A program made the position numbers and the translations under genes. From the NCBI RefSeq assembly GCF_003664185.1, contig NZ_RCCS01000001.1:1-64000 (forward strand): a DNA stretch of 64,000 nucleotides. The letters run 5' to 3'. The notes under the pieces were generated by a model. It was not told the origin of the DNA. It did not search any database and was given only the letters and a program-made list of their open reading frames with translations. The stretch is from Tenacibaculum discolor (GTDB lineage Bacteria; Bacteroidota; Bacteroidia; Flavobacteriales; Flavobacteriaceae). Positions 1-64,000 of this stretch are shown here, one piece after another (position 1 is the stretch's first letter; each line of letters starts with the position of its first letter).

Positions 1-32
1 CTGCCACTGGTGGGAGAGTAGGTCGTTGCCTT
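1..32 (+). rRNA. rrf: 5S ribosomal RNA, 3' end only
   Basis: The first bases read as the conserved 3' arm of bacterial 5S rRNA (gccactggtgggagagtagg followed by tcgttgcc). The rest of the gene lies outside the window to the left. The exact 3' end is uncertain by a few bases. A strong terminator follows at once, which fits the end of an rRNA operon. Confidence 0.8.
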
Positions 33-39
33 TCTTTTA

Positions 40-74
40 AACCTCAATCTTTTATTAGATTGAGGTTTTTTTTT
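40..74 (+). terminator. Rho-independent terminator of the rRNA operon
   Basis: An 11-bp perfect stem (aacctcaatct at 40-50 with agattgaggtt at 57-67) encloses a 6-base loop and is followed by a run of Ts. It sits directly behind the 5S rRNA. Confidence 0.85.
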
Positions 75-309
75 GATCTTATTTTAAATTCAATATTTTA
101 TTACTACTAAACTAAAACATCAAGATAACTCCAAAATAGCAATTAACATAAGATGCTTTATTTTAAAGAAAAATAAGTGTTCTATGAAACATTTTAGTAT
201 GAAGATCTTTAAGGAAATTAAATATCATCTTAATATATACTTAAACTGTATATGTGACTTTTATCATTAATTAAACAGTACTTTCTTGTGACATTTGTAG
301 TTATAAAAA

Positions 310-1602
310 ATGAATAAAATGTCAGATAATTTAAAGATTGTTACAGCTGAAGAAGCAGTAGCTATTGTAAAATCAAATAATAAAATATTTTTCCAAGGAG
401 CAGCAATGACTCCTAATTTATTAATAGATACTTTGTGTGAACGTTATCAAGAGGTAACCAATGTAGAAATAATCCAAATTCATACACATGGTAAAGCTAA
501 GTATTTAGAAGAACCTTATAGTAAATCATTCAAATTAATAAGTTGCTTTGTAGGTGATAACGTAAGGAAAGGAGTGAATATGAATAATGGAGACTACATT
601 CCTATTTTTTTAAGTGAAATACATTGGTTATTCCGTCGAAATATTTATCCATTAGATGTAGCATTTATCCAAGTTTCTCTACCTGATAAACACGGGTATT
701 GTTCTTTAGGAACTTCAGTAGATATTACATTACCAGCTATACAAACAGCTAAAACGGTTATAGCTCAGGTAAACCCGAATGTTCCCAGAACACATGGAGA
801 TGGTATTATCCATATAAGCAATATTGATTATGCAGTAAAAGTTGACTCACCAATTCATACTTCTATAACAGGAACACCTTCAGAAATAGAAACAAGAATA
901 GGAGTAAATGTAGCAGGATTAATTGAAGATGGAGCAACACTACAAATGGGAATAGGGAACATTCCTAATGCAGTATTACATAACTTAACAAACCATCAAC
1001 GTTTAGGTATTCATACAGAGATGTTTTCTGACGGTGTATTACCATTAATAGAGAAAGGTGTAATTACTGGGGAAGAAAAAGAAATAAAAACAGGAAAAAT
1101 TGTTACTTGTTTTGCTGTAGGCTCTCAAAAACTATATGATTTTATAGATGACAATCCTTTGGTACACTTTAAAGAAGCTGGATATACAAACGATACCTCT
1201 ATTATAAAATTAAATCCAAAAGTTACCGCAATTAATAGTGCTATTGAAATAGACTTAACAGGACAAGTTTGTGCAGATACAATTGGAAAATATCAATATT
1301 CAGGAGTTGGAGGACAAATGGATTTTATTAGAGGAGCATCCTTATCAAAAGGAGGAAAAGCAATTATAGCAATGCCTTCAATAACAGCAAAAGGAGTTTC
1401 TAAAATTACACCATTTTTAAAAGAAGGAGCAGGGGTTACAACTACAAGAGCCCATGTACATTATGTAGCAACAGAATATGGAGTTGTTAATTTGTTTGGA
1501 AAGAGTTTAAAAGAACGAGCAAAAGCATTAATTTCTATAGCTCACCCTAATTTTAGAGAAGAACTAGAAAGAGAAGCTTTTAATAGGTTTACCAAGTTGT
1601 AA
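310..1602 (+). CDS. Acetyl-CoA hydrolase/transferase family protein (4-hydroxybutyrate CoA-transferase-like)
   Basis: The product is 430 residues, the usual length for the acetyl-CoA hydrolase / 4-hydroxybutyrate CoA-transferase family, which moves CoA between short acids through a glutamyl-CoA thioester. The segment GIHTEMFSDG carries Glu237, at the place of the catalytic glutamate in this family, and the C-terminal half has the conserved GGQMDFIRGA stretch. No signal peptide is seen, so it should be cytosolic. ATG 310 and ATG 322 are both possible starts. It is a single gene between the 5S terminator and a shared terminator at 1605-1639. The natural acyl substrate cannot be read from sequence; acetate, propionate, butyrate or succinate are all possible. 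Confidence 0.85.
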   Translation: MNKMSDNLKIVTAEEAVAIVKSNNKIFFQGAAMTPNLLIDTLCERYQEVTNVEIIQIHTHGKAKYLEEPYSKSFKLISCFVGDNVRKGVNMNNGDYIPIFLSEIHWLFRRNIYPLDVAFIQVSLPDKHGYCSLGTSVDITLPAIQTAKTVIAQVNPNVPRTHGDGIIHISNIDYAVKVDSPIHTSITGTPSEIETRIGVNVAGLIEDGATLQMGIGNIPNAVLHNLTNHQRLGIHTEMFSDGVLPLIEKGVITGEEKEIKTGKIVTCFAVGSQKLYDFIDDNPLVHFKEAGYTNDTSIIKLNPKVTAINSAIEIDLTGQVCADTIGKYQYSGVGGQMDFIRGASLSKGGKAIIAMPSITAKGVSKITPFLKEGAGVTTTRAHVHYVATEYGVVNLFGKSLKERAKALISIAHPNFREELEREAFNRFTKL

Positions 1603-1604
1603 AT

Positions 1605-1639
1605 AAAAAAAGGAGCAGTTTATTTACTGCTCCTTTTTT
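1605..1639. terminator. Bidirectional terminator between convergent genes
   Basis: The inverted repeat aaaaaaaggagcagt / actgctcctttttt has a short loop, with an A-run on one side and a T-run on the other. It can end transcription from both the CoA-transferase gene (+) and the iron-sulfur repair gene (-). Confidence 0.8.
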
Positions 1640-1640
1640 A

Positions 1641-2360
1641 TTAAGATATTTTCTTTTCTAAAAGAATTGCCTTCGGATGCAAAATATTATTTTCGAGATG
1701 TATATGTTTATGTAAATCTTGTTCAAACTCTTCTAGCTTAGCATATAAAGCTCTAAAAGTATTACAGGCTCCTTCTGGAGGAGTATAATTATTAGACAGT
1801 CTAGATATTTCTTTAAAAATATTTCCAGCACTTTCATGTTCATGTTCCATCATTTGTATTGGATTGTTTACAGTCCCAAAAGGAGGTGTTGTGTTTTTTC
1901 TTCCTTCTTTTTCAGCTTGTACTAATTGTTTTATAAAAGGAAATAATACCTGTTCTTCTTTTTGCATGTGTGATAGTAACTCATTAGCAACCTCATGAAA
2001 TAACTGATTTATTTCAACTACTTCAATATAATGATGCCCGTGAACTTTAGCTACCTTGTTAGCATATTGAGAAATGATAGGTAGACTTTCTCTTATGTAG
2101 GTATGATGTATATTTTCAATATAAATCATTAAAAAATCTAACTCCCATTTATCATAGTCTTCAATAACATCTTTTATTACATCAACCTCTGCTAGTTCTT
2201 TTTCAAGAGTTGCTTGATCTACATTGTTTTTTGCGCAAGCTTTTTTAACAGATATACCTCCACCACAGCAAAAATCAATTCCGTATTTCTTAAAAATATG
2301 TGCTGTTTTTATATTTTCAGTCACATAATCAGCTACTGTTTTGTTACTTGATACTACCAT
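1641..2360 (-). CDS. ric: Iron-sulfur cluster repair di-iron protein (RIC/ScdA/YtfE family)
   Basis: At 239 residues this has the full RIC layout. The N-terminal ScdA_N domain has the Asp-Phe-Cys-Cys-Gly-Gly-Gly motif (Cys31, Cys32). A hemerythrin-like four-helix domain follows with well-spaced histidines (HHTY, HGHHY, MEHEHES, HKHIHLENNILHP) that bind the di-iron centre. The family repairs Fe-S clusters damaged by nitric oxide or oxidants in the cytosol. It is transcribed from the same strand as the porin gene upstream, only 5 bases away, so the two are likely co-transcribed. Such proteins are often under NO- or oxygen-sensing regulators, but no operator was identified here. Confidence 0.92.
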   Translation of the reverse strand: MVVSSNKTVADYVTENIKTAHIFKKYGIDFCCGGGISVKKACAKNNVDQATLEKELAEVDVIKDVIEDYDKWELDFLMIYIENIHHTYIRESLPIISQYANKVAKVHGHHYIEVVEINQLFHEVANELLSHMQKEEQVLFPFIKQLVQAEKEGRKNTTPPFGTVNNPIQMMEHEHESAGNIFKEISRLSNNYTPPEGACNTFRALYAKLEEFEQDLHKHIHLENNILHPKAILLEKKIS

Positions 2361-2365
2361 AATTT

Positions 2366-3601
2366 CTAGTTTTTAGATGTGAATAGAGTTGGTTTAATAG
2401 TTACCATAACCCAAGCCCAATTATTTGTGTTATCATCTGAATTTCCTTTTAAGACCTCCATTCCTTCAGAAGGAAATAAGTGAGAATATCCAGCTTTAAA
2501 ACCAATATCTTTCGTAAACTTATATCCGTATACAATATCTACTTCAGTACCTAGTTGGTTAGAAACTGAGTTATTAATATCTGCAGCAGCAGAAAAATTA
2601 TGAACAAAAGCTGTTAAACCAGATTTCGAGTTTAATTTAAAATTAGCTTTTGCATAGAGGTCTAACAAACCAACACTGTTTATATGATTTCCTACGTAGA
2701 AATAATCCATAAAACCATTAAACTTATGATTGGTTCCATAAAAAGGAGTAAAAGCATTGTTTTCATCAGTAGGAGTATTGTAATCATTACCACTTTGTAA
2801 TTCAACTCCTAAACCAATCTTTGCTTTTTCTGAAGCTTTAAACATAGCCTCTAAACCAAGTAAATAAGCATTTAAATCTCTATCTAAAACATCATTACCA
2901 AATTGATAATATAAGTTAGCAGCAATAGTAAATTTATCTTTCTTTGCAGTTAAATGTGTTCCTATAGTTTGACTATACTTAAGTCCGTTAGGAGATTGCA
3001 TACCGTTGTTTAAGAACAAGAAACTACCAGAAAAGTCACTCCAATCTTTATGTAACCACGCATATTGCATAGCTTTATACGTATTTGGTGTAGTTAAATT
3101 TGTTCCTGTTAGGTTTTCTTTTGATTGATTAAATGCCAAACCAACATCAAACTTAAAACTATCTTTTTTATACTTCAGCATTGCCATATCATGGCTACGA
3201 GCTTGTTGTGCCCAACCAACATTACCAAAAATTCTACTATCGTCATAAATAACCTCTTGTCTCCCTAGTTTAACAGAAAAATTAGGATCTAATAATATTT
3301 CCGCCCAAGCTTGGTGTACACTCAAACCACTATTATCAGCAGTATTTAATTGCGGAACATCTCCCCAAACTCTAACATCTTGAAAACTAACATAAAAATT
3401 TAATTTTTCAGTTTTATAGGTAGTGTTCAATCGAGTTCTTTGAGAAACAAAAAGAGCAGGATTAGCATTATCAGGAAATAAGGTTTTAAATCCATGCCTA
3501 TACTCAGCACGCGGACGTAGTTCTGCATCAATTGTTAATTGAGCAAATGTTGTAGTGGTAGCAAAAAAGAGCAATGCTATTATATTTTTAGATGTTTTCA
3601 T
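2366..3601 (-). CDS. Outer-membrane alginate-export-type porin
   Basis: This 411-residue protein begins with a signal peptide (a Lys-containing N-terminus, then a hydrophobic core ending TTFAQ). The mature part has alternating beta-strand patterns and the segments AELRPRAEYRHG and WAEILLDPNFSVKLGRQEV typical of the alginate_exp beta-barrel family. It should form a barrel in the outer membrane. It is the first gene of a probable two-gene operon with the Fe-S repair protein. In Bacteroidota this porin type often sits by nitrogen-oxide or respiratory genes rather than alginate genes, so an anion-permeability role is an inference. Its substrate is unknown. Confidence 0.75.
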   Translation of the reverse strand: MKTSKNIIALLFFATTTTFAQLTIDAELRPRAEYRHGFKTLFPDNANPALFVSQRTRLNTTYKTEKLNFYVSFQDVRVWGDVPQLNTADNSGLSVHQAWAEILLDPNFSVKLGRQEVIYDDSRIFGNVGWAQQARSHDMAMLKYKKDSFKFDVGLAFNQSKENLTGTNLTTPNTYKAMQYAWLHKDWSDFSGSFLFLNNGMQSPNGLKYSQTIGTHLTAKKDKFTIAANLYYQFGNDVLDRDLNAYLLGLEAMFKASEKAKIGLGVELQSGNDYNTPTDENNAFTPFYGTNHKFNGFMDYFYVGNHINSVGLLDLYAKANFKLNSKSGLTAFVHNFSAAADINNSVSNQLGTEVDIVYGYKFTKDIGFKAGYSHLFPSEGMEVLKGNSDDNTNNWAWVMVTIKPTLFTSKN

Positions 3602-3801
3602 AATTTTTTAATTAACATTAGCCCAAATTTCTAGATAAATGCTAGGATAAAACATGATAAAAATCAGGTAGAACTAAAAAAGATGAAAATATCTTTTATA
3701 GATAATAAAAATTAAAAGGAGTATAGTTAATAATGAATCGTAGCTTTGTAAGTAACAAAGAAAAGAAACTACTAATAAGTTAAATAAAACGAAAGAGCAG
3801 G

Positions 3802-4260
3802 ATGAACGACAAAATTTTAACTTGGAAAGACGTAATTAATTTTGCAGTTAATGGTAATCCAACACCTGATAAAAGAGTGGAAAAAACAGCAGTAGAATGG
3901 CAAGAACTTTTAACCCCAGAACAGTTTAGAGTTACCAGACAAAAAGGAACAGAAAGACCAAATTCAGGAGCATTATGTAGTGTTTATGATGCTGGAAAAT
4001 ATAAATGTGTATGTTGTGGTACACCTTTGTTCGATTCAACGATTAAATTTAGTTCAGGTACTGGTTGGCCTAGTTTTACGCAACCTATAAAAGAAAACGC
4101 TATTCAATATGAAAAAGATACTACTTTTGGTATGGTACGCGTGGAAGTACTATGCAATACTTGTGATGCTCATTTAGGACATGTTTTTCCTGACGGACCA
4201 GAACCTAGCGGATTACGTTATTGCATTAACTCGGCTTCAATGATTTTAGATACTGAATAA
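3802..4260 (+). CDS. msrB: Peptide-methionine (R)-S-oxide reductase MsrB
   Basis: This 152-residue cytosolic enzyme reduces the R form of methionine sulfoxide in proteins. The two zinc-binding CxxC pairs are visible (CVCCG and CNTCDAHLGH), as is the catalytic cysteine in RYCINSASM near the C-terminus. GTGWPSFTQP is the family signature. The start at 3802 follows a purine-rich stretch (gaaagagcagg). A good -7 box, TAGCTTTG, lies at 3741-3748, though no clear -33 box was found. It is the first gene of an msrB-msrA-selO operon, with 13 bases to msrA. Confidence 0.95.
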   Translation: MNDKILTWKDVINFAVNGNPTPDKRVEKTAVEWQELLTPEQFRVTRQKGTERPNSGALCSVYDAGKYKCVCCGTPLFDSTIKFSSGTGWPSFTQPIKENAIQYEKDTTFGMVRVEVLCNTCDAHLGHVFPDGPEPSGLRYCINSASMILDTE

Positions 4261-4273
4261 AGAAAGGAGAGAA

Positions 4274-4819
4274 ATGACAAATAATAAATTAGAAGTAATA
4301 ACCGTTGGTGGCGGTTGCTTTTGGTGTGTAGAAGCTGTTTTAAATCAAATAAAAGGAGTAGAAGAAGTAGTATCTGGTTACATGGGCGGTACTGTACCAG
4401 GAACACCAACCTATAGAGAAATTTGTTCAGGTTTAACAGGACATGCAGAAATAGTACAAGCAATGTTTAATCCTCAAATTATAAGCTATGAAGAGTTATT
4501 GGTAATGTTTATGACAAGTCACGACCCAACAACGTTAAACAGGCAAGGAGCAGATGTAGGAACCCAATACCGTTCTGTAATTTTTTATCATACTCAAGAA
4601 CAACAACAAATTGCTGAAAAAGTAGTAGAAAAGCTGGCTCCCTATTATGAAGATGAAATTGTAACAGAAATAAGCCAAGCATCCACATTTCATAAAGCAG
4701 ATGAGAGTCATCAAGATTTTTATGAAAAAAATAAGGATCAAATGTATTGTGTAGTTGTGATTTCGCCTAAATTGGCAAAATTAAAAAAACTGTACGCAAG
4801 CAAACTAAAAGAACAATAG
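4274..4819 (+). CDS. msrA: Peptide-methionine (S)-S-oxide reductase MsrA
   Basis: This 181-residue protein carries the invariant GGGCFWC motif (residues about 12-18) with the catalytic cysteine, followed by GVEEVVSGYMGG and the GHAEIVQ segment of MsrA. It repairs the S isomer of methionine sulfoxide and so complements MsrB encoded 13 bases upstream. A purine-rich AGAAAGGAG lies just before its ATG, one of the few Shine-Dalgarno-like sites in the window. The stop is 3 bases from the next start, so translation is probably coupled to selO. Confidence 0.95.
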   Translation: MTNNKLEVITVGGGCFWCVEAVLNQIKGVEEVVSGYMGGTVPGTPTYREICSGLTGHAEIVQAMFNPQIISYEELLVMFMTSHDPTTLNRQGADVGTQYRSVIFYHTQEQQQIAEKVVEKLAPYYEDEIVTEISQASTFHKADESHQDFYEKNKDQMYCVVVISPKLAKLKKLYASKLKEQ

Positions 4820-4822
4820 AAC

Positions 4823-6391
4823 GTGTTGAAATTCAATATACAAAATACCTTTACTCAAGAATTACCTGCTGACCTAATTCAAGAAAATACTCGAAGGCAG
4901 GTTACAGAAGCTTGCTTTTCGTATGTAACACCTAAAAAAACGTCCAATCCAAAAATAATTCATGTTTCAGATGAAATGGTACAAACGTTGGGGCTTTCAG
5001 AAACAGTAGTAACTTCAGAAGAATTCAAGAACATTTTTACAGGGAATGATGTATATAAAAATACACAACCGTATGCGATGTGTTATGGTGGACATCAATT
5101 TGGGCATTGGGCAGGACAATTAGGAGACGGTAGAGCAATTAACTTGTTTGAAGCAGTTCATGGTAACAAAAAATGGGCATTGCAGTTAAAAGGAGCAGGA
5201 GAGACCCCATATTCGAGAAATGCAGACGGATTAGCAGTGTTGCGTTCCTCTATTCGTGAGTATTTATGTAGCGAAGCTATGTATCATTTAGGAGTACCTA
5301 CAACAAGAGCACTATCTTTGGCACTATCAGGAGATCAAGTTCTAAGAGATGTAATGTATGACGGAAACGCTGAGTATGAAAAAGGAGCAATCGTATGTAG
5401 AACAGCCGAGTCTTTTTTACGTTTTGGTAGTTATCAAATATTTCCTGCCAGAGGAGATGTAAAAACATTAAAAACACTAGTTGATTATACTATTAAACAT
5501 CATTATCCTCATTTAGGTGAACCTTTAAAAGAAACGTATGTTTCCTTTTTTAAAGAGGTGGCAGAGCGTAGTTTAGAAATGGTAATTCATTGGCAACGTG
5601 TTGGTTTTGTACATGGAGTAATGAATACCGATAATATGTCGATTTTAGGTTTAACAATTGATTATGGACCTTACGGATGGTTAGAAGGTTATGACCACGG
5701 ATGGACGCCAAATACAACAGATAATACTCACAAGCGTTACCGATATGGTTCGCAACCAGAGGTAGTTTTATGGAATTTATATCAGTTGGCAAATGCTCTA
5801 TATCCTTTAATTTATGAAGCTGAACCTTTAGAGGCTGTTTTAGAAAATTACCAAGAAAAATTTCCTGAAAAGTACATGCATATGATGCGAGAAAAATTAG
5901 GTCTTTTTTCTTCAAAAGAATCAGATGGAACATTAGTTTCAAATCTTGAAGAAGTACTTCAAAAAACAGAAACAGACATGACTATTTTTTTCCGATTGTT
6001 GTCAAGCATTTCAAAAAATGATACCATAGAGAAGGCAATCAAAAAAATAGAAAAAGCATTTTATAGGCCTTCAGAAGTTGTAGACGAAATAAAAAAAACT
6101 TGGGAAAACTGGTTTCAAAATTATATAGATAGATTACAAAATGAAACTGTTTCAGATGAAGAAAGAAAAGCGAAAATGAATGCTGTAAATCCTAAATATG
6201 TACTCAGAAATTATATGGCGCAATTAGCCATTGATGATGCAAATAAAAATGATTTTGTATTGTTAAACGAGTTATATTTACTGCTCAAAAATCCTTACGA
6301 TGAGCAACCAAAATATGAAAAATGGTTTGCAAAACGGCCTGAATGGGCTCGAAATAAAGTAGGATGTTCTATGTTATCTTGTAGTTCTTAA
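4823..6391 (+). CDS. selO: Protein adenylyltransferase SelO (YdiU family)
   Basis: The 522-residue pseudokinase-fold protein has the family motifs CYGGHQFGHWAGQLGDGRA (nucleotide pocket), PYSRNADGLAVLRSSIREYL and HGVMNTDNMSILGLTIDYGPYG. SelO adenylylates (AMPylates) proteins, and in E. coli it acts in the redox stress response. The C-terminus GCSMLSCSS has a Cys-x4-Cys pair in the region where eukaryotic SelO carries selenocysteine. The start is GTG 4823 or TTG 4826; no ATG fits. It follows msrA by 3 bases, so methionine-sulfoxide repair and SelO form one transcription unit. Confidence 0.93.
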   Translation: MLKFNIQNTFTQELPADLIQENTRRQVTEACFSYVTPKKTSNPKIIHVSDEMVQTLGLSETVVTSEEFKNIFTGNDVYKNTQPYAMCYGGHQFGHWAGQLGDGRAINLFEAVHGNKKWALQLKGAGETPYSRNADGLAVLRSSIREYLCSEAMYHLGVPTTRALSLALSGDQVLRDVMYDGNAEYEKGAIVCRTAESFLRFGSYQIFPARGDVKTLKTLVDYTIKHHYPHLGEPLKETYVSFFKEVAERSLEMVIHWQRVGFVHGVMNTDNMSILGLTIDYGPYGWLEGYDHGWTPNTTDNTHKRYRYGSQPEVVLWNLYQLANALYPLIYEAEPLEAVLENYQEKFPEKYMHMMREKLGLFSSKESDGTLVSNLEEVLQKTETDMTIFFRLLSSISKNDTIEKAIKKIEKAFYRPSEVVDEIKKTWENWFQNYIDRLQNETVSDEERKAKMNAVNPKYVLRNYMAQLAIDDANKNDFVLLNELYLLLKNPYDEQPKYEKWFAKRPEWARNKVGCSMLSCSS

Positions 6392-6577
6392 GATAAAAAC
6401 AAATATTATATTTTAGTTTAAGTAAAGTGTTTTAAAACACTGATTATTAATTACTTGTTAAGTTGTTTTAAGAATAGTTCAAAACACTTTTTTAAATAAA
6501 AATCAAAATAAATTTGGAAAATCCATTTTTATAATTGAATATTTGTGCTCGTAAAAGTTCAAACACTTATTGACGAT

Positions 6578-6687
6578 GTTATCAAGAAAGGTGGAGGGAT
6601 TAGACCCTATGAAACCTTAGCAACCCTTTGTGCAAACAAAGAAGGTGCTAAATTCTACCAGAGTGTACAAACTCGTGGATAGATAAC
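6578..6687 (+). promoter_or_regulatory. SAM-I (S-box) riboswitch
   Basis: The segment contains the S-box core: gttatc (6578-6583) pairing with gataac (6682-6687) as P1, then aagaaaggtggaggg, accct.tgaaaccttagcaacc and gaaggtgcta. It binds S-adenosylmethionine and should lower expression of the methionine genes that start at 6821 when SAM is plentiful. The 130 bases to the first start hold no clear terminator stem, so the mode of control (transcription or translation) is not resolved. Confidence 0.93.
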
Positions 6688-6820
6688 CCAAAGAAGTTTC
6701 TTTATTTCTACAAGAATCTTCTTATAATTTTCTTAATAACATTTTTCTAGTAAGCAACATCTAACAAAGATGTGTTTTGGCTTTTGGTTTAATTTTTTAT
6801 TAACTCAAAAAACAAGAAAA

Positions 6821-8113
6821 ATGAGTACACAAAAATTCGCAACAAATGCGTTGCACGCAGGTCACGATGTAACACAAAATGGAGGAACAAGAGCTGTTCC
6901 TATTTATCAAACAACATCGTATGTTTTTAACGATTCAGAACATGCAGTAAACCTGTTTTCATTAAAAGAATTAGGATTTATTTACACCCGATTAAACAAT
7001 CCAACCAATCAAATTTTACAAGATCGTTTAGCAGCTTTAGAAGGCGGTATTGGGGCTGTAGTTTTTGCTTCAGGTACGGCAGCTATTTCAACAGGATTAC
7101 TAACCCTACTAAAAGCAGGAGATCATATTGTAGCTTCGAGTAGTTTGTATGGAGGAACCTATAATTTACTGAATGTTACCTTACCGAGATTAGGCATTAC
7201 AACTACGTTTGTAGATGCATCTAACCCAGATAGTTTTGCAGAAGCGGTACAAGAAAATACAAGAGCTTTCTTTGTAGAGTCTTTAGGGAATCCGAAGTTA
7301 GATGTTTTAGACTTACAAGCGATATCAGCACATGCAAAAAAGGCGGAAGTTCCTTTTATTGTTGATAATACAGTAGCTACGCCAGCTTTATTAAACCCAA
7401 TAGAACACGGAGCAAATATTGTAATTCACTCGTTAACAAAATATATTGGAGGACAAGGAAACTCGTTAGGAGGAGCTATTATTGATGCTGGAACTTTTAA
7501 CTGGGCAAATGGTAAGTTCCCAGAGTTTACAGAACCTTCAGCAGGATATCACGGATTAGTATATCACGAAGCCTTAGGAGCTGCATCATACACATTTAAG
7601 TTAATTTTAGAGGGCTTACGTGACTTTGGAGGTGCCTTGAGTCCTACCAATGCTTTTAATATCATTCAAGGATTAGAAACCTTAGAAGTAAGAATTCAAA
7701 AACACAGTGAAAATGCCTTGTCTATTGCTAAATGGTTGCAAGAACAAGAAGAAGTTGCTTGGGTAAACTATCCAGGATTAGAAGGTAACAAATACAAAAC
7801 TTTAGCCGATAAATACTTACCAAAAGGGCAAAGCGGATTGGTAACTTTTGGTGTAAAAGGAGGTTATGAAGCCGCTAAAACCATTGCAGACAATACCAAA
7901 CTCTTTTCGTTATTAGCAAATATTGGAGATACCAAATCTTTAATCATACATCCAGCAAGTACTACACACCAACAATTGAGTGATGAAGCACAAGAAAGCA
8001 CAGGAGTAACGAAAGACTTAATCCGTTTGTCGGTTGGTTTGGAAAATATCGAAGATTTAAAAACCGATTTACAAGAAGCATTTGCCAAAATATCTAAAGA
8101 AGTATTGGCATAA
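6821..8113 (+). CDS. metY: O-acetylhomoserine sulfhydrylase
   Basis: This 430-residue PLP enzyme joins sulfide with O-acetylhomoserine to give homocysteine. The PLP lysine is in HSLTKYIGGQGNSLGG, and the N-terminal TRAVPIYQTTSYVF-like segment and FASGTAAIST are typical of the MetY branch. The start ATGAGTACACAA at 6821 was preferred over ATG 6770 because the extra 17 residues (hydrophobic, Phe-rich) match no family member and lie close to the riboswitch. It is the first gene behind the SAM riboswitch. The next gene begins 41 bases after its stop. Confidence 0.93.
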   Translation: MSTQKFATNALHAGHDVTQNGGTRAVPIYQTTSYVFNDSEHAVNLFSLKELGFIYTRLNNPTNQILQDRLAALEGGIGAVVFASGTAAISTGLLTLLKAGDHIVASSSLYGGTYNLLNVTLPRLGITTTFVDASNPDSFAEAVQENTRAFFVESLGNPKLDVLDLQAISAHAKKAEVPFIVDNTVATPALLNPIEHGANIVIHSLTKYIGGQGNSLGGAIIDAGTFNWANGKFPEFTEPSAGYHGLVYHEALGAASYTFKLILEGLRDFGGALSPTNAFNIIQGLETLEVRIQKHSENALSIAKWLQEQEEVAWVNYPGLEGNKYKTLADKYLPKGQSGLVTFGVKGGYEAAKTIADNTKLFSLLANIGDTKSLIIHPASTTHQQLSDEAQESTGVTKDLIRLSVGLENIEDLKTDLQEAFAKISKEVLA

Positions 8114-8153
8114 ACCAATAACATTTAGAAAATACCTTAAAAATAAGTCGGTA

Positions 8154-11100
8154 ATGAAAAGTGATTTGCAGCATATTAATATTCTTAGTTATACCACAAT
8201 AAGCGGTACCCAATTCGATACGATTCCATTAAGTTATGAAACCTTCGGAAAAGCATTGGGTACCGCTCCTGTGGTGTTAATTAATCATGCGTTAACAGGA
8301 AACAGTAATGTTTCAGGAAATGGTGGCTGGTGGCAAGATTTAGTAGGAGAAAACAAGATTATTGATACCAAGGAATATACCATTTTATGCTTTAACATTC
8401 CAGGAAATGGCTATGATAATTTCTTAATAGATGATTACAAAAGTTTCGTAGCACGTGATATTGCAAACATTTTTCTACTAGGGCTAGAACAACTCAAAAT
8501 AACACAATTATTTGCGTTGATAGGAGGATCGTTAGGAGGTGGAATCGCTTGGGAAATGGCAGTGTTGAATCCAAAAATAACAAAATATTTAATTCCTATA
8601 GCAACCGACTGGAAATCGACCGATTGGTTAATAGCCAACTGTCAAATACAAGAACAGTTTTTAACCAATTCTAGTAATCCGGTACACGATGCGCGTATGC
8701 ATGCTATGTTGTGTTATAGAACACCCGAATCGTTTAAAAAACGTTTTCAACGCTCAAAAAATGAAGAATTACAGATTTTTAATGTAGAAAGCTGGTTGTT
8801 ACATCACGGAAAAAAATTACAAGAGCGCTATCAGTTAGCGTCGTATAAATTGATGAATCAGTTATTAAAAACCATCGATGTAACGAAAGGAAGAGAGGGA
8901 TTAGATGTGTTAGAAACCATTGAAGCAGACATCCATATCGTTGGCGTAGATTCTGACTTGTTTTTTACTGCCGAAGAAAATAGAGAAACACACAAACAGT
9001 TAGCATCGGCTCATGCAAATGTAACCTACAATGAAATTAATTCAGATCATGGGCATGATGCTTTCTTAATAGAATACAAACAATTAGAAAAAATTATTGA
9101 ACCAATATTCAATCAAAAATCAACCAATAAAAGAATGAAAATTTTAAAGTTTGGCGGAAAATCATTGTCGAATGAAGGCATACCAAATGTAGTAGCAATC
9201 ATAGAACAAAAAATAAATGAAGGAGAAAATATAGCTGTAGTAGTCTCAGCAAGAGGAAATGCTACAGATGAGTTAGAAGAATTATTAGAAAAAGCAGCTA
9301 AAAGTGAAGCTTTTAAAGAGCAGCTAGAAGCTTTTAAATACGAACAAACAAAATTAACGCCTTTAGTAGATTTTTCTACTGAATTCAATAGGTTAGAAAA
9401 ACTATTTGAAGGGGTTAGTTTGTTAGGAGACTATAGTCAAAAAATAAAAGACGAAGTGCTAGCTCAAGGCGAGTTGTTGTCTATAAAAACGGTAACCGAT
9501 TTGTTACAGCAAAAAGGTATCAATGCCAATGCTACCGATGCTAGAAACTTGTTAAAAACAGATGAAATCTTAGGAAATGGACAATCAATAATTGAAATTT
9601 CGAAAGAAAATGTAAAAAATCATTTCAAACAACATAACGGAACAACAGTAAACATTGTTACCGGGTTTATAGCATCGAATTTAAAGAATGAAACGACGAC
9701 TTTAGGAAGAAACGGAAGTAATTACACTGCTTCATTATTAGCCAATTATTTAGATGCGGAAGAGTTACAAAACTACACACATGTAGATGGTATTTTTACC
9801 GCAAATCCTGATTTGGTAGCTGATGCTAAAAAGATAGAAGAGTTATCTTTCCCTGAAGCTAATGAGTTAGCTAACTTCGGAGCTACTATTTTGCATGCAA
9901 AAACCATTATTCCCTTATTAGAGAAGAATATTAACCTTCGCATATTAAATACGTTTAACCCAAACGATAAAGGAACGTTGATTACGGCAAAATCAACTTC
10001 CAAAGGAATCAAATCCTTATCAGTATTAGACAAGGTTGCTTTAATAAACTTCGAAGGAAGAGGCTTGTTGGGAAAAGTAGGAGTGGATGCACGTATTTTT
10101 AAAGCTCTGAGTAATCACGGAATTAGCGTGAGCATTATTTCGCAAGGATCTTCAGAACGAGGGATTGGTTTAGTGGTAGATAAAAGTAATGCAGTAGCAG
10201 CGGTAAAAGCATTGGAACAAGAGTTTGAAAATGATTTACAAACAAAAGATGTCAATCAAATTTCCATTCAAGAAGAAGTAGCGGTAATCTCAATCATAGG
10301 ACAAGATTTAAGTGAATTCCACCATCCATACAATGCTTTAATTAAGAATCAAATAGTTCCTTTATTATTCAACAATACAATTACAGGTAAAAATGTGAGT
10401 TTGGTGGTGAAAAAGGAACAATTACATAAGGCGTTGAATGTAATTCATGGTCAAGTATTTGGAGTTGCTAAAAAGATAAACATTGCTGTTTTTGGTAAAG
10501 GTTTAGTAGGAGGAACATTGATAGAACAGATATTAGAAAGTTCGAAATCAATCTTAGAAAGACGTAAAATCCATTTGAACATTTTTGCGATAGCCAATTC
10601 TAAAAAAGTTTTGTTAACTAAAAATGGAGTAGGAACTAATTGGTCGAATGAGCTTGAGAAAGCTAATGAAAATAAAAATATAGTTGAAAGTGTAATCAAC
10701 TATGCAAAAGAACACCATTTAGAAAATTTAATAGGGGTAGATAATACAGCAAGTGTAGACTTTATAGAAAATTACATTCCGTTAGTCAATGCAGGGTTCG
10801 ATTTGGTTTCATCTAACAAAATAGCCAATACAGTTTCGTACGATTTTTATAAAAAACTACGTAAAACCTTAGAGGAAAACAATAAGAGTTACTTGTACGA
10901 AACCAATGTAGGTGCAGGATTACCGTTGATTGATACGATTAAACTGTTACACGATTCAGGAGAAAATATCACGAGAATTCGAGGTGTATTTTCAGGCTCG
11001 TTAAGTTACTTGTTCAATAAATTTTCTGCGGAAGAAGTACCGTTTTCAACCGTATTACAAGAAGCAATTGACAGCGGATTTACAGAACCAGACCCTCGTG

Positions 11101-11552
11101 AGGATTTGTGTGGAAATGATGTAGCCAGAAAGTTATTGATTTTAGCTCGTGAGCTAGATTTAGAAAATGAATTTGAAGATATTCAGATAGAGAACTTAAT
11201 ACCAGAAGCGTTTAGAGAAGTATCTTCAGAAGAATTTTTATCTAACCTAGAACAATTAAATCCAACGTTTCAACAGCAGAAAGAAGCTCAAGAAGAGAAA
11301 CATGTGCTGCGATATATTGGAGATTTGCACGGAGACTTACAGCAAATAAAAGGAGAGTTAGATGTAAAGCTAGTCTCTGTACCAGAGAGTTCTCCTTTAG
11401 GAAGTTTAAAAGGTTCCGATGCCATTTTTGAAATTTATACAGAATCTTACGGAGAACAACCTATTGTAATCCAAGGAGCAGGAGCAGGATCAAAAGTTAC
11501 TGCAAGAGGCGTATTTGGAGACATCTTACGATTAGCAAAGAATAATAACTAG
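8154..11552 (+). CDS. Fusion protein: MetX-like homoserine O-acyltransferase + aspartokinase + homoserine dehydrogenase
   Basis: One uninterrupted frame encodes about 1132 residues. Residues 1-~325 form an alpha/beta-hydrolase of the MetX type (oxyanion segment HALTGNS, nucleophile elbow GGSLGGG, acid VDSDLFF, base SDHGHDAF). From Met328 an aspartokinase begins (KFGGKSL, with TLGRNGSNYTASLLA) and ACT domains follow (LLGKVGVDARIFKAL). From about residue 774 comes homoserine dehydrogenase (IAVFGKGLVGGTL, SSNKIANT, ETNVGAGLPLI, GFTEPDPREDLCGNDVARKLLILARE split over the domain). Thus three of the four steps from aspartate to O-acetylhomoserine lie in one chain; only aspartate-semialdehyde dehydrogenase is missing. 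Internal ATG 9135 could also start a separate ThrA. The start 8154 avoids overlap with metY. Confidence 0.9.
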   Translation: MKSDLQHINILSYTTISGTQFDTIPLSYETFGKALGTAPVVLINHALTGNSNVSGNGGWWQDLVGENKIIDTKEYTILCFNIPGNGYDNFLIDDYKSFVARDIANIFLLGLEQLKITQLFALIGGSLGGGIAWEMAVLNPKITKYLIPIATDWKSTDWLIANCQIQEQFLTNSSNPVHDARMHAMLCYRTPESFKKRFQRSKNEELQIFNVESWLLHHGKKLQERYQLASYKLMNQLLKTIDVTKGREGLDVLETIEADIHIVGVDSDLFFTAEENRETHKQLASAHANVTYNEINSDHGHDAFLIEYKQLEKIIEPIFNQKSTNKRMKILKFGGKSLSNEGIPNVVAIIEQKINEGENIAVVVSARGNATDELEELLEKAAKSEAFKEQLEAFKYEQTKLTPLVDFSTEFNRLEKLFEGVSLLGDYSQKIKDEVLAQGELLSIKTVTDLLQQKGINANATDARNLLKTDEILGNGQSIIEISKENVKNHFKQHNGTTVNIVTGFIASNLKNETTTLGRNGSNYTASLLANYLDAEELQNYTHVDGIFTANPDLVADAKKIEELSFPEANELANFGATILHAKTIIPLLEKNINLRILNTFNPNDKGTLITAKSTSKGIKSLSVLDKVALINFEGRGLLGKVGVDARIFKALSNHGISVSIISQGSSERGIGLVVDKSNAVAAVKALEQEFENDLQTKDVNQISIQEEVAVISIIGQDLSEFHHPYNALIKNQIVPLLFNNTITGKNVSLVVKKEQLHKALNVIHGQVFGVAKKINIAVFGKGLVGGTLIEQILESSKSILERRKIHLNIFAIANSKKVLLTKNGVGTNWSNELEKANENKNIVESVINYAKEHHLENLIGVDNTASVDFIENYIPLVNAGFDLVSSNKIANTVSYDFYKKLRKTLEENNKSYLYETNVGAGLPLIDTIKLLHDSGENITRIRGVFSGSLSYLFNKFSAEEVPFSTVLQEAIDSGFTEPDPREDLCGNDVARKLLILARELDLENEFEDIQIENLIPEAFREVSSEEFLSNLEQLNPTFQQQKEAQEEKHVLRYIGDLHGDLQQIKGELDVKLVSVPESSPLGSLKGSDAIFEIYTESYGEQPIVIQGAGAGSKVTARGVFGDILRLAKNNN

Positions 11553-11647
11553 AAAAGAGAAGAAAGAAAATAGATACAAGAATTAAGACCCAAAAATCTT
11601 GATTCTTTTACCTTACAACGAAGCGGTCAAACATCTAAAAAAATAAC

Positions 11648-12814
11648 ATGAGCAAAAATTTTGAAACACAAGCCATACGAACGCAAACAAAACGTTCACA
11701 ATTTTCAGAGCATTCTACACCTTTATACTTAACTTCAAGTTTTGTATTTGATGATGCTGAAGATATGAGAGCGTCGTTTGCTGAAGAAAAGCAACGAAAC
11801 CTATATAGTCGATTTTCAAATCCGAATACCACAGAATTCGTCGATAAAATAGTAGCTATGGAAGGTGCCGAAGCAGGATATGCGTTTGCAACAGGTATGG
11901 CAGCCGTGTTTTCAACTTTTGGAGCTCTGTTAAATGCAGGAGATCATATTGTATCGTGTCGCTCTGTTTTTGGTTCAACACATAGTTTGTTTACCAAATA
12001 TTTACCTAAGTGGAATATTGAAACAAGTTATTTTAAAATAACCGAAGCTGACAAAATCGAGAGCTTAATTCAACCAAATACCAAAATATTATATGCTGAG
12101 ACACCTACCAATCCGGCAGTAGATATTTTAGATTTGGAGCTGTTAGGAAGTATAGCAAAGAAGCACAATTTATTATTAGTGATAGACAATTGCTTCGCAA
12201 CACCTTATTTACAAAATCCAATTAAATTCGGTGCCGATTTGGTGATTCACTCAGCTACAAAACTCATAGATGGTCAAGGTCGTGTTTTAGGAGGCGTAAC
12301 CGTAGGAAAAGAGGACTTAGTTAGAGAAATCTATTTATTTTCAAGAAATACAGGTCCAGCAATGTCACCATTCAATGCTTGGGTGTTGTCTAAGAGTTTA
12401 GAAACGTTGTCGATTAGAGTAGAAAAACATTGTGAAAACGCCTTGAAAGTAGCACAGTTTTTAGAAGAACATCCAAAGGTGAACTTGGTGAAGTATCCAT
12501 TTTTAAAATCGCATCCGCAGTATGAAACAGCTAAAAAACAAATGCGACTAGGAGGAAATATTGTTGCTTTTGAAATCCAAGGAGGTATAGAAGCAGGCCG
12601 TAAATTTTTGAATAGTATTCAACTATGCTCATTATCAGCAAATTTAGGAGACACAAGAACTATTGTAACGCATCCAGCATCTACAACACATAGTAAGTTA
12701 AGTGAAGAAGATCGATTAGAGGTAGGAATTACTGATGGTTTAGTACGATGTTCGGTGGGATTAGAAAACGTAGAGGATGTAATTTATGATTTAAATCAAG
12801 CATTAAATAATTAA
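11648..12814 (+). CDS. metZ: O-succinylhomoserine sulfhydrylase / cystathionine gamma-synthase-type PLP enzyme
   Basis: The 388-residue protein belongs to the Cys/Met metabolism PLP family. The lysine that binds PLP is in HSATKLIDGQGRVLGG, and SRFSNPNTTEFVDKIVAMEGAE is characteristic of the MetZ branch. It would make homocysteine from an acylated homoserine and sulfide. With metY in the same operon there are two sulfhydrylases, so one may prefer cysteine or a different acyl group; this cannot be settled by sequence alone. It lies 95 bases downstream of the MetX fusion and 23 bases before the Rrf2 regulator. Confidence 0.88.
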   Translation: MSKNFETQAIRTQTKRSQFSEHSTPLYLTSSFVFDDAEDMRASFAEEKQRNLYSRFSNPNTTEFVDKIVAMEGAEAGYAFATGMAAVFSTFGALLNAGDHIVSCRSVFGSTHSLFTKYLPKWNIETSYFKITEADKIESLIQPNTKILYAETPTNPAVDILDLELLGSIAKKHNLLLVIDNCFATPYLQNPIKFGADLVIHSATKLIDGQGRVLGGVTVGKEDLVREIYLFSRNTGPAMSPFNAWVLSKSLETLSIRVEKHCENALKVAQFLEEHPKVNLVKYPFLKSHPQYETAKKQMRLGGNIVAFEIQGGIEAGRKFLNSIQLCSLSANLGDTRTIVTHPASTTHSKLSEEDRLEVGITDGLVRCSVGLENVEDVIYDLNQALNN

Positions 12815-12837
12815 GAAGTAAAGCATATATTTGTAAT

Positions 12838-13245
12838 ATGCTTTCTAAGAAAACAAAATACGGAATTAAAGCGCTTACTTTTATTGCTAGGCAAGAAAAA
12901 GGCACTATGGTACAAATAGCTACCATTTCAGAAAAGGAAAATATTTCGCACAAGTTTTTAGAAAGCATATTACTTACCTTACGAAAATCAGGAATTTTAG
13001 GAGCTAAAAAAGGAAAAGGTGGAGGCTATTATTTGCTAAAGCCAGCTAACGAAATTAAAATGACTGATGTTATAAGAACACTTGAAGGACCTATTGCTAT
13101 GGTACCATGTGTTAGTTTGAATTATTATGAAAAATGTGATGACTGTCCAGATGAAGAAGCCTGCTCAGTACACAAACTAATGATTCAAGTAAGAGATAAT
13201 ACGCTACAAGTACTTCGTAATAACACACTTGCAGATTTAGTGTAG
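12838..13245 (+). CDS. Rrf2-family transcriptional regulator, probable sulfur-assimilation regulator
   Basis: The 135-residue protein has an N-terminal winged helix (KKTKYGIKALTFIARQ, then ISHKFLESILLTLRKSGILGAKKGKGGGYYL) and a C-terminal loop with Cys residues (VPCVS, KCDDCPDEEACSVH) that in this family hold an Fe-S cluster or sense cysteine-pathway metabolites. It sits between the methionine and cysteine gene blocks, which suggests it controls the latter. A -7-like TATATTTG ends only 4 bases before its ATG, so its own transcript may be nearly leaderless. The same motif style occurs at the cysH promoter downstream. Confidence 0.88.
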   Translation: MLSKKTKYGIKALTFIARQEKGTMVQIATISEKENISHKFLESILLTLRKSGILGAKKGKGGGYYLLKPANEIKMTDVIRTLEGPIAMVPCVSLNYYEKCDDCPDEEACSVHKLMIQVRDNTLQVLRNNTLADLV

Positions 13246-13287
13246 TATTAACAAATTGTAAAATTCAAATATTTTTTTGATTTCTCC

Positions 13288-13317
13288 TTGGAGAATTAAA
13301 AAGCATATGTATATTTG
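13288..13317 (+). promoter_or_regulatory. Bacteroidota-type promoter of the cys operon
   Basis: TTG at 13288-13290, 19 bases, then TATATTTG at 13310-13317 matches the Bacteroidota primary sigma consensus (TTG-N19-21-TAnnTTTG). It lies 46 bases before the DUF2061 gene that opens the sulfate-reduction operon. Confidence 0.65.
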
Positions 13318-13362
13318 TCGACTTAAAACCTAGTATTCCGATAGGGTAATGGTATTTTAAAA

Positions 13363-13617
13363 ATGATTGTAGAACAAGTAGTAGAAAATAAAGCAAATTA
13401 TAAAGAAGATAAGCTTTCTGAAAAGCCAATAAGAAGCATCATAAAATCAATAAGTTGGAGAGTTGTCGGTACCATAGATACAATATTAATATCATGGGTA
13501 ATTACAGGACAAGTAAAGACAGCTTTTTCAATTGGAGCTGTAGAATTAGTAACAAAAATGTTATTGTATTTTTTTCACGAAAGAGTTTGGAACAGTATTA
13601 AATGGGGCAAAAAATGA
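13363..13617 (+). CDS. DUF2061 small membrane protein
   Basis: The 84-residue protein has the DUF2061 pattern (KPIRSIIKSISWRVVGTIDT, then ITGQVKTAFSIGAVELVTKMLLYFFHERVWN) and one to two hydrophobic helices, so it should lie in the inner membrane. In many bacteria this domain is encoded beside, or fused to, CysH/CysD-type genes; here its TGA overlaps the cysH ATG (ATGA), pointing to coupled translation. Its function in sulfate assimilation is not known. A transport or scaffolding role is only a guess. Confidence 0.85.
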   Translation: MIVEQVVENKANYKEDKLSEKPIRSIIKSISWRVVGTIDTILISWVITGQVKTAFSIGAVELVTKMLLYFFHERVWNSIKWGKK

Positions 13618-14237
13618 GTATAGAAACAATGAATTTAGAAGCAGTAAACGCAGAGTTAAAAAACAAATCTCCAAAAGAGATTGTTGTTTGGGCATTACTA
13701 CAAGCAAATAAAGCCGTAGTAACTACAAACTTTCGTCCCTATGAAGGAGTCATTTTACACGCAGTAGCATCAGTAAAAAACAGTATAGATGTTATTTGGT
13801 GTGATACAGGATATAATACTCCACAAACCTATAAACATGCCGAAGAGTTAATTGAAAAACTACAGTTAAACATTCAGTTGTATGTACCTAAACAAACAGT
13901 AGCACACAGAAACATCACTTTAGGTTTACCAACAATAGATGATCCAAAACATGCTGTTTTTACAGAACAAGTAAAATTAGAACCTTTTAAAAGAGCAATG
14001 AATGAGCACAAACCAGATGTTTGGTTTACGAATTTAAGAAAAGGACAAACAGCTTTTAGAGATAGTATTGACATTGTTTCAAGAAGTAAAGACGGAGTAT
14101 TAAAAGTAAGTCCATTTTACCATTGGTCAGATGAGGAGTTAGATACTTATTTAGATGAGCATCAATTACCAAACGAGTTTAAGTACTTCGATCCCACAAA
14201 AGTAGAAAGTAACAGAGAATGTGGTTTACATATTTAA
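13614..14237 (+). CDS. cysH: Phosphoadenylyl-sulfate (PAPS) reductase
   Basis: The 207-residue enzyme reduces activated sulfate to sulfite using thioredoxin. Visible family motifs are the PP-loop-like region, VIWCDTGYNTPQTY, WFTNLRKGQTAFR and the C-terminal ECGLHI with the catalytic cysteine. The paired cysteines that bind Fe-S in APS reductases are absent, so it should be the PAPS type. The start at 13614 overlaps the preceding stop by ATGA; an upstream in-frame ATG at 13602 is less likely. cysD follows after 5-11 bases. Confidence 0.92.
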   Translation: MSIETMNLEAVNAELKNKSPKEIVVWALLQANKAVVTTNFRPYEGVILHAVASVKNSIDVIWCDTGYNTPQTYKHAEELIEKLQLNIQLYVPKQTVAHRNITLGLPTIDDPKHAVFTEQVKLEPFKRAMNEHKPDVWFTNLRKGQTAFRDSIDIVSRSKDGVLKVSPFYHWSDEELDTYLDEHQLPNEFKYFDPTKVESNRECGLHI

Positions 14238-14248
14238 AGAACATGATT

Positions 14249-15154
14249 ATGAATACAGAAACTATACAAGTAGGAGCTTTAGAAAGCGAAGCCATATACA
14301 TATTAAGAGAAGTAGTCGCGCAATTTGAAAAACCGGTGTTATTGTTTTCGGGGGGCAAAGATAGCATAACACTGGTGCGACTTGCTCAAAAAGCATTTTA
14401 TCCAGCAAAGATTCCATTCCCTTTATTACATATTGATACAGGGCATAATTTTCCTGAAACGATTGAATTTAGAGACCGTTTGGTAAAAGAATTAGGAGTT
14501 GAGTTAATAGTACGTCAAGTACAAGACAATATTGATGCTGGTAAAGTAAAAGAAGAAACAGGAAAATACGCAAGCCGAAACATGTTACAAACCGAAACGT
14601 TATTAGATGCCATAGAAGAATTCGGTTTCGACGCATGTATCGGTGGTGCGCGTAGAGATGAAGAGAAGGCAAGAGCTAAAGAACGTATTTTTTCAGTACG
14701 AGACGACTTTGGGCAATGGGATGAAAAAAATCAACGTCCAGAATTGTTCGATATGCTAAATGGAAGAATTGATTTAGGTCAGAATGTACGTGTTTTCCCA
14801 ATCTCTAACTGGACAGAGTTAGATGTATGGTCATATATACAACAAGAACAAATTGAAATTCCATCTATTTATTTTGCGCATAAAAGAGCCACTTTTATTA
14901 GAGATGGACTCATTTGGTCTGCCAATGATGAAGTAGTGTATAGAGAAGATGAAGAAGAAGTACGAGAGCGTATGGTGCGATTTAGAACCGTAGGGGATAT
15001 GAGTTGTACGGCAGCGGTTTTATCAGATGCAATAGATATAGATACTGTAGTAGATGAAATTAGAGAATCAACCATTTCAGAAAGAGGAGCAAGGATTGAT
15101 GATAAACGATCTGAAGCAGCGATGGAGAAACGTAAACAACAAGGATATTTTTAA
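14249..15154 (+). CDS. cysD: Sulfate adenylyltransferase subunit 2 (ATP pyrophosphatase subunit)
   Basis: The protein of about 301 residues has the PP-loop SGGKDSITLVRLA and the CysD signatures HIDTGHNFPETI, GGARRDEEKARAKERIFS and FPISNWTELDVW. With the GTPase CysN it makes adenosine-5'-phosphosulfate from sulfate and ATP. ATG 14243 (two residues longer) is an alternative start. The C-terminus RKQQGYF is the normal end for the family. The gene is 79 bases upstream of cysN. Confidence 0.95.
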   Translation: MNTETIQVGALESEAIYILREVVAQFEKPVLLFSGGKDSITLVRLAQKAFYPAKIPFPLLHIDTGHNFPETIEFRDRLVKELGVELIVRQVQDNIDAGKVKEETGKYASRNMLQTETLLDAIEEFGFDACIGGARRDEEKARAKERIFSVRDDFGQWDEKNQRPELFDMLNGRIDLGQNVRVFPISNWTELDVWSYIQQEQIEIPSIYFAHKRATFIRDGLIWSANDEVVYREDEEEVRERMVRFRTVGDMSCTAAVLSDAIDIDTVVDEIRESTISERGARIDDKRSEAAMEKRKQQGYF

Positions 15155-15233
15155 AATAAAACCTAGTATTTAGTATAGAGTAATGAGAAAAAATACTCAC
15201 AACTCAATACTAATCACTCAATACTAAAACAAC

Positions 15234-16481
15234 ATGAACGTAGTAAAAATAGCAACAGCAGGAAGTGTAGATGACGGAAAGAGCACACTAATAGGGCGAA
15301 TTTTATACGATACAAAATCATTAACCCAAGATAAATTAGAAGCAATAGAAGAAAAAAGTAAGCAACGCGGGTTTGATTACTTAGACTTTTCTTTAGCTAC
15401 AGATGGGTTGGTAGCAGAACGCGAACAAGGAATTACTATTGATGTAGCTCACATATATTTTTCAACACAAAAAACCAGTTTTATTATAGCTGATACTCCA
15501 GGTCATATAGAGTACACTAGAAATATGGTTACAGGAGCTTCAAACTCTCAAGCTTCTATCATTTTAGTAGATGCAAGAAACGGAGTAGTAGAGCAAACCT
15601 ATCGTCATTTCTTTATCAATAATTTATTGAGAGTAAAAGATGTAATAGTAGCAGTAAATAAAATGGATTTGGTTGACTTTTCAGAAGAAAAATTCAATCA
15701 GATTAAAGGTGAGATAGAATATTTAGCGAAGAAGAGCGATTATCAAAATCAAAATATCACATTCATACCTCTTTCAGCTTTGAAAGGAGATAATGTTGTG
15801 AAGTCTTCAGAAAACACCCCTTGGTATAAAGGAGAAACTTTATTGAATCACCTTGAAAACTTGGGGGCTGAAGATACACAAGAAGCATCAAAAGCACGTT
15901 TTCCAGTACAAACTGTTATTCGTCCAAAAACAGACGAATATCACGATTTTAGAGGATATGCAGGAAAACTGTATGGAGGCGATTTAATGGTAGGAGATAG
16001 CGTAACGGTATTACCATCAGCAACAAAATCTACCATAAAAAGTATTCAGTTTTTTGATAAAGAATATGCAAGAGCAAAAAGAGGGAGTTCTGTAAACATC
16101 ACTTTAGAAGACGATGTAAATGTAAGTAGAGGAGATATGTTGGTGAAAACAGGAGAAGAACCTTCTGTGGTAAAACAGTTAGAAGCTACCATTTGTTGGA
16201 TGGATAAAGCACCATTACAAGCTTCTCAGAAATATTACATCAAACATGGAGTAAACGATGTACAAGCAAAAATAACAGAATTAACATCTTTAATTCGTAC
16301 CGATTTTTCTGGAAAAGAAGAAACACCATCTCAATTATCACTAAACGAAATAGGAGAGGTGAGTTTAAAAGTTAGCAAGCCATTGTTTGTTGACTCATAT
16401 GAGGAAAACAAAGCAAACGGAGCGTTTATAATCATCAATCCAAAAACCAATACTACATCAGGAGTTGGTTTTATCAAGTAA
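15234..16481 (+). CDS. cysN: Sulfate adenylyltransferase subunit 1 (GTPase subunit)
   Basis: The 415-residue translational-GTPase-fold protein shows the G1 loop AGSVDDGKSTL, DTPGHIEYTRNM (G3) and NKMD (G4), followed by two beta-barrel domains. GTP hydrolysis drives APS formation by CysD. Its length is typical of the short Bacteroidota form: there is no fused APS kinase (CysC) at the C-terminus. It precedes the ferredoxin gene by 13 bases. Confidence 0.95.
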   Translation: MNVVKIATAGSVDDGKSTLIGRILYDTKSLTQDKLEAIEEKSKQRGFDYLDFSLATDGLVAEREQGITIDVAHIYFSTQKTSFIIADTPGHIEYTRNMVTGASNSQASIILVDARNGVVEQTYRHFFINNLLRVKDVIVAVNKMDLVDFSEEKFNQIKGEIEYLAKKSDYQNQNITFIPLSALKGDNVVKSSENTPWYKGETLLNHLENLGAEDTQEASKARFPVQTVIRPKTDEYHDFRGYAGKLYGGDLMVGDSVTVLPSATKSTIKSIQFFDKEYARAKRGSSVNITLEDDVNVSRGDMLVKTGEEPSVVKQLEATICWMDKAPLQASQKYYIKHGVNDVQAKITELTSLIRTDFSGKEETPSQLSLNEIGEVSLKVSKPLFVDSYEENKANGAFIIINPKTNTTSGVGFIK

Positions 16482-16488
16482 ATAATAA

Positions 16489-16842
<354 letters not shown>

Positions 16843-16879
16843 TATCAACGCTTTTATAAGCAAACAACTAGTAAAACAG

Positions 16880-18982
16880 ATGCAAAGTTTTAGATCAGAA
16901 ATAGAAAACCCTTTAGTAGAAAAAGATATCCTAGAGTTAGAGCGTAAAATACGTTTGTTTAACGAAGGAAAAATAGATGAAGAGCGTTTTAGAAGCTTAC
17001 GTTTAGCCAGAGGAATTTACGGTCAACGCCAATTTGGAGTGCAAATGATTCGTATTAAGTTACCGTATGGTAAAGTTACAAGTGAACAATTACACAGAAT
17101 TTCAGATGTTTCTGATGAATATTCAAGAGGACGTTTACATATTACCACACGTCAAGATATTCAAATTCATCATGTAAGTTTAGACAGAACGCCTGAGTTA
17201 TGGGCACAGTTAGAGAAAGACGATATTACGTTGCGTGAAGCTTGTGGTAATGCTGTACGAAATGTTACGGCTTCAGAAACTGCGGGAATCGATCCGAAAG
17301 AACCATTTGATGTAACACCATACGCACATGCTACTTTCCAATTTTTCTTGCGTAATCCAATCTGTCAAGAAATGGGAAGGAAGTTCAAAATGTCTTTTTC
17401 TGCAACAGAAGAAGATACCGCATTGAGTTTTATTCATGATTTAGGATTTATTGCTAAAACGAAAATAGTAGAAGGTAAAGAAGTAAAAGGATTCAAGGTA
17501 TTATTAGCAGGAGGATTAGGTTCACAACCACGTCATGCAGATGTAATTTATGAATTTTTAGAAGCAGACTTATTGATACCAACTATCGAAGGTGTTTTAC
17601 GTGTGTTCGATCGTTATGGAGAGCGTGCTAAAAGAGCCAAAGCTCGTTTAAAATTCTTGGTAAAAGATTTAGGAGTAGAAGCCTTTTTAGAATTAGTAGC
17701 AACAGAAAGAGCAGCATTAGCGTATAAAACTTATCCGATAGATACTACCGATTTTGAGCAAGACCCTGTTTTTGAAACGAGCGAAGTTCCATCTGTAGTT
17801 ATAGAAGATGAAGAAGCGTATCAAAACTGGAAATCAACCAATGTTTTTAAGCAAAAACAAGAGGGATTGTATGCGATAGGTATTAAAGTACATTTAGGAG
17901 ATTTTTATACCGATAAAGCACGGTTGTTAGCTGATTTAATCAAGAAGTATGGAGCAAATGAGTTACGCTTTACGCTACGTCAAAACATTTTAATTCGTCA
18001 CGTAAGAGAAGAGATTTTACCATTTTTCTATACGGAATTACAAAAATTAGGTTTTGCAGATGCAGGATATAACAGTTTGAATGATATTACTGCATGTCCG
18101 GGAACCGATACGTGTAATTTAGGTATTGCTAGCAGTACAGGAATTGCAGCGGAGTTAGAGCGTGTGTTAAAAGCAGAATACCCGCAGTATGTGAATAACA
18201 AAGACATTACCATCAAAATTAGTGGATGTATGAATGCTTGTGGGCAACACAATATGGCTCATATTGGTTTTCAAGGAATGTCTATAAAAGTAGGAAAGTT
18301 GTTAGCACCAGCCTTACAAGTATTAGTTGGAGGAGGAGTTTTAGGACAAGGAAATGGACGTTTTGCAGATAAGTTGATAAAAATACCAAGTAAAAGAGGA
18401 CCAGAATCTTTACGAATCTTATTAAACGACTTCGAAAGCCATAAACAACCCAATGAAGATTTCTTAAACTATTACGATAGACAAGGAAAAACATATTTCT
18501 ATGAGCTATTAAAAGAATTATCAGACACCACCAATTTAACAGAAGACGATTTTATTGATTGGGGACACGATAAAAACTACGTAAAAGCCATTGGAGTAGG
18601 TGAATGTGCTGGAGTGGTAATCGACTTAGTAGCAACTTTACTTTTTGAAAGCGAAGAAAAGTTAGAAAATGCAACACATGCATTAAACAGTCAACAATGG
18701 TCAGATAGTATTTACCACGCTTATGCAGCTATGGTTAACACTGCCAAAGCCTTGTTAACAGCAGAAGGAGCAAAAACGAATACACAAGCAGGAATCATTA
18801 CCAATTTTGATGAACTGTTTGTAGCAACAAATAAAATAGAATTATCAAGTTCATTTGCAGAATTGATTTATCAAATCAATAAAAATGAACCTACGGAAGC
18901 TTTTGCAAAAAAGTATTTAGAAGAGGCATCATCATTTTACAAAACAATTGATGCCTACCGAAAAGTAGCCGTAGAAAGTTAA
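16880..18982 (+). CDS. Ferredoxin-type sulfite (nitrite/sulfite) reductase with C-terminal HEPN domain
   Basis: The 700-residue protein has two ferredoxin-like half domains and two siroheme/4Fe-4S domains. RLHITTRQDIQIHHV is the substrate/siroheme arginine segment. The cluster cysteines are ACPGTDTC (Cys-x5-Cys) and GCMNACG (Cys-x3-Cys). It reduces sulfite to sulfide in the cytosol. Beyond about residue 600 a helical tail (WSDSIYHAYAAMVNTAKALL...) has the look of a HEPN domain, which ordinary SiR enzymes lack. Neighbours supply siroheme (cobA, next gene, 14 bases) and electrons (ferredoxins, FNR). Confidence 0.92.
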   Translation: MQSFRSEIENPLVEKDILELERKIRLFNEGKIDEERFRSLRLARGIYGQRQFGVQMIRIKLPYGKVTSEQLHRISDVSDEYSRGRLHITTRQDIQIHHVSLDRTPELWAQLEKDDITLREACGNAVRNVTASETAGIDPKEPFDVTPYAHATFQFFLRNPICQEMGRKFKMSFSATEEDTALSFIHDLGFIAKTKIVEGKEVKGFKVLLAGGLGSQPRHADVIYEFLEADLLIPTIEGVLRVFDRYGERAKRAKARLKFLVKDLGVEAFLELVATERAALAYKTYPIDTTDFEQDPVFETSEVPSVVIEDEEAYQNWKSTNVFKQKQEGLYAIGIKVHLGDFYTDKARLLADLIKKYGANELRFTLRQNILIRHVREEILPFFYTELQKLGFADAGYNSLNDITACPGTDTCNLGIASSTGIAAELERVLKAEYPQYVNNKDITIKISGCMNACGQHNMAHIGFQGMSIKVGKLLAPALQVLVGGGVLGQGNGRFADKLIKIPSKRGPESLRILLNDFESHKQPNEDFLNYYDRQGKTYFYELLKELSDTTNLTEDDFIDWGHDKNYVKAIGVGECAGVVIDLVATLLFESEEKLENATHALNSQQWSDSIYHAYAAMVNTAKALLTAEGAKTNTQAGIITNFDELFVATNKIELSSSFAELIYQINKNEPTEAFAKKYLEEASSFYKTIDAYRKVAVES

Positions 18983-18996
18983 AAAAGGAGAGTCCA

Positions 18997-19764
18997 ATGA
19001 AAAATCAACCGAAATTAACCGTAGTAGGAGCAGGACCAGGAGATATTGATTTAATCACCTTAAAAGCCATCAAAGCATTAGAGCAAGCTGATGTGGTGTT
19101 ATATGATGCGTTGGTAAACAACGAACTGTTAGGATATGTAAATCCGAAAGCAGAATTAATTTTTGTAGGAAAACGAAGAGGATGCTACCGTTATCAACAA
19201 GAACAAATCAATGAGTTAATTGTCGCAAGAGGATTTTCACACGGACATGTGGTACGTTTAAAAGGAGGTGACCCTTTCATATTTGGTAGAGGAGCAGAAG
19301 AAATGGAATACGCAGCCAAACACGGATTAGAAGTAGCTGTAGTTCCAGGGATTTCATCATCCTTAGCAGTGCCAGCGTATCAGAACATACCCTTAACAAA
19401 AAGAGGAAGTTCAGAAAGTTTTTGGGTAATTACAGGAACTACCAAACAGCATCAATTATCTAATGATGTTGCCTTGGCTGCAAAATCAAGTGCAACGGTT
19501 GTTATTTTAATGGGAATGGGTAAGCTTTCTGAAATCATTCAGCTTTTTAAGAAAGAAGGAAAGAATGAATTACCTGTTGCTATTATTCAAAATGGAACTA
19601 CTCCTGAAGAAAAAATAGGAATCGGTACCGTAGATACCATCGAAGAAGTCGTAGCTAAAAATAACTTGAGTAATCCAGCTATTATTGTATTAGGAGACGT
19701 AGTAAATCACAGACAACAATTACATCAAGTACAACAAGAAGCAGTTTTAAAAGAAGTAGTATAA
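18997..19764 (+). CDS. cobA: Uroporphyrinogen-III C-methyltransferase
   Basis: The 255-residue SAM-dependent enzyme methylates uroporphyrinogen III at C2 and C7 to give precorrin-2, the first step to siroheme. Motifs are VGAGPGDIDLITLKA, DALVN, RLKGGDPFIFGRGAEE and VVPGISSSLAVPAY. It has a Shine-Dalgarno-like AAAGGAGAG before the ATG. Its last base is the first base of the next start (TAATG), so it is translationally coupled to the precorrin-2 dehydrogenase. Confidence 0.95.
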   Translation: MKNQPKLTVVGAGPGDIDLITLKAIKALEQADVVLYDALVNNELLGYVNPKAELIFVGKRRGCYRYQQEQINELIVARGFSHGHVVRLKGGDPFIFGRGAEEMEYAAKHGLEVAVVPGISSSLAVPAYQNIPLTKRGSSESFWVITGTTKQHQLSNDVALAAKSSATVVILMGMGKLSEIIQLFKKEGKNELPVAIIQNGTTPEEKIGIGTVDTIEEVVAKNNLSNPAIIVLGDVVNHRQQLHQVQQEAVLKEVV

Positions 19765-20339
19765 TGGAAGAAAGAAATAATCTATATCCTATCTTTTTAA
19801 AAACAGCAACCTTGGAAGTACTTATAGTTGGAGGAGGTTTTGTTGCGGAAGAAAAGCTACGATTTTTATTAAAGTCGAGTCCAGATGCTAAGGTAACTAT
19901 AGTAGCTCCTTTTTTTAGAGAAGAAACCATTGCCATGGCTCAAAAAGGTAAAGTTACTAGAATAACAGATAGCTATAATGATACCTATTTACAAGGAAAA
20001 CATTTGGTAATTGCGACTACCGATGTTCCAGAGGTAAACATACAAGTATATAAAGACTGTAGAAGTCAGAATATCTTGGTGAATGTGGCAGACAATCCAC
20101 CATATTGTGATTTTTATATGGGCGGAATTGTAACCAAAGGGAACGTAAAAGTAGCTATTTCAACCAATGGAAAGTCGCCAACAACCGCTAAAAGATTGCG
20201 TCAGTTTTTTGAAGAAGTAATTCCAGAAGACATCAATCAATTAGTACAAAACCTAAATAGTTATAGAAAAACCATCAAAGGAAACTTTGAACATAAAGTA
20301 GAAACATTAAATAAACTGACAGAGAGTTTAGTGAAATAG
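19764..20339 (+). CDS. Precorrin-2 dehydrogenase / sirohydrochlorin ferrochelatase (CysG N-domain type)
   Basis: The 191-residue protein has an N-terminal Rossmann fold (LIVGGGFVAEEKLRFLL) and the siroheme-synthase central region (NPPYCDFYMGGIVTKGNVKVAISTNGKSPTTAKRLRQ, read across the domain). It oxidises precorrin-2 and may insert iron to complete siroheme for the sulfite reductase two genes upstream. Its length fits the Met8/SirC type that is separate from the methyltransferase. It overlaps the preceding stop by one base. Confidence 0.92.
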   Translation: MEERNNLYPIFLKTATLEVLIVGGGFVAEEKLRFLLKSSPDAKVTIVAPFFREETIAMAQKGKVTRITDSYNDTYLQGKHLVIATTDVPEVNIQVYKDCRSQNILVNVADNPPYCDFYMGGIVTKGNVKVAISTNGKSPTTAKRLRQFFEEVIPEDINQLVQNLNSYRKTIKGNFEHKVETLNKLTESLVK

Positions 20340-20346
20340 AGTAGAA

Positions 20347-21402
20347 ATGATACAAACAGATATATTAATTATTGGAGCAGGTCCTACAGGGCTATTCACC
20401 GTTTTTGAAGCAGGATTGTTAAAATTACGTTGTCATTTAATTGATGCCTTACCACAACCAGGAGGGCAATGTTCAGAAATTTATCCAAAGAAACCTATTT
20501 ACGATATTCCAGCATATCCAGAAATTTTAGCAGGAGATTTAACAAAGAATTTGATGGAGCAAATCAAGCAGTTTGAACCTGGATTCACTCTAGGAGAACG
20601 TGCCGATACCATCGAAAAGCAAGACGACGGAACGTTTATCGTAACCACAAATAAAGGAACCAAACACCAAGCACCTGTGGTAGCTATAGCAGGTGGATTG
20701 GGAAGTTTTGAACCTCGTAAACCACCGATTCCAAATATTACTGATTTTGAAGACAAAGGAGTAGAGTATATGATTAAAGAACCAGAACTGTATCGCGATA
20801 AAGATGTGGTAATTGCTGGAGGAGGAGATTCTGCTTTAGATTGGTCTATTTTCTTAACAGATGTAGCAAAATCGGTAACCTTAATTCACCGAAGAAATGA
20901 ATTTAGAGGAGCGTTAGACTCTGTAGAAAAAGTTCAAGAGTTAAAGAATTTAGGAAAGATAAACTTAATTACACCTGCTGAGGTAAAAGCAGTATTAGGA
21001 GAAAATCATGTAACAGGCGTTGTAGTAGAAGAAAATGGGAAAGAACCTTACATGATAGATACTGATCATTTTATTCCATTATTTGGATTAGCGCCAAAGT
21101 TAGGTCCTATTGCCAACTGGGGATTAGAAATTGAGAAGAATGCTATTAAAGTAAACAATGCGTTAGATTACCAAACGAATGTAGAAGGTATCTATGCAAT
21201 TGGAGATGTAAATACTTATCCAGGTAAACTAAAATTGATTTTGTGTGGATTTCACGAGGCAACACTCATGTGTCAAAGTGCTTACAAACGCATACATCCA
21301 GATAAAAAATATGTGATGAAGTATACTACTGTTGGTGGTGTAGACGGTTTCGACGGGACAAGAAAAGAAGCACCAAAAGCGGTAGTAAAAGCAATTCAAT
21401 AA
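20347..21402 (+). CDS. Ferredoxin--NADP(+) reductase, thioredoxin-reductase-like
   Basis: The 351-residue flavoprotein has an FAD-binding motif at the N-terminus (ILIIGAGPTGLFTVFEAG), PQPGGQCSEIYPKKPIYDIPAYP, an NADPH motif (VVIAGGGDSALDW) and a C-terminal GDVNTYPGKLKLILCGFHEA. The redox-active CxxC of thioredoxin reductase is absent, so it is the TrxR-like ferredoxin-NADP reductase (YumC type). It probably feeds NADPH electrons to the ferredoxins of the operon for sulfite reduction. Confidence 0.92.
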   Translation: MIQTDILIIGAGPTGLFTVFEAGLLKLRCHLIDALPQPGGQCSEIYPKKPIYDIPAYPEILAGDLTKNLMEQIKQFEPGFTLGERADTIEKQDDGTFIVTTNKGTKHQAPVVAIAGGLGSFEPRKPPIPNITDFEDKGVEYMIKEPELYRDKDVVIAGGGDSALDWSIFLTDVAKSVTLIHRRNEFRGALDSVEKVQELKNLGKINLITPAEVKAVLGENHVTGVVVEENGKEPYMIDTDHFIPLFGLAPKLGPIANWGLEIEKNAIKVNNALDYQTNVEGIYAIGDVNTYPGKLKLILCGFHEATLMCQSAYKRIHPDKKYVMKYTTVGGVDGFDGTRKEAPKAVVKAIQ

Positions 21403-21537
21403 TTGGGGATTAGGATGAAAGTAGTTAGGAACTGAGCGGATAAGTTTGTTGTAATTACAAGTTTTAAGTAAAAACTCCTTCACCAACAAAACTAAAATAG
21501 CCACCTAACTACTGATTCCTTTAAGAAATTGTTACAA

Positions 21538-21873
21538 ATGGATAATCAAGACATCAATATAAAAATAATAGACCGTGAAGGTGTAATGCATGAGGTAGTT
21601 GCTCCGACAGATATGGCAATGAACTTAATGGAAGTAGTTCGATCATACGAATTAGCTCTTGAAGGAACTATTGGAATCTGTGGAGGAATGGCCATGTGTG
21701 CCTCTTGTCAATGTTATGTGAAATCGAATCATGAATTGCCAGAAATGAACGATGATGAAGACGCGATGCTAGCAGAAGCATTTCATGTAGAAGAAAATAG
21801 CCGATTAGGATGCCAGATTCAAATGACTCCCGAATTAGAAGGACTTGAAGTTGAGCTAGCTCCTGAAAGTTAG
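21538..21873 (+). CDS. 2Fe-2S ferredoxin
   Basis: The protein of about 111 residues binds one 2Fe-2S cluster: GICGGMAMCASCQCYV gives three clustered cysteines and RLGCQIQM the fourth, the adrenodoxin/Isc-type arrangement. ATG 21538 was chosen over TTG 21529. It lies 135 bases after the ferredoxin reductase and is a second potential electron carrier for the operon. Confidence 0.9.
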   Translation: MDNQDINIKIIDREGVMHEVVAPTDMAMNLMEVVRSYELALEGTIGICGGMAMCASCQCYVKSNHELPEMNDDEDAMLAEAFHVEENSRLGCQIQMTPELEGLEVELAPES

Positions 21874-21896
21874 TTATTTTTGTAAAAAATTAGTAA

Positions 21897-22640
21897 ATGC
21901 AATTCAAACAATACGATTTATCATTAAAAGATGATGTAGAAAACTTTACAAAACAATTATTTTACGCTTTGTTTAATGATGTATGTCAAGAAAAAGCAAA
22001 CCATTTAAAAGAGAAGTTTATAAAAATTTTAAATGGGTTGGCTATTAAAAATGCTTCAGAAGCATGGGGTATATACCAACAAACATTTTGTAGAATACGA
22101 GAAAAGTTAGATTTAGATGCCAAGGCATTTGAAAAAACTGATCCTGCCTGTAAAAGCTTAGGAGAAGTGTATTTAGCCTATCCGGGTTTTCATGCGATTG
22201 CTGTGTATCGATTGAGTCATGAATTGTATAAAATGGAAATTCCAATTTTACCAAGAATGATGAGTGAGTATGCGCATGGATTAACAGGAACAGACATCCA
22301 TCCAGGAGCAGCAATTGGCGATTCGTTTTTTATAGATCATGCAACAGGAATTGTTATTGGAGAAACCACCATTATTAAAGAAAACGTAAAAATATACCAA
22401 GGAGTTACCTTAGGAGGAATTCAAGTTAAAAAAGAATTGGCTTCCACAAAAAGGCATCCAACGATTGAAAATAATGTAACCATTTATGCCAACGCAACTA
22501 TCTTAGGAGGCGATGTAGTAATAGGAAGAGATAGCGTAATAGGCGCAAATGTTTGCGTAACCACCTCTGTACCTGAAGGATCTATTGTAACCTATGAGTC
22601 AGAAAATAAAATAACCACTAGAAAATCCTATGTTAAATGA
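21897..22640 (+). CDS. cysE: Serine O-acetyltransferase
   Basis: The 247-residue enzyme acetylates serine to O-acetylserine. It has the left-handed beta-helix hexapeptide repeats near the C-terminus (TGIVIGETTIIKENVKIYQGVTLGG, NNVTIYANATILGGDVVIG, read as repeats) and the catalytic region GTDIHPGAAIGDSFFIDHATG. It directly precedes cysM. The N-terminal helical part is shorter than in E. coli CysE but normal for the SatA/EpsC-type form. Confidence 0.92.
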   Translation: MQFKQYDLSLKDDVENFTKQLFYALFNDVCQEKANHLKEKFIKILNGLAIKNASEAWGIYQQTFCRIREKLDLDAKAFEKTDPACKSLGEVYLAYPGFHAIAVYRLSHELYKMEIPILPRMMSEYAHGLTGTDIHPGAAIGDSFFIDHATGIVIGETTIIKENVKIYQGVTLGGIQVKKELASTKRHPTIENNVTIYANATILGGDVVIGRDSVIGANVCVTTSVPEGSIVTYESENKITTRKSYVK

Positions 22641-22659
22641 TGTAGGTACCAAATTAACC

Positions 22660-23547
22660 ATGAAAACTAAAACAATTATAGATAGTATAGGGAATACGCC
22701 ACTAATAGAAGTTTCAAACATTCTTCAAAAAGAAGGCGTAAAGCTATTATTAAAATTAGAAGGAAATAACCCTGGCGGAAGTGTAAAAGATAGGGCAGCG
22801 TTTAATATGATTGCTGAAGCTATTAAAAGGAAAAATATTCGTCAAGGAGATTATTTAGTAGAAGCAACTAGTGGAAACACAGGAATTGCGTTAGCACTCA
22901 TGGCAAAAGTATTAGGAGTAAATATGGTATTGGTTATGCCAGAAAACTCTACTGAAGAACGTGTAAAAACTATGCGAGCTTACGGAGCAGAGGTTATTTT
23001 AACGGATGCAGAAAAAGGTATCGAAGGTTCTAGAGATGTCGCCTTAGAATTACGCTATAAAAAAGGCTATTTTATGCTAAATCAGTTTGAAAATACTGAT
23101 AACTGGAAAGCACACTATAAAACCACAGGTCCTGAAATTTGGAACGATACAGAAGGAGAAGTAACTCATTTTGTTTCAGCAATGGGAACTACAGGAACCA
23201 TTATGGGAGTTTCTACCTATTTAAAAGAACAAAACCCTGAGGTACAAATTGTAGGGGCACAACCTAAAGATGGAGCTAGAATACCTGGAATTCGTAAGTG
23301 GTCGCCAGAATACCAACCAAAATTCTTTAACAAAAGTAAGGTGGATCAAGTGGTAGAGCTAGATGAAAACGATGCAAAAAACATGACCAGAAAGCTAGCA
23401 CAAGAAGAAGGTGTTTTTGCAGGAATGAGTAGTGGAGGTGCGGTACATGCAGCCCTAGAAATAGCCAAAACGATTGACAAAGGAGTTATTGTTGCTATTA
23501 TTTGTGATAGAGGTGATCGTTATTTATCTTCGGATTTGTTTCAGTAG
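22660..23547 (+). CDS. cysM: Cysteine synthase
   Basis: The protein of about 295 residues is a fold-II PLP enzyme. The PLP lysine is in NPGGSVKDRAAFNMI, ATSGNTGIALA is the substrate loop and AMGTTGTIMG the phosphate-binding loop. It forms cysteine from O-acetylserine and sulfide. The segment MRAYGAEVIL and EGVFAGMSSGGAVHAAL place it with CysM/CysK proteins. ATG 22660 is preferred, since ATG 22630 overlaps cysE and adds an unconserved extension. It is the last gene of the sulfur-assimilation operon, followed by a long hairpin. Confidence 0.9.
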   Translation: MKTKTIIDSIGNTPLIEVSNILQKEGVKLLLKLEGNNPGGSVKDRAAFNMIAEAIKRKNIRQGDYLVEATSGNTGIALALMAKVLGVNMVLVMPENSTEERVKTMRAYGAEVILTDAEKGIEGSRDVALELRYKKGYFMLNQFENTDNWKAHYKTTGPEIWNDTEGEVTHFVSAMGTTGTIMGVSTYLKEQNPEVQIVGAQPKDGARIPGIRKWSPEYQPKFFNKSKVDQVVELDENDAKNMTRKLAQEEGVFAGMSSGGAVHAALEIAKTIDKGVIVAIICDRGDRYLSSDLFQ

Positions 23548-23556
23548 ATAATCTTA

Positions 23557-23602
23557 TTATAATAGAGTAATTCCCGCCTAAGCGGGAATTACTCTATTAT
23601 AA
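23557..23602 (+). terminator. Strong hairpin ending the cysteine operon
   Basis: A perfect 21-bp stem (23557-23577 with 23582-23602) with a 4-base loop lies just behind cysM. Its GC-rich heart (attcccgcctaagcgggaat) resembles the interspersed palindromes near 57.1 and 57.8 kb, so it may be a mobile palindrome now serving as a terminator. Confidence 0.7.
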
Positions 23603-23687
23603 ACAACTAATTTTCTATTGAAAAACTAGTTAGCGTTAATAGGAGTTTGTAGTAGTGTTTTAATACTTTAGTTAAAATATGTTTTAA

Positions 23688-24734
23688 TTATTCTTTTATA
23701 ACTTGCCAAACCTTTACCGTCTTATCTTTACTAGGTGTAGCTACTAATTCTCCACTAGAATTTACATCCATTCCTAAACCAATATCATCTGTATGATCAG
23801 TTATTGTTTGCAATATTTTTTCGTCATTAATATCCCAAAGTGTTGCAACTATAGGTTTAGTATAACCTGTAAATCCAAAATGATACTCTAATAATTCTCC
23901 TAGCATTTTTTTATCTGTTCCTCCAGCTAAAATTCTATTATTACCAATAAACACTACAGAATGAATAGCTTCATTTTCACCTTGTAAGGTATGCAATAGC
24001 TCCCACTTATTTGTATCCCAAATTTTAATAGTTTTATCATCTCCAGCACTTGCTAAAAATTTTCCATTTGGACTAAAATCCATTGATAAAGGGACTAAAG
24101 AATGACCTAAAATTGTTTTTGATAACCTGCCACTTTTTATATCATAAATTCTTATGGTGTTATCGCTACTTGAAGCCGCTAAATGATCTCCAGTCGGATT
24201 AAAAACTACCTCCCAAATATTATGAGAAGCTTCTTTAAATTCATTTGTAACTTTTCCTGTATTAACATTCCAAACCGTTACTTTATTATCATCACCTCCT
24301 GCTGCAATTAAATTACCATCAGGGCTAAAGCTTATCGACCAAATTGTTCCCTTATTTCCATCAAGTACTTTTAACAGCACTCCAGAATTTACATCCCAAA
24401 GTCTCACTAATCCATCATAAGCCCCAGTTGCAACAAGTTTTCCGTTTGGGTTAAAATCTACAGATGGTGACCCTATTTTATGAGGTAAATTATGTACTAC
24501 TTCCCCTGTTATTCGATTCCAAATTTTTGTATTTTGGTCTATACCGCCACTAACCATAAGTGTATCATTTGGTGCGAATTTAACTTCCCAAACATCACCA
24601 GAATGATGTTTAAATGTATTCTTTAATTCGATAAGGTTTCCTTCAAATAACTTTGGTTGTTTAAATAATTGTACATAAATAAAGTAAGTTATACTTAATA
24701 CTACTAAAAGCAATATAATCTTTCTCTTTTTCAT
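23688..24734 (-). CDS. Membrane-anchored WD40-repeat protein
   Basis: The 348-residue protein starts with a single membrane helix (IILLLVVLSITYFIYV) and continues with about seven WD40 repeats, each with recurring SPDGNLIAAGGDD, KVTVWNV or KIWDTN patterns, enough for one beta-propeller. It would face the periplasm. The ATG follows the upstream protease stop with no gap, so the two form an operon. It probably binds a partner protein; the partner cannot be named from sequence. Confidence 0.8.
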   Translation of the reverse strand: MKKRKIILLLVVLSITYFIYVQLFKQPKLFEGNLIELKNTFKHHSGDVWEVKFAPNDTLMVSGGIDQNTKIWNRITGEVVHNLPHKIGSPSVDFNPNGKLVATGAYDGLVRLWDVNSGVLLKVLDGNKGTIWSISFSPDGNLIAAGGDDNKVTVWNVNTGKVTNEFKEASHNIWEVVFNPTGDHLAASSSDNTIRIYDIKSGRLSKTILGHSLVPLSMDFSPNGKFLASAGDDKTIKIWDTNKWELLHTLQGENEAIHSVVFIGNNRILAGGTDKKMLGELLEYHFGFTGYTKPIVATLWDINDEKILQTITDHTDDIGLGMDVNSSGELVATPSKDKTVKVWQVIKE

Positions 24735-25967
24735 TTACTTTAATGCTTTTAGTTTCTTTATCATTTTTTTTATAGAAGGAGAATTAGGGGCTAATTCTAA
24801 AGCTTTTTTGTAGGCCTTTAATGAAAGTTCTTTATCATGTTTATAAAAATAGGCTTCACCTAAACTATCCCAAGAATTAGCTTCATTTGGATGCAACTTG
24901 GCGTTTTCTTGAAAAACTTTAATAGCATTACCTATAGATTTCTCATGTAAAAACTCATATCCAATACTATTGAAAACTTTATTTTTATTTTGAATCACTG
25001 TTTTGTTAATTGCATCAATATAAGCAATAATAAAAGCATCTTTTTCACTTGTTTTTATGGTAGGAAGTACACCTTTTCCTTCCCAATTTGTTTTGGTTAC
25101 TGGGTGTATTGCTTTGATATATGGCATAGAAATACTAAAGTCATCATTTAAATTAATTTTCTTTGTTCTATTAGCACCTCCTTTAGTAATTTGACCTACA
25201 ACAACAGCCTTATTTAAATGCTTTAATGTGTATGTAAAAGCTTCTGCGGCAGAAAATGTGTTTTTACTAGTTAAGATATATAAGGGGGTATTTGTCATTC
25301 TTTTTCCATCAATAGTTTCGAAGGTAAATAATTGTGATTTAGTGTTGGTTTTTCGTTCGTAGAAATTACTCAATAACACCGGTTTTGCATCTGTAAAATA
25401 ACTAGATAATAATTGGATCATGCTTGGTACTCCTCCGCCGTTTATTCTTAAATCAATTATAACAGCATTGGTATTTCTTAAAAAAGTCATTGCAGATGTT
25501 GCTGCATCTTTTGCATACGTAGTGTCAGCAAACATGTGTAAATTTAAGTAGCCAATATTTCCTTTTAAAATTTTAACTTCAGTAAAACCATAGTTGACTT
25601 CTGCCATTTTACTAGTTATCATTTTCTTTCTTTTTCTTTTGGTCGCTTCTGGTATTAGACATTTACTTCGTGCAATTTTTTTAGGTTCGTAATTTAATTT
25701 TAAATGTAAATCTCGACTAACATTTTGTAAATCTTGTGTTACTATTTCAGCAAACATACCATAATCTGTGACGGTGTTGTACTTATTTGGTTTTATGGAT
25801 GAAATTATTTTTTTAGCGGTATCTAAATCTATATAGGTTTCTAATAAGTTTGCTGAAATCATAGAAATGATTTCTTCTTTTTCCTTTTTAGTGATTTGTT
25901 TGTTCTGCGCTGATAAGCTTATTACAGAAGTAAACACCAATATCAATGTGATAATTTGTATTTTCAT
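24735..25967 (-). CDS. S41-family serine protease with C-terminal TPR
   Basis: The 410-residue secreted protein has a signal peptide (ending SLSAQ), then a tail-specific-protease domain. Probable catalytic Ser is in NTFSAAEAF and Lys in GQITKGGA; GYLNLHMF and VIDLRINGGG are the usual S41 strands. No PDZ domain is seen. The last about 60 residues form a TPR-like tail (ANSWDSLGEAYFYKHDKEL, KAYKKALELAPN) also found in the esterase at 28.2-29.4 kb. It is the first gene of the pair with the WD40 protein and diverges from lytS. Confidence 0.85.
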   Translation of the reverse strand: MKIQIITLILVFTSVISLSAQNKQITKKEKEEIISMISANLLETYIDLDTAKKIISSIKPNKYNTVTDYGMFAEIVTQDLQNVSRDLHLKLNYEPKKIARSKCLIPEATKRKRKKMITSKMAEVNYGFTEVKILKGNIGYLNLHMFADTTYAKDAATSAMTFLRNTNAVIIDLRINGGGVPSMIQLLSSYFTDAKPVLLSNFYERKTNTKSQLFTFETIDGKRMTNTPLYILTSKNTFSAAEAFTYTLKHLNKAVVVGQITKGGANRTKKINLNDDFSISMPYIKAIHPVTKTNWEGKGVLPTIKTSEKDAFIIAYIDAINKTVIQNKNKVFNSIGYEFLHEKSIGNAIKVFQENAKLHPNEANSWDSLGEAYFYKHDKELSLKAYKKALELAPNSPSIKKMIKKLKALK

Positions 25968-26065
25968 TTTAATTGATTTTTAATTTGATACAAACCTATA
26001 GTCAATCTTTAATTCATTAAATTTTATTTCTTATTTGAGAGGTTTTTAGACCTACATAAGGTTAT

Positions 26066-26094
26066 ATTAAACGCAAACTTGATTTGCGTTTAAT
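26066..26094. promoter_or_regulatory. Palindrome in the divergent promoter region (possible operator)
   Basis: A 12-bp perfect inverted repeat (attaaacgcaaa / tttgcgtttaat) with a 5-base loop lies between the divergent S41 protease and sensor kinase genes. No T-run follows on either strand, so an operator is more likely than a terminator. Confidence 0.4.
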
Positions 26095-26173
26095 AATCAT
26101 GGGTTCGTGTCAATTTTTAATGAGTTGATGAAAATCATTTTATGAATAGAGGTAATAATAGTAGCTTTACAGG

Positions 26174-27298
26174 GTGATAACATTCTTAAAAAAATACAAA
26201 GCATTTATATATGGACTCATAATTTTTCGAATTGTAGTTCTAGTATTATCGCATTTTGATTTTATATATATAGATAATTCAGAACACCTATCTAATACCT
26301 TAAGTTTTCTCTTTTATTGGTTTTTGTTTTCATTACCCATTTATTATTTTCCTTTTTTTAAGAAACATAAGGCTAAGACACTTAAAATTTTAGGACTAAT
26401 GTTTCTTTTTATGCTTGTTTTAGTCAATGATGCCATTTCCAAAATAATTGATAACCCGATTACTTTTATTGGTATTATTTGTATTGGTTTGCTTTTCTTT
26501 TCAATTATAGCATCAAAATTCTTTAAAAAGTACGCTCTGTTTACAATAGCTTTTTATGTTTTGAGTTTGAGTTATTTTATCTATATAAGGGTATATATTG
26601 ATGATTTAAAAGTGTATTTACAACAAGAGAAAGAAATTAAAATTATTTTAGCAATCCCTTTTTTAGTTTTAATCTTCGGATGGTTTTTTCAGCAATGGAA
26701 ATGGTTAAAAACTTTAGAAACAAAAAAATCAAAAGTGGAATTATCGTTATTGAAAAGTCAAATAAATCCACACTTCTTTTTTAATACCTTAAATAACTTG
26801 TATGGTTTAACTGTAGAAAAATCTGATGAGGCACCAGAAGTTGTTTTGAAATTATCTGAGATGATGCGTTATACTATTTACATGGGAAAAGAAGATCTTG
26901 TTTCTTTAAAAGATGAAATAGACTATTTAAATAACTATATTGAATTACATAAAATTAGGTATCAAAAAGAAGTAGATATTCAATTTGATTATTTTAAAGT
27001 ATTAGATTATAAAGTTGCACCACTATTGTATATAATTGCACTAGAGAATGCTTTTAAGCATGGTGTTGAGAAATTAACCAAGAACGCTTATATTCATATA
27101 AAAATTAGTACGGATGATGGAATTGTAAGCTTTGAAATAGAAAACAATTTTGAAAAACTAGAAACAAAGCATAGTACTGGAATTGGATTAGAAAATTTAA
27201 AGCAAAGATTACAACTATTATACCCTAAAAAGTATCAATTAGCTATTGAAAATAGCGGTTCTGTATATAATTTATCTCTAAAACTAGATACAAAATGA
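26174..27298 (+). CDS. LytS-type sensor histidine kinase
   Basis: The 374-residue protein has about five hydrophobic segments in its first 175 residues, then a His_kinase domain whose phospho-accepting region reads SQINPHFFFNTLNNLYGL, and a C-terminal ATPase part (IIALENAFKHGVEKL, STGIGLENLKQRL). It signals to the LytTR regulator encoded next. The start is GTG 26174, preceded by an AGGG-like site. The TGA overlaps the regulator's ATG (ATGA), so they are co-translated. It diverges from the S41 protease operon, a possible target. The stimulus is unknown. Confidence 0.88.
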   Translation: MITFLKKYKAFIYGLIIFRIVVLVLSHFDFIYIDNSEHLSNTLSFLFYWFLFSLPIYYFPFFKKHKAKTLKILGLMFLFMLVLVNDAISKIIDNPITFIGIICIGLLFFSIIASKFFKKYALFTIAFYVLSLSYFIYIRVYIDDLKVYLQQEKEIKIILAIPFLVLIFGWFFQQWKWLKTLETKKSKVELSLLKSQINPHFFFNTLNNLYGLTVEKSDEAPEVVLKLSEMMRYTIYMGKEDLVSLKDEIDYLNNYIELHKIRYQKEVDIQFDYFKVLDYKVAPLLYIIALENAFKHGVEKLTKNAYIHIKISTDDGIVSFEIENNFEKLETKHSTGIGLENLKQRLQLLYPKKYQLAIENSGSVYNLSLKLDTK

Positions 27299-28002
27299 TA
27301 TATTATGTAATTGTTGATGATGAACCCATTGCACATCGTATTATTGAAAAATATTGTAATGATTTATCTCATTTAGAAAAAAAGGGAAATTGTTACAATG
27401 CATTTGAAGCCATGCAATTTTTAAATGAGAATGAAGTCAATTTATTGTTTTTGGATATAAATATGCCAAAATTATCTGGTTTTGATTTTTTAAAAACAAT
27501 CCCACATCCACCAAAGATTATAGTAACTACTGCTTATAAAGAGTTTGCATTAGAAGGCTATGAGCTTAATATTTCTGATTATTTGTTGAAGCCTTTTAGT
27601 TTTGAACGTTTTGTGAAAGCTGTTAATAAAACTATTGTAAGTCAATTGGTTGTAGGAAATAAAACTATCAAATCAGTAACTGAAAATACTAAAAAAGAAG
27701 CTAAAAGTTTTTTCTTAAAAAGTGACAAAAAATACCACCAAGTACATTTAGAATCCATTTTATTTATAGAAGCTTACGGACATTATACCAAAGTATATTT
27801 AGAAAATGGAATGATTTTAAGTCATGAGAAAATTTCTTCTTTTGAAGAGCTTTTACCAAAAAATGAATTTATCAGAATACATAAATCATTTATTATTTCT
27901 AAAATAAAAATTAATCAAATTGAAGGAAATAGAATTTTTATCAAAGAATATAAAATACCTGTTGGACAAACTTATAAAGGGAACTTAAATAAGTTATTTT
28001 AG
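27295..28002 (+). CDS. LytTR-family response regulator
   Basis: The 235-residue protein has a receiver domain with acidic VDDEP and phospho-acceptor Asp in LLFLDINMPKLSG, and Lys in LLKPFSFERF. Its C-terminal LytTR DNA-binding domain includes ILFIEAYGHYTKVYLENG and FIRIHKSFIIS. It overlaps the kinase gene by 4 bases. It is the DNA-binding output of the two-component pair. Confidence 0.92.
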   Translation: MIYYVIVDDEPIAHRIIEKYCNDLSHLEKKGNCYNAFEAMQFLNENEVNLLFLDINMPKLSGFDFLKTIPHPPKIIVTTAYKEFALEGYELNISDYLLKPFSFERFVKAVNKTIVSQLVVGNKTIKSVTENTKKEAKSFFLKSDKKYHQVHLESILFIEAYGHYTKVYLENGMILSHEKISSFEELLPKNEFIRIHKSFIISKIKINQIEGNRIFIKEYKIPVGQTYKGNLNKLF

Positions 28003-28037
28003 TATATAACTTTATTCTTTTTTAGTAAGCGTTAGCC

Positions 28038-28087
28038 AATATAAAAGAAAATAAAAAAAACCGTACAAAAAATGTACGGTTATACTA
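28038..28087 (-). terminator. Terminator of the esterase gene; copy 1 of a 50-bp duplicated unit
   Basis: On the minus strand the hairpin accgtaca/tgtacggt is followed by a run of Ts, giving a terminator behind the esterase gene. The 50 bases are identical to 29375-29424, which terminates the nitroreductase gene. Similarity continues weakly to about 28150, where it resembles the nitroreductase 3' end. Confidence 0.75.
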
Positions 28088-28166
28088 TTGAGTTCAAATG
28101 TAGTAATTACCTATATACTCTATGAAAAGGCTATCCATAAGTTATATAGGCTGTTAGCACACGTAT

Positions 28167-29351
28167 TTAATTTTTAAGTTCTTCCAATCGTTTTTTTATG
28201 TCAGTGTTTTTTGTATTCAACTCTAATGCTTTTTCATAATATTCAATAGCTTTCTTTTTATCTCCTTTTAACATGTAAAACTCCGCCAAGCTATCCCAAG
28301 TATTACTTGATGAGGGATAATTTTCTGTGTTATATTTGAAATAGAAAAAAGCTTTGTCTAAATCCTTGATTGTGTATAAAAATTGATAGCCAAAGTAATT
28401 GGCTAATTCTTCTCTTAAGAAAACTTTATACCCAAGTCTATCTGATAATTTGTCAAACCTTTTTTTAATCAATGTAGGGTTGGTATACATTTCATCATAG
28501 TTAATCATATACCCTCTAAACAAGTATTTCATACCATCCATAAATGAAACCAAAGGCATAGTATGGTGGTTTTCTTCTTTATAGCCATATTTTTTATATC
28601 CTAGACCTATGTTATAAGGATGCAATTGCTCGAATTTTTGAATAAATCTCCAAGTCAGATTAGCCTTTTCAGGGTAAACAGTGTTCTCTACTCTATCTAC
28701 GGTAGCTATATATACATCTTTATAGGTTCCATTATATTCTTTGAAGAATTTCTCAAGGTTCTTAAGGGTAACTTCATTATCCCACCAAGCGCTAAAATCA
28801 ATTACCAAATATGAATTAAATAATTCGGGTTTAGTAAATAAAGCGTGCAGTATAGGTAACCCAGTAAATGAATATCCCGAAAAAATTCGATAATTATTTG
28901 TTCTGTAGTTATTATCAATATAAGGAATAAGCTCTTTCTCGATAAATTTTATAAAATCGTTGGCACCGCCACTTATTTCTAGTCCTTTTTCTTCTTTTCC
29001 GGAGTAGCCTATCATGGACCTTGTAGGAGATGAATCTTTTAATCTATCTTGACTAGTAATACCCACTACTATCATTTCAGGAATTTGTGGGCTAGCATCG
29101 CTACTCATTTGGGCAACAGCTCCGGTGAAAGGGTGAAAAAATTTCCTGCCGTCAAGGAGGTAAAGCACAGGATAGTTTACATAATCATTGTTGTTATATG
29201 AATTAGGGAGATATATTGATATTTCTCTATTTGAATTAAGTATTTCAGATTTGATTGCAAATCTTTTACCAATAATAATGTCTTTTTTACTCTGTCCATA
29301 TGACAAATTTGAAAAGAAAGTTATTAATAGTATAGTAAATAATATTCTCAT
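28167..29351 (-). CDS. Secreted esterase (esterase D / IroE-type) with TPR tail
   Basis: The protein of about 394 residues starts with a signal peptide (MRILFTILLITFFSNLSYG). An alpha/beta-hydrolase of the putative-esterase family follows (PVLYLLDGRKFFHPF; nucleophile region FSGYSFTGLPILHAL), and His in EENHHTMP may complete the triad. The last 60 or so residues form a TPR-like tail (WDSLAEFYMLKGDKKKAIEYYEKAL read in part). The start at 29351 was chosen for its signal peptide; the longer frame to 29435 runs through the terminator hairpin. It sits alone between two copies of a 50-bp terminator repeat, which suggests insertion by duplication. Confidence 0.82.
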   Translation of the reverse strand: MRILFTILLITFFSNLSYGQSKKDIIIGKRFAIKSEILNSNREISIYLPNSYNNNDYVNYPVLYLLDGRKFFHPFTGAVAQMSSDASPQIPEMIVVGITSQDRLKDSSPTRSMIGYSGKEEKGLEISGGANDFIKFIEKELIPYIDNNYRTNNYRIFSGYSFTGLPILHALFTKPELFNSYLVIDFSAWWDNEVTLKNLEKFFKEYNGTYKDVYIATVDRVENTVYPEKANLTWRFIQKFEQLHPYNIGLGYKKYGYKEENHHTMPLVSFMDGMKYLFRGYMINYDEMYTNPTLIKKRFDKLSDRLGYKVFLREELANYFGYQFLYTIKDLDKAFFYFKYNTENYPSSSNTWDSLAEFYMLKGDKKKAIEYYEKALELNTKNTDIKKRLEELKN

Positions 29352-29374
29352 TTTATTTTTTTTAAGTGTCGGCG

Positions 29375-29424
29375 AATATAAAAGAAAATAAAAAAAACCG
29401 TACAAAAAATGTACGGTTATACTA
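29375..29424 (-). terminator. Terminator of the nitroreductase gene; copy 2 of the 50-bp unit
   Basis: This is the same hairpin and T-run as at 28038-28087, lying 20 bases behind the nitroreductase stop on the minus strand. It is probably the original copy, because the flanking bases continue into a complete gene. Confidence 0.75.
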
Positions 29425-29444
29425 TGATATTTCATGTATGGTAA

Positions 29445-30077
29445 TTACTTATACTCTATAAAAAGATTGTCTATAGGTTTTCTCACTTTGTATGTGTGTT
29501 GAGAGCTATCTTCTTCAGAGCGATAACCAACAGGAGCAATTACAGCAGCATTTAACCCTAACTTATTCAAGTCTAATATTTTGTTATAAGCTTCGGCGTC
29601 AAAACCCTCCATAGGACAAGCATCTATTTTAAGTTCAGAGCAAGCATTAAGCAAATTCCCCAAAGCAATGTAAACTTGGTTAGAAGTCCATTTGTTTTTT
29701 TCAACCAAAGTTCTGCTCATAACGTCAGATTTAATAAAATCAGCATATCCTTTAAAGTTTGAAATATTTACCTGTTCTATTTCAGATTTTAAAGAGAAAT
29801 AAGCATCTATATGGTCATTGGTAACCTTTGTATAATTACAAAACACAAATAAATGAGAAGCATCAGTAATTTGGCTTTGTCCGTAAGAAACAGCTTTCAA
29901 CTGTTCTTTTATTATACTGTCTTCTATAATCAAAACGGTATATAGTTGAAGACCATAGGAAGAAGGAGCTAATTGAATAGCTCTTTTTAAAAGTTCTATG
30001 TGTTGTGCTGAAACTTTTTTAGAAGCATCAAATTTTTTAGTAGCGTATCGCCACTCAAGGTTGTCTATTAAAGTCAT
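29445..30077 (-). CDS. NAD(P)H-dependent nitroreductase-family oxidoreductase
   Basis: The 210-residue flavoprotein shows the nitroreductase pattern: an N-terminal RYATKKFD (FMN-phosphate binding), APSSYGLQLY, and a C-terminal VIAPVGYRSEEDSSQH. Family members (NfsB/DrgA type) reduce quinones, nitro compounds or similar with FMN. Its own substrate is unknown. It is a single gene, with the large tandem repeat lying upstream of it. Confidence 0.88.
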   Translation of the reverse strand: MTLIDNLEWRYATKKFDASKKVSAQHIELLKRAIQLAPSSYGLQLYTVLIIEDSIIKEQLKAVSYGQSQITDASHLFVFCNYTKVTNDHIDAYFSLKSEIEQVNISNFKGYADFIKSDVMSRTLVEKNKWTSNQVYIALGNLLNACSELKIDACPMEGFDAEAYNKILDLNKLGLNAAVIAPVGYRSEEDSSQHTYKVRKPIDNLFIEYK

Positions 30078-30202
30078 ACTATTATTGTTTAAGAAAACAG
30101 CAAAATTAAAAGGGGAGTAGTTACAATGCCTTTACATATGTTGATTCAGCAATTTTTTACATTTTTTCTTTCTCAAAGGAGTTTGGATTGAAAATCCAAG
30201 TA

Positions 30203-30731
30203 AACGAAACCGTCAGCGAGCTTCGCTGAGCTTTCCTCAACGCAACGAAACCGTCAGCGAGCTTCGCTGAGCTTTCCTCAACGCAACGAAACCATCAGCG
30301 AGCTTCGCTGAGCTTTCCTCAACGCAACGAAACCGTCAGCGAGCTTCGCTGGTCTTTCCTCAACGCAACGAAACCATCAGCGAGCTTCGCTGGTCTTTCC
30401 TCAACGCAACGGAACCGTCAGCGAGCTTCGCTGGTCTTTCCTCAACGCAACGGAACCGTCAGCGAGCTTCGCTGAGCTTTCCTCAACGCAACGGAACCGT
30501 CAGCGAGCTTCGCTGAGCTTTCCTCAACGCAACGGAACCGTCAGCGAGCTTCGCTGAGCTTTCCTCAACGCAACGGAACCGTCAGCGAGCTTCGCTGAGC
30601 TTTCCTCAACGCAACGGAACCGTCAGCGAGCTTCGCTGAGCTTTCCTCAACGCAACGGAACCGTCAGCGAGCTTCGCTGAGCTTTCCTCAACGCAACGGA
30701 ACTATCAGCGCGTCACGTTGAGCTTTCCCTA
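30203..30731. repeat. 41-bp tandem repeat, 12 full copies plus one degenerate copy
   Basis: Repeats begin every 41 bases from 30203 to 30695. Each holds the hairpin cagcga-gct-tcgctg followed by gagctttcctcaacgcaac or the variant ggtctttcctcaacgcaac. Sub-types are ordered: aacgaaac units on the left, aacggaac units on the right, and the ggtc variant in copies 4-6. The last copy is diverged. The unit length is not a multiple of three and frames are broken by stops, so it is not coding. There are no spacers, so it is not a CRISPR array. Confidence 0.95.
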
Positions 30732-30854
30732 AGAAGGAATAAAGTTGGTTTTGAATGTAAACAAACAATTTTCTATTAAAAAGTAAAAAACAACGTGTGT
30801 GTAAATAACTATTAGTTTAGCTATTTTTTTAATTATAAGGCTTATACTACATAA

Positions 30855-30888
30855 AACAGCGGCTTGAATTTGAGTTCAAACCGCTGTT
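30855..30888 (-). terminator. Hairpin behind rsgA
   Basis: The inverted repeat aacagcgg-c-ttgaa / ttcaa-a-ccgctgtt (13 pairs with one internal mismatch) lies about 20 bases downstream of the rsgA stop on the minus strand. There is no long T-run, so the strength is uncertain. Confidence 0.5.
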
Positions 30889-30908
30889 AGTTATATGTGT
30901 TACTGTGC

Positions 30909-31976
30909 TTAGTATTTACTAGACTTTTTAATTTTTTTAAAATGTTTTACCATTTTTCCAAAATCTTTATCCTTTTTACGTTTTTCAGCAGCAGTAGCTT
31001 CAAAATGTTCTTTTTCTTTTTCCATCTTTAAATAGTTTTTATAAGAAAATTCATCTATTTCTCCAATTTCAACAGCTTTAGTAACAGCACATCCAATTTC
31101 TATAGTGTGTGTACAGTTTTTAAACTTACAATGTTTAGAACATTCAAAAATTATTTCGAATGTTTTTTCTAAACCATTTGATGTATCTGTTATTCCAACC
31201 TCTCTCATTCCTGGGTTGTCAATTAAAATACCGCCATTATCAAGAATTATGAGTTCGCGATGTGTGGTTGTATGTTGTCCTTTCTTAGAAAAACTACTAA
31301 CATTTTTAGTAACCATTAATTCTTTGTTAGCAAATGTATTTACTAGTGTTGATTTACCAACTCCAGAGGAACCTAAAAGACAATATGTTTTACCTTTTAC
31401 TATAATTTCTTTTAGTTTTTTATAACCTTGTTTAGAGATATTGCTAATTGCAAATATGGGTACATTATTAATTCTTTTTTTTAAGGAAACCATTAATTCT
31501 TTTAGCGATGTTTCGTTTATTAAATCAATTTTAGTAAGAATAATAATAGGTTGAATGTTTGATGTATTACAAATAGTGAGATATCTTTCAATTCTATTGA
31601 TGCTAAAATCTCTATCAACTGCCTGCATAATAAAGGCGTAATCAATATTTGTAGCAATTATTTGTATGTCGCCAAAATGACCAACTGCTTTTCTTGAAAT
31701 AATTGAATTTCGAGGGAGTATCTTATGAATTATAGAGCTATACGAATCATATATTACTAGTGCAACCCAATCTCCCACAGCAGGAAAATCTTCACGAGTA
31801 TTTGCAGTATACCTTAAGTTTCCTGTAATTTCAGCATCAAACTCTCCTTTTTCTGTTTTAACAACATACCGTTCTTTATGCTCAGAAATAATTCTTCCAA
31901 TTTCAAAGTCTTGTAAGTTATGTTCTATCTTTAATTTTTCTATATTATCGTTATATCCGAAATCTTCTAGTTTCAT
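30909..31976 (-). CDS. rsgA: Small-subunit ribosome biogenesis GTPase RsgA
   Basis: The 355-residue protein has the circularly permuted GTPase order: an N-terminal OB fold, then ILTKIDL (G4), GSSGVGKSTLVN (G1), and DNPGMREVG (G3), with a C-terminal zinc region (CSKHCKFKNCTHTIEIGCAV). RsgA checks late maturation of the 30S ribosomal subunit. The protein has a basic, Lys-rich C-terminal end, usual for the longer paralogue class. It is a single gene. Confidence 0.93.
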   Translation of the reverse strand: MKLEDFGYNDNIEKLKIEHNLQDFEIGRIISEHKERYVVKTEKGEFDAEITGNLRYTANTREDFPAVGDWVALVIYDSYSSIIHKILPRNSIISRKAVGHFGDIQIIATNIDYAFIMQAVDRDFSINRIERYLTICNTSNIQPIIILTKIDLINETSLKELMVSLKKRINNVPIFAISNISKQGYKKLKEIIVKGKTYCLLGSSGVGKSTLVNTFANKELMVTKNVSSFSKKGQHTTTHRELIILDNGGILIDNPGMREVGITDTSNGLEKTFEIIFECSKHCKFKNCTHTIEIGCAVTKAVEIGEIDEFSYKNYLKMEKEKEHFEATAAEKRKKDKDFGKMVKHFKKIKKSSKY

Positions 31977-32286
31977 ATTTTAAGTATTTTAAAATATAGC
32001 AAACACTTACGTTATTCATAAACTAAATGAGTTTAAACACATAAGCGTTCACAATTAATGTGTTTATATGTAAAATGTTAATAAATAGGAATGCTTCAGA
32101 TGGTTATCTGAAGTATAAAGTGGTGATAGCCTTAAGAAAATTGACTATCTATTTTACAATATCCGAATACGATATAGATGTAATAGACATAAAATTGTAT
32201 TAAAGGTCAAAGTTATAAAAAATATCTTTTAAAAGTTTAAAGAAGAAGAATGCTTTTAGTTGTTGTTTTAAGATTTCTTAAATATT

Positions 32287-32310
32287 TAGTAACTTTAATG
32301 TAAGTTACTA
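32287..32310. promoter_or_regulatory. Inverted repeat before a small frame
   Basis: An 8-bp inverted repeat (tagtaact / agttacta) with an 8-base spacer ends 12 bases before the ATG of the small frame at 32322. It could be an operator or a short hairpin in the leader. Confidence 0.25.
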
Positions 32311-32321
32311 AAAATGATTAC

Positions 32322-32435
32322 ATGAGAACTCTATATACCTTAATTGGAATAGCATATCTTCTGTTCGTAGTGGTGACGTCGTACATGATTCTAGTCGAGC
32401 CACTCATAAACGCATGTAAAAAAAGTAAAAAATAA
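32322..32435 (+). CDS. Possible small single-span membrane protein
   Basis: The frame encodes 37 residues. Residues 5-24 form one hydrophobic helix (YTLIGIAYLLFVVVTSYMIL), followed by a short acidic/polar stretch and a Lys-rich end (CKKSKK), the pattern of a small inner-membrane protein. There is no clear ribosome site. Support is limited to the transmembrane pattern and a strong hairpin behind the frame. Confidence 0.35.
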   Translation: MRTLYTLIGIAYLLFVVVTSYMILVEPLINACKKSKK

Positions 32436-32500
32436 CACGCTTCTAACTAATAATTATAAAAGAGAGGACTTTTTTCATCTTACATAATTAGAAGGACTTA

Positions 32501-32541
32501 TATACAAAAAGCAACAAACATTGTTTGTTGCTTTTTGTATA
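32501..32541. terminator. Bidirectional terminator
   Basis: A near-perfect 20-bp palindrome (tatacaaaaagcaacaaac... with its complement at 32522-32541) with A- and T-rich arms separates the small frame (+) from the cupin gene (-). It can stop transcripts from both sides. Confidence 0.75.
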
Positions 32542-32573
32542 GATTACTGGAAGTGTCCTTTTAACGGAATAAA

Positions 32574-33038
32574 CTATTTTTTTTCTATGATAGGAACTGC
32601 ATCAAAAGGGTCAACCATTGCGATAAATAAAACACAGGGACCATTATTTAAGCATTTAGCCCTGTGCGGTTTTTTTGCAGGACCATAAGCATATGAACCC
32701 GCTTTTAATACGGTAGCTTTTTCACCTTGGTATTGTACTTCTAAATCTCCTGAAATTAAAATCATTCGTTCAGGTGATTTATGTGTGTGACTTATAACTT
32801 CTGTATTAGGTTCTATTCTAAAGAAAAAATCTAAATTAGGTTTAGATATATCGCCATGAAGTATTGTAAAAGAACAGTTAGGAAAGAAATCAGGAGCAGG
32901 AAGCCATTTCAAACTCTTATTATTAACAGTTGTAGCAATAGAAGTTTCAGTGTTTGAAACACCATTGCTTTGAGCATTTAATCCGATAGCTAAAAAAGCT
33001 AGGATAAGGGTTAACAGGTTTAGTTTGTTTGTTTTCAT
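32574..33038 (-). CDS. Secreted cupin-domain protein
   Basis: The 154-residue protein has a signal peptide (LNLLTLILAFLAIGLNAQ) and a single cupin barrel. Metal-ligand motif 1 is present in part (ISHTHKSPERMILISGDLEV) and motif 2 as YGPAKKPHRAKC, so a metal site with several histidines is likely. Exported cupins of this size are common in Bacteroidota, but their substrate is not known. It is a single gene. Confidence 0.78.
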   Translation of the reverse strand: MKTNKLNLLTLILAFLAIGLNAQSNGVSNTETSIATTVNNKSLKWLPAPDFFPNCSFTILHGDISKPNLDFFFRIEPNTEVISHTHKSPERMILISGDLEVQYQGEKATVLKAGSYAYGPAKKPHRAKCLNNGPCVLFIAMVDPFDAVPIIEKK

Positions 33039-33876
33039 TTTGTTGATTTTTAGATACTTAATATAGTTAAAATAAACAGGGTTTCAAATTATATTAACTT
33101 GTTTATTATAAGTATAATCACTTGGAATTTCTGTATTTAATTTAAGAATCAGGATAAGTATAAGGAGACAGAAAGTTACAGTTTTTTTGCTTACAATAGT
33201 ACTATCAAAAAGTTACTTAAAGAATAAAATATTGAGCTGAATGTTATGTTTTGAGTATGAATGAAGTTAATAAACTCTCATGGTTGGTATTGAGCTACTC
33301 TGAAATTAAGAAAAACTAAACATTGCGAATAGGATTAGCTTTATTTTTTACTTTATGTTGGTTAAAGTTATCATAGAAAAAAATCTTTTTTGTTGTGACG
33401 ATTTTTTTGTCTGCTGTAATCTACTACTAACTCAAAAAAGAAAAATATATTCCTAATGAAATTACAGAAACTAGAATTTTTATTAATAATGGTTTATTAA
33501 TTTTGATGCAATCCCTGTATTTTGGGTTCATGGGCGAGATGAATTAACCCTTCTATTGCTTCTAAGAGTTAAAAATGTTTTACCTAGTTCTATAAAGTTT
33601 CTTGTTATCAAACCTGAAATATTTTTAAATAAAGTGAGAGGTCAGTTATTTAATTCAATTTATAAAAGAAAAAAATTAAGTAATCTTTAATTTAAAGGAG
33701 AATAAATTCGTTGTGCTTTTTTAATAATAATGTCTATTAAATTAACCATTTTAAAGATTACATTCAAAACTAATGTGAGATAAACCTAAATTTATTTTAT
33801 AAAAGAGAAAAACTACCTTTTTGTGTAAAGTTTAATAAAAAAATACTTGTTATTTTTGTTATAAAATATTATTGCA
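33039..33876. other. Gene-poor stretch before the RiPP locus
   Basis: These 838 bases lack a complete gene. They hold one stop-free frame that looks like a gene remnant (33490-33690, listed separately), and an element TTTGTGTA at 33820-33827 that recurs upstream of two other genes in the RiPP locus. The last 30 bases before 33877 contain a weak promoter-like TTG-N20-TATTATTG ending 2 bases before the ATG. Confidence 0.5.
33490..33690 (+). pseudogene. Possible remnant of a degraded gene
   Basis: A stop-free stretch of 66 codons without a usable upstream start reads like real protein (FDAIPVFWVHGRDELTLLLL, then VLPSSIKFLVIKPEIFLNKV and a Lys/Arg-rich end). I do not recognise the family. Stops upstream close the frame. 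It may be the 3' end of a decayed gene left at the edge of the RiPP locus, or chance in AT-rich DNA. Confidence 0.3.
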
Positions 33877-34632
33877 ATGGATATGAGATATAGTAGAAAT
33901 AGAATATATGTTAAACCAGAAGAGCAAGAAATTATTAAAAATTACCCTGTTTTATTGGGAGGATCTGGAATTGGTGGTGTTATAGCAGAATGTGCTTTGC
34001 GTTTTGGGTTTGAAAATATAACTATTGTAGATGGTGATCATGTTGAAAAATCAAATTTAAATAGACAAAACTATATTGAAGAAGATATCAATACCTCTAA
34101 AGTTAATGCTATTAAAAAACGGTTATTAGCAATAAATAAAGAAGCTAATATTAATGTATATAATAGCTTTATAACGTCAGAAAATTTAAAGGAATATATT
34201 CTTGATCATAAGGTAGCCATTAATGCTTTGGATTTTACTTCTGATGTCCCTTTAATTTTTGATGAGGTTTGTCAGCAAAATAATATACCAATTTTACACC
34301 CATATAATTTAGGTTGGGGAGGTTTGGTAGCTGTAATATCTCCCAATGGTCTATCATTAAAGGCTATAGCAAAAAACGGACAAAAAATCAATGAACTTCG
34401 AGTAGTTGAATATATTTCAAACTATATGAAGTTTTGGGGAACACCACAGCTCTGGTTAGATGAAGTATTACATGAGTACTTTAACGAAAATAAAAAATTA
34501 TCTCCACCACAATTATCTATTGGCTCTTGGATGGTTGCTAGTATGTGTACTCACCTTCTTTTTAAAATAGCTACAAATAAAGGATATAAAAAATTTCCAG
34601 AATTTTATTTTTCTACTATCAACATGAATTAA
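33877..34632 (+). CDS. E1-like ThiF/MoeB-family adenylyltransferase without a catalytic cysteine motif
   Basis: The 251-residue protein has the E1 nucleotide fold: GGSGIGGVIAECALRFG (phosphate loop), TIVDGDHVEKSNLNRQ (Asp and the Arg/Gln finger), Lys in SKVNAIKKRL, and ALDFTSD. These residues bind ATP and activate a protein C-terminus as an acyl-adenylate. The zinc-binding CxxC pairs of MoeB/ThiF are absent, and the few cysteines are not in the catalytic loop position. The stop overlaps the convergent luxR-type stop (shared TTAA). In the RiPP setting it could activate the precursor's C-terminus or an acyl carrier, but this is inference from location. Confidence 0.82.
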   Translation: MDMRYSRNRIYVKPEEQEIIKNYPVLLGGSGIGGVIAECALRFGFENITIVDGDHVEKSNLNRQNYIEEDINTSKVNAIKKRLLAINKEANINVYNSFITSENLKEYILDHKVAINALDFTSDVPLIFDEVCQQNNIPILHPYNLGWGGLVAVISPNGLSLKAIAKNGQKINELRVVEYISNYMKFWGTPQLWLDEVLHEYFNENKKLSPPQLSIGSWMVASMCTHLLFKIATNKGYKKFPEFYFSTINMN

Positions 34633-35387
34633 ATTAATTTATTATTTGTAGCATACACAATGGCTTCTGAAATATTGGTAACTCCCAATTTTTCAAACAA
34701 TTTTTTTCTATGAAATTTAACAGTATCAGGAGACACACATATAGGCTCAGACATTTCATTAATTGTATAACCCCTAACGGAAAATCTTAAAATTTCCTTT
34801 TCCCGTTTAGATAGCTCAATTTTCTCTTCTGTTTTCCAATAATTACCATTTAAATCATATTTGAAAATTTTATTTTCTCCTTTTTTAGATATCTTAATAT
34901 TTCCAGAATTTTGTTCATTGGAAAGAGAGATAATACAAATAGCTTTCCAAATTTTACCTTCTTCAGTTAAAAAAATAGGAGTTAGCTTGTGATTAATTAA
35001 GAATGATTTTCCTTCTTGGTTTTTTAATTGAAAGTCATAAGAAATAGAGTGAGCGATTCTTTCTTTTAATGGAATTTTGTCATAAAAATCAAACCCAATA
35101 GTATTTATTTTAAGTAATAGTTCTACATCTTCTGAAATAACATAATTAAAGTAAAAAAGGTATCCCATTTCTTCAACTTCTTTAGGAGTGTGTCCGCATA
35201 AGAAAAGAGGATTTTCAGAAACATATTCAAATCCTTTTTTTTGATAGTCTATCACATAAATACTTTTATAGGTAGTTCTCGCAAAGGCTTTAATTACTTC
35301 TAAATAATTAGTCGTTTGCTTGTGTTCATTTTCAGATATGTTGGTCACGGTATTCCGTGATGTGAAAAAATCATCAATATTGTTCAT
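34629..35387 (-). CDS. LuxR-type (GerE helix-turn-helix) regulator with PAS-like N-terminus
   Basis: The 252-residue protein has a PAS-like sensor half (ENPLFLCGHTPKEVEEMGYL, FQLKNQEGKSFLINHKLTPIF) and a C-terminal helix-turn-helix (LSKREKEILRFSVRGYTINEM, SPDTVKFHRKKLFEKLGV). It lacks the autoinducer-binding domain of true LuxR. It is divergent from the LuxI/FeeM-like acyltransferase across a 156-base region with palindromes, and is the obvious candidate to control the RiPP locus. Ligand unknown. Confidence 0.88.
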   Translation of the reverse strand: MNNIDDFFTSRNTVTNISENEHKQTTNYLEVIKAFARTTYKSIYVIDYQKKGFEYVSENPLFLCGHTPKEVEEMGYLFYFNYVISEDVELLLKINTIGFDFYDKIPLKERIAHSISYDFQLKNQEGKSFLINHKLTPIFLTEEGKIWKAICIISLSNEQNSGNIKISKKGENKIFKYDLNGNYWKTEEKIELSKREKEILRFSVRGYTINEMSEPICVSPDTVKFHRKKLFEKLGVTNISEAIVYATNNKLI

Positions 35388-35443
35388 AGTTTCGAAGGGA
35401 CTTATATTCGAAATAAGTGAAAAAATAAATGCAATACAAATTT

Positions 35444-35492
35444 ATTTGTGTTTTTTTTAACAAAAAAAACACAAATATTCTACTAATTTGTG
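35444..35492. promoter_or_regulatory. Palindromic operator candidate in the luxR-acyltransferase divergent region
   Basis: A perfect 15-bp inverted repeat (35444-35458 with 35462-35476) has a 3-base loop. The half-site ATTTGTG recurs at 35444-35450 and 35486-35492, and as CACAAAT at 35470-35476. TTTGTGTAGTA occurs again at 36186-36196, before the receptor gene. The arrangement suggests binding sites for the LuxR-type protein. Confidence 0.45.
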
Positions 35493-35543
35493 TAGTACAT
35501 TGAAAGTTTTAACTAGATAGTTTTGGTGGTAAAACATTATACC

Positions 35544-36194
35544 ATGATACTCAACAAAAATTATGTAGAAAAATTAGCCACAAGCGAAGTGTATGACTTA
35601 TCAAAATTTGTAGTTGAAGAAAATTTTAATCACCACACAAAAAAAGATGATTTTAAAAGTAACAAAAAAGATATTTTATCTGTTTATGAGGAAGAAATTG
35701 GACATGTTAAAAACTCCAAAATTTTTGTTAGTAGAGATCATTTAGGGAAAATTATAGGGTCTATTAGGGTTTTAAAATGGAATTATATAGACAAACTACC
35801 TATGCAAAGTTTGTTTGGAATAAATCCATTACTAACTATTGAAGATAGGTCTTTTAATGATGTATGGCATATTGGTAGGTTTGCGATAAAAAAAGAGATA
35901 AATGATTCTAGTCTGTTTAAAAGACTTATGGTTTGTGCAATTTCTCCAGTATGTAGTCATATTGAAAATATTGCTTTTGCAGAATGTGATAGTAAATTAT
36001 TAAGAGTTATGTCTTTACTAGGAATAAAAGCTAAAGTAGTGGGTAAACCAATTAATTACTTGGGTTCTGAAACTATCCCTGTAAGTTTTTCATATGCTGG
36101 TCTTATTGGGTTTTATGAAGAGAATAAACATTTAGTGTCTAACCAAGAGCTTCTTGAAAAAACAACTTTTAATAAAAACTACACTTTTGTGTAG
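35544..36194 (+). CDS. LuxI/FeeM-like GNAT acyltransferase
   Basis: The 216-residue protein resembles the LuxI / N-acyl amino acid synthase (FeeM) branch of the GNAT fold: IIGSIRVLKW (position of the conserved Arg), VWHIGRFAI (Arg retained, but the usual Glu of the LuxI 'ELSRF' is His), and AECDSKLLRVMSLLGIKAKVV-type strand followed by NYLGSETIPVSF. LuxI's Trp and DxFD are not seen. So it probably links an acyl group to an amine, but the product is not likely to be an ordinary homoserine lactone. ATG 35544 is preferred over TTG 35523. It faces the LuxR-type gene. Confidence 0.72.
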   Translation: MILNKNYVEKLATSEVYDLSKFVVEENFNHHTKKDDFKSNKKDILSVYEEEIGHVKNSKIFVSRDHLGKIIGSIRVLKWNYIDKLPMQSLFGINPLLTIEDRSFNDVWHIGRFAIKKEINDSSLFKRLMVCAISPVCSHIENIAFAECDSKLLRVMSLLGIKAKVVGKPINYLGSETIPVSFSYAGLIGFYEENKHLVSNQELLEKTTFNKNYTFV

Positions 36195-36195
36195 T
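36179..36195 (+). promoter_or_regulatory. Short hairpin / TTTGTGTAGTA element
   Basis: A 7-bp inverted repeat (actacac / gtgtagt) spans the acyltransferase stop codon. Its right half carries the same 11-base TTTGTGTAGTA found in the divergent promoter. It may be a weak terminator or a regulatory site for the receptor gene downstream. Confidence 0.35.
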
Positions 36196-36245
36196 AAAAG
36201 TATAGCCATAAGAAGATAGATTTACAACATAGAAATTAAAACTAA

Positions 36246-38654
36246 ATGAATCTATCAAGAACTATTCTTATTATTCTATTTTTTTCTTATTCTTCTTATG
36301 CACAAATAGAACTTAAAGGTGTAGTGAGAAATTCTTCAAATGCCGCAATAGAGTTTGCAAATGTTGTTTTATCAAACCAAAAGAATGAAATTGTTAAAGG
36401 AACAATTACTGGTGTAAATGGAAGGTTTAGCTTATCAGTAAAAGAAGGAGAGTATAAATTATCAATTAGTTTTTTAGGATGTAAGAATTGGTTAAAAGAA
36501 ATTTCAATAGATGATAATCATGATTTTGGAATTCTAATTCTAGAAGAAAGTAAGAATAATTTAGATGAAGTTGTTGTGAATGCAAAGAAACCTGTGATTA
36601 AGAGAAAAGTAGATAGAATAGAATTTAATGTAAAGAATACAATTCTTTCAGAAGGAAATGCATGGGAGGTTTTGAATAAAACACCAGGAGTGATAGCTTC
36701 GTCATCTGGAACTTTGCAGGTTTTTGGTAAATCAGGTGTTTTAGTTATGATTGATGAACGTCCTGTACAATTATCATTAGATGAGTTAAAAAATATGCTG
36801 GAAGGGATGTCTGCTAGTGAAATTAATTTAATAGAAGTTATTACAAATCCACCTGCTAAATATGATGCAGAAGGAAACGCTATATTAAATATTTCTTTAA
36901 AAAAGAAAAAAAAGGTAGGATATAATGGAGAGTTTTTTTCAAGATATACACAAGGAATATTTCCAAAACTAAGCAATGGAGCAAACATATTTTATAGAAA
37001 TAATAAAGTTAATATTTCTGCAAATTATAGCCTAGGAAAAGGAAAAAGTAATGTAAAAGAAAATAGCGATATTAATTTTTTTAATTCAACGACTGAAACG
37101 TCTTCTTTTTGGAAAGAGAACTCCGATAGAGATACAGATTATGTCACTCATAACTTTAGAACATCGTTAGATTATCAGGTGTCTGAAAAAAGTGTATTAG
37201 GTATAAAAATAGATGGTAATCTTGTTCCCTATAGAGAAATAATTAATAAAACTAGGACAAATGTTTTAGATAATCAGAACACTTTAGAATCTTTTTTTAT
37301 TAATAATAATAACTCAGATAGAGATACTAAAAACATTTCTTATAACATAAACTATAATCAAAAACTTAAAAGAAAAGGACGTTCGTTAAGTTTTAATTTT
37401 GATCATATTGATTATGCAACAAAAGGAGGGCAAGAAGTTAGTACAGATTTTTACAAACCAGAGAATAATTTTGATAAAAACGAATATTTTACTTCTCATA
37501 ACAAGCAAAGTATTAAAATATACACTTCAAAGTTAGATTACATAGAGCCTATTGATTCTACTTCTAATTTAGAAACAGGTTTTAAATTTAATTCGATAAA
37601 AACAGATAATAATTTAATTTATTTTACTAAAAATACTCAAGGTGATTTAATATTTGATAGTACTAGAAGTAACCAATTTATATACGATGAGGATACGTAT
37701 GCAGCTTACTTTTCTTATAGTAAGGGTTTTGATAGTTTTTCTATTAAAGTAGGATTAAGAGGAGAGTATACTAAAACTATAGGTAATTCAGTAACGTTAA
37801 ATCAAATTACTAATAATAATTACTTTGAGTTATTCCCTTCAGCTTTTTTGCAATATAAACTAAAAAATAAAAGTTCATTAGGATTATCTTATAGTAGAAG
37901 AATTAAAAGACCTAAGTTTAAATTATTAAACCCTTTTCAATTTTTTATTAGCCCATACAGTTTTATAGAAGGAAGCCCTTTTTTACAACCTTCTTTTTCT
38001 GATAATATAGATGTAACTTATAGTTTAAAGAATAAATACTTTTTAACAGGTTATTTTAGTTATACAAAAAGTCCTTTTACTCAACTATCGATTCAAGACA
38101 ATGAAACACGTGTTTTTAAATACAAAGCAGAGAATTTAAATAGTAATGTAGCTTTTGGAGTGGTATTTAATACTTCGTTTAATGTTTATAGTTTTTGGAG
38201 AATGTATTTTGATTTGAACTTATATAATGAAATTTATGAGTTTATAGGTGTAGATGGTAATCAATTAATAAGAAATCAAAGAGTAAATATAGATTCTTAT
38301 TTATGGAATGAGTTTCAAATTTCTAAAGAACATAATTTATCACTAGAACTTACAACTAGATATTTTTCACCAAAAGTTCAAGGAGGGTTTAATATTAAAA
38401 TGATGGGGGAAGTGTCAATAGGAGTGAAAAAGAAGTTTTTTAAAAACAAAGCGACTATGTCAATATATATAGCTGATATTTTTGATACGAATAAATACAC
38501 CTTAGAATCTAAATATGCTATGCAAAACCACATTTTTAGAGAAAATCCAGAGAATCAATATGTCAGGTTTTCTTTGTCTTACAGGTTTGGGAATTCTAAG
38601 AATAAAAGGAAAAGAAAAAGAGAACGTAAATCCGAAGAGAAAAAAAGATTATAA
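36246..38654 (+). CDS. Outer-membrane beta-barrel receptor (TonB-dependent receptor-like, PF14905 type)
   Basis: The 802-residue protein has a signal peptide (ILIILFFSYSSYAQ), an N-terminal carboxypeptidase-regulatory-like domain (ELKGVVRNSSNAAIEFANVVL, VNGRFSLSVKEGEYKL), a plug domain (NTPGVI-like KTPGVIASSSGTLQVFGKSG, then INLIEVITNPPAKYDAEGNA), and a long barrel ending FSLSYRFGN. It is co-oriented with the RiPP genes and ends 89 bases before the precursor. It might import or release the peptide or its target ligand, or act as self-receptor. The C-terminal tail after the last strand is unusually basic (KRKRKRERKSEEKKRL). Confidence 0.85.
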   Translation: MNLSRTILIILFFSYSSYAQIELKGVVRNSSNAAIEFANVVLSNQKNEIVKGTITGVNGRFSLSVKEGEYKLSISFLGCKNWLKEISIDDNHDFGILILEESKNNLDEVVVNAKKPVIKRKVDRIEFNVKNTILSEGNAWEVLNKTPGVIASSSGTLQVFGKSGVLVMIDERPVQLSLDELKNMLEGMSASEINLIEVITNPPAKYDAEGNAILNISLKKKKKVGYNGEFFSRYTQGIFPKLSNGANIFYRNNKVNISANYSLGKGKSNVKENSDINFFNSTTETSSFWKENSDRDTDYVTHNFRTSLDYQVSEKSVLGIKIDGNLVPYREIINKTRTNVLDNQNTLESFFINNNNSDRDTKNISYNINYNQKLKRKGRSLSFNFDHIDYATKGGQEVSTDFYKPENNFDKNEYFTSHNKQSIKIYTSKLDYIEPIDSTSNLETGFKFNSIKTDNNLIYFTKNTQGDLIFDSTRSNQFIYDEDTYAAYFSYSKGFDSFSIKVGLRGEYTKTIGNSVTLNQITNNNYFELFPSAFLQYKLKNKSSLGLSYSRRIKRPKFKLLNPFQFFISPYSFIEGSPFLQPSFSDNIDVTYSLKNKYFLTGYFSYTKSPFTQLSIQDNETRVFKYKAENLNSNVAFGVVFNTSFNVYSFWRMYFDLNLYNEIYEFIGVDGNQLIRNQRVNIDSYLWNEFQISKEHNLSLELTTRYFSPKVQGGFNIKMMGEVSIGVKKKFFKNKATMSIYIADIFDTNKYTLESKYAMQNHIFRENPENQYVRFSLSYRFGNSKNKRKRKRERKSEEKKRL

Positions 38655-38743
38655 AAGTTATTTATCGATAAATGATATCCAAATAGCCTATTATGATGTA
38701 AAACTAACTAGGGGAAAATTAATTAACAAAACAATTTAAAATT

Positions 38744-38929
38744 ATGAAAATCAAATTTTCACAAAAGGATCGCGAAGCATTAGCAAAATCAATGACTTCA
38801 TTCGAAAATGAAAAATTAGTAGATGCTTTAGACGTAGTTGGAGCAGGTCAAACAGATGATACAGCATGGTCTAGATCATCATGGTCAAGAAGTTCAGCTG
38901 AGCTTGAGCCTGCAGTACTAACTAAATAA
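38744..38929 (+). CDS. RiPP precursor peptide with WSRSS repeats
   Basis: The frame encodes 61 residues. Residues 1-35 look like a leader (charged, helical: SFENEKLVDALDVVGAG), ending in Gly33-Ala34-Gly35 with Val32, Leu29/Val31 and Asp30 placed like a double-glycine leader for a C39 peptidase. The core (27 or 26 residues from 35 or 36) holds a perfect tandem pentapeptide, WSRSSWSRSS (residues 42-51), giving two Trp-Ser-Arg triads, followed by AELEPAVLTK. The next genes are a radical SAM maturase, an HExxH protein and a C39 transporter. No close precursor family was recognised. Confidence 0.82.
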   Translation: MKIKFSQKDREALAKSMTSFENEKLVDALDVVGAGQTDDTAWSRSSWSRSSAELEPAVLTK

Positions 38930-38943
38930 GATTTATCTAAAAA

Positions 38944-38974
38944 ATATTGGGGTGGTTTTTAATCGCCCCAATAT
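38944..38974 (+). terminator. Hairpin between precursor and radical SAM genes (attenuator or RNA-processing site)
   Basis: The 9-bp stem atattgggg / ccccaatat extends by wobble pairs to about 14 bp with a 3-T loop, placed 14 bases after the precursor stop and before the maturase ATG. It can give far more precursor than enzyme by partial termination or by shielding the 3' end of the precursor message. It also rules out GTG 38952, inside the stem, as the maturase start. Confidence 0.6.
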
Positions 38975-38990
38975 AATTAAACTGGAAAAC

Positions 38991-40184
38991 ATGGAATTAA
39001 TAGAAGCAACTTTAAAATGTAGGTATGCTATTTTAAAAATAGCCAGTAGATGTAATTTGAATTGTAGCTATTGTTATGTATATAACAAAGGAGATAAATC
39101 ATACTTATTACAGCCTAAGAAAATGTCAACAGAAACTATTGATGCTTTTATCAGTAAAACTAAAGAACATTGTACATTGCATAAAAGCAAAGCGTTTACT
39201 TTTATCTTTCATGGTGGAGAGCCTTTGTTGGCAGGGAAAGAGTTTTTTGAATACTTTGTTGAAAAAGTGGTTGTTAATTTCAGAGATATAGATACGGAAG
39301 CAAGATTCACTATCCAAACAAACGGAGTGCTATTAAATGAAGAATGGTGTGAATTGTTTAATAGGTTAAGAATAAGAATAGGTATTAGTATTGATGGTCC
39401 AAAAAATTATAACGATATAAATAGAGTAGACCATTCTAATAGAGGTTCATTTGACAACATAATAAAGGGAATTAATGTGGTAAAAAATTACGGAAAAATT
39501 CCACTTGGAATTTTATCTGTAGTAAATATAGAAATTCCTCCTCAAGAAATGTATAGCTTTTTAAAGGAGTTAGATGTTGCATGGATGAACTTTCTTTTAC
39601 CTGATGGGAATTATGATAACCCACCAGAGGGTTTAGGCTTAAATTACAGTGAAACTATATACGCAGATTGGCTTATTAGTTTATTTGACATGTGGTTTGA
39701 AGATAATAGTAATCGTCTAGATATAGGAATGTTTAGAAGTCTTATTTACTTGGTTCTTGGTGTTGAAGTAGCAGCAGATGAGTTTGGTACTAGAACAACT
39801 GATGCATTAGTAATTGAAACTAATGGAGATATTGAATCTTTAGATGTTTTAAAAATATGTGGAGATGGCTTTACTAAGGGAGACGCAAATGTGAAAAATA
39901 CATCTTTTGATGAAGCTTTAAATACACCTTTGGCAAGGTCTTATCATTTGAGTCATAAGATACTATCTGAAAAATGTCAAGATTGTGTAGTAAAAGATAT
40001 TTGTGGAGGAGGTAATTTACCGCATCGATTCTCCAGTGAAAATAAATTTGATAACCCTAGTGTGTATTGTGCTAATTTATACAAATTAATTATACATATT
40101 CAAAATAAAATAATATCTAAACTACCTGAAAGTTTTGTCAAAGAATCAGGAATAAAAGAATTAGAGTATAATAAAATAAAATAA
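38991..40184 (+). CDS. FxsB-type radical SAM/SPASM peptide maturase (cyclophane synthase-like)
   Basis: The 397-residue enzyme has the radical SAM cluster motif CNLNCSYC (Cys21, 25, 28), the SAM-binding HGGEPLL, and a C-terminal SPASM-type set (Cys290, 329, 332, 338, 360) with the signature CGGGNLPHRFS ... NKFDNPSVYCANL. That signature fits the FxsB / three-residue-cyclophane family, which links an aromatic residue to the second next residue. With a precursor bearing two Trp-Ser-Arg triads, Trp-to-Arg C-C cross-links are predicted. ATG 38991 was preferred over GTG 38952, which lies in the hairpin. The HExxH gene follows 2 bases after the stop. Confidence 0.88.
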   Translation: MELIEATLKCRYAILKIASRCNLNCSYCYVYNKGDKSYLLQPKKMSTETIDAFISKTKEHCTLHKSKAFTFIFHGGEPLLAGKEFFEYFVEKVVVNFRDIDTEARFTIQTNGVLLNEEWCELFNRLRIRIGISIDGPKNYNDINRVDHSNRGSFDNIIKGINVVKNYGKIPLGILSVVNIEIPPQEMYSFLKELDVAWMNFLLPDGNYDNPPEGLGLNYSETIYADWLISLFDMWFEDNSNRLDIGMFRSLIYLVLGVEVAADEFGTRTTDALVIETNGDIESLDVLKICGDGFTKGDANVKNTSFDEALNTPLARSYHLSHKILSEKCQDCVVKDICGGGNLPHRFSSENKFDNPSVYCANLYKLIIHIQNKIISKLPESFVKESGIKELEYNKIK

Positions 40185-40186
40185 TT

Positions 40187-41290
40187 ATGTTACTAAAAGA
40201 ACAAAGCGTTAATGAAAATATTGATATAAGATTGGCTGAAAAAGCTCTAATGTTTTATACAGAAGAAGCTCAGGAGCTTAATGATTTAATAAAAAATAAT
40301 TTTTATAAATTGGTAGAGGTTGAATTTATAAAACTGATAGATAACTATCCAGATGTAAAAAAATACTTTAATGAGTTGTCAAATGCAGAACAAAAGAGCT
40401 TAATAAAGGCACCAGAAGTTTTGAGTATGTTATTTGTGCCTGATGAAACTTTATCCAATATTAATATAAATTATTTTTTATTAAGATTAATTGAAACGGA
40501 GAGAGCAAAAAAGACAGGAGCATTTGATGTTGAAAAATTTGGAGAAAGTCTTTGGTCGGCTGACGGTTCCTTTATGATTTCGTATGATAATGATACGAGA
40601 AGCTTCTCTACTTTTGAGCATCCTACTTTATCAAACACTACAATACCACAAGATTTTTTTAGTCATTTTAACTTAATAAACTCTAAAGATAAGGATCATT
40701 ATAGCTCTGAAGGGTTAGAACCTAAATTGTATTCTTTTGAAGAAGCTGATCTTGTAGCAAATAAAATGAATAGGGTTTTTGATAAGCTAGATGAATGTTT
40801 TAAAAATTTTATTCATACCTATACAAATGTTTTGATGCTGAAAAAAACTCGCAACGAAAAGCTATTCACTTCTGGTACAGATTCAAGACATATTAATAGG
40901 GTGATAATAACAAATGCGCATACAGTAGAAGACGAGGTTATAGCTGATGCTATGGTACACGAGGCTATTCATGGTACATTAACTATTATAGATATATTTA
41001 ATGAATGGCAACCTAGTAGAAAAGTATCTAAAGCATTTGGGAGAAAAATTTATTCTCCATGGACTAATAATTTATTAACAATAAGAAATTTAGTTCAAGC
41101 TATATATGTTTGGTATGGATTATATAATTTTTGGAAGACAAAACCAATAAACCTTAGTAAAAAATACGCTGAAGAAAGGGTTACTTTTATAGAAAATGGA
41201 TTTAATAAATTAGATATTAATCCATATAAGAATATTATAAATTCAACTACCTTTAGAGAATTAACTTTAATTAAAAATAAATTTATATAA
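40187..41290 (+). CDS. HExxH peptide-modifying protein (aKG-HExxH peptide beta-hydroxylase-like)
   Basis: The 367-residue protein has His258-Glu259-Ala-Ile-His262 (VHEAIHGTL), and downstream SPWTNNLLTIRNLVQAIYVWYGLYNFW, a C-terminal pattern of the HExxH proteins found with FxsB-type radical SAM enzymes. In known fused forms this domain uses iron and 2-oxoglutarate to hydroxylate the peptide at a beta carbon. Here it is a separate protein encoded 2 bases after the radical SAM gene. The helical N-terminal half is not recognised. Its target would be a core residue (Asp, Trp, Ser or Arg); the site is not known. Confidence 0.75.
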   Translation: MLLKEQSVNENIDIRLAEKALMFYTEEAQELNDLIKNNFYKLVEVEFIKLIDNYPDVKKYFNELSNAEQKSLIKAPEVLSMLFVPDETLSNININYFLLRLIETERAKKTGAFDVEKFGESLWSADGSFMISYDNDTRSFSTFEHPTLSNTTIPQDFFSHFNLINSKDKDHYSSEGLEPKLYSFEEADLVANKMNRVFDKLDECFKNFIHTYTNVLMLKKTRNEKLFTSGTDSRHINRVIITNAHTVEDEVIADAMVHEAIHGTLTIIDIFNEWQPSRKVSKAFGRKIYSPWTNNLLTIRNLVQAIYVWYGLYNFWKTKPINLSKKYAEERVTFIENGFNKLDINPYKNIINSTTFRELTLIKNKFI

Positions 41291-41305
41291 TAAGAAAAAT
41301 AATTA

Positions 41306-43519
41306 ATGATTGTAAATAAGTTTCCTTTTTTTTATCAAATATCAAGTCGAGATTGTGGGCCTACTTGTCTAAGAATAATAAGTAAATATTATGGAAAAAA
41401 ACTGATTTTTAGTGACTTAGATAAGGAAAGTCTTTCTTACAATGGAATGTCTATAAATGTATTAAATGATTTAGCATCTAAGCTTAATTACAAATCTTTG
41501 ATAATAAAAACAGACTTTGAATCAATTGAAAATAAAGCTCCTTTACCTTTTGTAGCGCATTGGAATCAGAATCATTATATAGTTGTATATAAATTCACAA
41601 AAAAATATGTGTATGTAGCTGATCCTTCTTTTGGGAAAACTAAATACACTAAGGCAGAGTTTTTAAGAGGTTGGTTATCTGAAAAAAAAGTAGAAGATAA
41701 GAAAAAAGGAATAGCTCTTTTATTAGAGCCTAATGAGGGTTTCTTTAAGGAAACTGGAATTAAACAGGTTTCAGAAAAAAAATTTAACGCTTTCCATTTT
41801 TTAAAGAAATATTTTTTATTCTATAAATATCATGTAGGACAACTATTATTAGGTTTTTTTCTAGGAAGTTTGTTACAATTTATTTTTCCTTTTATAACAA
41901 AATCTATCATTGATTTTGGAATAAAAAATAACAATATAAGTTTTTTAATATTTGTTTTAGGATTCCAGATTCTTTTGTTTGTATTAAATGTTGGAATTGA
42001 GTTTTTAAGAGCTCATATACTTATACACGTTAGTAGTAGGATTAACATTTTCATTATATCGGATTTTTTTGTAAAAATAATGAAGTTGCCTATTAGTTTT
42101 TTTACATATAAAATAACAGGAGATTTAAATCAAAGAATTAGGGATCATGAAAGAGTAGAGCGATTTATATCTACTTCATTATTAAAAAGTGTATTTTCAT
42201 TTTTTAGTTTAGCGGTTTTTAGTGCTGTATTGTTTGTTTTTAGTAAAATAATATTTATGATTTTTCTAATTGGAATTACAATAGAGTTAAGTTGGATATT
42301 TTATTTTCTAAAAAAAGTAAGAATATTAGATCAAAAAAGTTTTTCATTAAATTCAGAAGATCAAAATAAGGTATTTGAACTTATAACTGGAATTCAGGAT
42401 ATAAAGCTAAACAATATAGAAGATAAAAAAAGATGGGAATGGGAGAGAATACAGTTAAATAGATTTGATGTATCTTTAAAAAAGTTAAAATTAAAACAAG
42501 TCCAAGAAGGAGGACAACGTTTTTTTAGCTATCTACAGATTATTCTAATCACTTTTTTCTCAGCATATTTAACTATTAAAGGAGAGTTAACTTTAGGGTC
42601 TATGATGGCGATTCTTTTTATTATTGGTCAAATGAATGCCCCTATAAGTCAGTTAATTAATTTTATTCTTCAAGGTCAATTAGCTAAGTTAAGTATTGAT
42701 AGGCTTATAGAAATTCATGAAAAAGAAGATGAAAAACAAACTTTTGAAGATACTTTAAAAGAGACTGGAGTTCAAGATATAAAAATAGACAAATTAAAAT
42801 TTTCTTATTCTGGAAGAATTAAAGAGTCAGTTATAAATAATGTAAGTTTAGTAATTCCTAAAGAAAAAATTACAGCTATTGTTGGGGTTAGTGGTAGTGG
42901 AAAAACTACTTTACTAAAGCTATTATTAAAATTTTACGACCCAACTTATGGAGAAATTTTAGTTAATAATACAAATTTAGGAAGTATTAACAGTAGCTAT
43001 TGGAGAAATAAGTGTGGAGCAGTACTTCAAGATAGTTTTATCTTTTCTGATAGTATTGCAAATAATATAGCTTTAAATGAACCAGATTACCAGTCCACTG
43101 ACCATAAAAAACTTGTTGAGGCTTGTAAAATAGCAAACATTCATGACTTCATAGATCAATTACCTTTAAAATATGGGACTAAGATAGGGCAATATGGAAT
43201 AGGTTTAAGTCAAGGACAGAAACAAAGGTTATTGATTGCAAGAGCAGTATATAAGAATCCTGATTACTTGTTTTTTGATGAGGCTACAAACTCTTTGGAT
43301 GCAGAAAATGAAAAAGTAATTATTAATAATTTAGAAAAAGTTTATAAAGGAAAAACAGTTGTTATAGTAGCACATAGATTAAGTACCGTGAAAAATGCAG
43401 ATCAAATAATTGTTATGAATAATGGACAGATAAGCGAAATAGGTACACATGAAGAACTTGTTATAAATAAAGAAAGATATTACAGTTTAATAAAAAATCA
43501 ATTAGAACTTGGAGTATAA
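41306..43519 (+). CDS. Peptidase-containing (C39) ABC exporter
   Basis: The 737-residue protein has an N-terminal C39 peptidase with catalytic Cys17 (RDCGPTCL), His90 and Asp106, about six membrane helices (residues 170-450), and an ATPase with Walker A GVSGSGKTT (about residue 527), ABC signature LSQGQKQR and Walker B FFDEATNSLD. Such transporters cut the leader after Gly-Gly/Gly-Ala and export the core peptide. The intact catalytic triad fits the GAG leader end of the precursor three genes upstream. It should sit in the inner membrane. Confidence 0.93.
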   Translation: MIVNKFPFFYQISSRDCGPTCLRIISKYYGKKLIFSDLDKESLSYNGMSINVLNDLASKLNYKSLIIKTDFESIENKAPLPFVAHWNQNHYIVVYKFTKKYVYVADPSFGKTKYTKAEFLRGWLSEKKVEDKKKGIALLLEPNEGFFKETGIKQVSEKKFNAFHFLKKYFLFYKYHVGQLLLGFFLGSLLQFIFPFITKSIIDFGIKNNNISFLIFVLGFQILLFVLNVGIEFLRAHILIHVSSRINIFIISDFFVKIMKLPISFFTYKITGDLNQRIRDHERVERFISTSLLKSVFSFFSLAVFSAVLFVFSKIIFMIFLIGITIELSWIFYFLKKVRILDQKSFSLNSEDQNKVFELITGIQDIKLNNIEDKKRWEWERIQLNRFDVSLKKLKLKQVQEGGQRFFSYLQIILITFFSAYLTIKGELTLGSMMAILFIIGQMNAPISQLINFILQGQLAKLSIDRLIEIHEKEDEKQTFEDTLKETGVQDIKIDKLKFSYSGRIKESVINNVSLVIPKEKITAIVGVSGSGKTTLLKLLLKFYDPTYGEILVNNTNLGSINSSYWRNKCGAVLQDSFIFSDSIANNIALNEPDYQSTDHKKLVEACKIANIHDFIDQLPLKYGTKIGQYGIGLSQGQKQRLLIARAVYKNPDYLFFDEATNSLDAENEKVIINNLEKVYKGKTVVIVAHRLSTVKNADQIIVMNNGQISEIGTHEELVINKERYYSLIKNQLELGV

Positions 43520-43937
43520 CAATTTGACAAAAAATAAAGCCCCTGAAACAGCTGCTGTTTTAGAATCAATTCCTAGTTGGATTTTGCGTTGGGGGATTTT
43601 AATTATGGCTATAATTGTAGCTATAGTAATTATTTTAAGTATAAAATTAATTCATTTTCAATATAAACTTAGCACTAATGTTCATGTTGAGTCAGGCTCT
43701 TTATTCCTTAGTAAAACTCTAAATGACGAAATTAATATTAACGAAGTTGAATACATACTTATAGGAGATTCAAAACCTATTAGAATAAGTGACTTGAATA
43801 TTGTCTCTAACCAAAAAAATATAGTCATCAAAATTCCTTCTTATTATTCGGGTACGTTTAATGTAAAAGACACTCTTAAAATTGAAGTATTCCAAAAAAA
43901 AAGCCTATTAGAAATAATTGTGGGTGATATAAATTAA
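43509..43937 (+). CDS. Minimal HlyD-like secretion protein
   Basis: The 142-residue protein has an N-terminal cytosolic part with ESIPSWILRWGI, the pattern of Bacteroidota bacteriocin-export HlyD proteins, one membrane helix (about residues 30-50) and a periplasmic beta-rich domain of about 90 residues. The coiled-coil and lipoyl-like parts of full HlyD proteins are missing, so it cannot span the periplasm alone. The start is TTG 43509 (overlapping the exporter by 11 bases) or TTG 43524; there is no ATG. It is the last gene of the RiPP unit. Confidence 0.65.
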   Translation: MEYNNLTKNKAPETAAVLESIPSWILRWGILIMAIIVAIVIILSIKLIHFQYKLSTNVHVESGSLFLSKTLNDEININEVEYILIGDSKPIRISDLNIVSNQKNIVIKIPSYYSGTFNVKDTLKIEVFQKKSLLEIIVGDIN

Positions 43938-44258
43938 TCACTAATCTCACCTTAATAAGTATGCTAATAACGCACACTTAAATGGCATAATTCGCTAAAA
44001 AATATTATTAGGTTGTTCTTGAAAAAAAAGTTAATAAGTTGTTTTGTTAGTTAATTATGTGGTGTTTTCAATATGCTAGGAACGGATTTTGTTTTTGATT
44101 GATATATTTCTTTTAGAAGTTATAACTTTTCTACTTGGAATTTATTTACAGAAGTATTTTTACTTCTTTTAGGAAGTAGTTAAAGAAATAAAAATAGAAA
44201 CAAACAAAAATGTAGAAGTATAATCATTAGCTAGTTTCGCTAAGAATTAAGTTGTTAG
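43938..44258. other. Intergenic region after the RiPP locus
   Basis: I see no gene or RNA in these 321 bases. A short hairpin-like stretch (gaagtatttttacttc) lies near 44.15 kb, but without a T-run that would make a clear terminator. Confidence 0.5.
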
Positions 44259-44714
44259 TTACTCTTTTGGCATTGGAATTTTATTTCTGAAATCAAAAGC
44301 TACTTCTGAAGCACCGTTTTTTTGTAGATAATCTAATTTATCAACAGCTTCTTGTATAGTAGGGTATTCACCTTCAGGTATCCACCACATTGCAGTGTAT
44401 ACTTTTCCGTAGGAATGAAACCATTCTTTTCTTCTTTTCAAGAAATCTGTATGAAAAGTCTTGTACACAAAATCCCCCAAAGTCTCAATAGATTCCCAAA
44501 CAGAAACATTAATAATTACCTGTTCGTCATTATAAGGATTAAAACTTGTAGCATCATTATTCTCGTCTTTTAGTCTCCAAACAAAACCCTCACTGTTTTC
44601 AGCCAAATTGTTTACACGGTCTAAATTATCTACAAACTCTTTCATAATAGGATCTTCAATATTTACTCCTTTCATTCGAGCTACATTGATTTCAGCGAGA
44701 TGGTACTTTTTCAT
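44259..44714 (-). CDS. DUF3291 domain protein
   Basis: The 151-residue protein matches the DUF3291 pattern: KYHLAEINVARMKG, FVDNLDRVNNLAENSEGFVWRLKDE, and VWESIETLGDFVYKTFHTDFLKRRKEWF. It is related in fold to dimeric alpha/beta-barrel monooxygenase-like proteins, so it may bind a small hydrophobic compound. No function is established. It lies alone on the minus strand next to a cassette-like repeat. Confidence 0.82.
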   Translation of the reverse strand: MKKYHLAEINVARMKGVNIEDPIMKEFVDNLDRVNNLAENSEGFVWRLKDENNDATSFNPYNDEQVIINVSVWESIETLGDFVYKTFHTDFLKRRKEWFHSYGKVYTAMWWIPEGEYPTIQEAVDKLDYLQKNGASEVAFDFRNKIPMPKE

Positions 44715-44750
44715 AGGTGTGTTTTTTTATGTTGTTAACGTATTTGTATA

Positions 44751-44774
44751 AGGATTTTCCGTAGGAAAATCAAA
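44751..44774. repeat. Palindromic repeat, copy 1 (cassette boundary)
   Basis: 24 bases with the inverted repeat gattttcc-gta-ggaaaatc are identical to 45649-45672. The two copies lie on either side of the gene at 44854-45537. Confidence 0.8.
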
Positions 44775-44853
44775 GTGACCAAATTCGCACTAACTTTGGA
44801 TTTTGTATTAAACTACGCATTATTTTTATATGGTGTTAAGTGCAGTATTTTTT

Positions 44854-45537
44854 CTACCACAATTTCCAAAATGACTTTTTCCTTTTTAATTCAGTTTCTA
44901 CACTAACAGGTTTGTTATACTTTTCCATTATTTCAAAAACTCTACTATAATTGTAGTCTATGTTGTCAACTGTCTTTTTCCAATCTATTTCAGAAATTTC
45001 AATCCTAGTATCTAATGAACCATTCCATTTTACGTTAAATCCGTTCTTTCGTAAAACCTCCATTATCTTGTCGGCAACTTCTTTTGCTAGACCATCTTCC
45101 CGATTATGGCTGTCAAATGCAATAAATAACATTTTTTGTTCTCCAATTGCTCTTTCTAAATCTTGAGTATGGTAGAAGCAATAACCTTTAGCATTAATAC
45201 CAATTTCTTTCAGTTCCGCAATAATTTCAGAACAGTCATCTTCACCGTCGCTTTTCGTGTAACCTGCTTTGTGAAGAGAAACAATTTTATTTTTATTAAG
45301 TTCGTCAAAGGATTTTACTAATCTGTCAAAATCAGTTGGCTTTTCCCATTTTAGACTATCAGCTTTATGTTTTTTTAATCGACTATCGATTTCTTGTTTT
45401 AACCATTCTTCATCGAAGTTACTTTCATCGTAAAACATTTCACTTATGCTTTCAAGTAAATTATCTCCGTTTTCAAACCCAAAAAGTACATCCTTTTCTA
45501 GTTGTTCTATTGCTTCGTCTTTAATTTCTTGTTTCAT
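44854..45537 (-). CDS. DUF6891-like hypothetical protein
   Basis: The 227-residue acidic, Lys-rich protein begins with a helical region and contains SDGEDDCSEIIAELKEIGINAKGYCFYHTQDLERA, a pattern that resembles DUF6891 proteins. No catalytic motif, signal peptide or membrane helix is seen. It lies between two copies of a palindromic repeat that probably mark a mobile cassette. The function is unknown. Confidence 0.6.
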   Translation of the reverse strand: MKQEIKDEAIEQLEKDVLFGFENGDNLLESISEMFYDESNFDEEWLKQEIDSRLKKHKADSLKWEKPTDFDRLVKSFDELNKNKIVSLHKAGYTKSDGEDDCSEIIAELKEIGINAKGYCFYHTQDLERAIGEQKMLFIAFDSHNREDGLAKEVADKIMEVLRKNGFNVKWNGSLDTRIEISEIDWKKTVDNIDYNYSRVFEIMEKYNKPVSVETELKRKKSFWKLW

Positions 45538-45648
45538 TCTTTATTGAAGTTCATCATTTTTTCGCATTACACACAACGGTTTGTGTATGATTTTTTGCGT
45601 GGGTTTGGCACTAAGTTAATAAATAAAAACTGGCAATAATTCAGCGCG

Positions 45649-45672
45649 AGGATTTTCCGTAGGAAAATCAAA
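45649..45672. repeat. Palindromic repeat, copy 2 (cassette boundary)
   Basis: This copy is identical to 44751-44774. It is followed at 45686-45712 by an acacgttgttaccacacg element whose variants recur at 61431 and 62143. Confidence 0.8.
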
Positions 45673-45707
45673 AGCAATGAATTATACACGTTGTTACCAC
45701 ACGTTTT

Positions 45708-46076
45708 TTATTTTAATTCAGTTATGTTTTGGTCAAACCAAACGTCTTCGTGTCCCTTATTGTCAATCAAAAAGCGATATCCAATATCAAGTCCGAGATA
45801 TTTTATTATTTCAGGTTTTAATTCAATCAGATGTTCTAAACATAGAGGTTGGAAAAAATCATCAGAATCTGACCACTCGCCACTCCAAATATACCAGCCG
45901 TTCATTTTTCCATGCTCGGGATGGCGAAGTCCGTTTACTGGTTCAAGTTTCAAATCCGTTGCAAGTCCGATGAAAAGTTTTTCGTCAATTTGAGTAAAGT
46001 CAGAATTATATTTTTTGCAAATCTGTTTTTGTTCGTCAAAATGCTTATTTAATATTCCAACTATTTTGTTTTCCAT
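45708..46076 (-). CDS. Imm33-like small acidic protein
   Basis: The protein of about 122 residues has GMNGWYIWSGEWSDSDDFF-like and YLGLDIGYRFLIDNKGHEDVWFD segments reminiscent of the immunity-protein Imm33/DUF2185 group, whose members may protect against toxins in polymorphic toxin systems. No toxin is seen nearby. The ATG at 46076 is preferred over 46091. Its stop lies within a cassette-boundary element. This assignment is tentative. Confidence 0.5.
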   Translation of the reverse strand: MENKIVGILNKHFDEQKQICKKYNSDFTQIDEKLFIGLATDLKLEPVNGLRHPEHGKMNGWYIWSGEWSDSDDFFQPLCLEHLIELKPEIIKYLGLDIGYRFLIDNKGHEDVWFDQNITELK

Positions 46077-46087
46077 AAGGGGTGTGT

Positions 46088-46103
46088 TCAAATGTGTGGC
46101 AAC
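46088..46103. repeat. Cassette-boundary element, right side
   Basis: tcaaatgtgtggcaac is the same as 62017-62032 except for one base. Both lie upstream of a small minus-strand gene. Confidence 0.55.
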
Positions 46104-46326
46104 TTGTTATAAGAGAACAAAAATTACTTTTATCCGGAGTATTGAAGGTGATAAACGGAAGTTTTAGCAATTTTATTTGTCTTGTTTCAAGCATCTAATA
46201 TATGACAAAATAAAAAATCATACAAAGAAGTAAGGTTATAATAGGGTGTCAAAGGTTTGGATAATAGGATACTGTTATAGAAATTATTTCATTTTAAAAA
46301 CTACTATTTTATCATAGTTTAATAAT

Positions 46327-47010
46327 TTATATCCTAACAATTTTTCCGTCATCCAATTCAATAATACGATCTGTTTTTTCAGCAAAATCTAAATCATGTG
46401 TCACCATTAAGAGTGTTTTGTTATAGGTCTCTGTCAGTTCTTTAAATATATTAAAAACAATGTCTGCGTTTTTACTGTCTAAATTCCCTGTAGGTTCATC
46501 ACACATAATAATAAGAGGATCATTTATCATAGCACGAGCAATAGCAACTCGTTGTTTTTCACCCCCAGATAATTTATAAGCCATTGTGTTTGCTAACTTT
46601 TCAATACCCAAATCTTTTAAAAAAGCATAAGCGTTGTGTTCTAATTCTTCTTGGCTCACTTTATTTAATTTGAACCCAGGAAGCATTACATTCTTTAAAG
46701 CACTAAACTCGTTTAGTAAATAATGAAATTGAAATACAAAACCAATTTTTTCATTTCGTATGGCAGCTAGTTCTTTTTCCGTTTTAGTATGTACAGATGA
46801 ACCATCAACTATAAGCTCACCTGTAAAGTCTGTATCCATGGTAGATAGAATATAGAGTAATGTGGATTTTCCGCTACCTGACCTACCAACAATAGAAGTA
46901 AACTCACCACGATTTAAGCTAAATGATACATCTTTTAAAATATCAACTCTAACTGGATTATAGAATGATTTAAAGATGGAATGTGCTTCTAGTACAATAT
47001 TCTTTTCCAT
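46327..47010 (-). CDS. ABC transporter ATP-binding protein (MacB/LolD type)
   Basis: The 227-residue ATPase has Walker A GRSGSGKST, signature LSGGEKQR and Walker B IIMCDEPTGNLDS, and the LolD/MacB-type sequence FHYLLNEFSALKNVMLPG. It energises the permease encoded just upstream: its ATG directly follows the permease stop. It is the third gene of a tripartite set with an adaptor lipoprotein. Confidence 0.93.
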   Translation of the reverse strand: MEKNIVLEAHSIFKSFYNPVRVDILKDVSFSLNRGEFTSIVGRSGSGKSTLLYILSTMDTDFTGELIVDGSSVHTKTEKELAAIRNEKIGFVFQFHYLLNEFSALKNVMLPGFKLNKVSQEELEHNAYAFLKDLGIEKLANTMAYKLSGGEKQRVAIARAMINDPLIIMCDEPTGNLDSKNADIVFNIFKELTETYNKTLLMVTHDLDFAEKTDRIIELDDGKIVRI

Positions 47011-48270
47011 TTATTTTCCTCTTATAATAATTACTGGGTCTACTTTACTAGCCTTTTTAGCAGGCATCCAGCCCGCCAGGAAAGTTGTTGCCATTGCAAA
47101 TACTACTGCTATAGTATAGTACTGTATTCCATAATCAATAGGGTAGGTGTTTACTTTGGGTAATGAAGGGGTATTGAAAGGAATTGAATCGATGCCCAAG
47201 GATAATAGAAAACCAAATGATAACCCTCCTAAAGCTCCAGCAATGCCAATGCTTAAGGAGATAGTAATAAATATATTCTTTACATCGTTACCTGCAAACC
47301 CCGTAGCTTTAAGAATGGCAATGGTATCCATTTTTTCATAAATTAACATATTAAGGATGTTATAGATTCCAAACCCTGAAACAATCAATAATGTGATGCC
47401 AACAGCATATGAAATAATAGAACGTACGCTACTACCTGTTTCAAATTGAGCATTGGCTGTTTGAATGTCTTCTGCATTAACATTAAAAAATGTTTCATAC
47501 TCATTAGCTAAAGCAGGAGCCTCGTTTAGGTTTTTGAGTTTTATTTGAATATCACTGATGTAATTGCTGTTTACACCGAGTAGTTTTCTTGTTGTTTGTA
47601 AGCTGGTAAAGCTTTGTACTTTATCAATTTCAACCAAACCTGACTGAAAAAAACCGACTACTTTTAAATAAAACTGTTCTCCTTCAGTTGAAGTAACCGT
47701 TATAAGATCTCCTATTTTTGCATTGATAATTTCCGCTGCGCTATATCCAAGAATTATGCTATTGGGGACTTTCTCGAGATCTTGGTAATTTCCTTCCATT
47801 ACATAATCACTAAATGCAAAAAGTGCTGACTCCTGATTAACTTCTATACCATTGATAATTCCATTAAGGTCAATATTTCCGAAATTGTAAAAGACTTGTG
47901 TTGTTATTTTTGCAGCAACACCTTCAACACGATCATCCTTTTTAAGTTTATTTATAATTTGTTGAGCATTATATATTTCTATACGAGTATTCGCTGGTTT
48001 TATTGAGCTAATATAATTGTGATAATTTTTATATTTTTCACTTAAATCTATGGGTTGTTGTTTAGAAGGCTTGATATCATTATACAAACGAATGTGTGGT
48101 GTACGATTTAAAACTATTCCATCTAATAAATTGTTAAGTCCCTCCATAAACCCTAGTAGCGCTACAAAAAGAGCAATACTAAAAGTAACGCCAATAGCTG
48201 CAACAAGGGTTTGTTTCCAACGAGCAAGCATAAGTGCACCCGCAATTTCTATAAGGTATTTATATTTCAT
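47011..48270 (-). CDS. ABC transporter permease, MacB/FtsX family
   Basis: The 419-residue protein has one N-terminal membrane helix, a large periplasmic domain (MacB_PCD type), and three C-terminal helices with the FtsX pattern (GFGIYNILNMLIYEKMDTIAILKATGF). Its ATG overlaps the adaptor stop by one base (TAATG). Efflux of a drug-like or lipid substrate is expected, but the substrate cannot be read from sequence. Confidence 0.92.
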   Translation of the reverse strand: MKYKYLIEIAGALMLARWKQTLVAAIGVTFSIALFVALLGFMEGLNNLLDGIVLNRTPHIRLYNDIKPSKQQPIDLSEKYKNYHNYISSIKPANTRIEIYNAQQIINKLKKDDRVEGVAAKITTQVFYNFGNIDLNGIINGIEVNQESALFAFSDYVMEGNYQDLEKVPNSIILGYSAAEIINAKIGDLITVTSTEGEQFYLKVVGFFQSGLVEIDKVQSFTSLQTTRKLLGVNSNYISDIQIKLKNLNEAPALANEYETFFNVNAEDIQTANAQFETGSSVRSIISYAVGITLLIVSGFGIYNILNMLIYEKMDTIAILKATGFAGNDVKNIFITISLSIGIAGALGGLSFGFLLSLGIDSIPFNTPSLPKVNTYPIDYGIQYYTIAVVFAMATTFLAGWMPAKKASKVDPVIIIRGK

Positions 48271-49352
48271 TATGGTAATTGAATCTTTGTAGATTTATCT
48301 ATTCCACTGATAATTTCAACTAACTCATAATCCATTAAACCAGTTTCTACTTTTTGAAGCTGCCCGCCCTCTAACATAACATAAGTATCATTTATTATAT
48401 ACTTTCTTGGTATTGTTAAGGCATTTTGTTTTGTTTGGATAATGATGTTTGCTTCTAAAGAGAGGTTAGGGAAAAGTTTAGTAGGCTTATTGGTGAAAAT
48501 AGCTTCAGCTTGGAATGAACGTGTTCTAATATTCATCATCGGTTCAATAGAAATAACTTTAGCTTCAAAAACTTGTGATTTATAACTGTCCATTCGTATA
48601 ATAACTTGTTGTCCTTTTTTTATCTTAACAATGTCTTTCTCGTCAATACTTAATTCTATAATAAAATCTTCAGTACCAATAATTGCAACAGGTTTTTCAC
48701 CACGATTTATTTCTCCTTCTTCTTTGTTAATTTGATAAACTAAACCATTTATCTCACTTTTCACTACAAAATCGTCTTCCTTTAATTGAGCAATTTCTAA
48801 ATTATTTTTGCTTTGACCAGAAGCTAATTTTAATTGACGTTTGAGGTCGTTATAATTAGTTTTTGCTTTTATATATTCTGCTTTAGACCTTTGATAGTTT
48901 AACTCTTTTTGTTCGTACTGTAACTTACTTCCTATATTCTTACTCCAAAGATTTTTTTGTCTTTGAAACTGCAATGAATCATAAATGAGATTTTTCTTTG
49001 CGAGATCAATAGTTTTTTCTGCATCAAGCAATTTGTCTTTATTCCTCGTATAATCGGCAGCAAAGGATACTAGTTTAGCATTTTCGGTTGCGATTTTCAA
49101 ATTCTTATTATCTATTTGAAAAAGAGGAGTTCCTTTTTTTACATGAGCACCTTCCTGCACAAATATTTTTTCTATAACACCAGTTGTTTGGCCAAAAACC
49201 TCGTATTGGTTTTTAGCTTTTATAAAACCTGTTGCGTAAACACTTTCAGTAATATTTTTAGTTTCAGGCGTTGTTGACTCCTTTTTGTTTGTACAAGAAT
49301 AGAGTGTTAAGGAAAATATTAAGGAGAGAAATAATTTTTGTTCAAATTTCAT
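48270..49352 (-). CDS. Periplasmic adaptor (HlyD/MFP) lipoprotein of the efflux set
   Basis: The protein of about 360 residues begins with a lipobox (LFLSLIFSLTLYSC), so it should be a lipoprotein. It has the barrel-sandwich hybrid region (TTGVIEKIFVQEGAHVKKGTPLF), a long coiled-coil hairpin (residues about 100-180), and the beta-barrel (VVIRMDSYKSQVFEAKVISIEP-like). It would link the permease to an outer-membrane channel. The start at 49352 was chosen for the lipobox; the 26-residue upstream extension is unlikely. It is the first gene of the operon. Confidence 0.88.
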   Translation of the reverse strand: MKFEQKLFLSLIFSLTLYSCTNKKESTTPETKNITESVYATGFIKAKNQYEVFGQTTGVIEKIFVQEGAHVKKGTPLFQIDNKNLKIATENAKLVSFAADYTRNKDKLLDAEKTIDLAKKNLIYDSLQFQRQKNLWSKNIGSKLQYEQKELNYQRSKAEYIKAKTNYNDLKRQLKLASGQSKNNLEIAQLKEDDFVVKSEINGLVYQINKEEGEINRGEKPVAIIGTEDFIIELSIDEKDIVKIKKGQQVIIRMDSYKSQVFEAKVISIEPMMNIRTRSFQAEAIFTNKPTKLFPNLSLEANIIIQTKQNALTIPRKYIINDTYVMLEGGQLQKVETGLMDYELVEIISGIDKSTKIQLP

Positions 49353-49737
49353 TATCAATATGGTAAGAGCTATGTTTTTTATATAAAGTACAAAAACTAG
49401 TGTATAGATAGCTATGAGACTTGCTAACAATTATTTTCTGTAGAGAAGTTAGTCGTAAGCGAGTAAAAAACATTTTGAATAAGTGTTTTCCTCATACTTA
49501 TTACACACTATTGGTATTTATTTTTCAATTTAGCTTAAAGTTAGCAAAAAATGCTTTAGAAAAGTAAAACAAATAACAATTGAGTAATTTTTTCTAAAAT
49601 GTTTACTTTTGAATAACAGAAAGTTATAAGGTTGTTAATGGACACGTTGAATTATCTTGAAAACAATAAATCAAGCGGTTTTTGTTCAAACAGCTAAATG
49701 TTCTTTTTCTCTTATCAATTTAATTCTAAAATAAAAA
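49353..49737. other. Intergenic region between efflux operon and metH leader
   Basis: No gene or RNA was recognised in these 385 bases. They separate the divergent efflux operon and methionine synthase operon. Confidence 0.5.
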
Positions 49738-49769
49738 TTGGGTAAATAAAAAATAATACTATAACTTTG
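49738..49769 (+). promoter_or_regulatory. Bacteroidota-type promoter of the metH operon
   Basis: TTG at 49738-49740, 21 bases, then TAACTTTG at 49762-49769 matches the consensus. The predicted transcript starts just before the SAM riboswitch. Confidence 0.65.
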
Positions 49770-49791
49770 CCCCGTTCATTAACGTATTGAT

Positions 49792-49892
49792 GTTATCAAG
49801 AAAGGTGGAGGGAATAGACCCTTTGAAACCTTAGCAACCCTTTGTGCAAACAAAGAAGGTGCTACATTCTACTGCTTCGGCAGAGAGATAAC
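49792..49892 (+). promoter_or_regulatory. SAM-I (S-box) riboswitch
   Basis: The segment has the S-box core with P1 formed by gttatc (49792-49797) and gataac (49887-49892). About 80 bases are identical to the riboswitch at 6578 apart from three substitutions; only the last hairpin (actgcttcggcagag) differs. It lies 53 bases before the methionine synthase start, which it should repress when SAM is high. Confidence 0.93.
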
Positions 49893-49944
49893 GAAAAGAA
49901 TTTTACTTCCTCTTTTCCTGATAACATTACACTAAATATCAGGA

Positions 49945-50961
49945 ATGTCAAACATTTATCAAGAAATACAAAAACGAATTCTCGTGCTCGATGGCGCTAT
50001 GGGAACCATGCTTCAGGAATATAAGTTTACTGAAGAAGACTTTCGCGGAGAACGTTTTAAAGACTACCCAACACCGTTACAAGGAAACAACGATTTGTTG
50101 TCCATCACACAACCAGAAGCAGTAAAAGAAGTTCATAGAAAATACTTTGCTGCAGGAGCTGACATTGTAGAAACCAACACTTTTTCAGGAACTACTATTG
50201 CCATGGCAGATTACCAAATGGAAGATTTGGTATATGAGTTAAATTATGAATCTGCCAAAATAGCCAAAGAAGTAGCTGAGGAGTTCACTGCCAAAGAACC
50301 ACACAAACCTCGATTTGTGGCAGGCTCTATAGGACCTACCAACCGTACGGCAAGCATGTCGCCAGATGTAAATGATCCAGGATACAGAGCCGTAACTTTT
50401 GATGAGTTACGAATTGCGTATAAACAACAAGTAGAAGCGTTGATAGATGGCGGTTCAGATATTTTGTTAGTAGAAACTGTGTTTGATACCTTAAATGCAA
50501 AAGCCGCTTTATTTGCTATTGAAGAGGTAAAAGCTGAACGAAACATAGAAATTCCTATCATGATTTCTGGAACCATTACAGATGCTTCAGGAAGAACATT
50601 GTCAGGACAAACAGCCGAGGCTTTTTTAATTTCTGTATCTCATATTCCGCTGCTGTCGGTAGGGTTCAATTGCGCTTTAGGAGCCAATTTATTACAGCCT
50701 CACTTAGAGGCGATAGCCTCTAAAACAGACTTTGCTATTTCTGCTCATCCAAATGCAGGATTACCCAATGCCTTTGGAGAATATGACGAAACTCCAGAAG
50801 AAACAGCGGAGCAAATAGAAGAATATTTAAAGAAAAATTTAATAAACATTATAGGAGGGTGCTGTGGTACCACACCAAAACATATTTCAGCCATTGCAGC
50901 AGTAGCTGCGAAGTACAAACCACGTAAAGCTGAATTTATTGCAACAGTACAAAATAGTTAG
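49945..50961 (+). CDS. metH: Methionine synthase N-terminal half (homocysteine S-methyltransferase domain)
   Basis: The 338-residue protein is the homocysteine-binding domain of cobalamin-dependent methionine synthase. The zinc site is visible as GFNCALGA and GGCCGTTP, and the N-terminal [24 protein letters not shown] matches MetH. It accepts the methyl group from methylcobalamin bound to the protein encoded next. Its stop is 3 bases before the next ATG, so this is a split MetH, a common state in Flavobacteriia, not a frameshift artefact. Confidence 0.95.
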
Positions 50962-50964
50962 TAG

Positions 50965-53640
50965 ATGAGTGAGGAAAGACGATATATGAAGTTATCTGGT
51001 TTAGAACCGTTAATTATTACACCCGAAAGCAATTTTATCAATGTAGGTGAACGTACAAATGTAGCAGGATCGCGTAAATTTCTTCGATTAATTAAAGAAG
51101 AAAAGTTTGATGAAGCCTTAGCGATTGCACGTCATCAAGTAGATGGAGGAGCGCAAATCATCGATATTAATATGGATGATGGTTTAATTGAAGGGAAAGA
51201 AGCGATGGTACGTTTCTTAAACTTAATAGCATCAGAACCTGATATTGCCAGAGTTCCTATTATGATTGATAGCTCTAAATGGGAAATTATAGAAGCTGGG
51301 TTACAGGTAGTACAAGGTAAATCGGTTGTAAATTCCATTTCTTTAAAAGAAGGAGAAGAAAAGTTTATTTGGGAAGCTACGCAGATTAAACGATATGGAG
51401 CCGCAGTAATTATCATGGCTTTTGATGAAGTAGGACAAGCCGATACCTACGAAAGAAGAATTGAAATTGCAGAGCGTTCGTACAACATATTAACCGACAT
51501 TGTCGGTTTTCCGCCAGAAGATATTATTTTCGATTTAAACATCTTTCCTGTAGCTACGGGAATGGAAGAGCACAGAAAAAATGCGTTGGATTTTATTGAG
51601 GCTACCCGATGGGTACGAGAAAATTTACCGCATGTAAGTGTAAGCGGTGGAGTAAGTAACGTATCGTTTTCTTTTAGAGGAAATAATGTGGTACGTGAAG
51701 CTATGCATTCTGTATTTCTATACTATGCTATTAAAGCAGGTATGAACATGGGAATTGTGAATCCGACAATGTTAGAAGTCTACGATGATATTCCGAAGGA
51801 TTTATTAGAACATATTGAAGATGTTGTTTTAGATAGAAGAGATGATGCAACTGAACGTTTATTGGAGTTTGCGGAAACTGTAAAAGGAACTAAAAAAGAA
51901 AGCAGTGAGCAAGTTTTAGAATGGAGAAGTTTACCGCTGCAAGACCGTATAACACACTCTTTAGTAAAAGGAATAGATGCTTTTATTGAAGAAGATGCAG
52001 AAGAAGCACGTTTAAGTGTAGCAAAACCATTACATGTAATTGAAGGGCATTTAATGACAGGGATGAATGTAGTAGGAGACTTGTTTGGAGCAGGAAAAAT
52101 GTTTTTACCACAAGTAGTAAAATCTGCTCGAGTAATGAAGAAAGCAGTAGCGTATTTGAATCCGTTTATTGAAGCTGAAAAAAGCGAAGAACAGAAAGCC
52201 ATTGGAAAAATATTAATGGCAACGGTAAAAGGAGATGTACATGATATTGGTAAAAATATCGTATCTGTAGTGTTAGGTTGTAACAACTATGAAATTGTAG
52301 ATTTAGGTGTGATGGTTCCACCAGAAAAAATCATAGAAACCGCTAAAAAAGAGAAGGTAGATGCTATTGGTTTAAGTGGATTGATAACTCCTTCGCTGGA
52401 TGAAATGGTGTACTTGGCCAAAGAAATGGAACGTCAAAATTTAGAGATTCCATTATTGATTGGTGGAGCAACAACCTCAAAAGCACATACTGCTGTAAAA
52501 ATAGACACACAATATAAAAATGCAGTAGTACATGTAAATGACGCTTCAAGAGCTGTAACTGTTGTAGGAGATTTATTAAACCAAGAAACCTCTAATGAAT
52601 ATGTGGCTAAGTTGAAAAAAGATTACGAAGAATTTCGTGATAAGTTCTTAAAACGAGGAAAACAAAAGCACTATATATCTATTGAAGAGGCAAGAGAGCG
52701 AAAATTTAAAATAGATTGGGATACTACCAATATTACCAAACCTAGAGAACTAGGAATACAAAAGCTAGAACAAGTAAGTTTAAAAGATTTGGTACCGTAT
52801 TTTGATTGGAGTCCGTTTTTCCGTTCGTGGGATTTACACGGAAAGTTTCCTGATATTTTAGAAGATGAAGTAGTAGGGGTAGAGGCAACCAATTTGTTTG
52901 CAGATGCTCAAAAGATGTTGCAACAAATTATAGAGAAACAAGCATTAAAGCCCAAAGCTATTTTTGGTTTGTTTGAAGCGAATTCTATTAACGACGATGA
53001 TATTTCAGTTCAAAAGAAAGGAAAAGAAGTCGCCATATTTAGAACCTTACGTCAGCAATTAAAAAAGCGTGAAGGTAAACCAAGTTTTGCCTTGGCTGAT
53101 TTTATTGCACCTAAAGAAACAGAGAGATCGGATTATATAGGGGCTTTCTGTACGGCCATTTTTGGAGCTGATGAATTAGCGCTACAATACAAAGAAAATC
53201 ACGACGATTACAATGCAATTATGGCACAAGCTATTGCCGATCGTTTTGCTGAAGCTTTTGCTGAATACTTGCATCACAGAGTAAGAACAAAACACTGGGG
53301 TTATGCTTCCGAAGAAAATCTAACGAATGATGAATTAATAAAAGAAGATTATAAAGGAATTCGTCCCGCACCAGGATATCCTGCATGTCCAGATCATTTA
53401 GAAAAAGAAACGATTTGGGAACTTTTACAAGTTGAAGAAAACATCGGGGTTAGCTTAACAGAAAGTTTAGCCATGTGGCCAGCAGCAGCCGTTTCAGGAT
53501 ATTATTTTGCCAATGAAGAAGCTAAATATTTTGGGTTAGGTAAAATAACAGACGACCAAGTAAGAGATTTTGCAGAACGGAAAAACATTTCCTTAGAAAA
53601 AGCCAGAAAATGGTTACACCCAAACATATCAGACAATTAA
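50965..53640 (+). CDS. metH: Methionine synthase C-terminal part (folate, cobalamin and activation domains)
   Basis: The 891-residue protein carries the pterin-binding domain ([28 protein letters not shown]), the cobalamin cap and binding domain with DVHDIGKNI (His ligand to cobalt), and the SAM-dependent activation domain ([13 protein letters not shown]). It transfers the methyl of methyltetrahydrofolate via cobalamin to homocysteine bound by the N-terminal protein. metF lies downstream and supplies methyl-folate. Confidence 0.95.
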
Positions 53641-53764
53641 GAATAATTTAAAAATAAACAAACAAAAGAGCGTATTTAATTAACAATAAGTTTTAAGTTA
53701 GGTAAACTAAAAACTACAAAACAGTAGTAATATTGCCATATAAAAAATCAATAAAATTAGACAA

Positions 53765-53851
53765 ATGAAAAAGTATAATTTAGAGATTCGATTTGCAATA
53801 CAGCTACTGGTAATGGCAGCAATATCATTAATTGCAGCTTCATTAGTATAG
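53765..53851 (+). CDS. Possible 28-residue membrane peptide between metH and metF
   Basis: The frame begins MKKYNLEIRFAIQLLVMAAI and ends SLIAASLV, with one hydrophobic helix after a charged start, the pattern of a small inner-membrane protein. It starts at 53765, 27 bases before metF's ATG from its stop. Support is pattern and place only. Confidence 0.35.
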   Translation: MKKYNLEIRFAIQLLVMAAISLIAASLV

Positions 53852-53878
53852 TTAAATACGCCTTTATAAGATACACTT

Positions 53879-54835
53879 ATGAAGGTAATAGAACATTTAG
53901 AAAAAGCTAACGGAACATCATTGTTTTCGTTTGAAATACTTCCACCGTTAAAGGGAGATACAATAGAATCAATATTCAAAAATATTGATCCGTTAATGGA
54001 GTTTAATCCTCCTTTTATAGACGTAACCTATCATCGTGAAGAATATGTGTATAAAGAGTTAGGAGATGGACTCTTAAAAAAACAGGTTGTAAAAAAACGC
54101 CCAGGTACTGTTGGTATTTGTGCGGCTATTCAAAATAAATACCAAGTAGATGCTATTCCACATATTTTATGTGGAGGGTTTACAAAAGAAGACACTGAAA
54201 ACTTTTTAATAGACCTCGATTTTTTAGGAATTGATAATGTAGTTGCATTGCGTGGTGATGCAGTAAAAAGCGAAACTTATTTTAAACCAGAAAATGATGG
54301 ACATGTGTATGCAAGTGAGTTAGTTACACAAATAGAAAACTTAAATAAAGGAAGGTATTTGGATGATGATTTGCAAAACTCATCAAAAACAAATTTTTGT
54401 ATTGGTGTAGCAGGATATCCTGAAAAGCACATGGAAGCGCCAAGTTTAGATTCTGATATTCACTTTTTAAAAAAGAAGATAAAAAATGGAGCAAACTATG
54501 TGGTAACACAAATGTTTTTCGATAATCAAAAGTATTTTGAGTTTGTAGAAAAATGTAGAGAAGAAGGTATAACTGTTCCAATTATTCCAGGTTTAAAACC
54601 TATTTCAACCAAAAAACAGTTGAATTTAATTCCACACCGTTTTAAGGTAGATTTACCTGATGCGTTGGTAAAAGAGGTTGTGAATTGTAAGAGTAACGCT
54701 GAGGTACGACAAGTAGGAGTAGAGTGGTGTATTGCTCAAAGTAAGGAGTTACAACAGAAAGGTGTACCTATTTTACATTATTATTCAATGGGAAGATCAA
54801 CGAATATTCAACAAATTGCAGAGACAGTTTTTTAA
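53879..54835 (+). CDS. metF: Methylenetetrahydrofolate reductase
   Basis: The 318-residue FAD enzyme has SFEILPPLKGDTIESIF (N-terminus), DVTYHREEYV, VALRGDAVKS and VTQMFFDNQKYFEFVEKC. It reduces methylene-THF to methyl-THF for MetH. It follows metH on the same strand and so is likely under the same SAM riboswitch. Confidence 0.94.
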   Translation: MKVIEHLEKANGTSLFSFEILPPLKGDTIESIFKNIDPLMEFNPPFIDVTYHREEYVYKELGDGLLKKQVVKKRPGTVGICAAIQNKYQVDAIPHILCGGFTKEDTENFLIDLDFLGIDNVVALRGDAVKSETYFKPENDGHVYASELVTQIENLNKGRYLDDDLQNSSKTNFCIGVAGYPEKHMEAPSLDSDIHFLKKKIKNGANYVVTQMFFDNQKYFEFVEKCREEGITVPIIPGLKPISTKKQLNLIPHRFKVDLPDALVKEVVNCKSNAEVRQVGVEWCIAQSKELQQKGVPILHYYSMGRSTNIQQIAETVF

Positions 54836-54887
54836 TCGCAGGGCGATAGCCAAAGGTTTAATTCTTAGAGGAAGTAGATCACTAACT

Positions 54888-54928
54888 GTCATTGCGAACA
54901 GAGTGAAGCAATCTGTAAGTCGACAAAC
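54888..54928. repeat. Interspersed repeat, copy A of a 41-bp inverted pair
   Basis: The 41 bases gtcattgcgaacagagtgaag...cgacaaac are the exact reverse complement of 56010-56050. The two copies bracket the phzF gene. Flanking bases (cattccgaacgatagagagg) look like other members of the same repeat family. Confidence 0.85.
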
Positions 54929-55091
54929 AGATTACTTCGTCGTATCCTCCTCGTAATGACTTCTTGTCATTCCGAACGATAGAGAGGAATGAATCTCATT
55001 CAATAGAGTAAGAATTTTTTTTACTGTTATTGTGGTGTGGTTATGTCTTTTATGTGATAAAATTGAAAGTAATATATTTACGTGTTAAATA

Positions 55092-55889
55092 ATGAAAAAG
55101 ATGAAATTACCATTATATCAAATAGACGCTTTTACAGATAAAGTTTTTGGAGGGAATCCTGCTTGTGTTGTTCCATTACAAAATTGGTTACCAGATGAAG
55201 TTCTTTTAAAAATAGCAAAAGAAAACGCTGTGGCAGAAACAGCATTTTTTGTTGATAAAGGAGAGAAAATACATTTAAGGTGGTTTACTCCAGAAATTGA
55301 AATGGATTTATGCGGGCATGCAACACTTGCAACAGCTCATTGTTTACACTCAATTTTAAACTATCCTCATAACGAAATAGTATTCGAAACACTGAGTGGT
55401 GATTTAACTATTACAATTGAAAAAGATTTCTATTCTATGGATTTACCCTCTAGAATGCTTGTTGCTTCTGAGTTACCTGAAATTATTCAGAACTCTTTAA
55501 GTATAGCACCTAAAGAGGTTTTAAAATCTAGAGATTATGTATTAGTATATGATTCTGAAGAGGAAATAAAAAATATAAAAGTAGATAGACAGACCTTTGA
55601 TCAAATAAATTTAGATCCAGGAGGGGTAGTAGTTACAGCTGTAGGAAATAATTCCGATTTTGTATCAAGATATTTTACACCACAATCCTCTATTTTAGAA
55701 GATCCTGTTACTGGTTCTTCTCATTGTTCATTGGTACCATTTTGGAGTTCTCGATTGAATAAAGATAATCTTGATGCAATACAAGTTTCTGAAAGAGTAG
55801 GAGTATTAAAGTGCCAAAATAAAAAGGATAGGGTTATAATTAGCGGTAAAGCTAAAACGTATTCAGAAGGAAACTTATGGATTGAATAA
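55092..55889 (+). CDS. PhzF-family protein
   Basis: The 265-residue protein has the PhzF fold pattern: YQIDAFTDKVFGGNPACVV, catalytic Glu region NAVAETAFF, DLCGHATLATAHC and the second half's DPVTGSSHCSLVPFW. PhzF-type isomerases act on small cyclic or amino-acid-like compounds; outside phenazine clusters their substrate is unknown, and no phenazine genes are here. It is a single gene bracketed by inverted repeats. Confidence 0.88.
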   Translation: MKKMKLPLYQIDAFTDKVFGGNPACVVPLQNWLPDEVLLKIAKENAVAETAFFVDKGEKIHLRWFTPEIEMDLCGHATLATAHCLHSILNYPHNEIVFETLSGDLTITIEKDFYSMDLPSRMLVASELPEIIQNSLSIAPKEVLKSRDYVLVYDSEEEIKNIKVDRQTFDQINLDPGGVVVTAVGNNSDFVSRYFTPQSSILEDPVTGSSHCSLVPFWSSRLNKDNLDAIQVSERVGVLKCQNKKDRVIISGKAKTYSEGNLWIE

Positions 55890-56009
55890 CTAGTATTTAA
55901 AGAATTGTCATTTCGAACCGAAGGAGAAATCTCATTAAAGTGAGTTATTCATTTGCTTAAGATTTCTCACACTTCGTTTCACTTGGTTCGAAATAACAAG
56001 AAGTAATCG

Positions 56010-56050
56010 GTTTGTCGACTTACAGATTGCTTCACTCTGTTCGCAATGAC
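56010..56050. repeat. Interspersed repeat, copy B of the 41-bp inverted pair
   Basis: This is the exact reverse complement of 54888-54928. Upstream (55907-56000) lies a second palindrome, gtcatttcgaac ... gttcgaaataac, of the same family. The region between phzF and hutG is filled by these repeats. Confidence 0.85.
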
Positions 56051-56075
56051 GTACTTATCTTCTTATAAGTAATTA

Positions 56076-57083
56076 TTAATTGCTCTTAGCCTTAATAAAA
56101 TCAGAAATTAAATAGCTGATATATTTTCCTACTTGTCCGTTAGCAATGTCATCTTTAACAACTGCTGGAGCACCCTCACAAATGTGTAAATAAGAAGCAT
56201 TTTGTAGCTTTCCAAAATAATGTGTGAATCTACGTGCTTGCTGTGGTGTAAATCCGCTAGGTGTCATGGCACTACTAGGAAAGTGTTGCACACAATCCAA
56301 ATCGATTTCAATTCCGAAAGGAGTATTTTCTATAAAACTTTCAGCGCGTTGTAACTCACCATCAAAAGAAGTAGACTGATATACTTCTAACTCTTCAAAG
56401 GTGTTGTATTCTAAGTTTAAACTATCGTGAATCATTTCAAAAACATACTGAGGCGTATAGTTCTCATGTAACCCGAACATAAAGTAATTTTGAATAAAAC
56501 CTTCTTGTAATGCGTACGAAAACCCGTTACCACTATGGCGTTCTTCCAAACGACGTAAATCGGTATGCGCATCTAGGTTAATTACATTTACAGGTTGTTC
56601 CTTTCCTTCAGAAAGTCCTTTAATATTTCCGTAAGCGTTGTTATGACCTCCACCAATAATAATTGGTGTTTTACCACTTTTAACAATGACTTTGATAAGG
56701 TTAGAAAGTTCTTTATCAATTGCTTTTACTAATAAATCACCTTTCTCTCTGTCGTTAACGTCAAAGCTATATACATCGTCTAAACAATCTAAATATCCTA
56801 AAACTAGGATGTTATTTCCGTCAATAAACTGATTCTGCTGTGTATTTAAAAATGCTTTTAAAGCAGGAACAAAAGCAGTATGTGCACCACCATTTCCACC
56901 ATTCATACGAACCCCAATATCTTCGGGAACTCCTAAAATAACAAAAGAAGCAGTAGAATTTTTAAGTTCCTCTTGTAGCTCTTTTTTAGAATTGATGGTC
57001 GCAACACATTCTCCTAATTTTGTTTCACCTTCACGTGGGGTTACAAACTCTTGTATGTCTTTTTTGTTGAATATTGTTAGCAT
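56076..57083 (-). CDS. hutG: Formimidoylglutamase-type arginase-fold hydrolase
   Basis: The 335-residue protein has the ureohydrolase metal-site motifs GGGHNNAYG, NLDAHTDLR and EIDLDCVQHFPSS. It would remove formamide from N-formimidoyl-glutamate in histidine breakdown. hutI lies about 0.9 kb downstream (58 kb) on the same strand, which supports this over arginase. It has no Shine-Dalgarno site. Confidence 0.85.
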   Translation of the reverse strand: MLTIFNKKDIQEFVTPREGETKLGECVATINSKKELQEELKNSTASFVILGVPEDIGVRMNGGNGGAHTAFVPALKAFLNTQQNQFIDGNNILVLGYLDCLDDVYSFDVNDREKGDLLVKAIDKELSNLIKVIVKSGKTPIIIGGGHNNAYGNIKGLSEGKEQPVNVINLDAHTDLRRLEERHSGNGFSYALQEGFIQNYFMFGLHENYTPQYVFEMIHDSLNLEYNTFEELEVYQSTSFDGELQRAESFIENTPFGIEIDLDCVQHFPSSAMTPSGFTPQQARRFTHYFGKLQNASYLHICEGAPAVVKDDIANGQVGKYISYLISDFIKAKSN

Positions 57084-57094
57084 ATCGTTGTATT

Positions 57095-57118
57095 GTCACT
57101 CCTGCGTAGGCAGGAACC
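57095..57118. repeat. Interspersed palindrome, copy 1
   Basis: gtcactcctgcgtaggcagg aacc is close to the reverse complement of 57786-57809. The two copies bracket the gene at 57256-57627, as a pair of the same kind brackets phzF. Confidence 0.65.
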
Positions 57119-57255
57119 TTTTTGTTAGTTATACTAGTTTTTTGTTAAATTGTTCCAATTAGAACCTTCTTTAACTACTGAAATTTATTTTTCATGCTTT
57201 TTTACTTTTTCTTGGTTACTTCTATACATTAACCTATTCTATTTTCTAAAAAAAA

Positions 57256-57627
57256 TCAAAAACTATTTAATAAATAAAAAGTTCTTTTTTTGTACTCATA
57301 TTCTCCTAAGTTTACATGTGAATAACTCGGTTCTTTATAAGAATAATTCACTATCACTTTTTTACCCTTACAGTTTTTTCGTTCATCTTTACTAAAGTGT
57401 TGAACTCTGACTGTTTTAAAATATAATTTTCCATTGACTTTATATTTATATTTTACAGAGTGTTTAGCTGTTGATGCATCGTATTTTATGATGGTACCCG
57501 TTACTTGTCTTTTATAATTTAAAATAAGATAATCTTTTCTCAACTCATAAGTTAAAATACCAATGATTATTGAAATTGCTAGAAACCCTCCTAATAAACT
57601 TGAATAGTTTTTTCTTTTCTTATTCAT
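57256..57627 (-). CDS. DUF3592-like membrane protein
   Basis: The 123-residue protein has one N-terminal membrane helix (GGFLAISIIIGILTYEL) and a beta-rich part with KYKYKVNGKLYFKTV and VIVNYSYKEPSYSHVN, the pattern of DUF3592 domains (residues about 38-105). Its function is unknown. It lies between two opposed copies of an interspersed palindrome and separates hutG from hutI. Confidence 0.6.
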   Translation of the reverse strand: MNKKRKNYSSLLGGFLAISIIIGILTYELRKDYLILNYKRQVTGTIIKYDASTAKHSVKYKYKVNGKLYFKTVRVQHFSKDERKNCKGKKVIVNYSYKEPSYSHVNLGEYEYKKRTFYLLNSF

Positions 57628-57948
57628 TTTAAAAAATACTTTCTGTCGGTAACTAAGCTACTGTTCAAAGATTCTTCTTTCAAAATTGTTAGTAACACCA
57701 ATATATAAAACACCTTCTTTTTTGTTTGTTATAATATAAATATAATATTGATGATTGGTTTTATACATCTTAATATCCTCTAAGAGATTCCCGCCTACGC
57801 AGGAATGACAAGCTTTGTTAAAACGTCATTTCGAACTAAAGTGTAACGAAAGGAGAAATCTTAAGGTACAAAGGATCTAAACCTTAAGAATGTTCGTAAC
57901 TCACCTTAATGAGATTCCTCGTTATCACTCGGAATGACAGGGTATAAT
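57628..57948. repeat. Interspersed repeat region between DUF3592 gene and hutI
   Basis: No gene was found in these 321 bases. From about 57786 they hold gattcccgcctacgcaggaa tgac, then several opposed fragments (cgtcatttcgaact, aggagaaatctt, gagattcctcg, ggaatgacagg) of the family seen at 54.9 and 55.9 kb. Confidence 0.75.
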
Positions 57949-59181
57949 TTACATTTCTTTCCCGTTGATGAACACAGAATCAATTAAATTACTTCCGAAG
58001 GAATAAGGTAAAAACCCATACGAAGGAATCTCTTTGGTAAGGATTAAATTCGCTTTTTTCCCTTTGGTAATACTTCCAACCTCATCAGATAAATTCATTG
58101 CATACGCTCCGTTAATTGTTGCTGCATTAATGGCTTCTTCTGGTGTCATTTTCATTTTAATACAAGCCGTTGCTACTACAAAATTCATGTTTCCTGAAGG
58201 TGTAGACCCTGGGTTGTAATCGGTAGCTAAGGCCAACGGTAATCCTGCATTCATAATATCACGAGCAGGAGTGTACGGAATACTTAAAAAATATGAACAC
58301 GATGGTAAGGCAACAGGCATAGTTTGCGTTCCTTTCAATGCTTCAATATCTTCTGTATTCATAACTTCTAAATGGTCTACAGATAAGGCATTGTGTTTTA
58401 TACTTACTTGAACTCCACCAATAGTTGTAAACTGATTTACATGTACTTTTGGTGTTAATCCGTATTGTTGCGCAGCGGTTAAAATTCTGTCGGTATCTTC
58501 TACCGAGAAATATCCTGTTTCACAGAAAGCATCTACAAAATCAGCAAGGTTTTCTTCGGCAACTTTAGGTAGCATTTCATCAATAATTAAATTGATGTAT
58601 CTTTCTTTATTGTTTTTATATTCAGTAGGAAAGGCATGTGCTCCTAAAAAGGTAGCTTTTACAGGAATGTTATAATTCTCGCGTAGCTTTTTAATAACGC
58701 GCAACATTTTTAATTCAGCGTCTACGGTTAAACCATATCCTGATTTTATTTCAACTGCTCCAGTACCTAATGCAATAACTTCTTCTAATCGTTTTGCAGA
58801 TTGTTGGTATAGCTCTTCTTCTGACGTTTCTTGTAACTTCTTTGCAGAGTTTACGATACCACCACCACGATTGGCAATTTCTTCATAACTCAATCCGTTA
58901 ATTCTATCTACAAACTCTTGCTCACGATTGCCTGCATATACAATATGCGTATGCGAATCACACCAAGTAGGCAACATCATTTTACCAGTACAATCCACAG
59001 TTTTATCAGCAGAAGTAGGGACTTTTTTCATGCTTCCATAGTCAGTAATAATACCGTTTTCAACCAATAAAAAAGCATTTTTAATTGTAGGTAAAATGTT
59101 CATCGAAGCTCCTGATACTTTTTTTGTACTTGTTTCTCTAATTTGGATTAATTCTTTGATGTTTATGAATAAAGTTGTCAT
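57949..59181 (-). CDS. hutI: Imidazolonepropionase
   Basis: The 410-residue amidohydrolase opens the imidazolone ring in histidine degradation. Metal ligands are in CDSHTHIVYAG and HVNQFTTIGG, with the HutI-type NGLSYEEIANRGGGIVNSA and LATDYNPGSTPSGNM segments. It lies upstream, on the same strand, of hutG, with a DUF3592-like gene and repeats between. Confidence 0.94.
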   Translation of the reverse strand: MTTLFINIKELIQIRETSTKKVSGASMNILPTIKNAFLLVENGIITDYGSMKKVPTSADKTVDCTGKMMLPTWCDSHTHIVYAGNREQEFVDRINGLSYEEIANRGGGIVNSAKKLQETSEEELYQQSAKRLEEVIALGTGAVEIKSGYGLTVDAELKMLRVIKKLRENYNIPVKATFLGAHAFPTEYKNNKERYINLIIDEMLPKVAEENLADFVDAFCETGYFSVEDTDRILTAAQQYGLTPKVHVNQFTTIGGVQVSIKHNALSVDHLEVMNTEDIEALKGTQTMPVALPSCSYFLSIPYTPARDIMNAGLPLALATDYNPGSTPSGNMNFVVATACIKMKMTPEEAINAATINGAYAMNLSDEVGSITKGKKANLILTKEIPSYGFLPYSFGSNLIDSVFINGKEM

Positions 59182-59230
59182 GTTGAATGCTTAAATTTGT
59201 TAGACAAACTTACGGTAAAAACTACAATTT

Positions 59231-59659
59231 ATGATACATTTTTTAGGAGTGATTTGTGTTTTAATACTCTTTTCTATTTCGTTAATTCACGTTTATTGGG
59301 CTTTTGGTGGAACTTTATGGGTAGATGCTGTAATACCTACTAAAACAGCAAATGAAAAAGCGATGAATCCACCTAAAGCACTAACTTTTGTAGTAGCTAT
59401 AGTAGTAGGTGCTTTTGCGGTTGTGTATGCAGAAAAAACACAACTATTTACGTTACCTTCAATGCCTACATGGCTACAAAAATATGGACTTTATGTTGTA
59501 GCCAGTATTTTTATAATCAGAGCTATAGGTGATTTTAAATATGTAGGCTTTTTTAAGAAAGTTAAAGCAACTGAATTCGCAATAAATGATACCAAGTATT
59601 TTTCTCCACTATGTTTATTTTTAGGAGTAGTTGGAGTGTTAATGGCGTTTTTGAGATAA
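59231..59659 (+). CDS. DUF3995 membrane protein
   Basis: The 142-residue protein has four hydrophobic segments (FLGVICVLILFSISLIHVYWAF, LTFVVAIVVGAFAVV, YGLYVVASIFIIRAIG and LCLFLGVVGVLMAFL) and the HVYWAFGGTLW and KTANEKAMNPPK patterns of DUF3995. It should lie in the inner membrane; its role is unknown. Its last 21 bases overlap the convergent hydrolase gene. Confidence 0.82.
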   Translation: MIHFLGVICVLILFSISLIHVYWAFGGTLWVDAVIPTKTANEKAMNPPKALTFVVAIVVGAFAVVYAEKTQLFTLPSMPTWLQKYGLYVVASIFIIRAIGDFKYVGFFKKVKATEFAINDTKYFSPLCLFLGVVGVLMAFLR

Positions 59660-60649
59660 CGTAGTTTTACTAATTAACCTTACTCCAGAATTAATGTCAT
59701 GTGAAGGTAAAAAGACTAATTTATTATTCTTTGCATAAGTCTTTATTTTCTCATAAGTGTTTTTCGTTTCTTTATAATTCACATTAATTCCAGGCAAATC
59801 ATTTGTTATAAGTTGTTCTTGATTGTAACAAACATCTCCTGCAAATAAAATATCACATTCGTCTGTTTTAAATAGAACGGAAGCATGGTTTTTAGTATGA
59901 CCATTAGTAGGTATTAGTAACAGATCTTCAGATTTTGTTAAAGGATAGGCTTCATTGAAGGTTTCAATAAAATCTTTTTTGTATTTGACTGTTTTGGGTT
60001 TAAACCAATCAGGAACAAGTTCAGGAAAATGACCAGAAGGGTTTTTGTATTCATCTTTGTTTATAATCATTTCTACACTTTTAAAATCTTTTATACCGTC
60101 GGTATGGTCAATATGTAAATGGGTCAATACAACACTTTTTATACTGTCATTTGATATACCTAGCTTTTGAAGCTGAACCCCAATTTCATTTTCTTTTGAA
60201 ACATTAAATTTGAAATTATTTTTACTGTACTTAGCTACTATTTTTCCTGCTGGCTTAAAATAATCAGGATGCATAATGTTTGCATTTTCACCAGTATCAA
60301 TTACAATATTTCCTTCAGGATGTTCAATTGCCCATGCCCAAATAGGCATAAATTCTGTAAAATGTTTATCCAATGAGATTTTGATAGGTGTTAAAAAATG
60401 GGCAGTTGGATTTGTTCTGTGAGCTCTTTTTACAGCTACCATACCAGTTTGTATGGCATGAACTTTAATTTCTTTACCATTACACTTTACAGTGGTGGTT
60501 TGTGTTACTAAGTTGCTGATTTTTTCAGTTAAAGCTGTATTGTTAATTTTTGATTGAAGCTTTTTATCAGTTTGAGCAAAATGACTAATAGGCATCCTAC
60601 TTAGTAAAGTTATACTTCCTGTTGATTTAATAAGTTCTCTTCTTTGCAT
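59639..60649 (-). CDS. Metallo-beta-lactamase-fold hydrolase (AttM/AiiA-like lactonase family)
   Basis: The 336-residue protein has the metal motif HLHIDHTDG (HxHxDH), with further ligands in GHTKNH, FAGDVCY and PSHDINS. It starts with a twin-arginine-like export signal (RRELIKSTGSITLLS). Its fold pattern is that of quorum-quenching lactonases, but other ester or phosphonate substrates are possible. The stop overlaps the DUF3995 gene by 21 bases. A LuxI-like gene lies elsewhere in the window, but no link is shown. Confidence 0.82.
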   Translation of the reverse strand: MQRRELIKSTGSITLLSRMPISHFAQTDKKLQSKINNTALTEKISNLVTQTTTVKCNGKEIKVHAIQTGMVAVKRAHRTNPTAHFLTPIKISLDKHFTEFMPIWAWAIEHPEGNIVIDTGENANIMHPDYFKPAGKIVAKYSKNNFKFNVSKENEIGVQLQKLGISNDSIKSVVLTHLHIDHTDGIKDFKSVEMIINKDEYKNPSGHFPELVPDWFKPKTVKYKKDFIETFNEAYPLTKSEDLLLIPTNGHTKNHASVLFKTDECDILFAGDVCYNQEQLITNDLPGINVNYKETKNTYEKIKTYAKNNKLVFLPSHDINSGVRLISKTTLSQKRH

Positions 60650-60720
60650 AATTTGTTGTTTTAAATTTTACACAAAGTTGAGGGGATTAAATCTCAATTC
60701 TTTTTACCGATGTTAAAAAA

Positions 60721-61284
60721 TTATTTTAAAGCTCTTACTCTACTTAAAGTAACTTGAGTCATACCTAGATAGGAAGCTAAATCTCCTAAAGAAATTCTAT
60801 TTATGCAATTCGGAAAACGTATCAAGAAATTATCGTACCTCTCTTTAGCACTTTCGAATTGCATTGAATTTATGCGCTCTTGAAGCTGAACTAATGCCAT
60901 AATAGATAACTGCCTTCCAAGTCTTTCCATGTCATGATACTTTGCAAATAGTTTTTCTAAATCAGAATACGAAATTCCAACTAATTCAGAATCTTCCATG
61001 AGTTGGACAAAATGTTTACTAGGCTGATGTGTAAGAAAACTTGTAACTGATGTCAACAAATTACTTTCATCACTAATCCAATCAATGAGTTCTTTATCCT
61101 CTTTCAGATAAAAAACCTTTCCAATTCCTGACTTTACAAAGTAGAGGTATTGAGAAGTTTGACCAGCTTTAACTAAATAGTGTCCTTTTGAAAAATTAAA
61201 GGTTTTGCATTTCGAGAGGAAATCTAAAGAACTTTCTTCCTTAAGTGGAGATATGTTTTTTAGGTATGAAATAAATGTTTCCAT
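60721..61284 (-). CDS. Crp/Fnr-family transcriptional regulator
   Basis: The 187-residue protein has a cyclic-nucleotide-binding-like domain (SKGHYLVKAGQTSQYLYFVKSGIGKVFYL) without the FNR cysteines, and a C-terminal helix-turn-helix (SLGDLASYLGMTQVTLSRV). It lies immediately upstream of the hydrolase gene on the same strand, 71 bases away, and may control it. The effector is unknown. Confidence 0.88.
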   Translation of the reverse strand: METFISYLKNISPLKEESSLDFLSKCKTFNFSKGHYLVKAGQTSQYLYFVKSGIGKVFYLKEDKELIDWISDESNLLTSVTSFLTHQPSKHFVQLMEDSELVGISYSDLEKLFAKYHDMERLGRQLSIMALVQLQERINSMQFESAKERYDNFLIRFPNCINRISLGDLASYLGMTQVTLSRVRALK

Positions 61285-61430
61285 AGTTAAAGTTTAATTC
61301 TAGCAAAAGTTAAATAACACCAATAGTTTAGTGTGTGTTTAGTTATGTATTTGAGCAACCAATTTAGTAAAAGTGGATGAGGAGAGGAATTTTTAAAGAA
61401 AATACCTGAGTAGATTTATATCAAGCAATT

Positions 61431-61446
61431 AATTATACACGTTGTT
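61431..61446. repeat. Cassette-boundary element, left side
   Basis: aattatacacgttgtt is identical to 45680-45695. The stop codon and last four codons of the next minus-strand gene lie within it. Confidence 0.7.
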
Positions 61447-61867
61447 GAACTGCTTTTTTATTCAATTTAGTTTTATTCATTCGGTTTACAATATAGAAAC
61501 CAATTATAGCTAAAGGGATTCCAATTCGGAAATGCTTTCCGCTATAAATACCGTTAAAGCCCTCGTAAAAAAGGTTAAGCTCAATTCCAATTCCTATTCC
61601 GATTAAAGTTAAAATTGAGTAAACTATAAGTAATGTCTTTCCGCTTTTATTTGTTTTATTCCATACAACAAAACTGAAAATTAGATAACATAAATATCCG
61701 AGAATTGCCGAGTTAAGATAGGTTTCCATTGACGTATTCAACGCAATATCAATTATAGAAAATTTTAATTGAACATTTAGAAATTCAAACCCGTTTTCAA
61801 TTCGGAATGTGACTAAAAAGATTGAAAATATCAATCCTAAAATCAAAAGCATGTTTTCAGTTCTCAT
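61433..61867 (-). CDS. Hypothetical membrane protein in a cassette
   Basis: The 144-residue protein has about four hydrophobic segments (ENMLLILGLIFSIFLVTF, ILGYLCYLIFSFVVW, TLLIVYSILTLIGIGIGI, IGIPLAIIGFYIV). No family was recognised. Its last residues, QQRV and stop, are encoded by a cassette-boundary repeat, as if the gene ran into the element after insertion. Confidence 0.65.
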   Translation of the reverse strand: MRTENMLLILGLIFSIFLVTFRIENGFEFLNVQLKFSIIDIALNTSMETYLNSAILGYLCYLIFSFVVWNKTNKSGKTLLIVYSILTLIGIGIGIELNLFYEGFNGIYSGKHFRIGIPLAIIGFYIVNRMNKTKLNKKAVQQRV

Positions 61868-62016
61868 TTTTCTAAATTGTTAGAATGTTCTAGTATGACC
61901 GTAAGTTACGGGTTTATATATGTTAATTTTTAGTTTAGTGATATAAGTTTACAATTACTGAGGATTGGGACGTTGTTGAATCCATTTGTTATTAAAACTA
62001 AAAATGTTGTCATTTC

Positions 62017-62032
62017 TCAAATGTGTGGTAAC
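62017..62032. repeat. Cassette-boundary element, right side
   Basis: tcaaatgtgtggtaac differs from 46088-46103 by one base. Confidence 0.55.
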
Positions 62033-62165
62033 GGTCTCGTGTATGAGTAGTAGCGGTTTTTACACAACTACTTTTCGGTAAGCAATATACTTAATTAAAA
62101 ACAGAAACGGTTCAAGTTAGCACTCAAACCGCTATTGCTTAGACACATTGTTAGCCGCAGGTTTT
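62033..62165. repeat. Cassette-spacer with long inverted repeat
   Basis: The segment holds an interrupted inverted repeat (agcggttt ... aaaccgct) and ends in acacattgttagccgcaggttttttatt (62143-62170 in two parts), which parallels acacgttgttaccacacgttttttatt at 45686-45712. Both stand right before the stop of a minus-strand gene. Confidence 0.7.
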
Positions 62166-62993
62166 TTATTCAGTTTTCAAATGTTGTTTGAAATAAACAA
62201 AATGGTATTCAACGGATTTTGCCCAATATTCAGAATTGTGTTCACCAGATTGAATAGAAAATCTTATCGGCAGTTTTTTAGATAAAGTCAATTCTTTAAT
62301 TTTTAGGGTGTTTGAGAGCAAAGGGTCGTCTAAACCACAGTCAATGAGAAATCCTTTATTAAATTCCTTTTGGTTTTCAAGCAAAGAGGAAATGCTAAAC
62401 TTTTTCCAATCATTTTCTTTTGGACTTCCTAATGTCATTTCCATATCGTTTGTCATTCGTTCGCTTTCAAAGAATTTTAAACTAATTTCTTTGAAGTTTT
62501 CGTAATTAAATTCAAGAGCTCCGCTTGTTGAAGCAGCAGTATTGAAAAAGTCGGAATGATTTATAAATAAACTCAACGCTCCATAGCCTCCCATACTTAA
62601 ACCAGTTATAAAAATATTCTTGTTATCAATATTGTATTTTTCCTCAATTTTAGGAACAAGTTCTTTGAAGAAGAAATCTTCATATTGGAAGGTTTTTAAA
62701 TTCGGGCTATTCAAATAATAGTTTACGAATCCTTCTGGGCAAACTAAAATCATTTGATAATCCGTTGCCAATTTTTTCAAATCAGTTGTTTTGCTCCATT
62801 GTTCATAATTTTCACTATATCCATGAAGCATAAAAACCAATGGATAACTTTTTGAAGATTGATAGTTTGCTGGTTTTTGTACAAAAACTGGAACTTTTCT
62901 TTCCAATTTATCTGATTTTATGCTGAAAACTTTTTGAGCAAATAGTGATTGTGTCAAAATCATAGATATTGTAATTAAAACGATATTTTTCAT
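62166..62993 (-). CDS. Secreted esterase of the esterase D family
   Basis: The protein of about 275 residues has a signal peptide (NIVLITISMILTQSLFAQ) and an alpha/beta hydrolase with nucleophile GLSMGGYGAL, oxyanion MLHGYSENYEQW, Asp in CGLDDPLL and His in SGEHNSEYWA. Substrates may be acyl or feruloyl esters. ATG 62993 is preferred for the signal peptide over ATG 63011. Its stop meets a cassette-boundary element. The divergent HxlR gene begins 83 bases away and may regulate it. Confidence 0.85.
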   Translation of the reverse strand: MKNIVLITISMILTQSLFAQKVFSIKSDKLERKVPVFVQKPANYQSSKSYPLVFMLHGYSENYEQWSKTTDLKKLATDYQMILVCPEGFVNYYLNSPNLKTFQYEDFFFKELVPKIEEKYNIDNKNIFITGLSMGGYGALSLFINHSDFFNTAASTSGALEFNYENFKEISLKFFESERMTNDMEMTLGSPKENDWKKFSISSLLENQKEFNKGFLIDCGLDDPLLSNTLKIKELTLSKKLPIRFSIQSGEHNSEYWAKSVEYHFVYFKQHLKTE

Positions 62994-63075
62994 TTTTTGT
63001 ATTTTTGTCAAAGGTCTTAAAAGACTGTTTTTGAAACAATAACTAACAAAATTGTTAGCCTTTAAACTATTGATT

Positions 63076-63453
63076 ATGAGAAAAAAACAATCGACAAATT
63101 ATGCCAACGAACAGTTCCTGTTTCAAGTTTGTGAGTTGAATTCGGCAATTGCAATAATAAGTGGTCGTTGGAAATCACAGATTGTTTATTCCATTTCTCA
63201 AGGCAACAATCGATTTCATTTGATACAACAAGAGTTGCCTAATATTTCGGAAACTGTTTTGGCGAGGCAATTAAAGGAATTGGAAACACACGCGATTTTA
63301 ATTAAAAAAGAAATTCCAAATACAGTTCCTGTTGGAATTGAATATGTTTTGACCAATAAAGGCTTGGATTTGGTTCCTATTTTAGAAAGTCTTTGTGATT
63401 GGGGGAAATTGTACGCAGATGGCAAAGAGATTTCTACTTGTTCTATTTCTTGA
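63076..63453 (+). CDS. HxlR-family transcriptional regulator
   Basis: The protein of about 125 residues has the HxlR winged-helix pattern (SAIAIISGRWKSQIVYSIS, ISETVLARQLKELETHAIL, VPVGIEYVLTNKGLDLVPIL). No conserved central Cys of the redox-sensing type stands out, though VCELNSA and STCSIS carry cysteines near the ends. It is divergent from the esterase. ATG 63076 was preferred over TTG 63052. Confidence 0.88.
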   Translation: MRKKQSTNYANEQFLFQVCELNSAIAIISGRWKSQIVYSISQGNNRFHLIQQELPNISETVLARQLKELETHAILIKKEIPNTVPVGIEYVLTNKGLDLVPILESLCDWGKLYADGKEISTCSIS

Positions 63454-64000
63454 GTTTGTTTTTAGACCTGCGTTTCTTTTAACTTGTGGCTAACTTGTAT
63501 ATATGTGTAAAATACGTCGTTATACAACCAAAAAGTAAAGTATAAGAGTACCTTTATTGTTCTTTTATTTATTGCTGTGTTCCTAGTAAGGGAAATTAAA
63601 AAAGGAAATCATAGCAATTTCACTTTCCCAAATATAAAAAAATAAACACAAGAAGGAATACAGCTTTTATCTGGAAGACCTCCAAGCCTAATGGGAGTAA
63701 CTTAAAACAATAAAAAAGCTAAAAATAGGTGCGTGTGTAGAAAAATGTTTGTTAGCATAGTATGTCGTATTCTTTTAAAGATATTGTACATCAGTCAGTT
63801 ATGTGCTTTTTTCTTTTATACATATAAAACATGTGTTCGTGATTGATTATCAATCGTTTACTACCTTTTTTTTAAAACATGCTTATTAATTTCTCAACTT
63901 TATAATAGCAAATGATATGAAATAAAAACAATAAGAGCAGTAGGGGACTTTAAAAAGCTGCATTCGTACTCAGGTAAAACCTAAAGGTTTGTTAGATATA
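63454..64000. other. Gene-free right end
   Basis: No gene was found here. At about 63490 aacttgtggctaacttgt resembles the cassette-boundary core. The last part has no recognisable ORF, RNA or repeat. Confidence 0.6.

Follow-up and report, generated by a model that had tools for sequence, protein, structure and literature searches.

On contig NZ_RCCS01000001.1 of Tenacibaculum discolor, a LuxI-like enzyme lies beside genes for an exported and probably cross-linked peptide (RiPP), and the question that this locus raises is what such an enzyme does there. The stretch of DNA analysed, referred to here as the window, is 64,000 nt long (positions 1-64,000 of the contig, forward strand). A sequence-only reading had begun the cassette at 35544, the start of the acyltransferase gene, and had counted that enzyme among the RiPP genes. 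All of the ORFs named in that reading were found at or close to the places given for them. The start of the cassette, however, had to be moved, as a ThiF gene and a LuxR-type gene upstream had been overlooked; because these two genes share their order in 3 of 3 related RiPP loci, the cassette is taken to start near 33813. An Rfam scan of 33000-45000 returned no match. We consider it probable that the locus comprises two modules, with a signalling head controlling a triceptide-like RiPP cargo.

The RiPP operon and its predicted chemistry

The cargo genes are all on the plus strand. The first encodes an outer-membrane beta-barrel protein with an N-terminal carboxypeptidase-regulatory-like domain (36246..38654), an assignment that agrees with its matches to OMP_b-brl_3 (334.2 bits) and CarbopepD_reg_2. 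The 61-residue precursor was confirmed at 38744..38929 with its two Trp-Ser-Arg triads, at residues 42 and 47; it matched no Pfam or NCBIfam model, and its leader would end around GAG. Next are a radical SAM/SPASM peptide maturase (38952..40184, with an alternative start at ATG 38991 suggested by locus L001), an HExxH protein (40187..41290), a C39 peptidase-ABC exporter (41306..43519) and a partner protein of 142 aa (43509..43937). The exporter matched Peptidase_C39 at 95.4 bits and retains C17, H90 and D106, which we take to be the C39 catalytic triad, in keeping with the intact triad described earlier. The partner protein had been called HlyD-like, but its sequence gave no match in Pfam or NCBIfam. 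The window and the three related loci all keep a protein of 140-143 aa at this position, next to the exporter gene.

Of 12 loci compared, 3 have the RiPP operon with its gene order unchanged, and in one of these the enzymes are duplicated, with two precursors, two radical SAM genes and two HExxH genes. Synteny with three further genomes extends over nine genes of the window, counting the precursor, far more than chance would give. The neighbourhood check did not find the precursor to be absent or uncorrelated with the enzyme; precursor and enzymes occur together in the window and in 3 of 3 related loci. The RiPP operon is real, with genes for the outer-membrane protein, the precursor, a radical SAM enzyme of cyclophane type, the HExxH protein, the exporter and the small partner.

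Two [Trp/His]-x-Arg triads are kept in 5 of 5 precursors from the window and the three related loci, and one of the five has a third triad, HLR. The radical SAM protein has a single CxxxCxxC motif (C34/C38/C41) and more cysteines toward the C-terminus. Its best NCBIfam models were YhhB (379.4 bits, cut-off 445) and FxsB (340.2 bits, cut-off 370), and the proteins of L018 and both copies of L019 were likewise under these cut-offs. The best PDB match was the radical SAM domain of ChlB (9GM3, E 2.1e-71). The enzyme had been described as FxsB-type; it does appear to be cyclophane-type and YhhB/FxsB-like, but YhhB is the nearest named maturase, and neither cut-off was reached. Characterised relatives act on motifs of this kind; in the excerpt of PMC11002830, YhhB links Arg to Tyr or His, and in XncB the partners are Trp and either Arg or Asn. 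Different neighbours surround the remaining 9 radical SAM loci compared (L020-L028, the second copy in the T. discolor genome included).

A separate HExxH enzyme gene was confirmed, with the motif HEAIH at residue 258 and with H258, E259 and H262 unchanged across all five sequences compared. The protein scored 24.3 bits against TIGR04267, "aKG-HExxH-type peptide beta-hydroxylase" (cut-off 40), one of the L019 copies scored 28.9 bits and the other had no match; it is likely an aKG-HExxH peptide hydroxylase. AlphaFold models from two-sequence alignments (window and L001) were unusable for both this protein (pLDDT 39.3) and the acyltransferase (pLDDT 38.6). Beyond the T. discolor genome, the HExxH profile found no member among 397 family genomes, few of them of the genus, with up to 5 candidates scored per genome.

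From the computed gene sets, synteny and triads we infer the chemistry and the function of the product. The radical SAM enzyme would close a three-residue cyclophane at every Trp-x-Arg or His-x-Arg triad, hydroxylation of the peptide would fall to the HExxH enzyme, and the C39 exporter would cut off the leader and export the product with the small partner. The outer-membrane protein could have a role in export, uptake or self-recognition. It is rather unlikely, though the most credible of the alternatives that we weighed, that the HExxH enzyme acts by peptide cleavage or backbone oxidation, or that the radical SAM enzyme forms another bond. Both enzymes score under the cut-offs of the named families, the HExxH profile had no significant match to ChlH in the PDB (E 1.1), and the excerpt of PMC12636437 credits the HEXXH enzymes PflC and PosC with oxidative cleavage of the peptide backbone besides hydroxylation. 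However, the triads are conserved, and the best structural match of the radical SAM enzyme belongs to the ChlB/ChlH system, which according to the same excerpt combines a cyclophane with HExxH beta-hydroxylation. The cargo reads best as three-residue cyclophane chemistry, and it appears to be a new variant of triceptide.

The probable signalling head

The head consists of a ThiF/E1-like adenylating enzyme, the predicted signal cyclase (33877..34632, plus strand; Pfam ThiF 109 bits), a LuxR-type regulator with a GerE HTH (34629..35387, minus strand), the 3' end of which overlaps ThiF by 4 bp, and the LuxI/FeeM-like N-acyltransferase, the predicted signal synthase (35544..36194, plus strand). 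For the latter, ATG 35544 is the preferred start because TTG 35523 falls within the predicted -7 box. Matches of the acyltransferase were weak. FeeM matched 11 of 17 family members, with 14.9 bits for the window's own protein (cut-off 27); LasI was the sole PDB match (E 0.2); and Pfam Autoind_synth matched 1 of the 17 (E 0.01), which was not that of the window. The Pfam LuxI family had no match in the T. discolor genome, and control genomes gave none either. PAS_3 matched weakly in 3 of 15 members of the regulator family, the window's own not among them, and a PAS-like N-terminal domain is suggested by these relatives.

A ThiF-type cyclase beside the acyltransferase and the LuxR-type regulator, in the one order of ThiF (plus), LuxR (minus) and acyltransferase (plus), is intact in 36 of 43 loci (the window and 35 others). 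The remaining 7 heads are broken or deviate in order, and the ThiF ORF of L101 has just 194 aa. ThiF was present in 6/6 acyltransferase-positive genomes tested and in 0/4 LuxR-only genomes tested. Several head loci were without recognisable product genes.

A ThiF-type cyclase adjoining a LuxI/FeeM-like N-acyltransferase and a LuxR-type regulator is reportedly the composition of the N-acyl-cyclolysine (ACL) system. In the ACL study, an acylation step reportedly precedes ring closure that depends on ATP, the system has a transcription factor of its own, and operons for secreted molecules lie close by. The head is very likely an ACL system, a judgment drawn from a review citation; if it is, the switch would already be known. 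The acyltransferase would then N-acylate an amino acid, which in an ACL system would be lysine, and ThiF would activate the carboxylate with ATP and close the ring to give N-acyl-cyclolysine. ThiF has a homologue in PDB 9EGB/9EGC (410.7 bits); our literature search on 9EGB/C/D found no paper, and our guess is that 9EGB/9EGC come from the ACL work. ACL signalling in Bacteroidota is attributed to Linares-Otoya et al. (2025, Nature 646:423) in the excerpt of review PMC13419125, where the system is described as widely distributed across Bacteroidota, including in gut and oral samples.

It is improbable that the product of the head is an N-acyl oxazolone, like those of OxzA/OxzB and TyzA/TyzB, and not N-acyl-cyclolysine. 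An N-acyltransferase and a ThiF cyclase do yield oxazolones in other phyla (excerpts of PMC10404671 and PMC12856293), and the likeness of oxazolones to signalling molecules is remarked upon in one or other of these excerpts. However, no flavin-dependent oxidase was noted beside the head genes in the gene listings, which were read without a profile search, and the Bacteroidota signal family named in the excerpt of PMC13419125 is N-acyl-cyclolysine.

It is more doubtful still that the acyltransferase, together with ThiF, tailors the RiPP by acylation or cyclisation to give a lipopeptide. Its gene lies directly upstream of the RiPP operon on the same strand, and FeeM-like enzymes acylate some RiPPs. 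However, among 146 genomes of the genus, the acyltransferase (E up to 1e-30) was found in 26 and the HExxH enzyme (E up to 1e-5) in 4. The genes after the head vary, and in the examples scanned the same acyltransferase precedes lanthipeptide, grasp-with-spasm, NRPS, PKS and NHLP-exporter genes, among others. Identity to the window was 52% for the acyltransferase and 90% for the radical SAM enzyme in L018, compared to 86% and 51-53% in L019, so that the head and the maturation enzymes appear to diverge from the window independently. Exporter identity breaks this split (82% in L018, 81% in L019), and the small partner tracks the head. The earlier placement of the LuxI-like enzyme within the RiPP chemistry is not supported by this distribution. 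Together with ThiF and LuxR, it forms a signalling-type head and is most likely part of a switch.

The putative palindromic operator and -7 box

In front of each of ThiF, the acyltransferase and the RiPP operon stands the palindrome CTACACnnnnGTGTAG, its centre exactly 34 bp from that of a -7 box, and all three predicted promoters are on the plus strand. The ThiF promoter (33813..33858) has the operator CTACCTTTTTGTGTAA at 33813-33828, with 3 mismatches, and the -7 box TATTTTTG at 33851-33858. The acyltransferase promoter (35480..35525) has CTACTAATTTGTGTAG at 35480-35495, with 2 mismatches, and TAGTTTTG at 35518-35525. In the RiPP-operon promoter (36179..36224), the perfect palindrome CTACACTTTTGTGTAG at 36179-36194 overlaps the acyltransferase stop codon, and the -7-like box TAGATTTA at 36217-36224 is one base off consensus. 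One operator copy of the window thus falls within the last codons of the synthase. Across the whole window and both strands, the combined element occurred 4 times, as the three promoters and one weak match.

The operator (up to 2 mismatches of 12) was found in 36 of 38 LuxR-acyltransferase gaps, the very gaps from which its consensus was derived (shuffles: mean 0.12, maximum 2). A -7 box (up to 1 mismatch) was exactly 34 bp away in 28 of these 36 sites, and 8 were without one. At the acyltransferase 3' end, the operator was found in 24/38 loci, 23 of the 24 with a box at 34 bp. These counts cover 38 of the 43 loci and leave out L105, which has a broken head, and L059, L060, L114 and L115, which lack the usual type of gap between LuxR and acyltransferase. 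Before ThiF, the operator (up to 3 mismatches) and a box at 34 bp were present in 28 of 41 loci, counted without a shuffle control, and at up to 2 mismatches in only 17 of 41; L057 and L105 are not counted, as the stretch contains no ThiF in either. The loci come from related species, and locus counts are not independent. The sole independent set comprises six loci with a divergent LuxR-acyltransferase pair, L135 being left out as it had no acyltransferase ORF match. In all six the element lies either in that gap or at the 3' end of the acyltransferase gene, with no further copy on the same strand of the sequence fetched (no shuffle control). Before the synthase, the operator is often present as two sites 37-39 bp apart.

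The exact long operator was found in 14 of 146 genus genomes, and its reversed-pattern control in 0. It occurred in 13/26 genomes with the acyltransferase, each time at the acyltransferase locus, compared to 1/120 without. A relaxed search of five LuxR-only genomes gave two sites in G523, one in G544 and none in G048, G520 and G529; single relaxed sites are weak because the reversed control matched twice in G529. In G523, which has the receptor and neither synthase nor cyclase, an orphan element precedes an unrelated gene.

A mere intrinsic terminator at the acyltransferase stop codon was rejected as extremely improbable, since the terminator scan flags the palindrome on the minus strand, and the same palindrome recurs upstream of the acyltransferase and ThiF, 34 bp from a -7 box in most loci.

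From the computed operator and spacing we infer binding of the operator by the regulator. The LuxR-type protein would sense N-acyl-cyclolysine and activate three promoters with a common operator and -7 box, namely that of the acyltransferase, which would create positive feedback, that of ThiF and that of the cargo downstream. A broader proposal, which we regard as evenly balanced between right and wrong, is that the palindrome with a -7 box at 34 bp is one portable promoter code placed before synthase, cyclase and any cargo, that receptor-only genomes are eavesdroppers, and that the RiPP here is a triceptide under density control. In the titles and abstract starts retrieved from the literature, neither the RiPP locus nor the promoter element was named. 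The promoter code may or may not already be in the ACL paper.

Implications and comparison with known systems

If this reading is true, the LuxI-like enzyme beside a RiPP operon is explained as a switch and not a tailoring enzyme, and addition of the signal could turn the peptide on. The promoter element would provide a DNA signature for signal-controlled operons in Flavobacteriaceae, with regulons readable from sequence, and the triceptides would gain an Arg-based member that has two cyclophanes and whose hydroxylase is a separate protein. AHL production is recorded for Tenacibaculum maritimum in the excerpt of PMC4304359, citing Romero 2010. If a cyclolysine-type signal occurs in the genus, AHL reports from Tenacibaculum merit a re-check.

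Compared to the LuxI synthases of AHL systems, the window's acyltransferase lacks the support of a Pfam Autoind_synth match. The likeness to the ACL system lies in the phylum and, as that system is reported, in acylation, cyclisation, a transcription factor and neighbouring operons for secreted products. In contrast to the wide spread of ACL in the phylum, however, matches to the acyltransferase profile were nearly confined to one order (of 395 phylum genomes 12 matched, 11 of the same order and 1 as a weak partial match in the same class). OxzA/OxzB and TyzA/TyzB share the N-acyltransferase and ThiF cyclase; the head here differs in its LuxR-type gene and putatively regulated cargo, with no adjacent flavin-dependent oxidase noted. 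The triceptide systems (YhhB, XyeB/XncB, FxsB) resemble the cargo in the radical SAM/SPASM profile match and the aromatic-x-Arg triads, although the enzyme here is under the curated cut-offs of all three models (YhhB, XyeB, FxsB), and the locus here unites a core of two triads with an HExxH enzyme encoded separately, a C39 exporter and a signalling head. ChlB/ChlH likewise combines an HExxH enzyme with a radical SAM enzyme that forms a cyclophane. However, ChlB/ChlH is a fused radical SAM-aKG-HExxH system, whereas the two enzymes here are encoded by separate genes and the HExxH sequence match is weak.

The RiPP operon and its precursors

Every open reading frame that the sequence-only reading had named for this locus was found in the window, and family scans agreed for most of them. 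ORF calls placed the LuxI-like acyltransferase at 35544-36194, the outer-membrane protein at 36246-38654 (also recognised by family scan), the 61-aa RiPP precursor at 38744-38929, the radical SAM enzyme at 38952-40184, the HExxH protein at 40187-41290, the C39-ABC exporter at 41306-43519 (family scan; it carries C17, H90 and D106), and a 142-aa protein at 43509-43937. The radical SAM enzyme had been called FxsB-type; FxsB was indeed among its best family models (340.2 bits, cut-off 370), but YhhB scored higher (379.4 bits, cut-off 445) and both were below cut-off. The HExxH protein was a weak match to TIGR04267 (24.3 bits, cut-off 40). The label "HlyD-like" for the 142-aa protein was not borne out, as family scans of the window proteins gave it no family-model match.

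Of 97 genomes searched for the radical SAM enzyme, 10 gave a match, our own counted (E up to 1e-40), and the neighbourhoods of 12 radical SAM loci were compared. The complete RiPP gene set, radical SAM enzyme and precursor included, recurred in 3 of the 12: L001 (Tenacibaculum caenipelagi), L018 and L019, the last with 2 precursors, 2 radical SAM genes, 2 HExxH genes and one additional 190-aa gene. At the remaining 9 loci the neighbours differed, as did the small upstream ORFs where seen. An HExxH profile matched 4 of 146 genus genomes, one of which (G507) is by coordinates the L001 genome, and our own genome was the sole match among 397 family-drawn genomes. The RiPP locus picked out by the sequence-only reading is real and uncommon.

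Two triads were present in each of the 5 precursors. The window, L001 and L018 have WSR/WSR, and the two precursors of L019 have HSR/WDR and HSR/WER, the latter with an additional HLR close to its end. In PMC11002830, the residues that YhhB links to Arg (at the beta-carbon) are Tyr or His, and XncB links Trp to either Arg or Asn; because of these specificities, the triads appear to fit a YhhB-like enzyme. Judged by sequence, the predicted peptide would be a novel triceptide variant.

A second YhhB/FxsB-like radical SAM group was also seen at L021, L022, L024, L026-L028 and L025, the last on contig C1 of our own genome (at about 453.8-455.3 kb; 328.4 bits to YhhB, under cut-off). Neighbourhoods vary among its loci, the precursor-like ORFs have 73-78 aa and a common motif, Y[YI]PT...C....[VI]WS..L..C, and the group is possibly another uncharacterised RiPP family.

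A probable signalling head and its varied cargo

The locus boundary first drawn had cut off two genes directly upstream of the acyltransferase: a ThiF gene (33877-34632, + strand) and, tail to tail with it in a 4-bp overlap, a LuxR-type gene (34629-35387, - strand). Both were kept in all three related RiPP loci. Acyltransferase profiles matched 13 of 397 genomes in the family sample (E up to 1e-10), 26 of 146 in the genus sample (E up to 1e-30) and 12 of 395 in the phylum sample (E up to 1e-10), our own counted in each. We assembled 43 head loci (window, L001, L018, L019, L048-L060, L090-L115), comprising all 13 non-window places of the family search and, of the 32 genus-search places, the 26 not yet included. 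The order ThiF(+), LuxR(-), acyltransferase(+) was found in 36 of 43. L057 lacked ThiF in the analysed stretch, yet had one just outside; L105 had none in its stretch and a broken head; L059, L060, L114 and L115 had other arrangements; and L112 kept the order with ThiF and acyltransferase fragmented. The fragmented heads at L105 and L112 suggest decay of the switch. Transposase-like ORFs (N-terminal reading) lay near both; the L105 head precedes grasp-with-spasm cargo, and that of L112 precedes C39/outer-membrane cargo.

Head and enzymes differ INDEPENDENTLY in protein identity to the window. For L018, ThiF, LuxR and acyltransferase were 63, 69 and 52% identical, and radical SAM and HExxH 90 and 73%; for L019, the head was 80, 85 and 86% identical, radical SAM 51-53% and HExxH 33-37%. 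The exporter did not follow this split (82% in L018, 81% in L019); the small partner went with the head (37% and 65%). Because these patterns differ, the acyltransferase does not track the RiPP chemistry, to which the sequence-only reading had misassigned it.

The head is a module separate from its cargo. Cargo was typed by family models at chosen loci (partly so at L049, L051, L052, L053, L056, L093, L097, L104 and L112) and at the rest by reading N-termini only. The models identified grasp-with-spasm maturases (L055, L105), a lantibiotic dehydratase with LanC-like proteins (L106), an NHLP exporter pair (L050), an NRPS with a carbamoyltransferase (L048), a PKS (L090), an NRPS with a phosphopantetheinyl transferase (L096) and a different radical SAM maturase type (L095, L110). 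At several loci no secreted product was recognisable downstream, and the L054 stretch stops soon after the head.

A NusG-like gene, perhaps a dedicated antiterminator, lies between the head and its cargo (NRPS, PKS or related genes) at L048 (Pfam NusG) and at L090, L096, L098, L102 and L104 (N-terminal reading). Proteins of ~430 aa starting WWxxF(I/L) adjoin C39 exporters at L052, L097 and L112; they matched no model (Pfam and NCBIfam for L052 and one of L112's, NCBIfam only for L097) and are candidate RiPP enzymes of a new kind.

A predicted promoter element at head and cargo

A perfect copy of the palindrome CTACACnnnnGTGTAG overlaps the acyltransferase stop codon (36179-36194). In the window alone it was not significant (2 matches at <=2 mismatches; 28 of 100 shuffles gave at least 2). 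Across LuxR-acyltransferase gaps, from which the consensus itself was derived, a site with <=2 mismatches in 12 was present in 36 of 38 (shuffles: mean 0.12, maximum 2), and 20 of 38 had one at <=1 mismatch. The Bacteroidota -7 box has the consensus TAnnTTTG. Such a box (<=1 mismatch) lay exactly 34 bp away, centre to centre, at 28 of the 36 gap sites; the same held for 23 of the 24 sites found where the acyltransferase gene ends (3' end). When the flanks of gap sites were shuffled, the commonest spacing averaged 2.4 matches, at most 5. The element was also found 5' of ThiF in 28 of 41 loci at <=3 mismatches and 17 of 41 at <=2 (raw counts). The species compared are related to one another, so neither these counts nor those below represent independent events.

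Both strands of the whole window together held 4 elements. Three of them precede ThiF (33813), the acyltransferase (35480) and the RiPP operon (36179), respectively; the fourth is a weak match at 24550. Seven further loci not used in defining the element served as a test set; one, with no acyltransferase match, was left out. The 6 scanned, with a divergent LuxR-acyltransferase pair and 2 of them from outside the family, all had the element either in that gap or at the 3' end of the acyltransferase gene, with no further copy on that strand. Provided that it is not yet in print, the proposed promoter code is the lead of greatest use among the new ones. Paired operators 38-39 bp apart, both 5' of the acyltransferase and at its 3' end, were seen at L049, L091, L092, L093, L100 and L103; this hints at cooperative binding.

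Of 146 genus genomes, 14 had a single copy of the exact long operator form. Thirteen of these belong to the 26 acyltransferase-positive genomes, with the copy always at the acyltransferase locus, and one (G523) to the 120 without acyltransferase. In G523 the element precedes an unrelated gene for a 421-aa protein and the LuxR gene lies elsewhere (places noted: G523:C13:26510, position 8511 of L125, and G523:C8:117311), and searches for acyltransferase and ThiF matched neither; G523 is a possible eavesdropper. Five of 31 genomes, including one that is 59% complete, had LuxR without acyltransferase, and ThiF was found in 0 of 4 LuxR-only genomes tested versus 6 of 6 acyltransferase-positive ones. 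A relaxed operator search of the four LuxR-only genomes besides G523 gave one imperfect site (G544), and its reversed control gave 2 matches in G529. Since relaxed sites were sparse and the reversed control matched in G529, these data only suggest eavesdropping by LuxR-only genomes.

Proposed mechanism and comparison with known systems

The gene content and its synteny, the precursor triads and the operator with its spacing are observations; around them a mechanism can be proposed. The acyltransferase and ThiF would make a signal, with which LuxR would bind the palindromes, raising synthase and cyclase in positive feedback and switching the RiPP operon on. The radical SAM enzyme would then close two cyclophanes, and C39 would cut near GAG and export the peptide. 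The HExxH enzyme may hydroxylate the peptide, for which ChlB/ChlH are precedent and PflC/PosC exceptions in PMC12636437.

FeeM was matched by 11 of 17 acyltransferase family members (best E 2.4e-5), the window's own falling below cut-off, and LasI was the acyltransferase's sole PDB match (E 0.2). ThiF matched the solved structures 9EGB/9EGC (410.7 bits), followed by profile by the tRNA dehydratase TcdA. All 15 LuxR family members examined had a GerE HTH, and 3 of the 15 had PAS_3. The system of Linares-Otoya and colleagues reportedly acylates lysine and closes the ring in an ATP-dependent step; it is said to have its own dedicated transcription factor, to be autoinducing and to control co-localised operons for diverse secreted molecules.

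In other systems, an N-acyltransferase and ThiF give N-acyl oxazolones (PMC10404671, PMC12856293). N-acyl-cyclolysines in Bacteroidota are credited to Linares-Otoya et al. 2025 (Nature 646:423) in a 2026 review (PMC13419125), which describes the system as widespread among samples from gut and mouth. Against equating the head with that system counts the spread of our acyltransferase profile: of its 12 genomes in the phylum sample, 11 belong to one order and the remaining one gave a weak partial match. We nevertheless consider it likely, from a match by description and not by sequence, that the head is the N-acyl-cyclolysine system of that 2025 report, and the switch is very probably already known.
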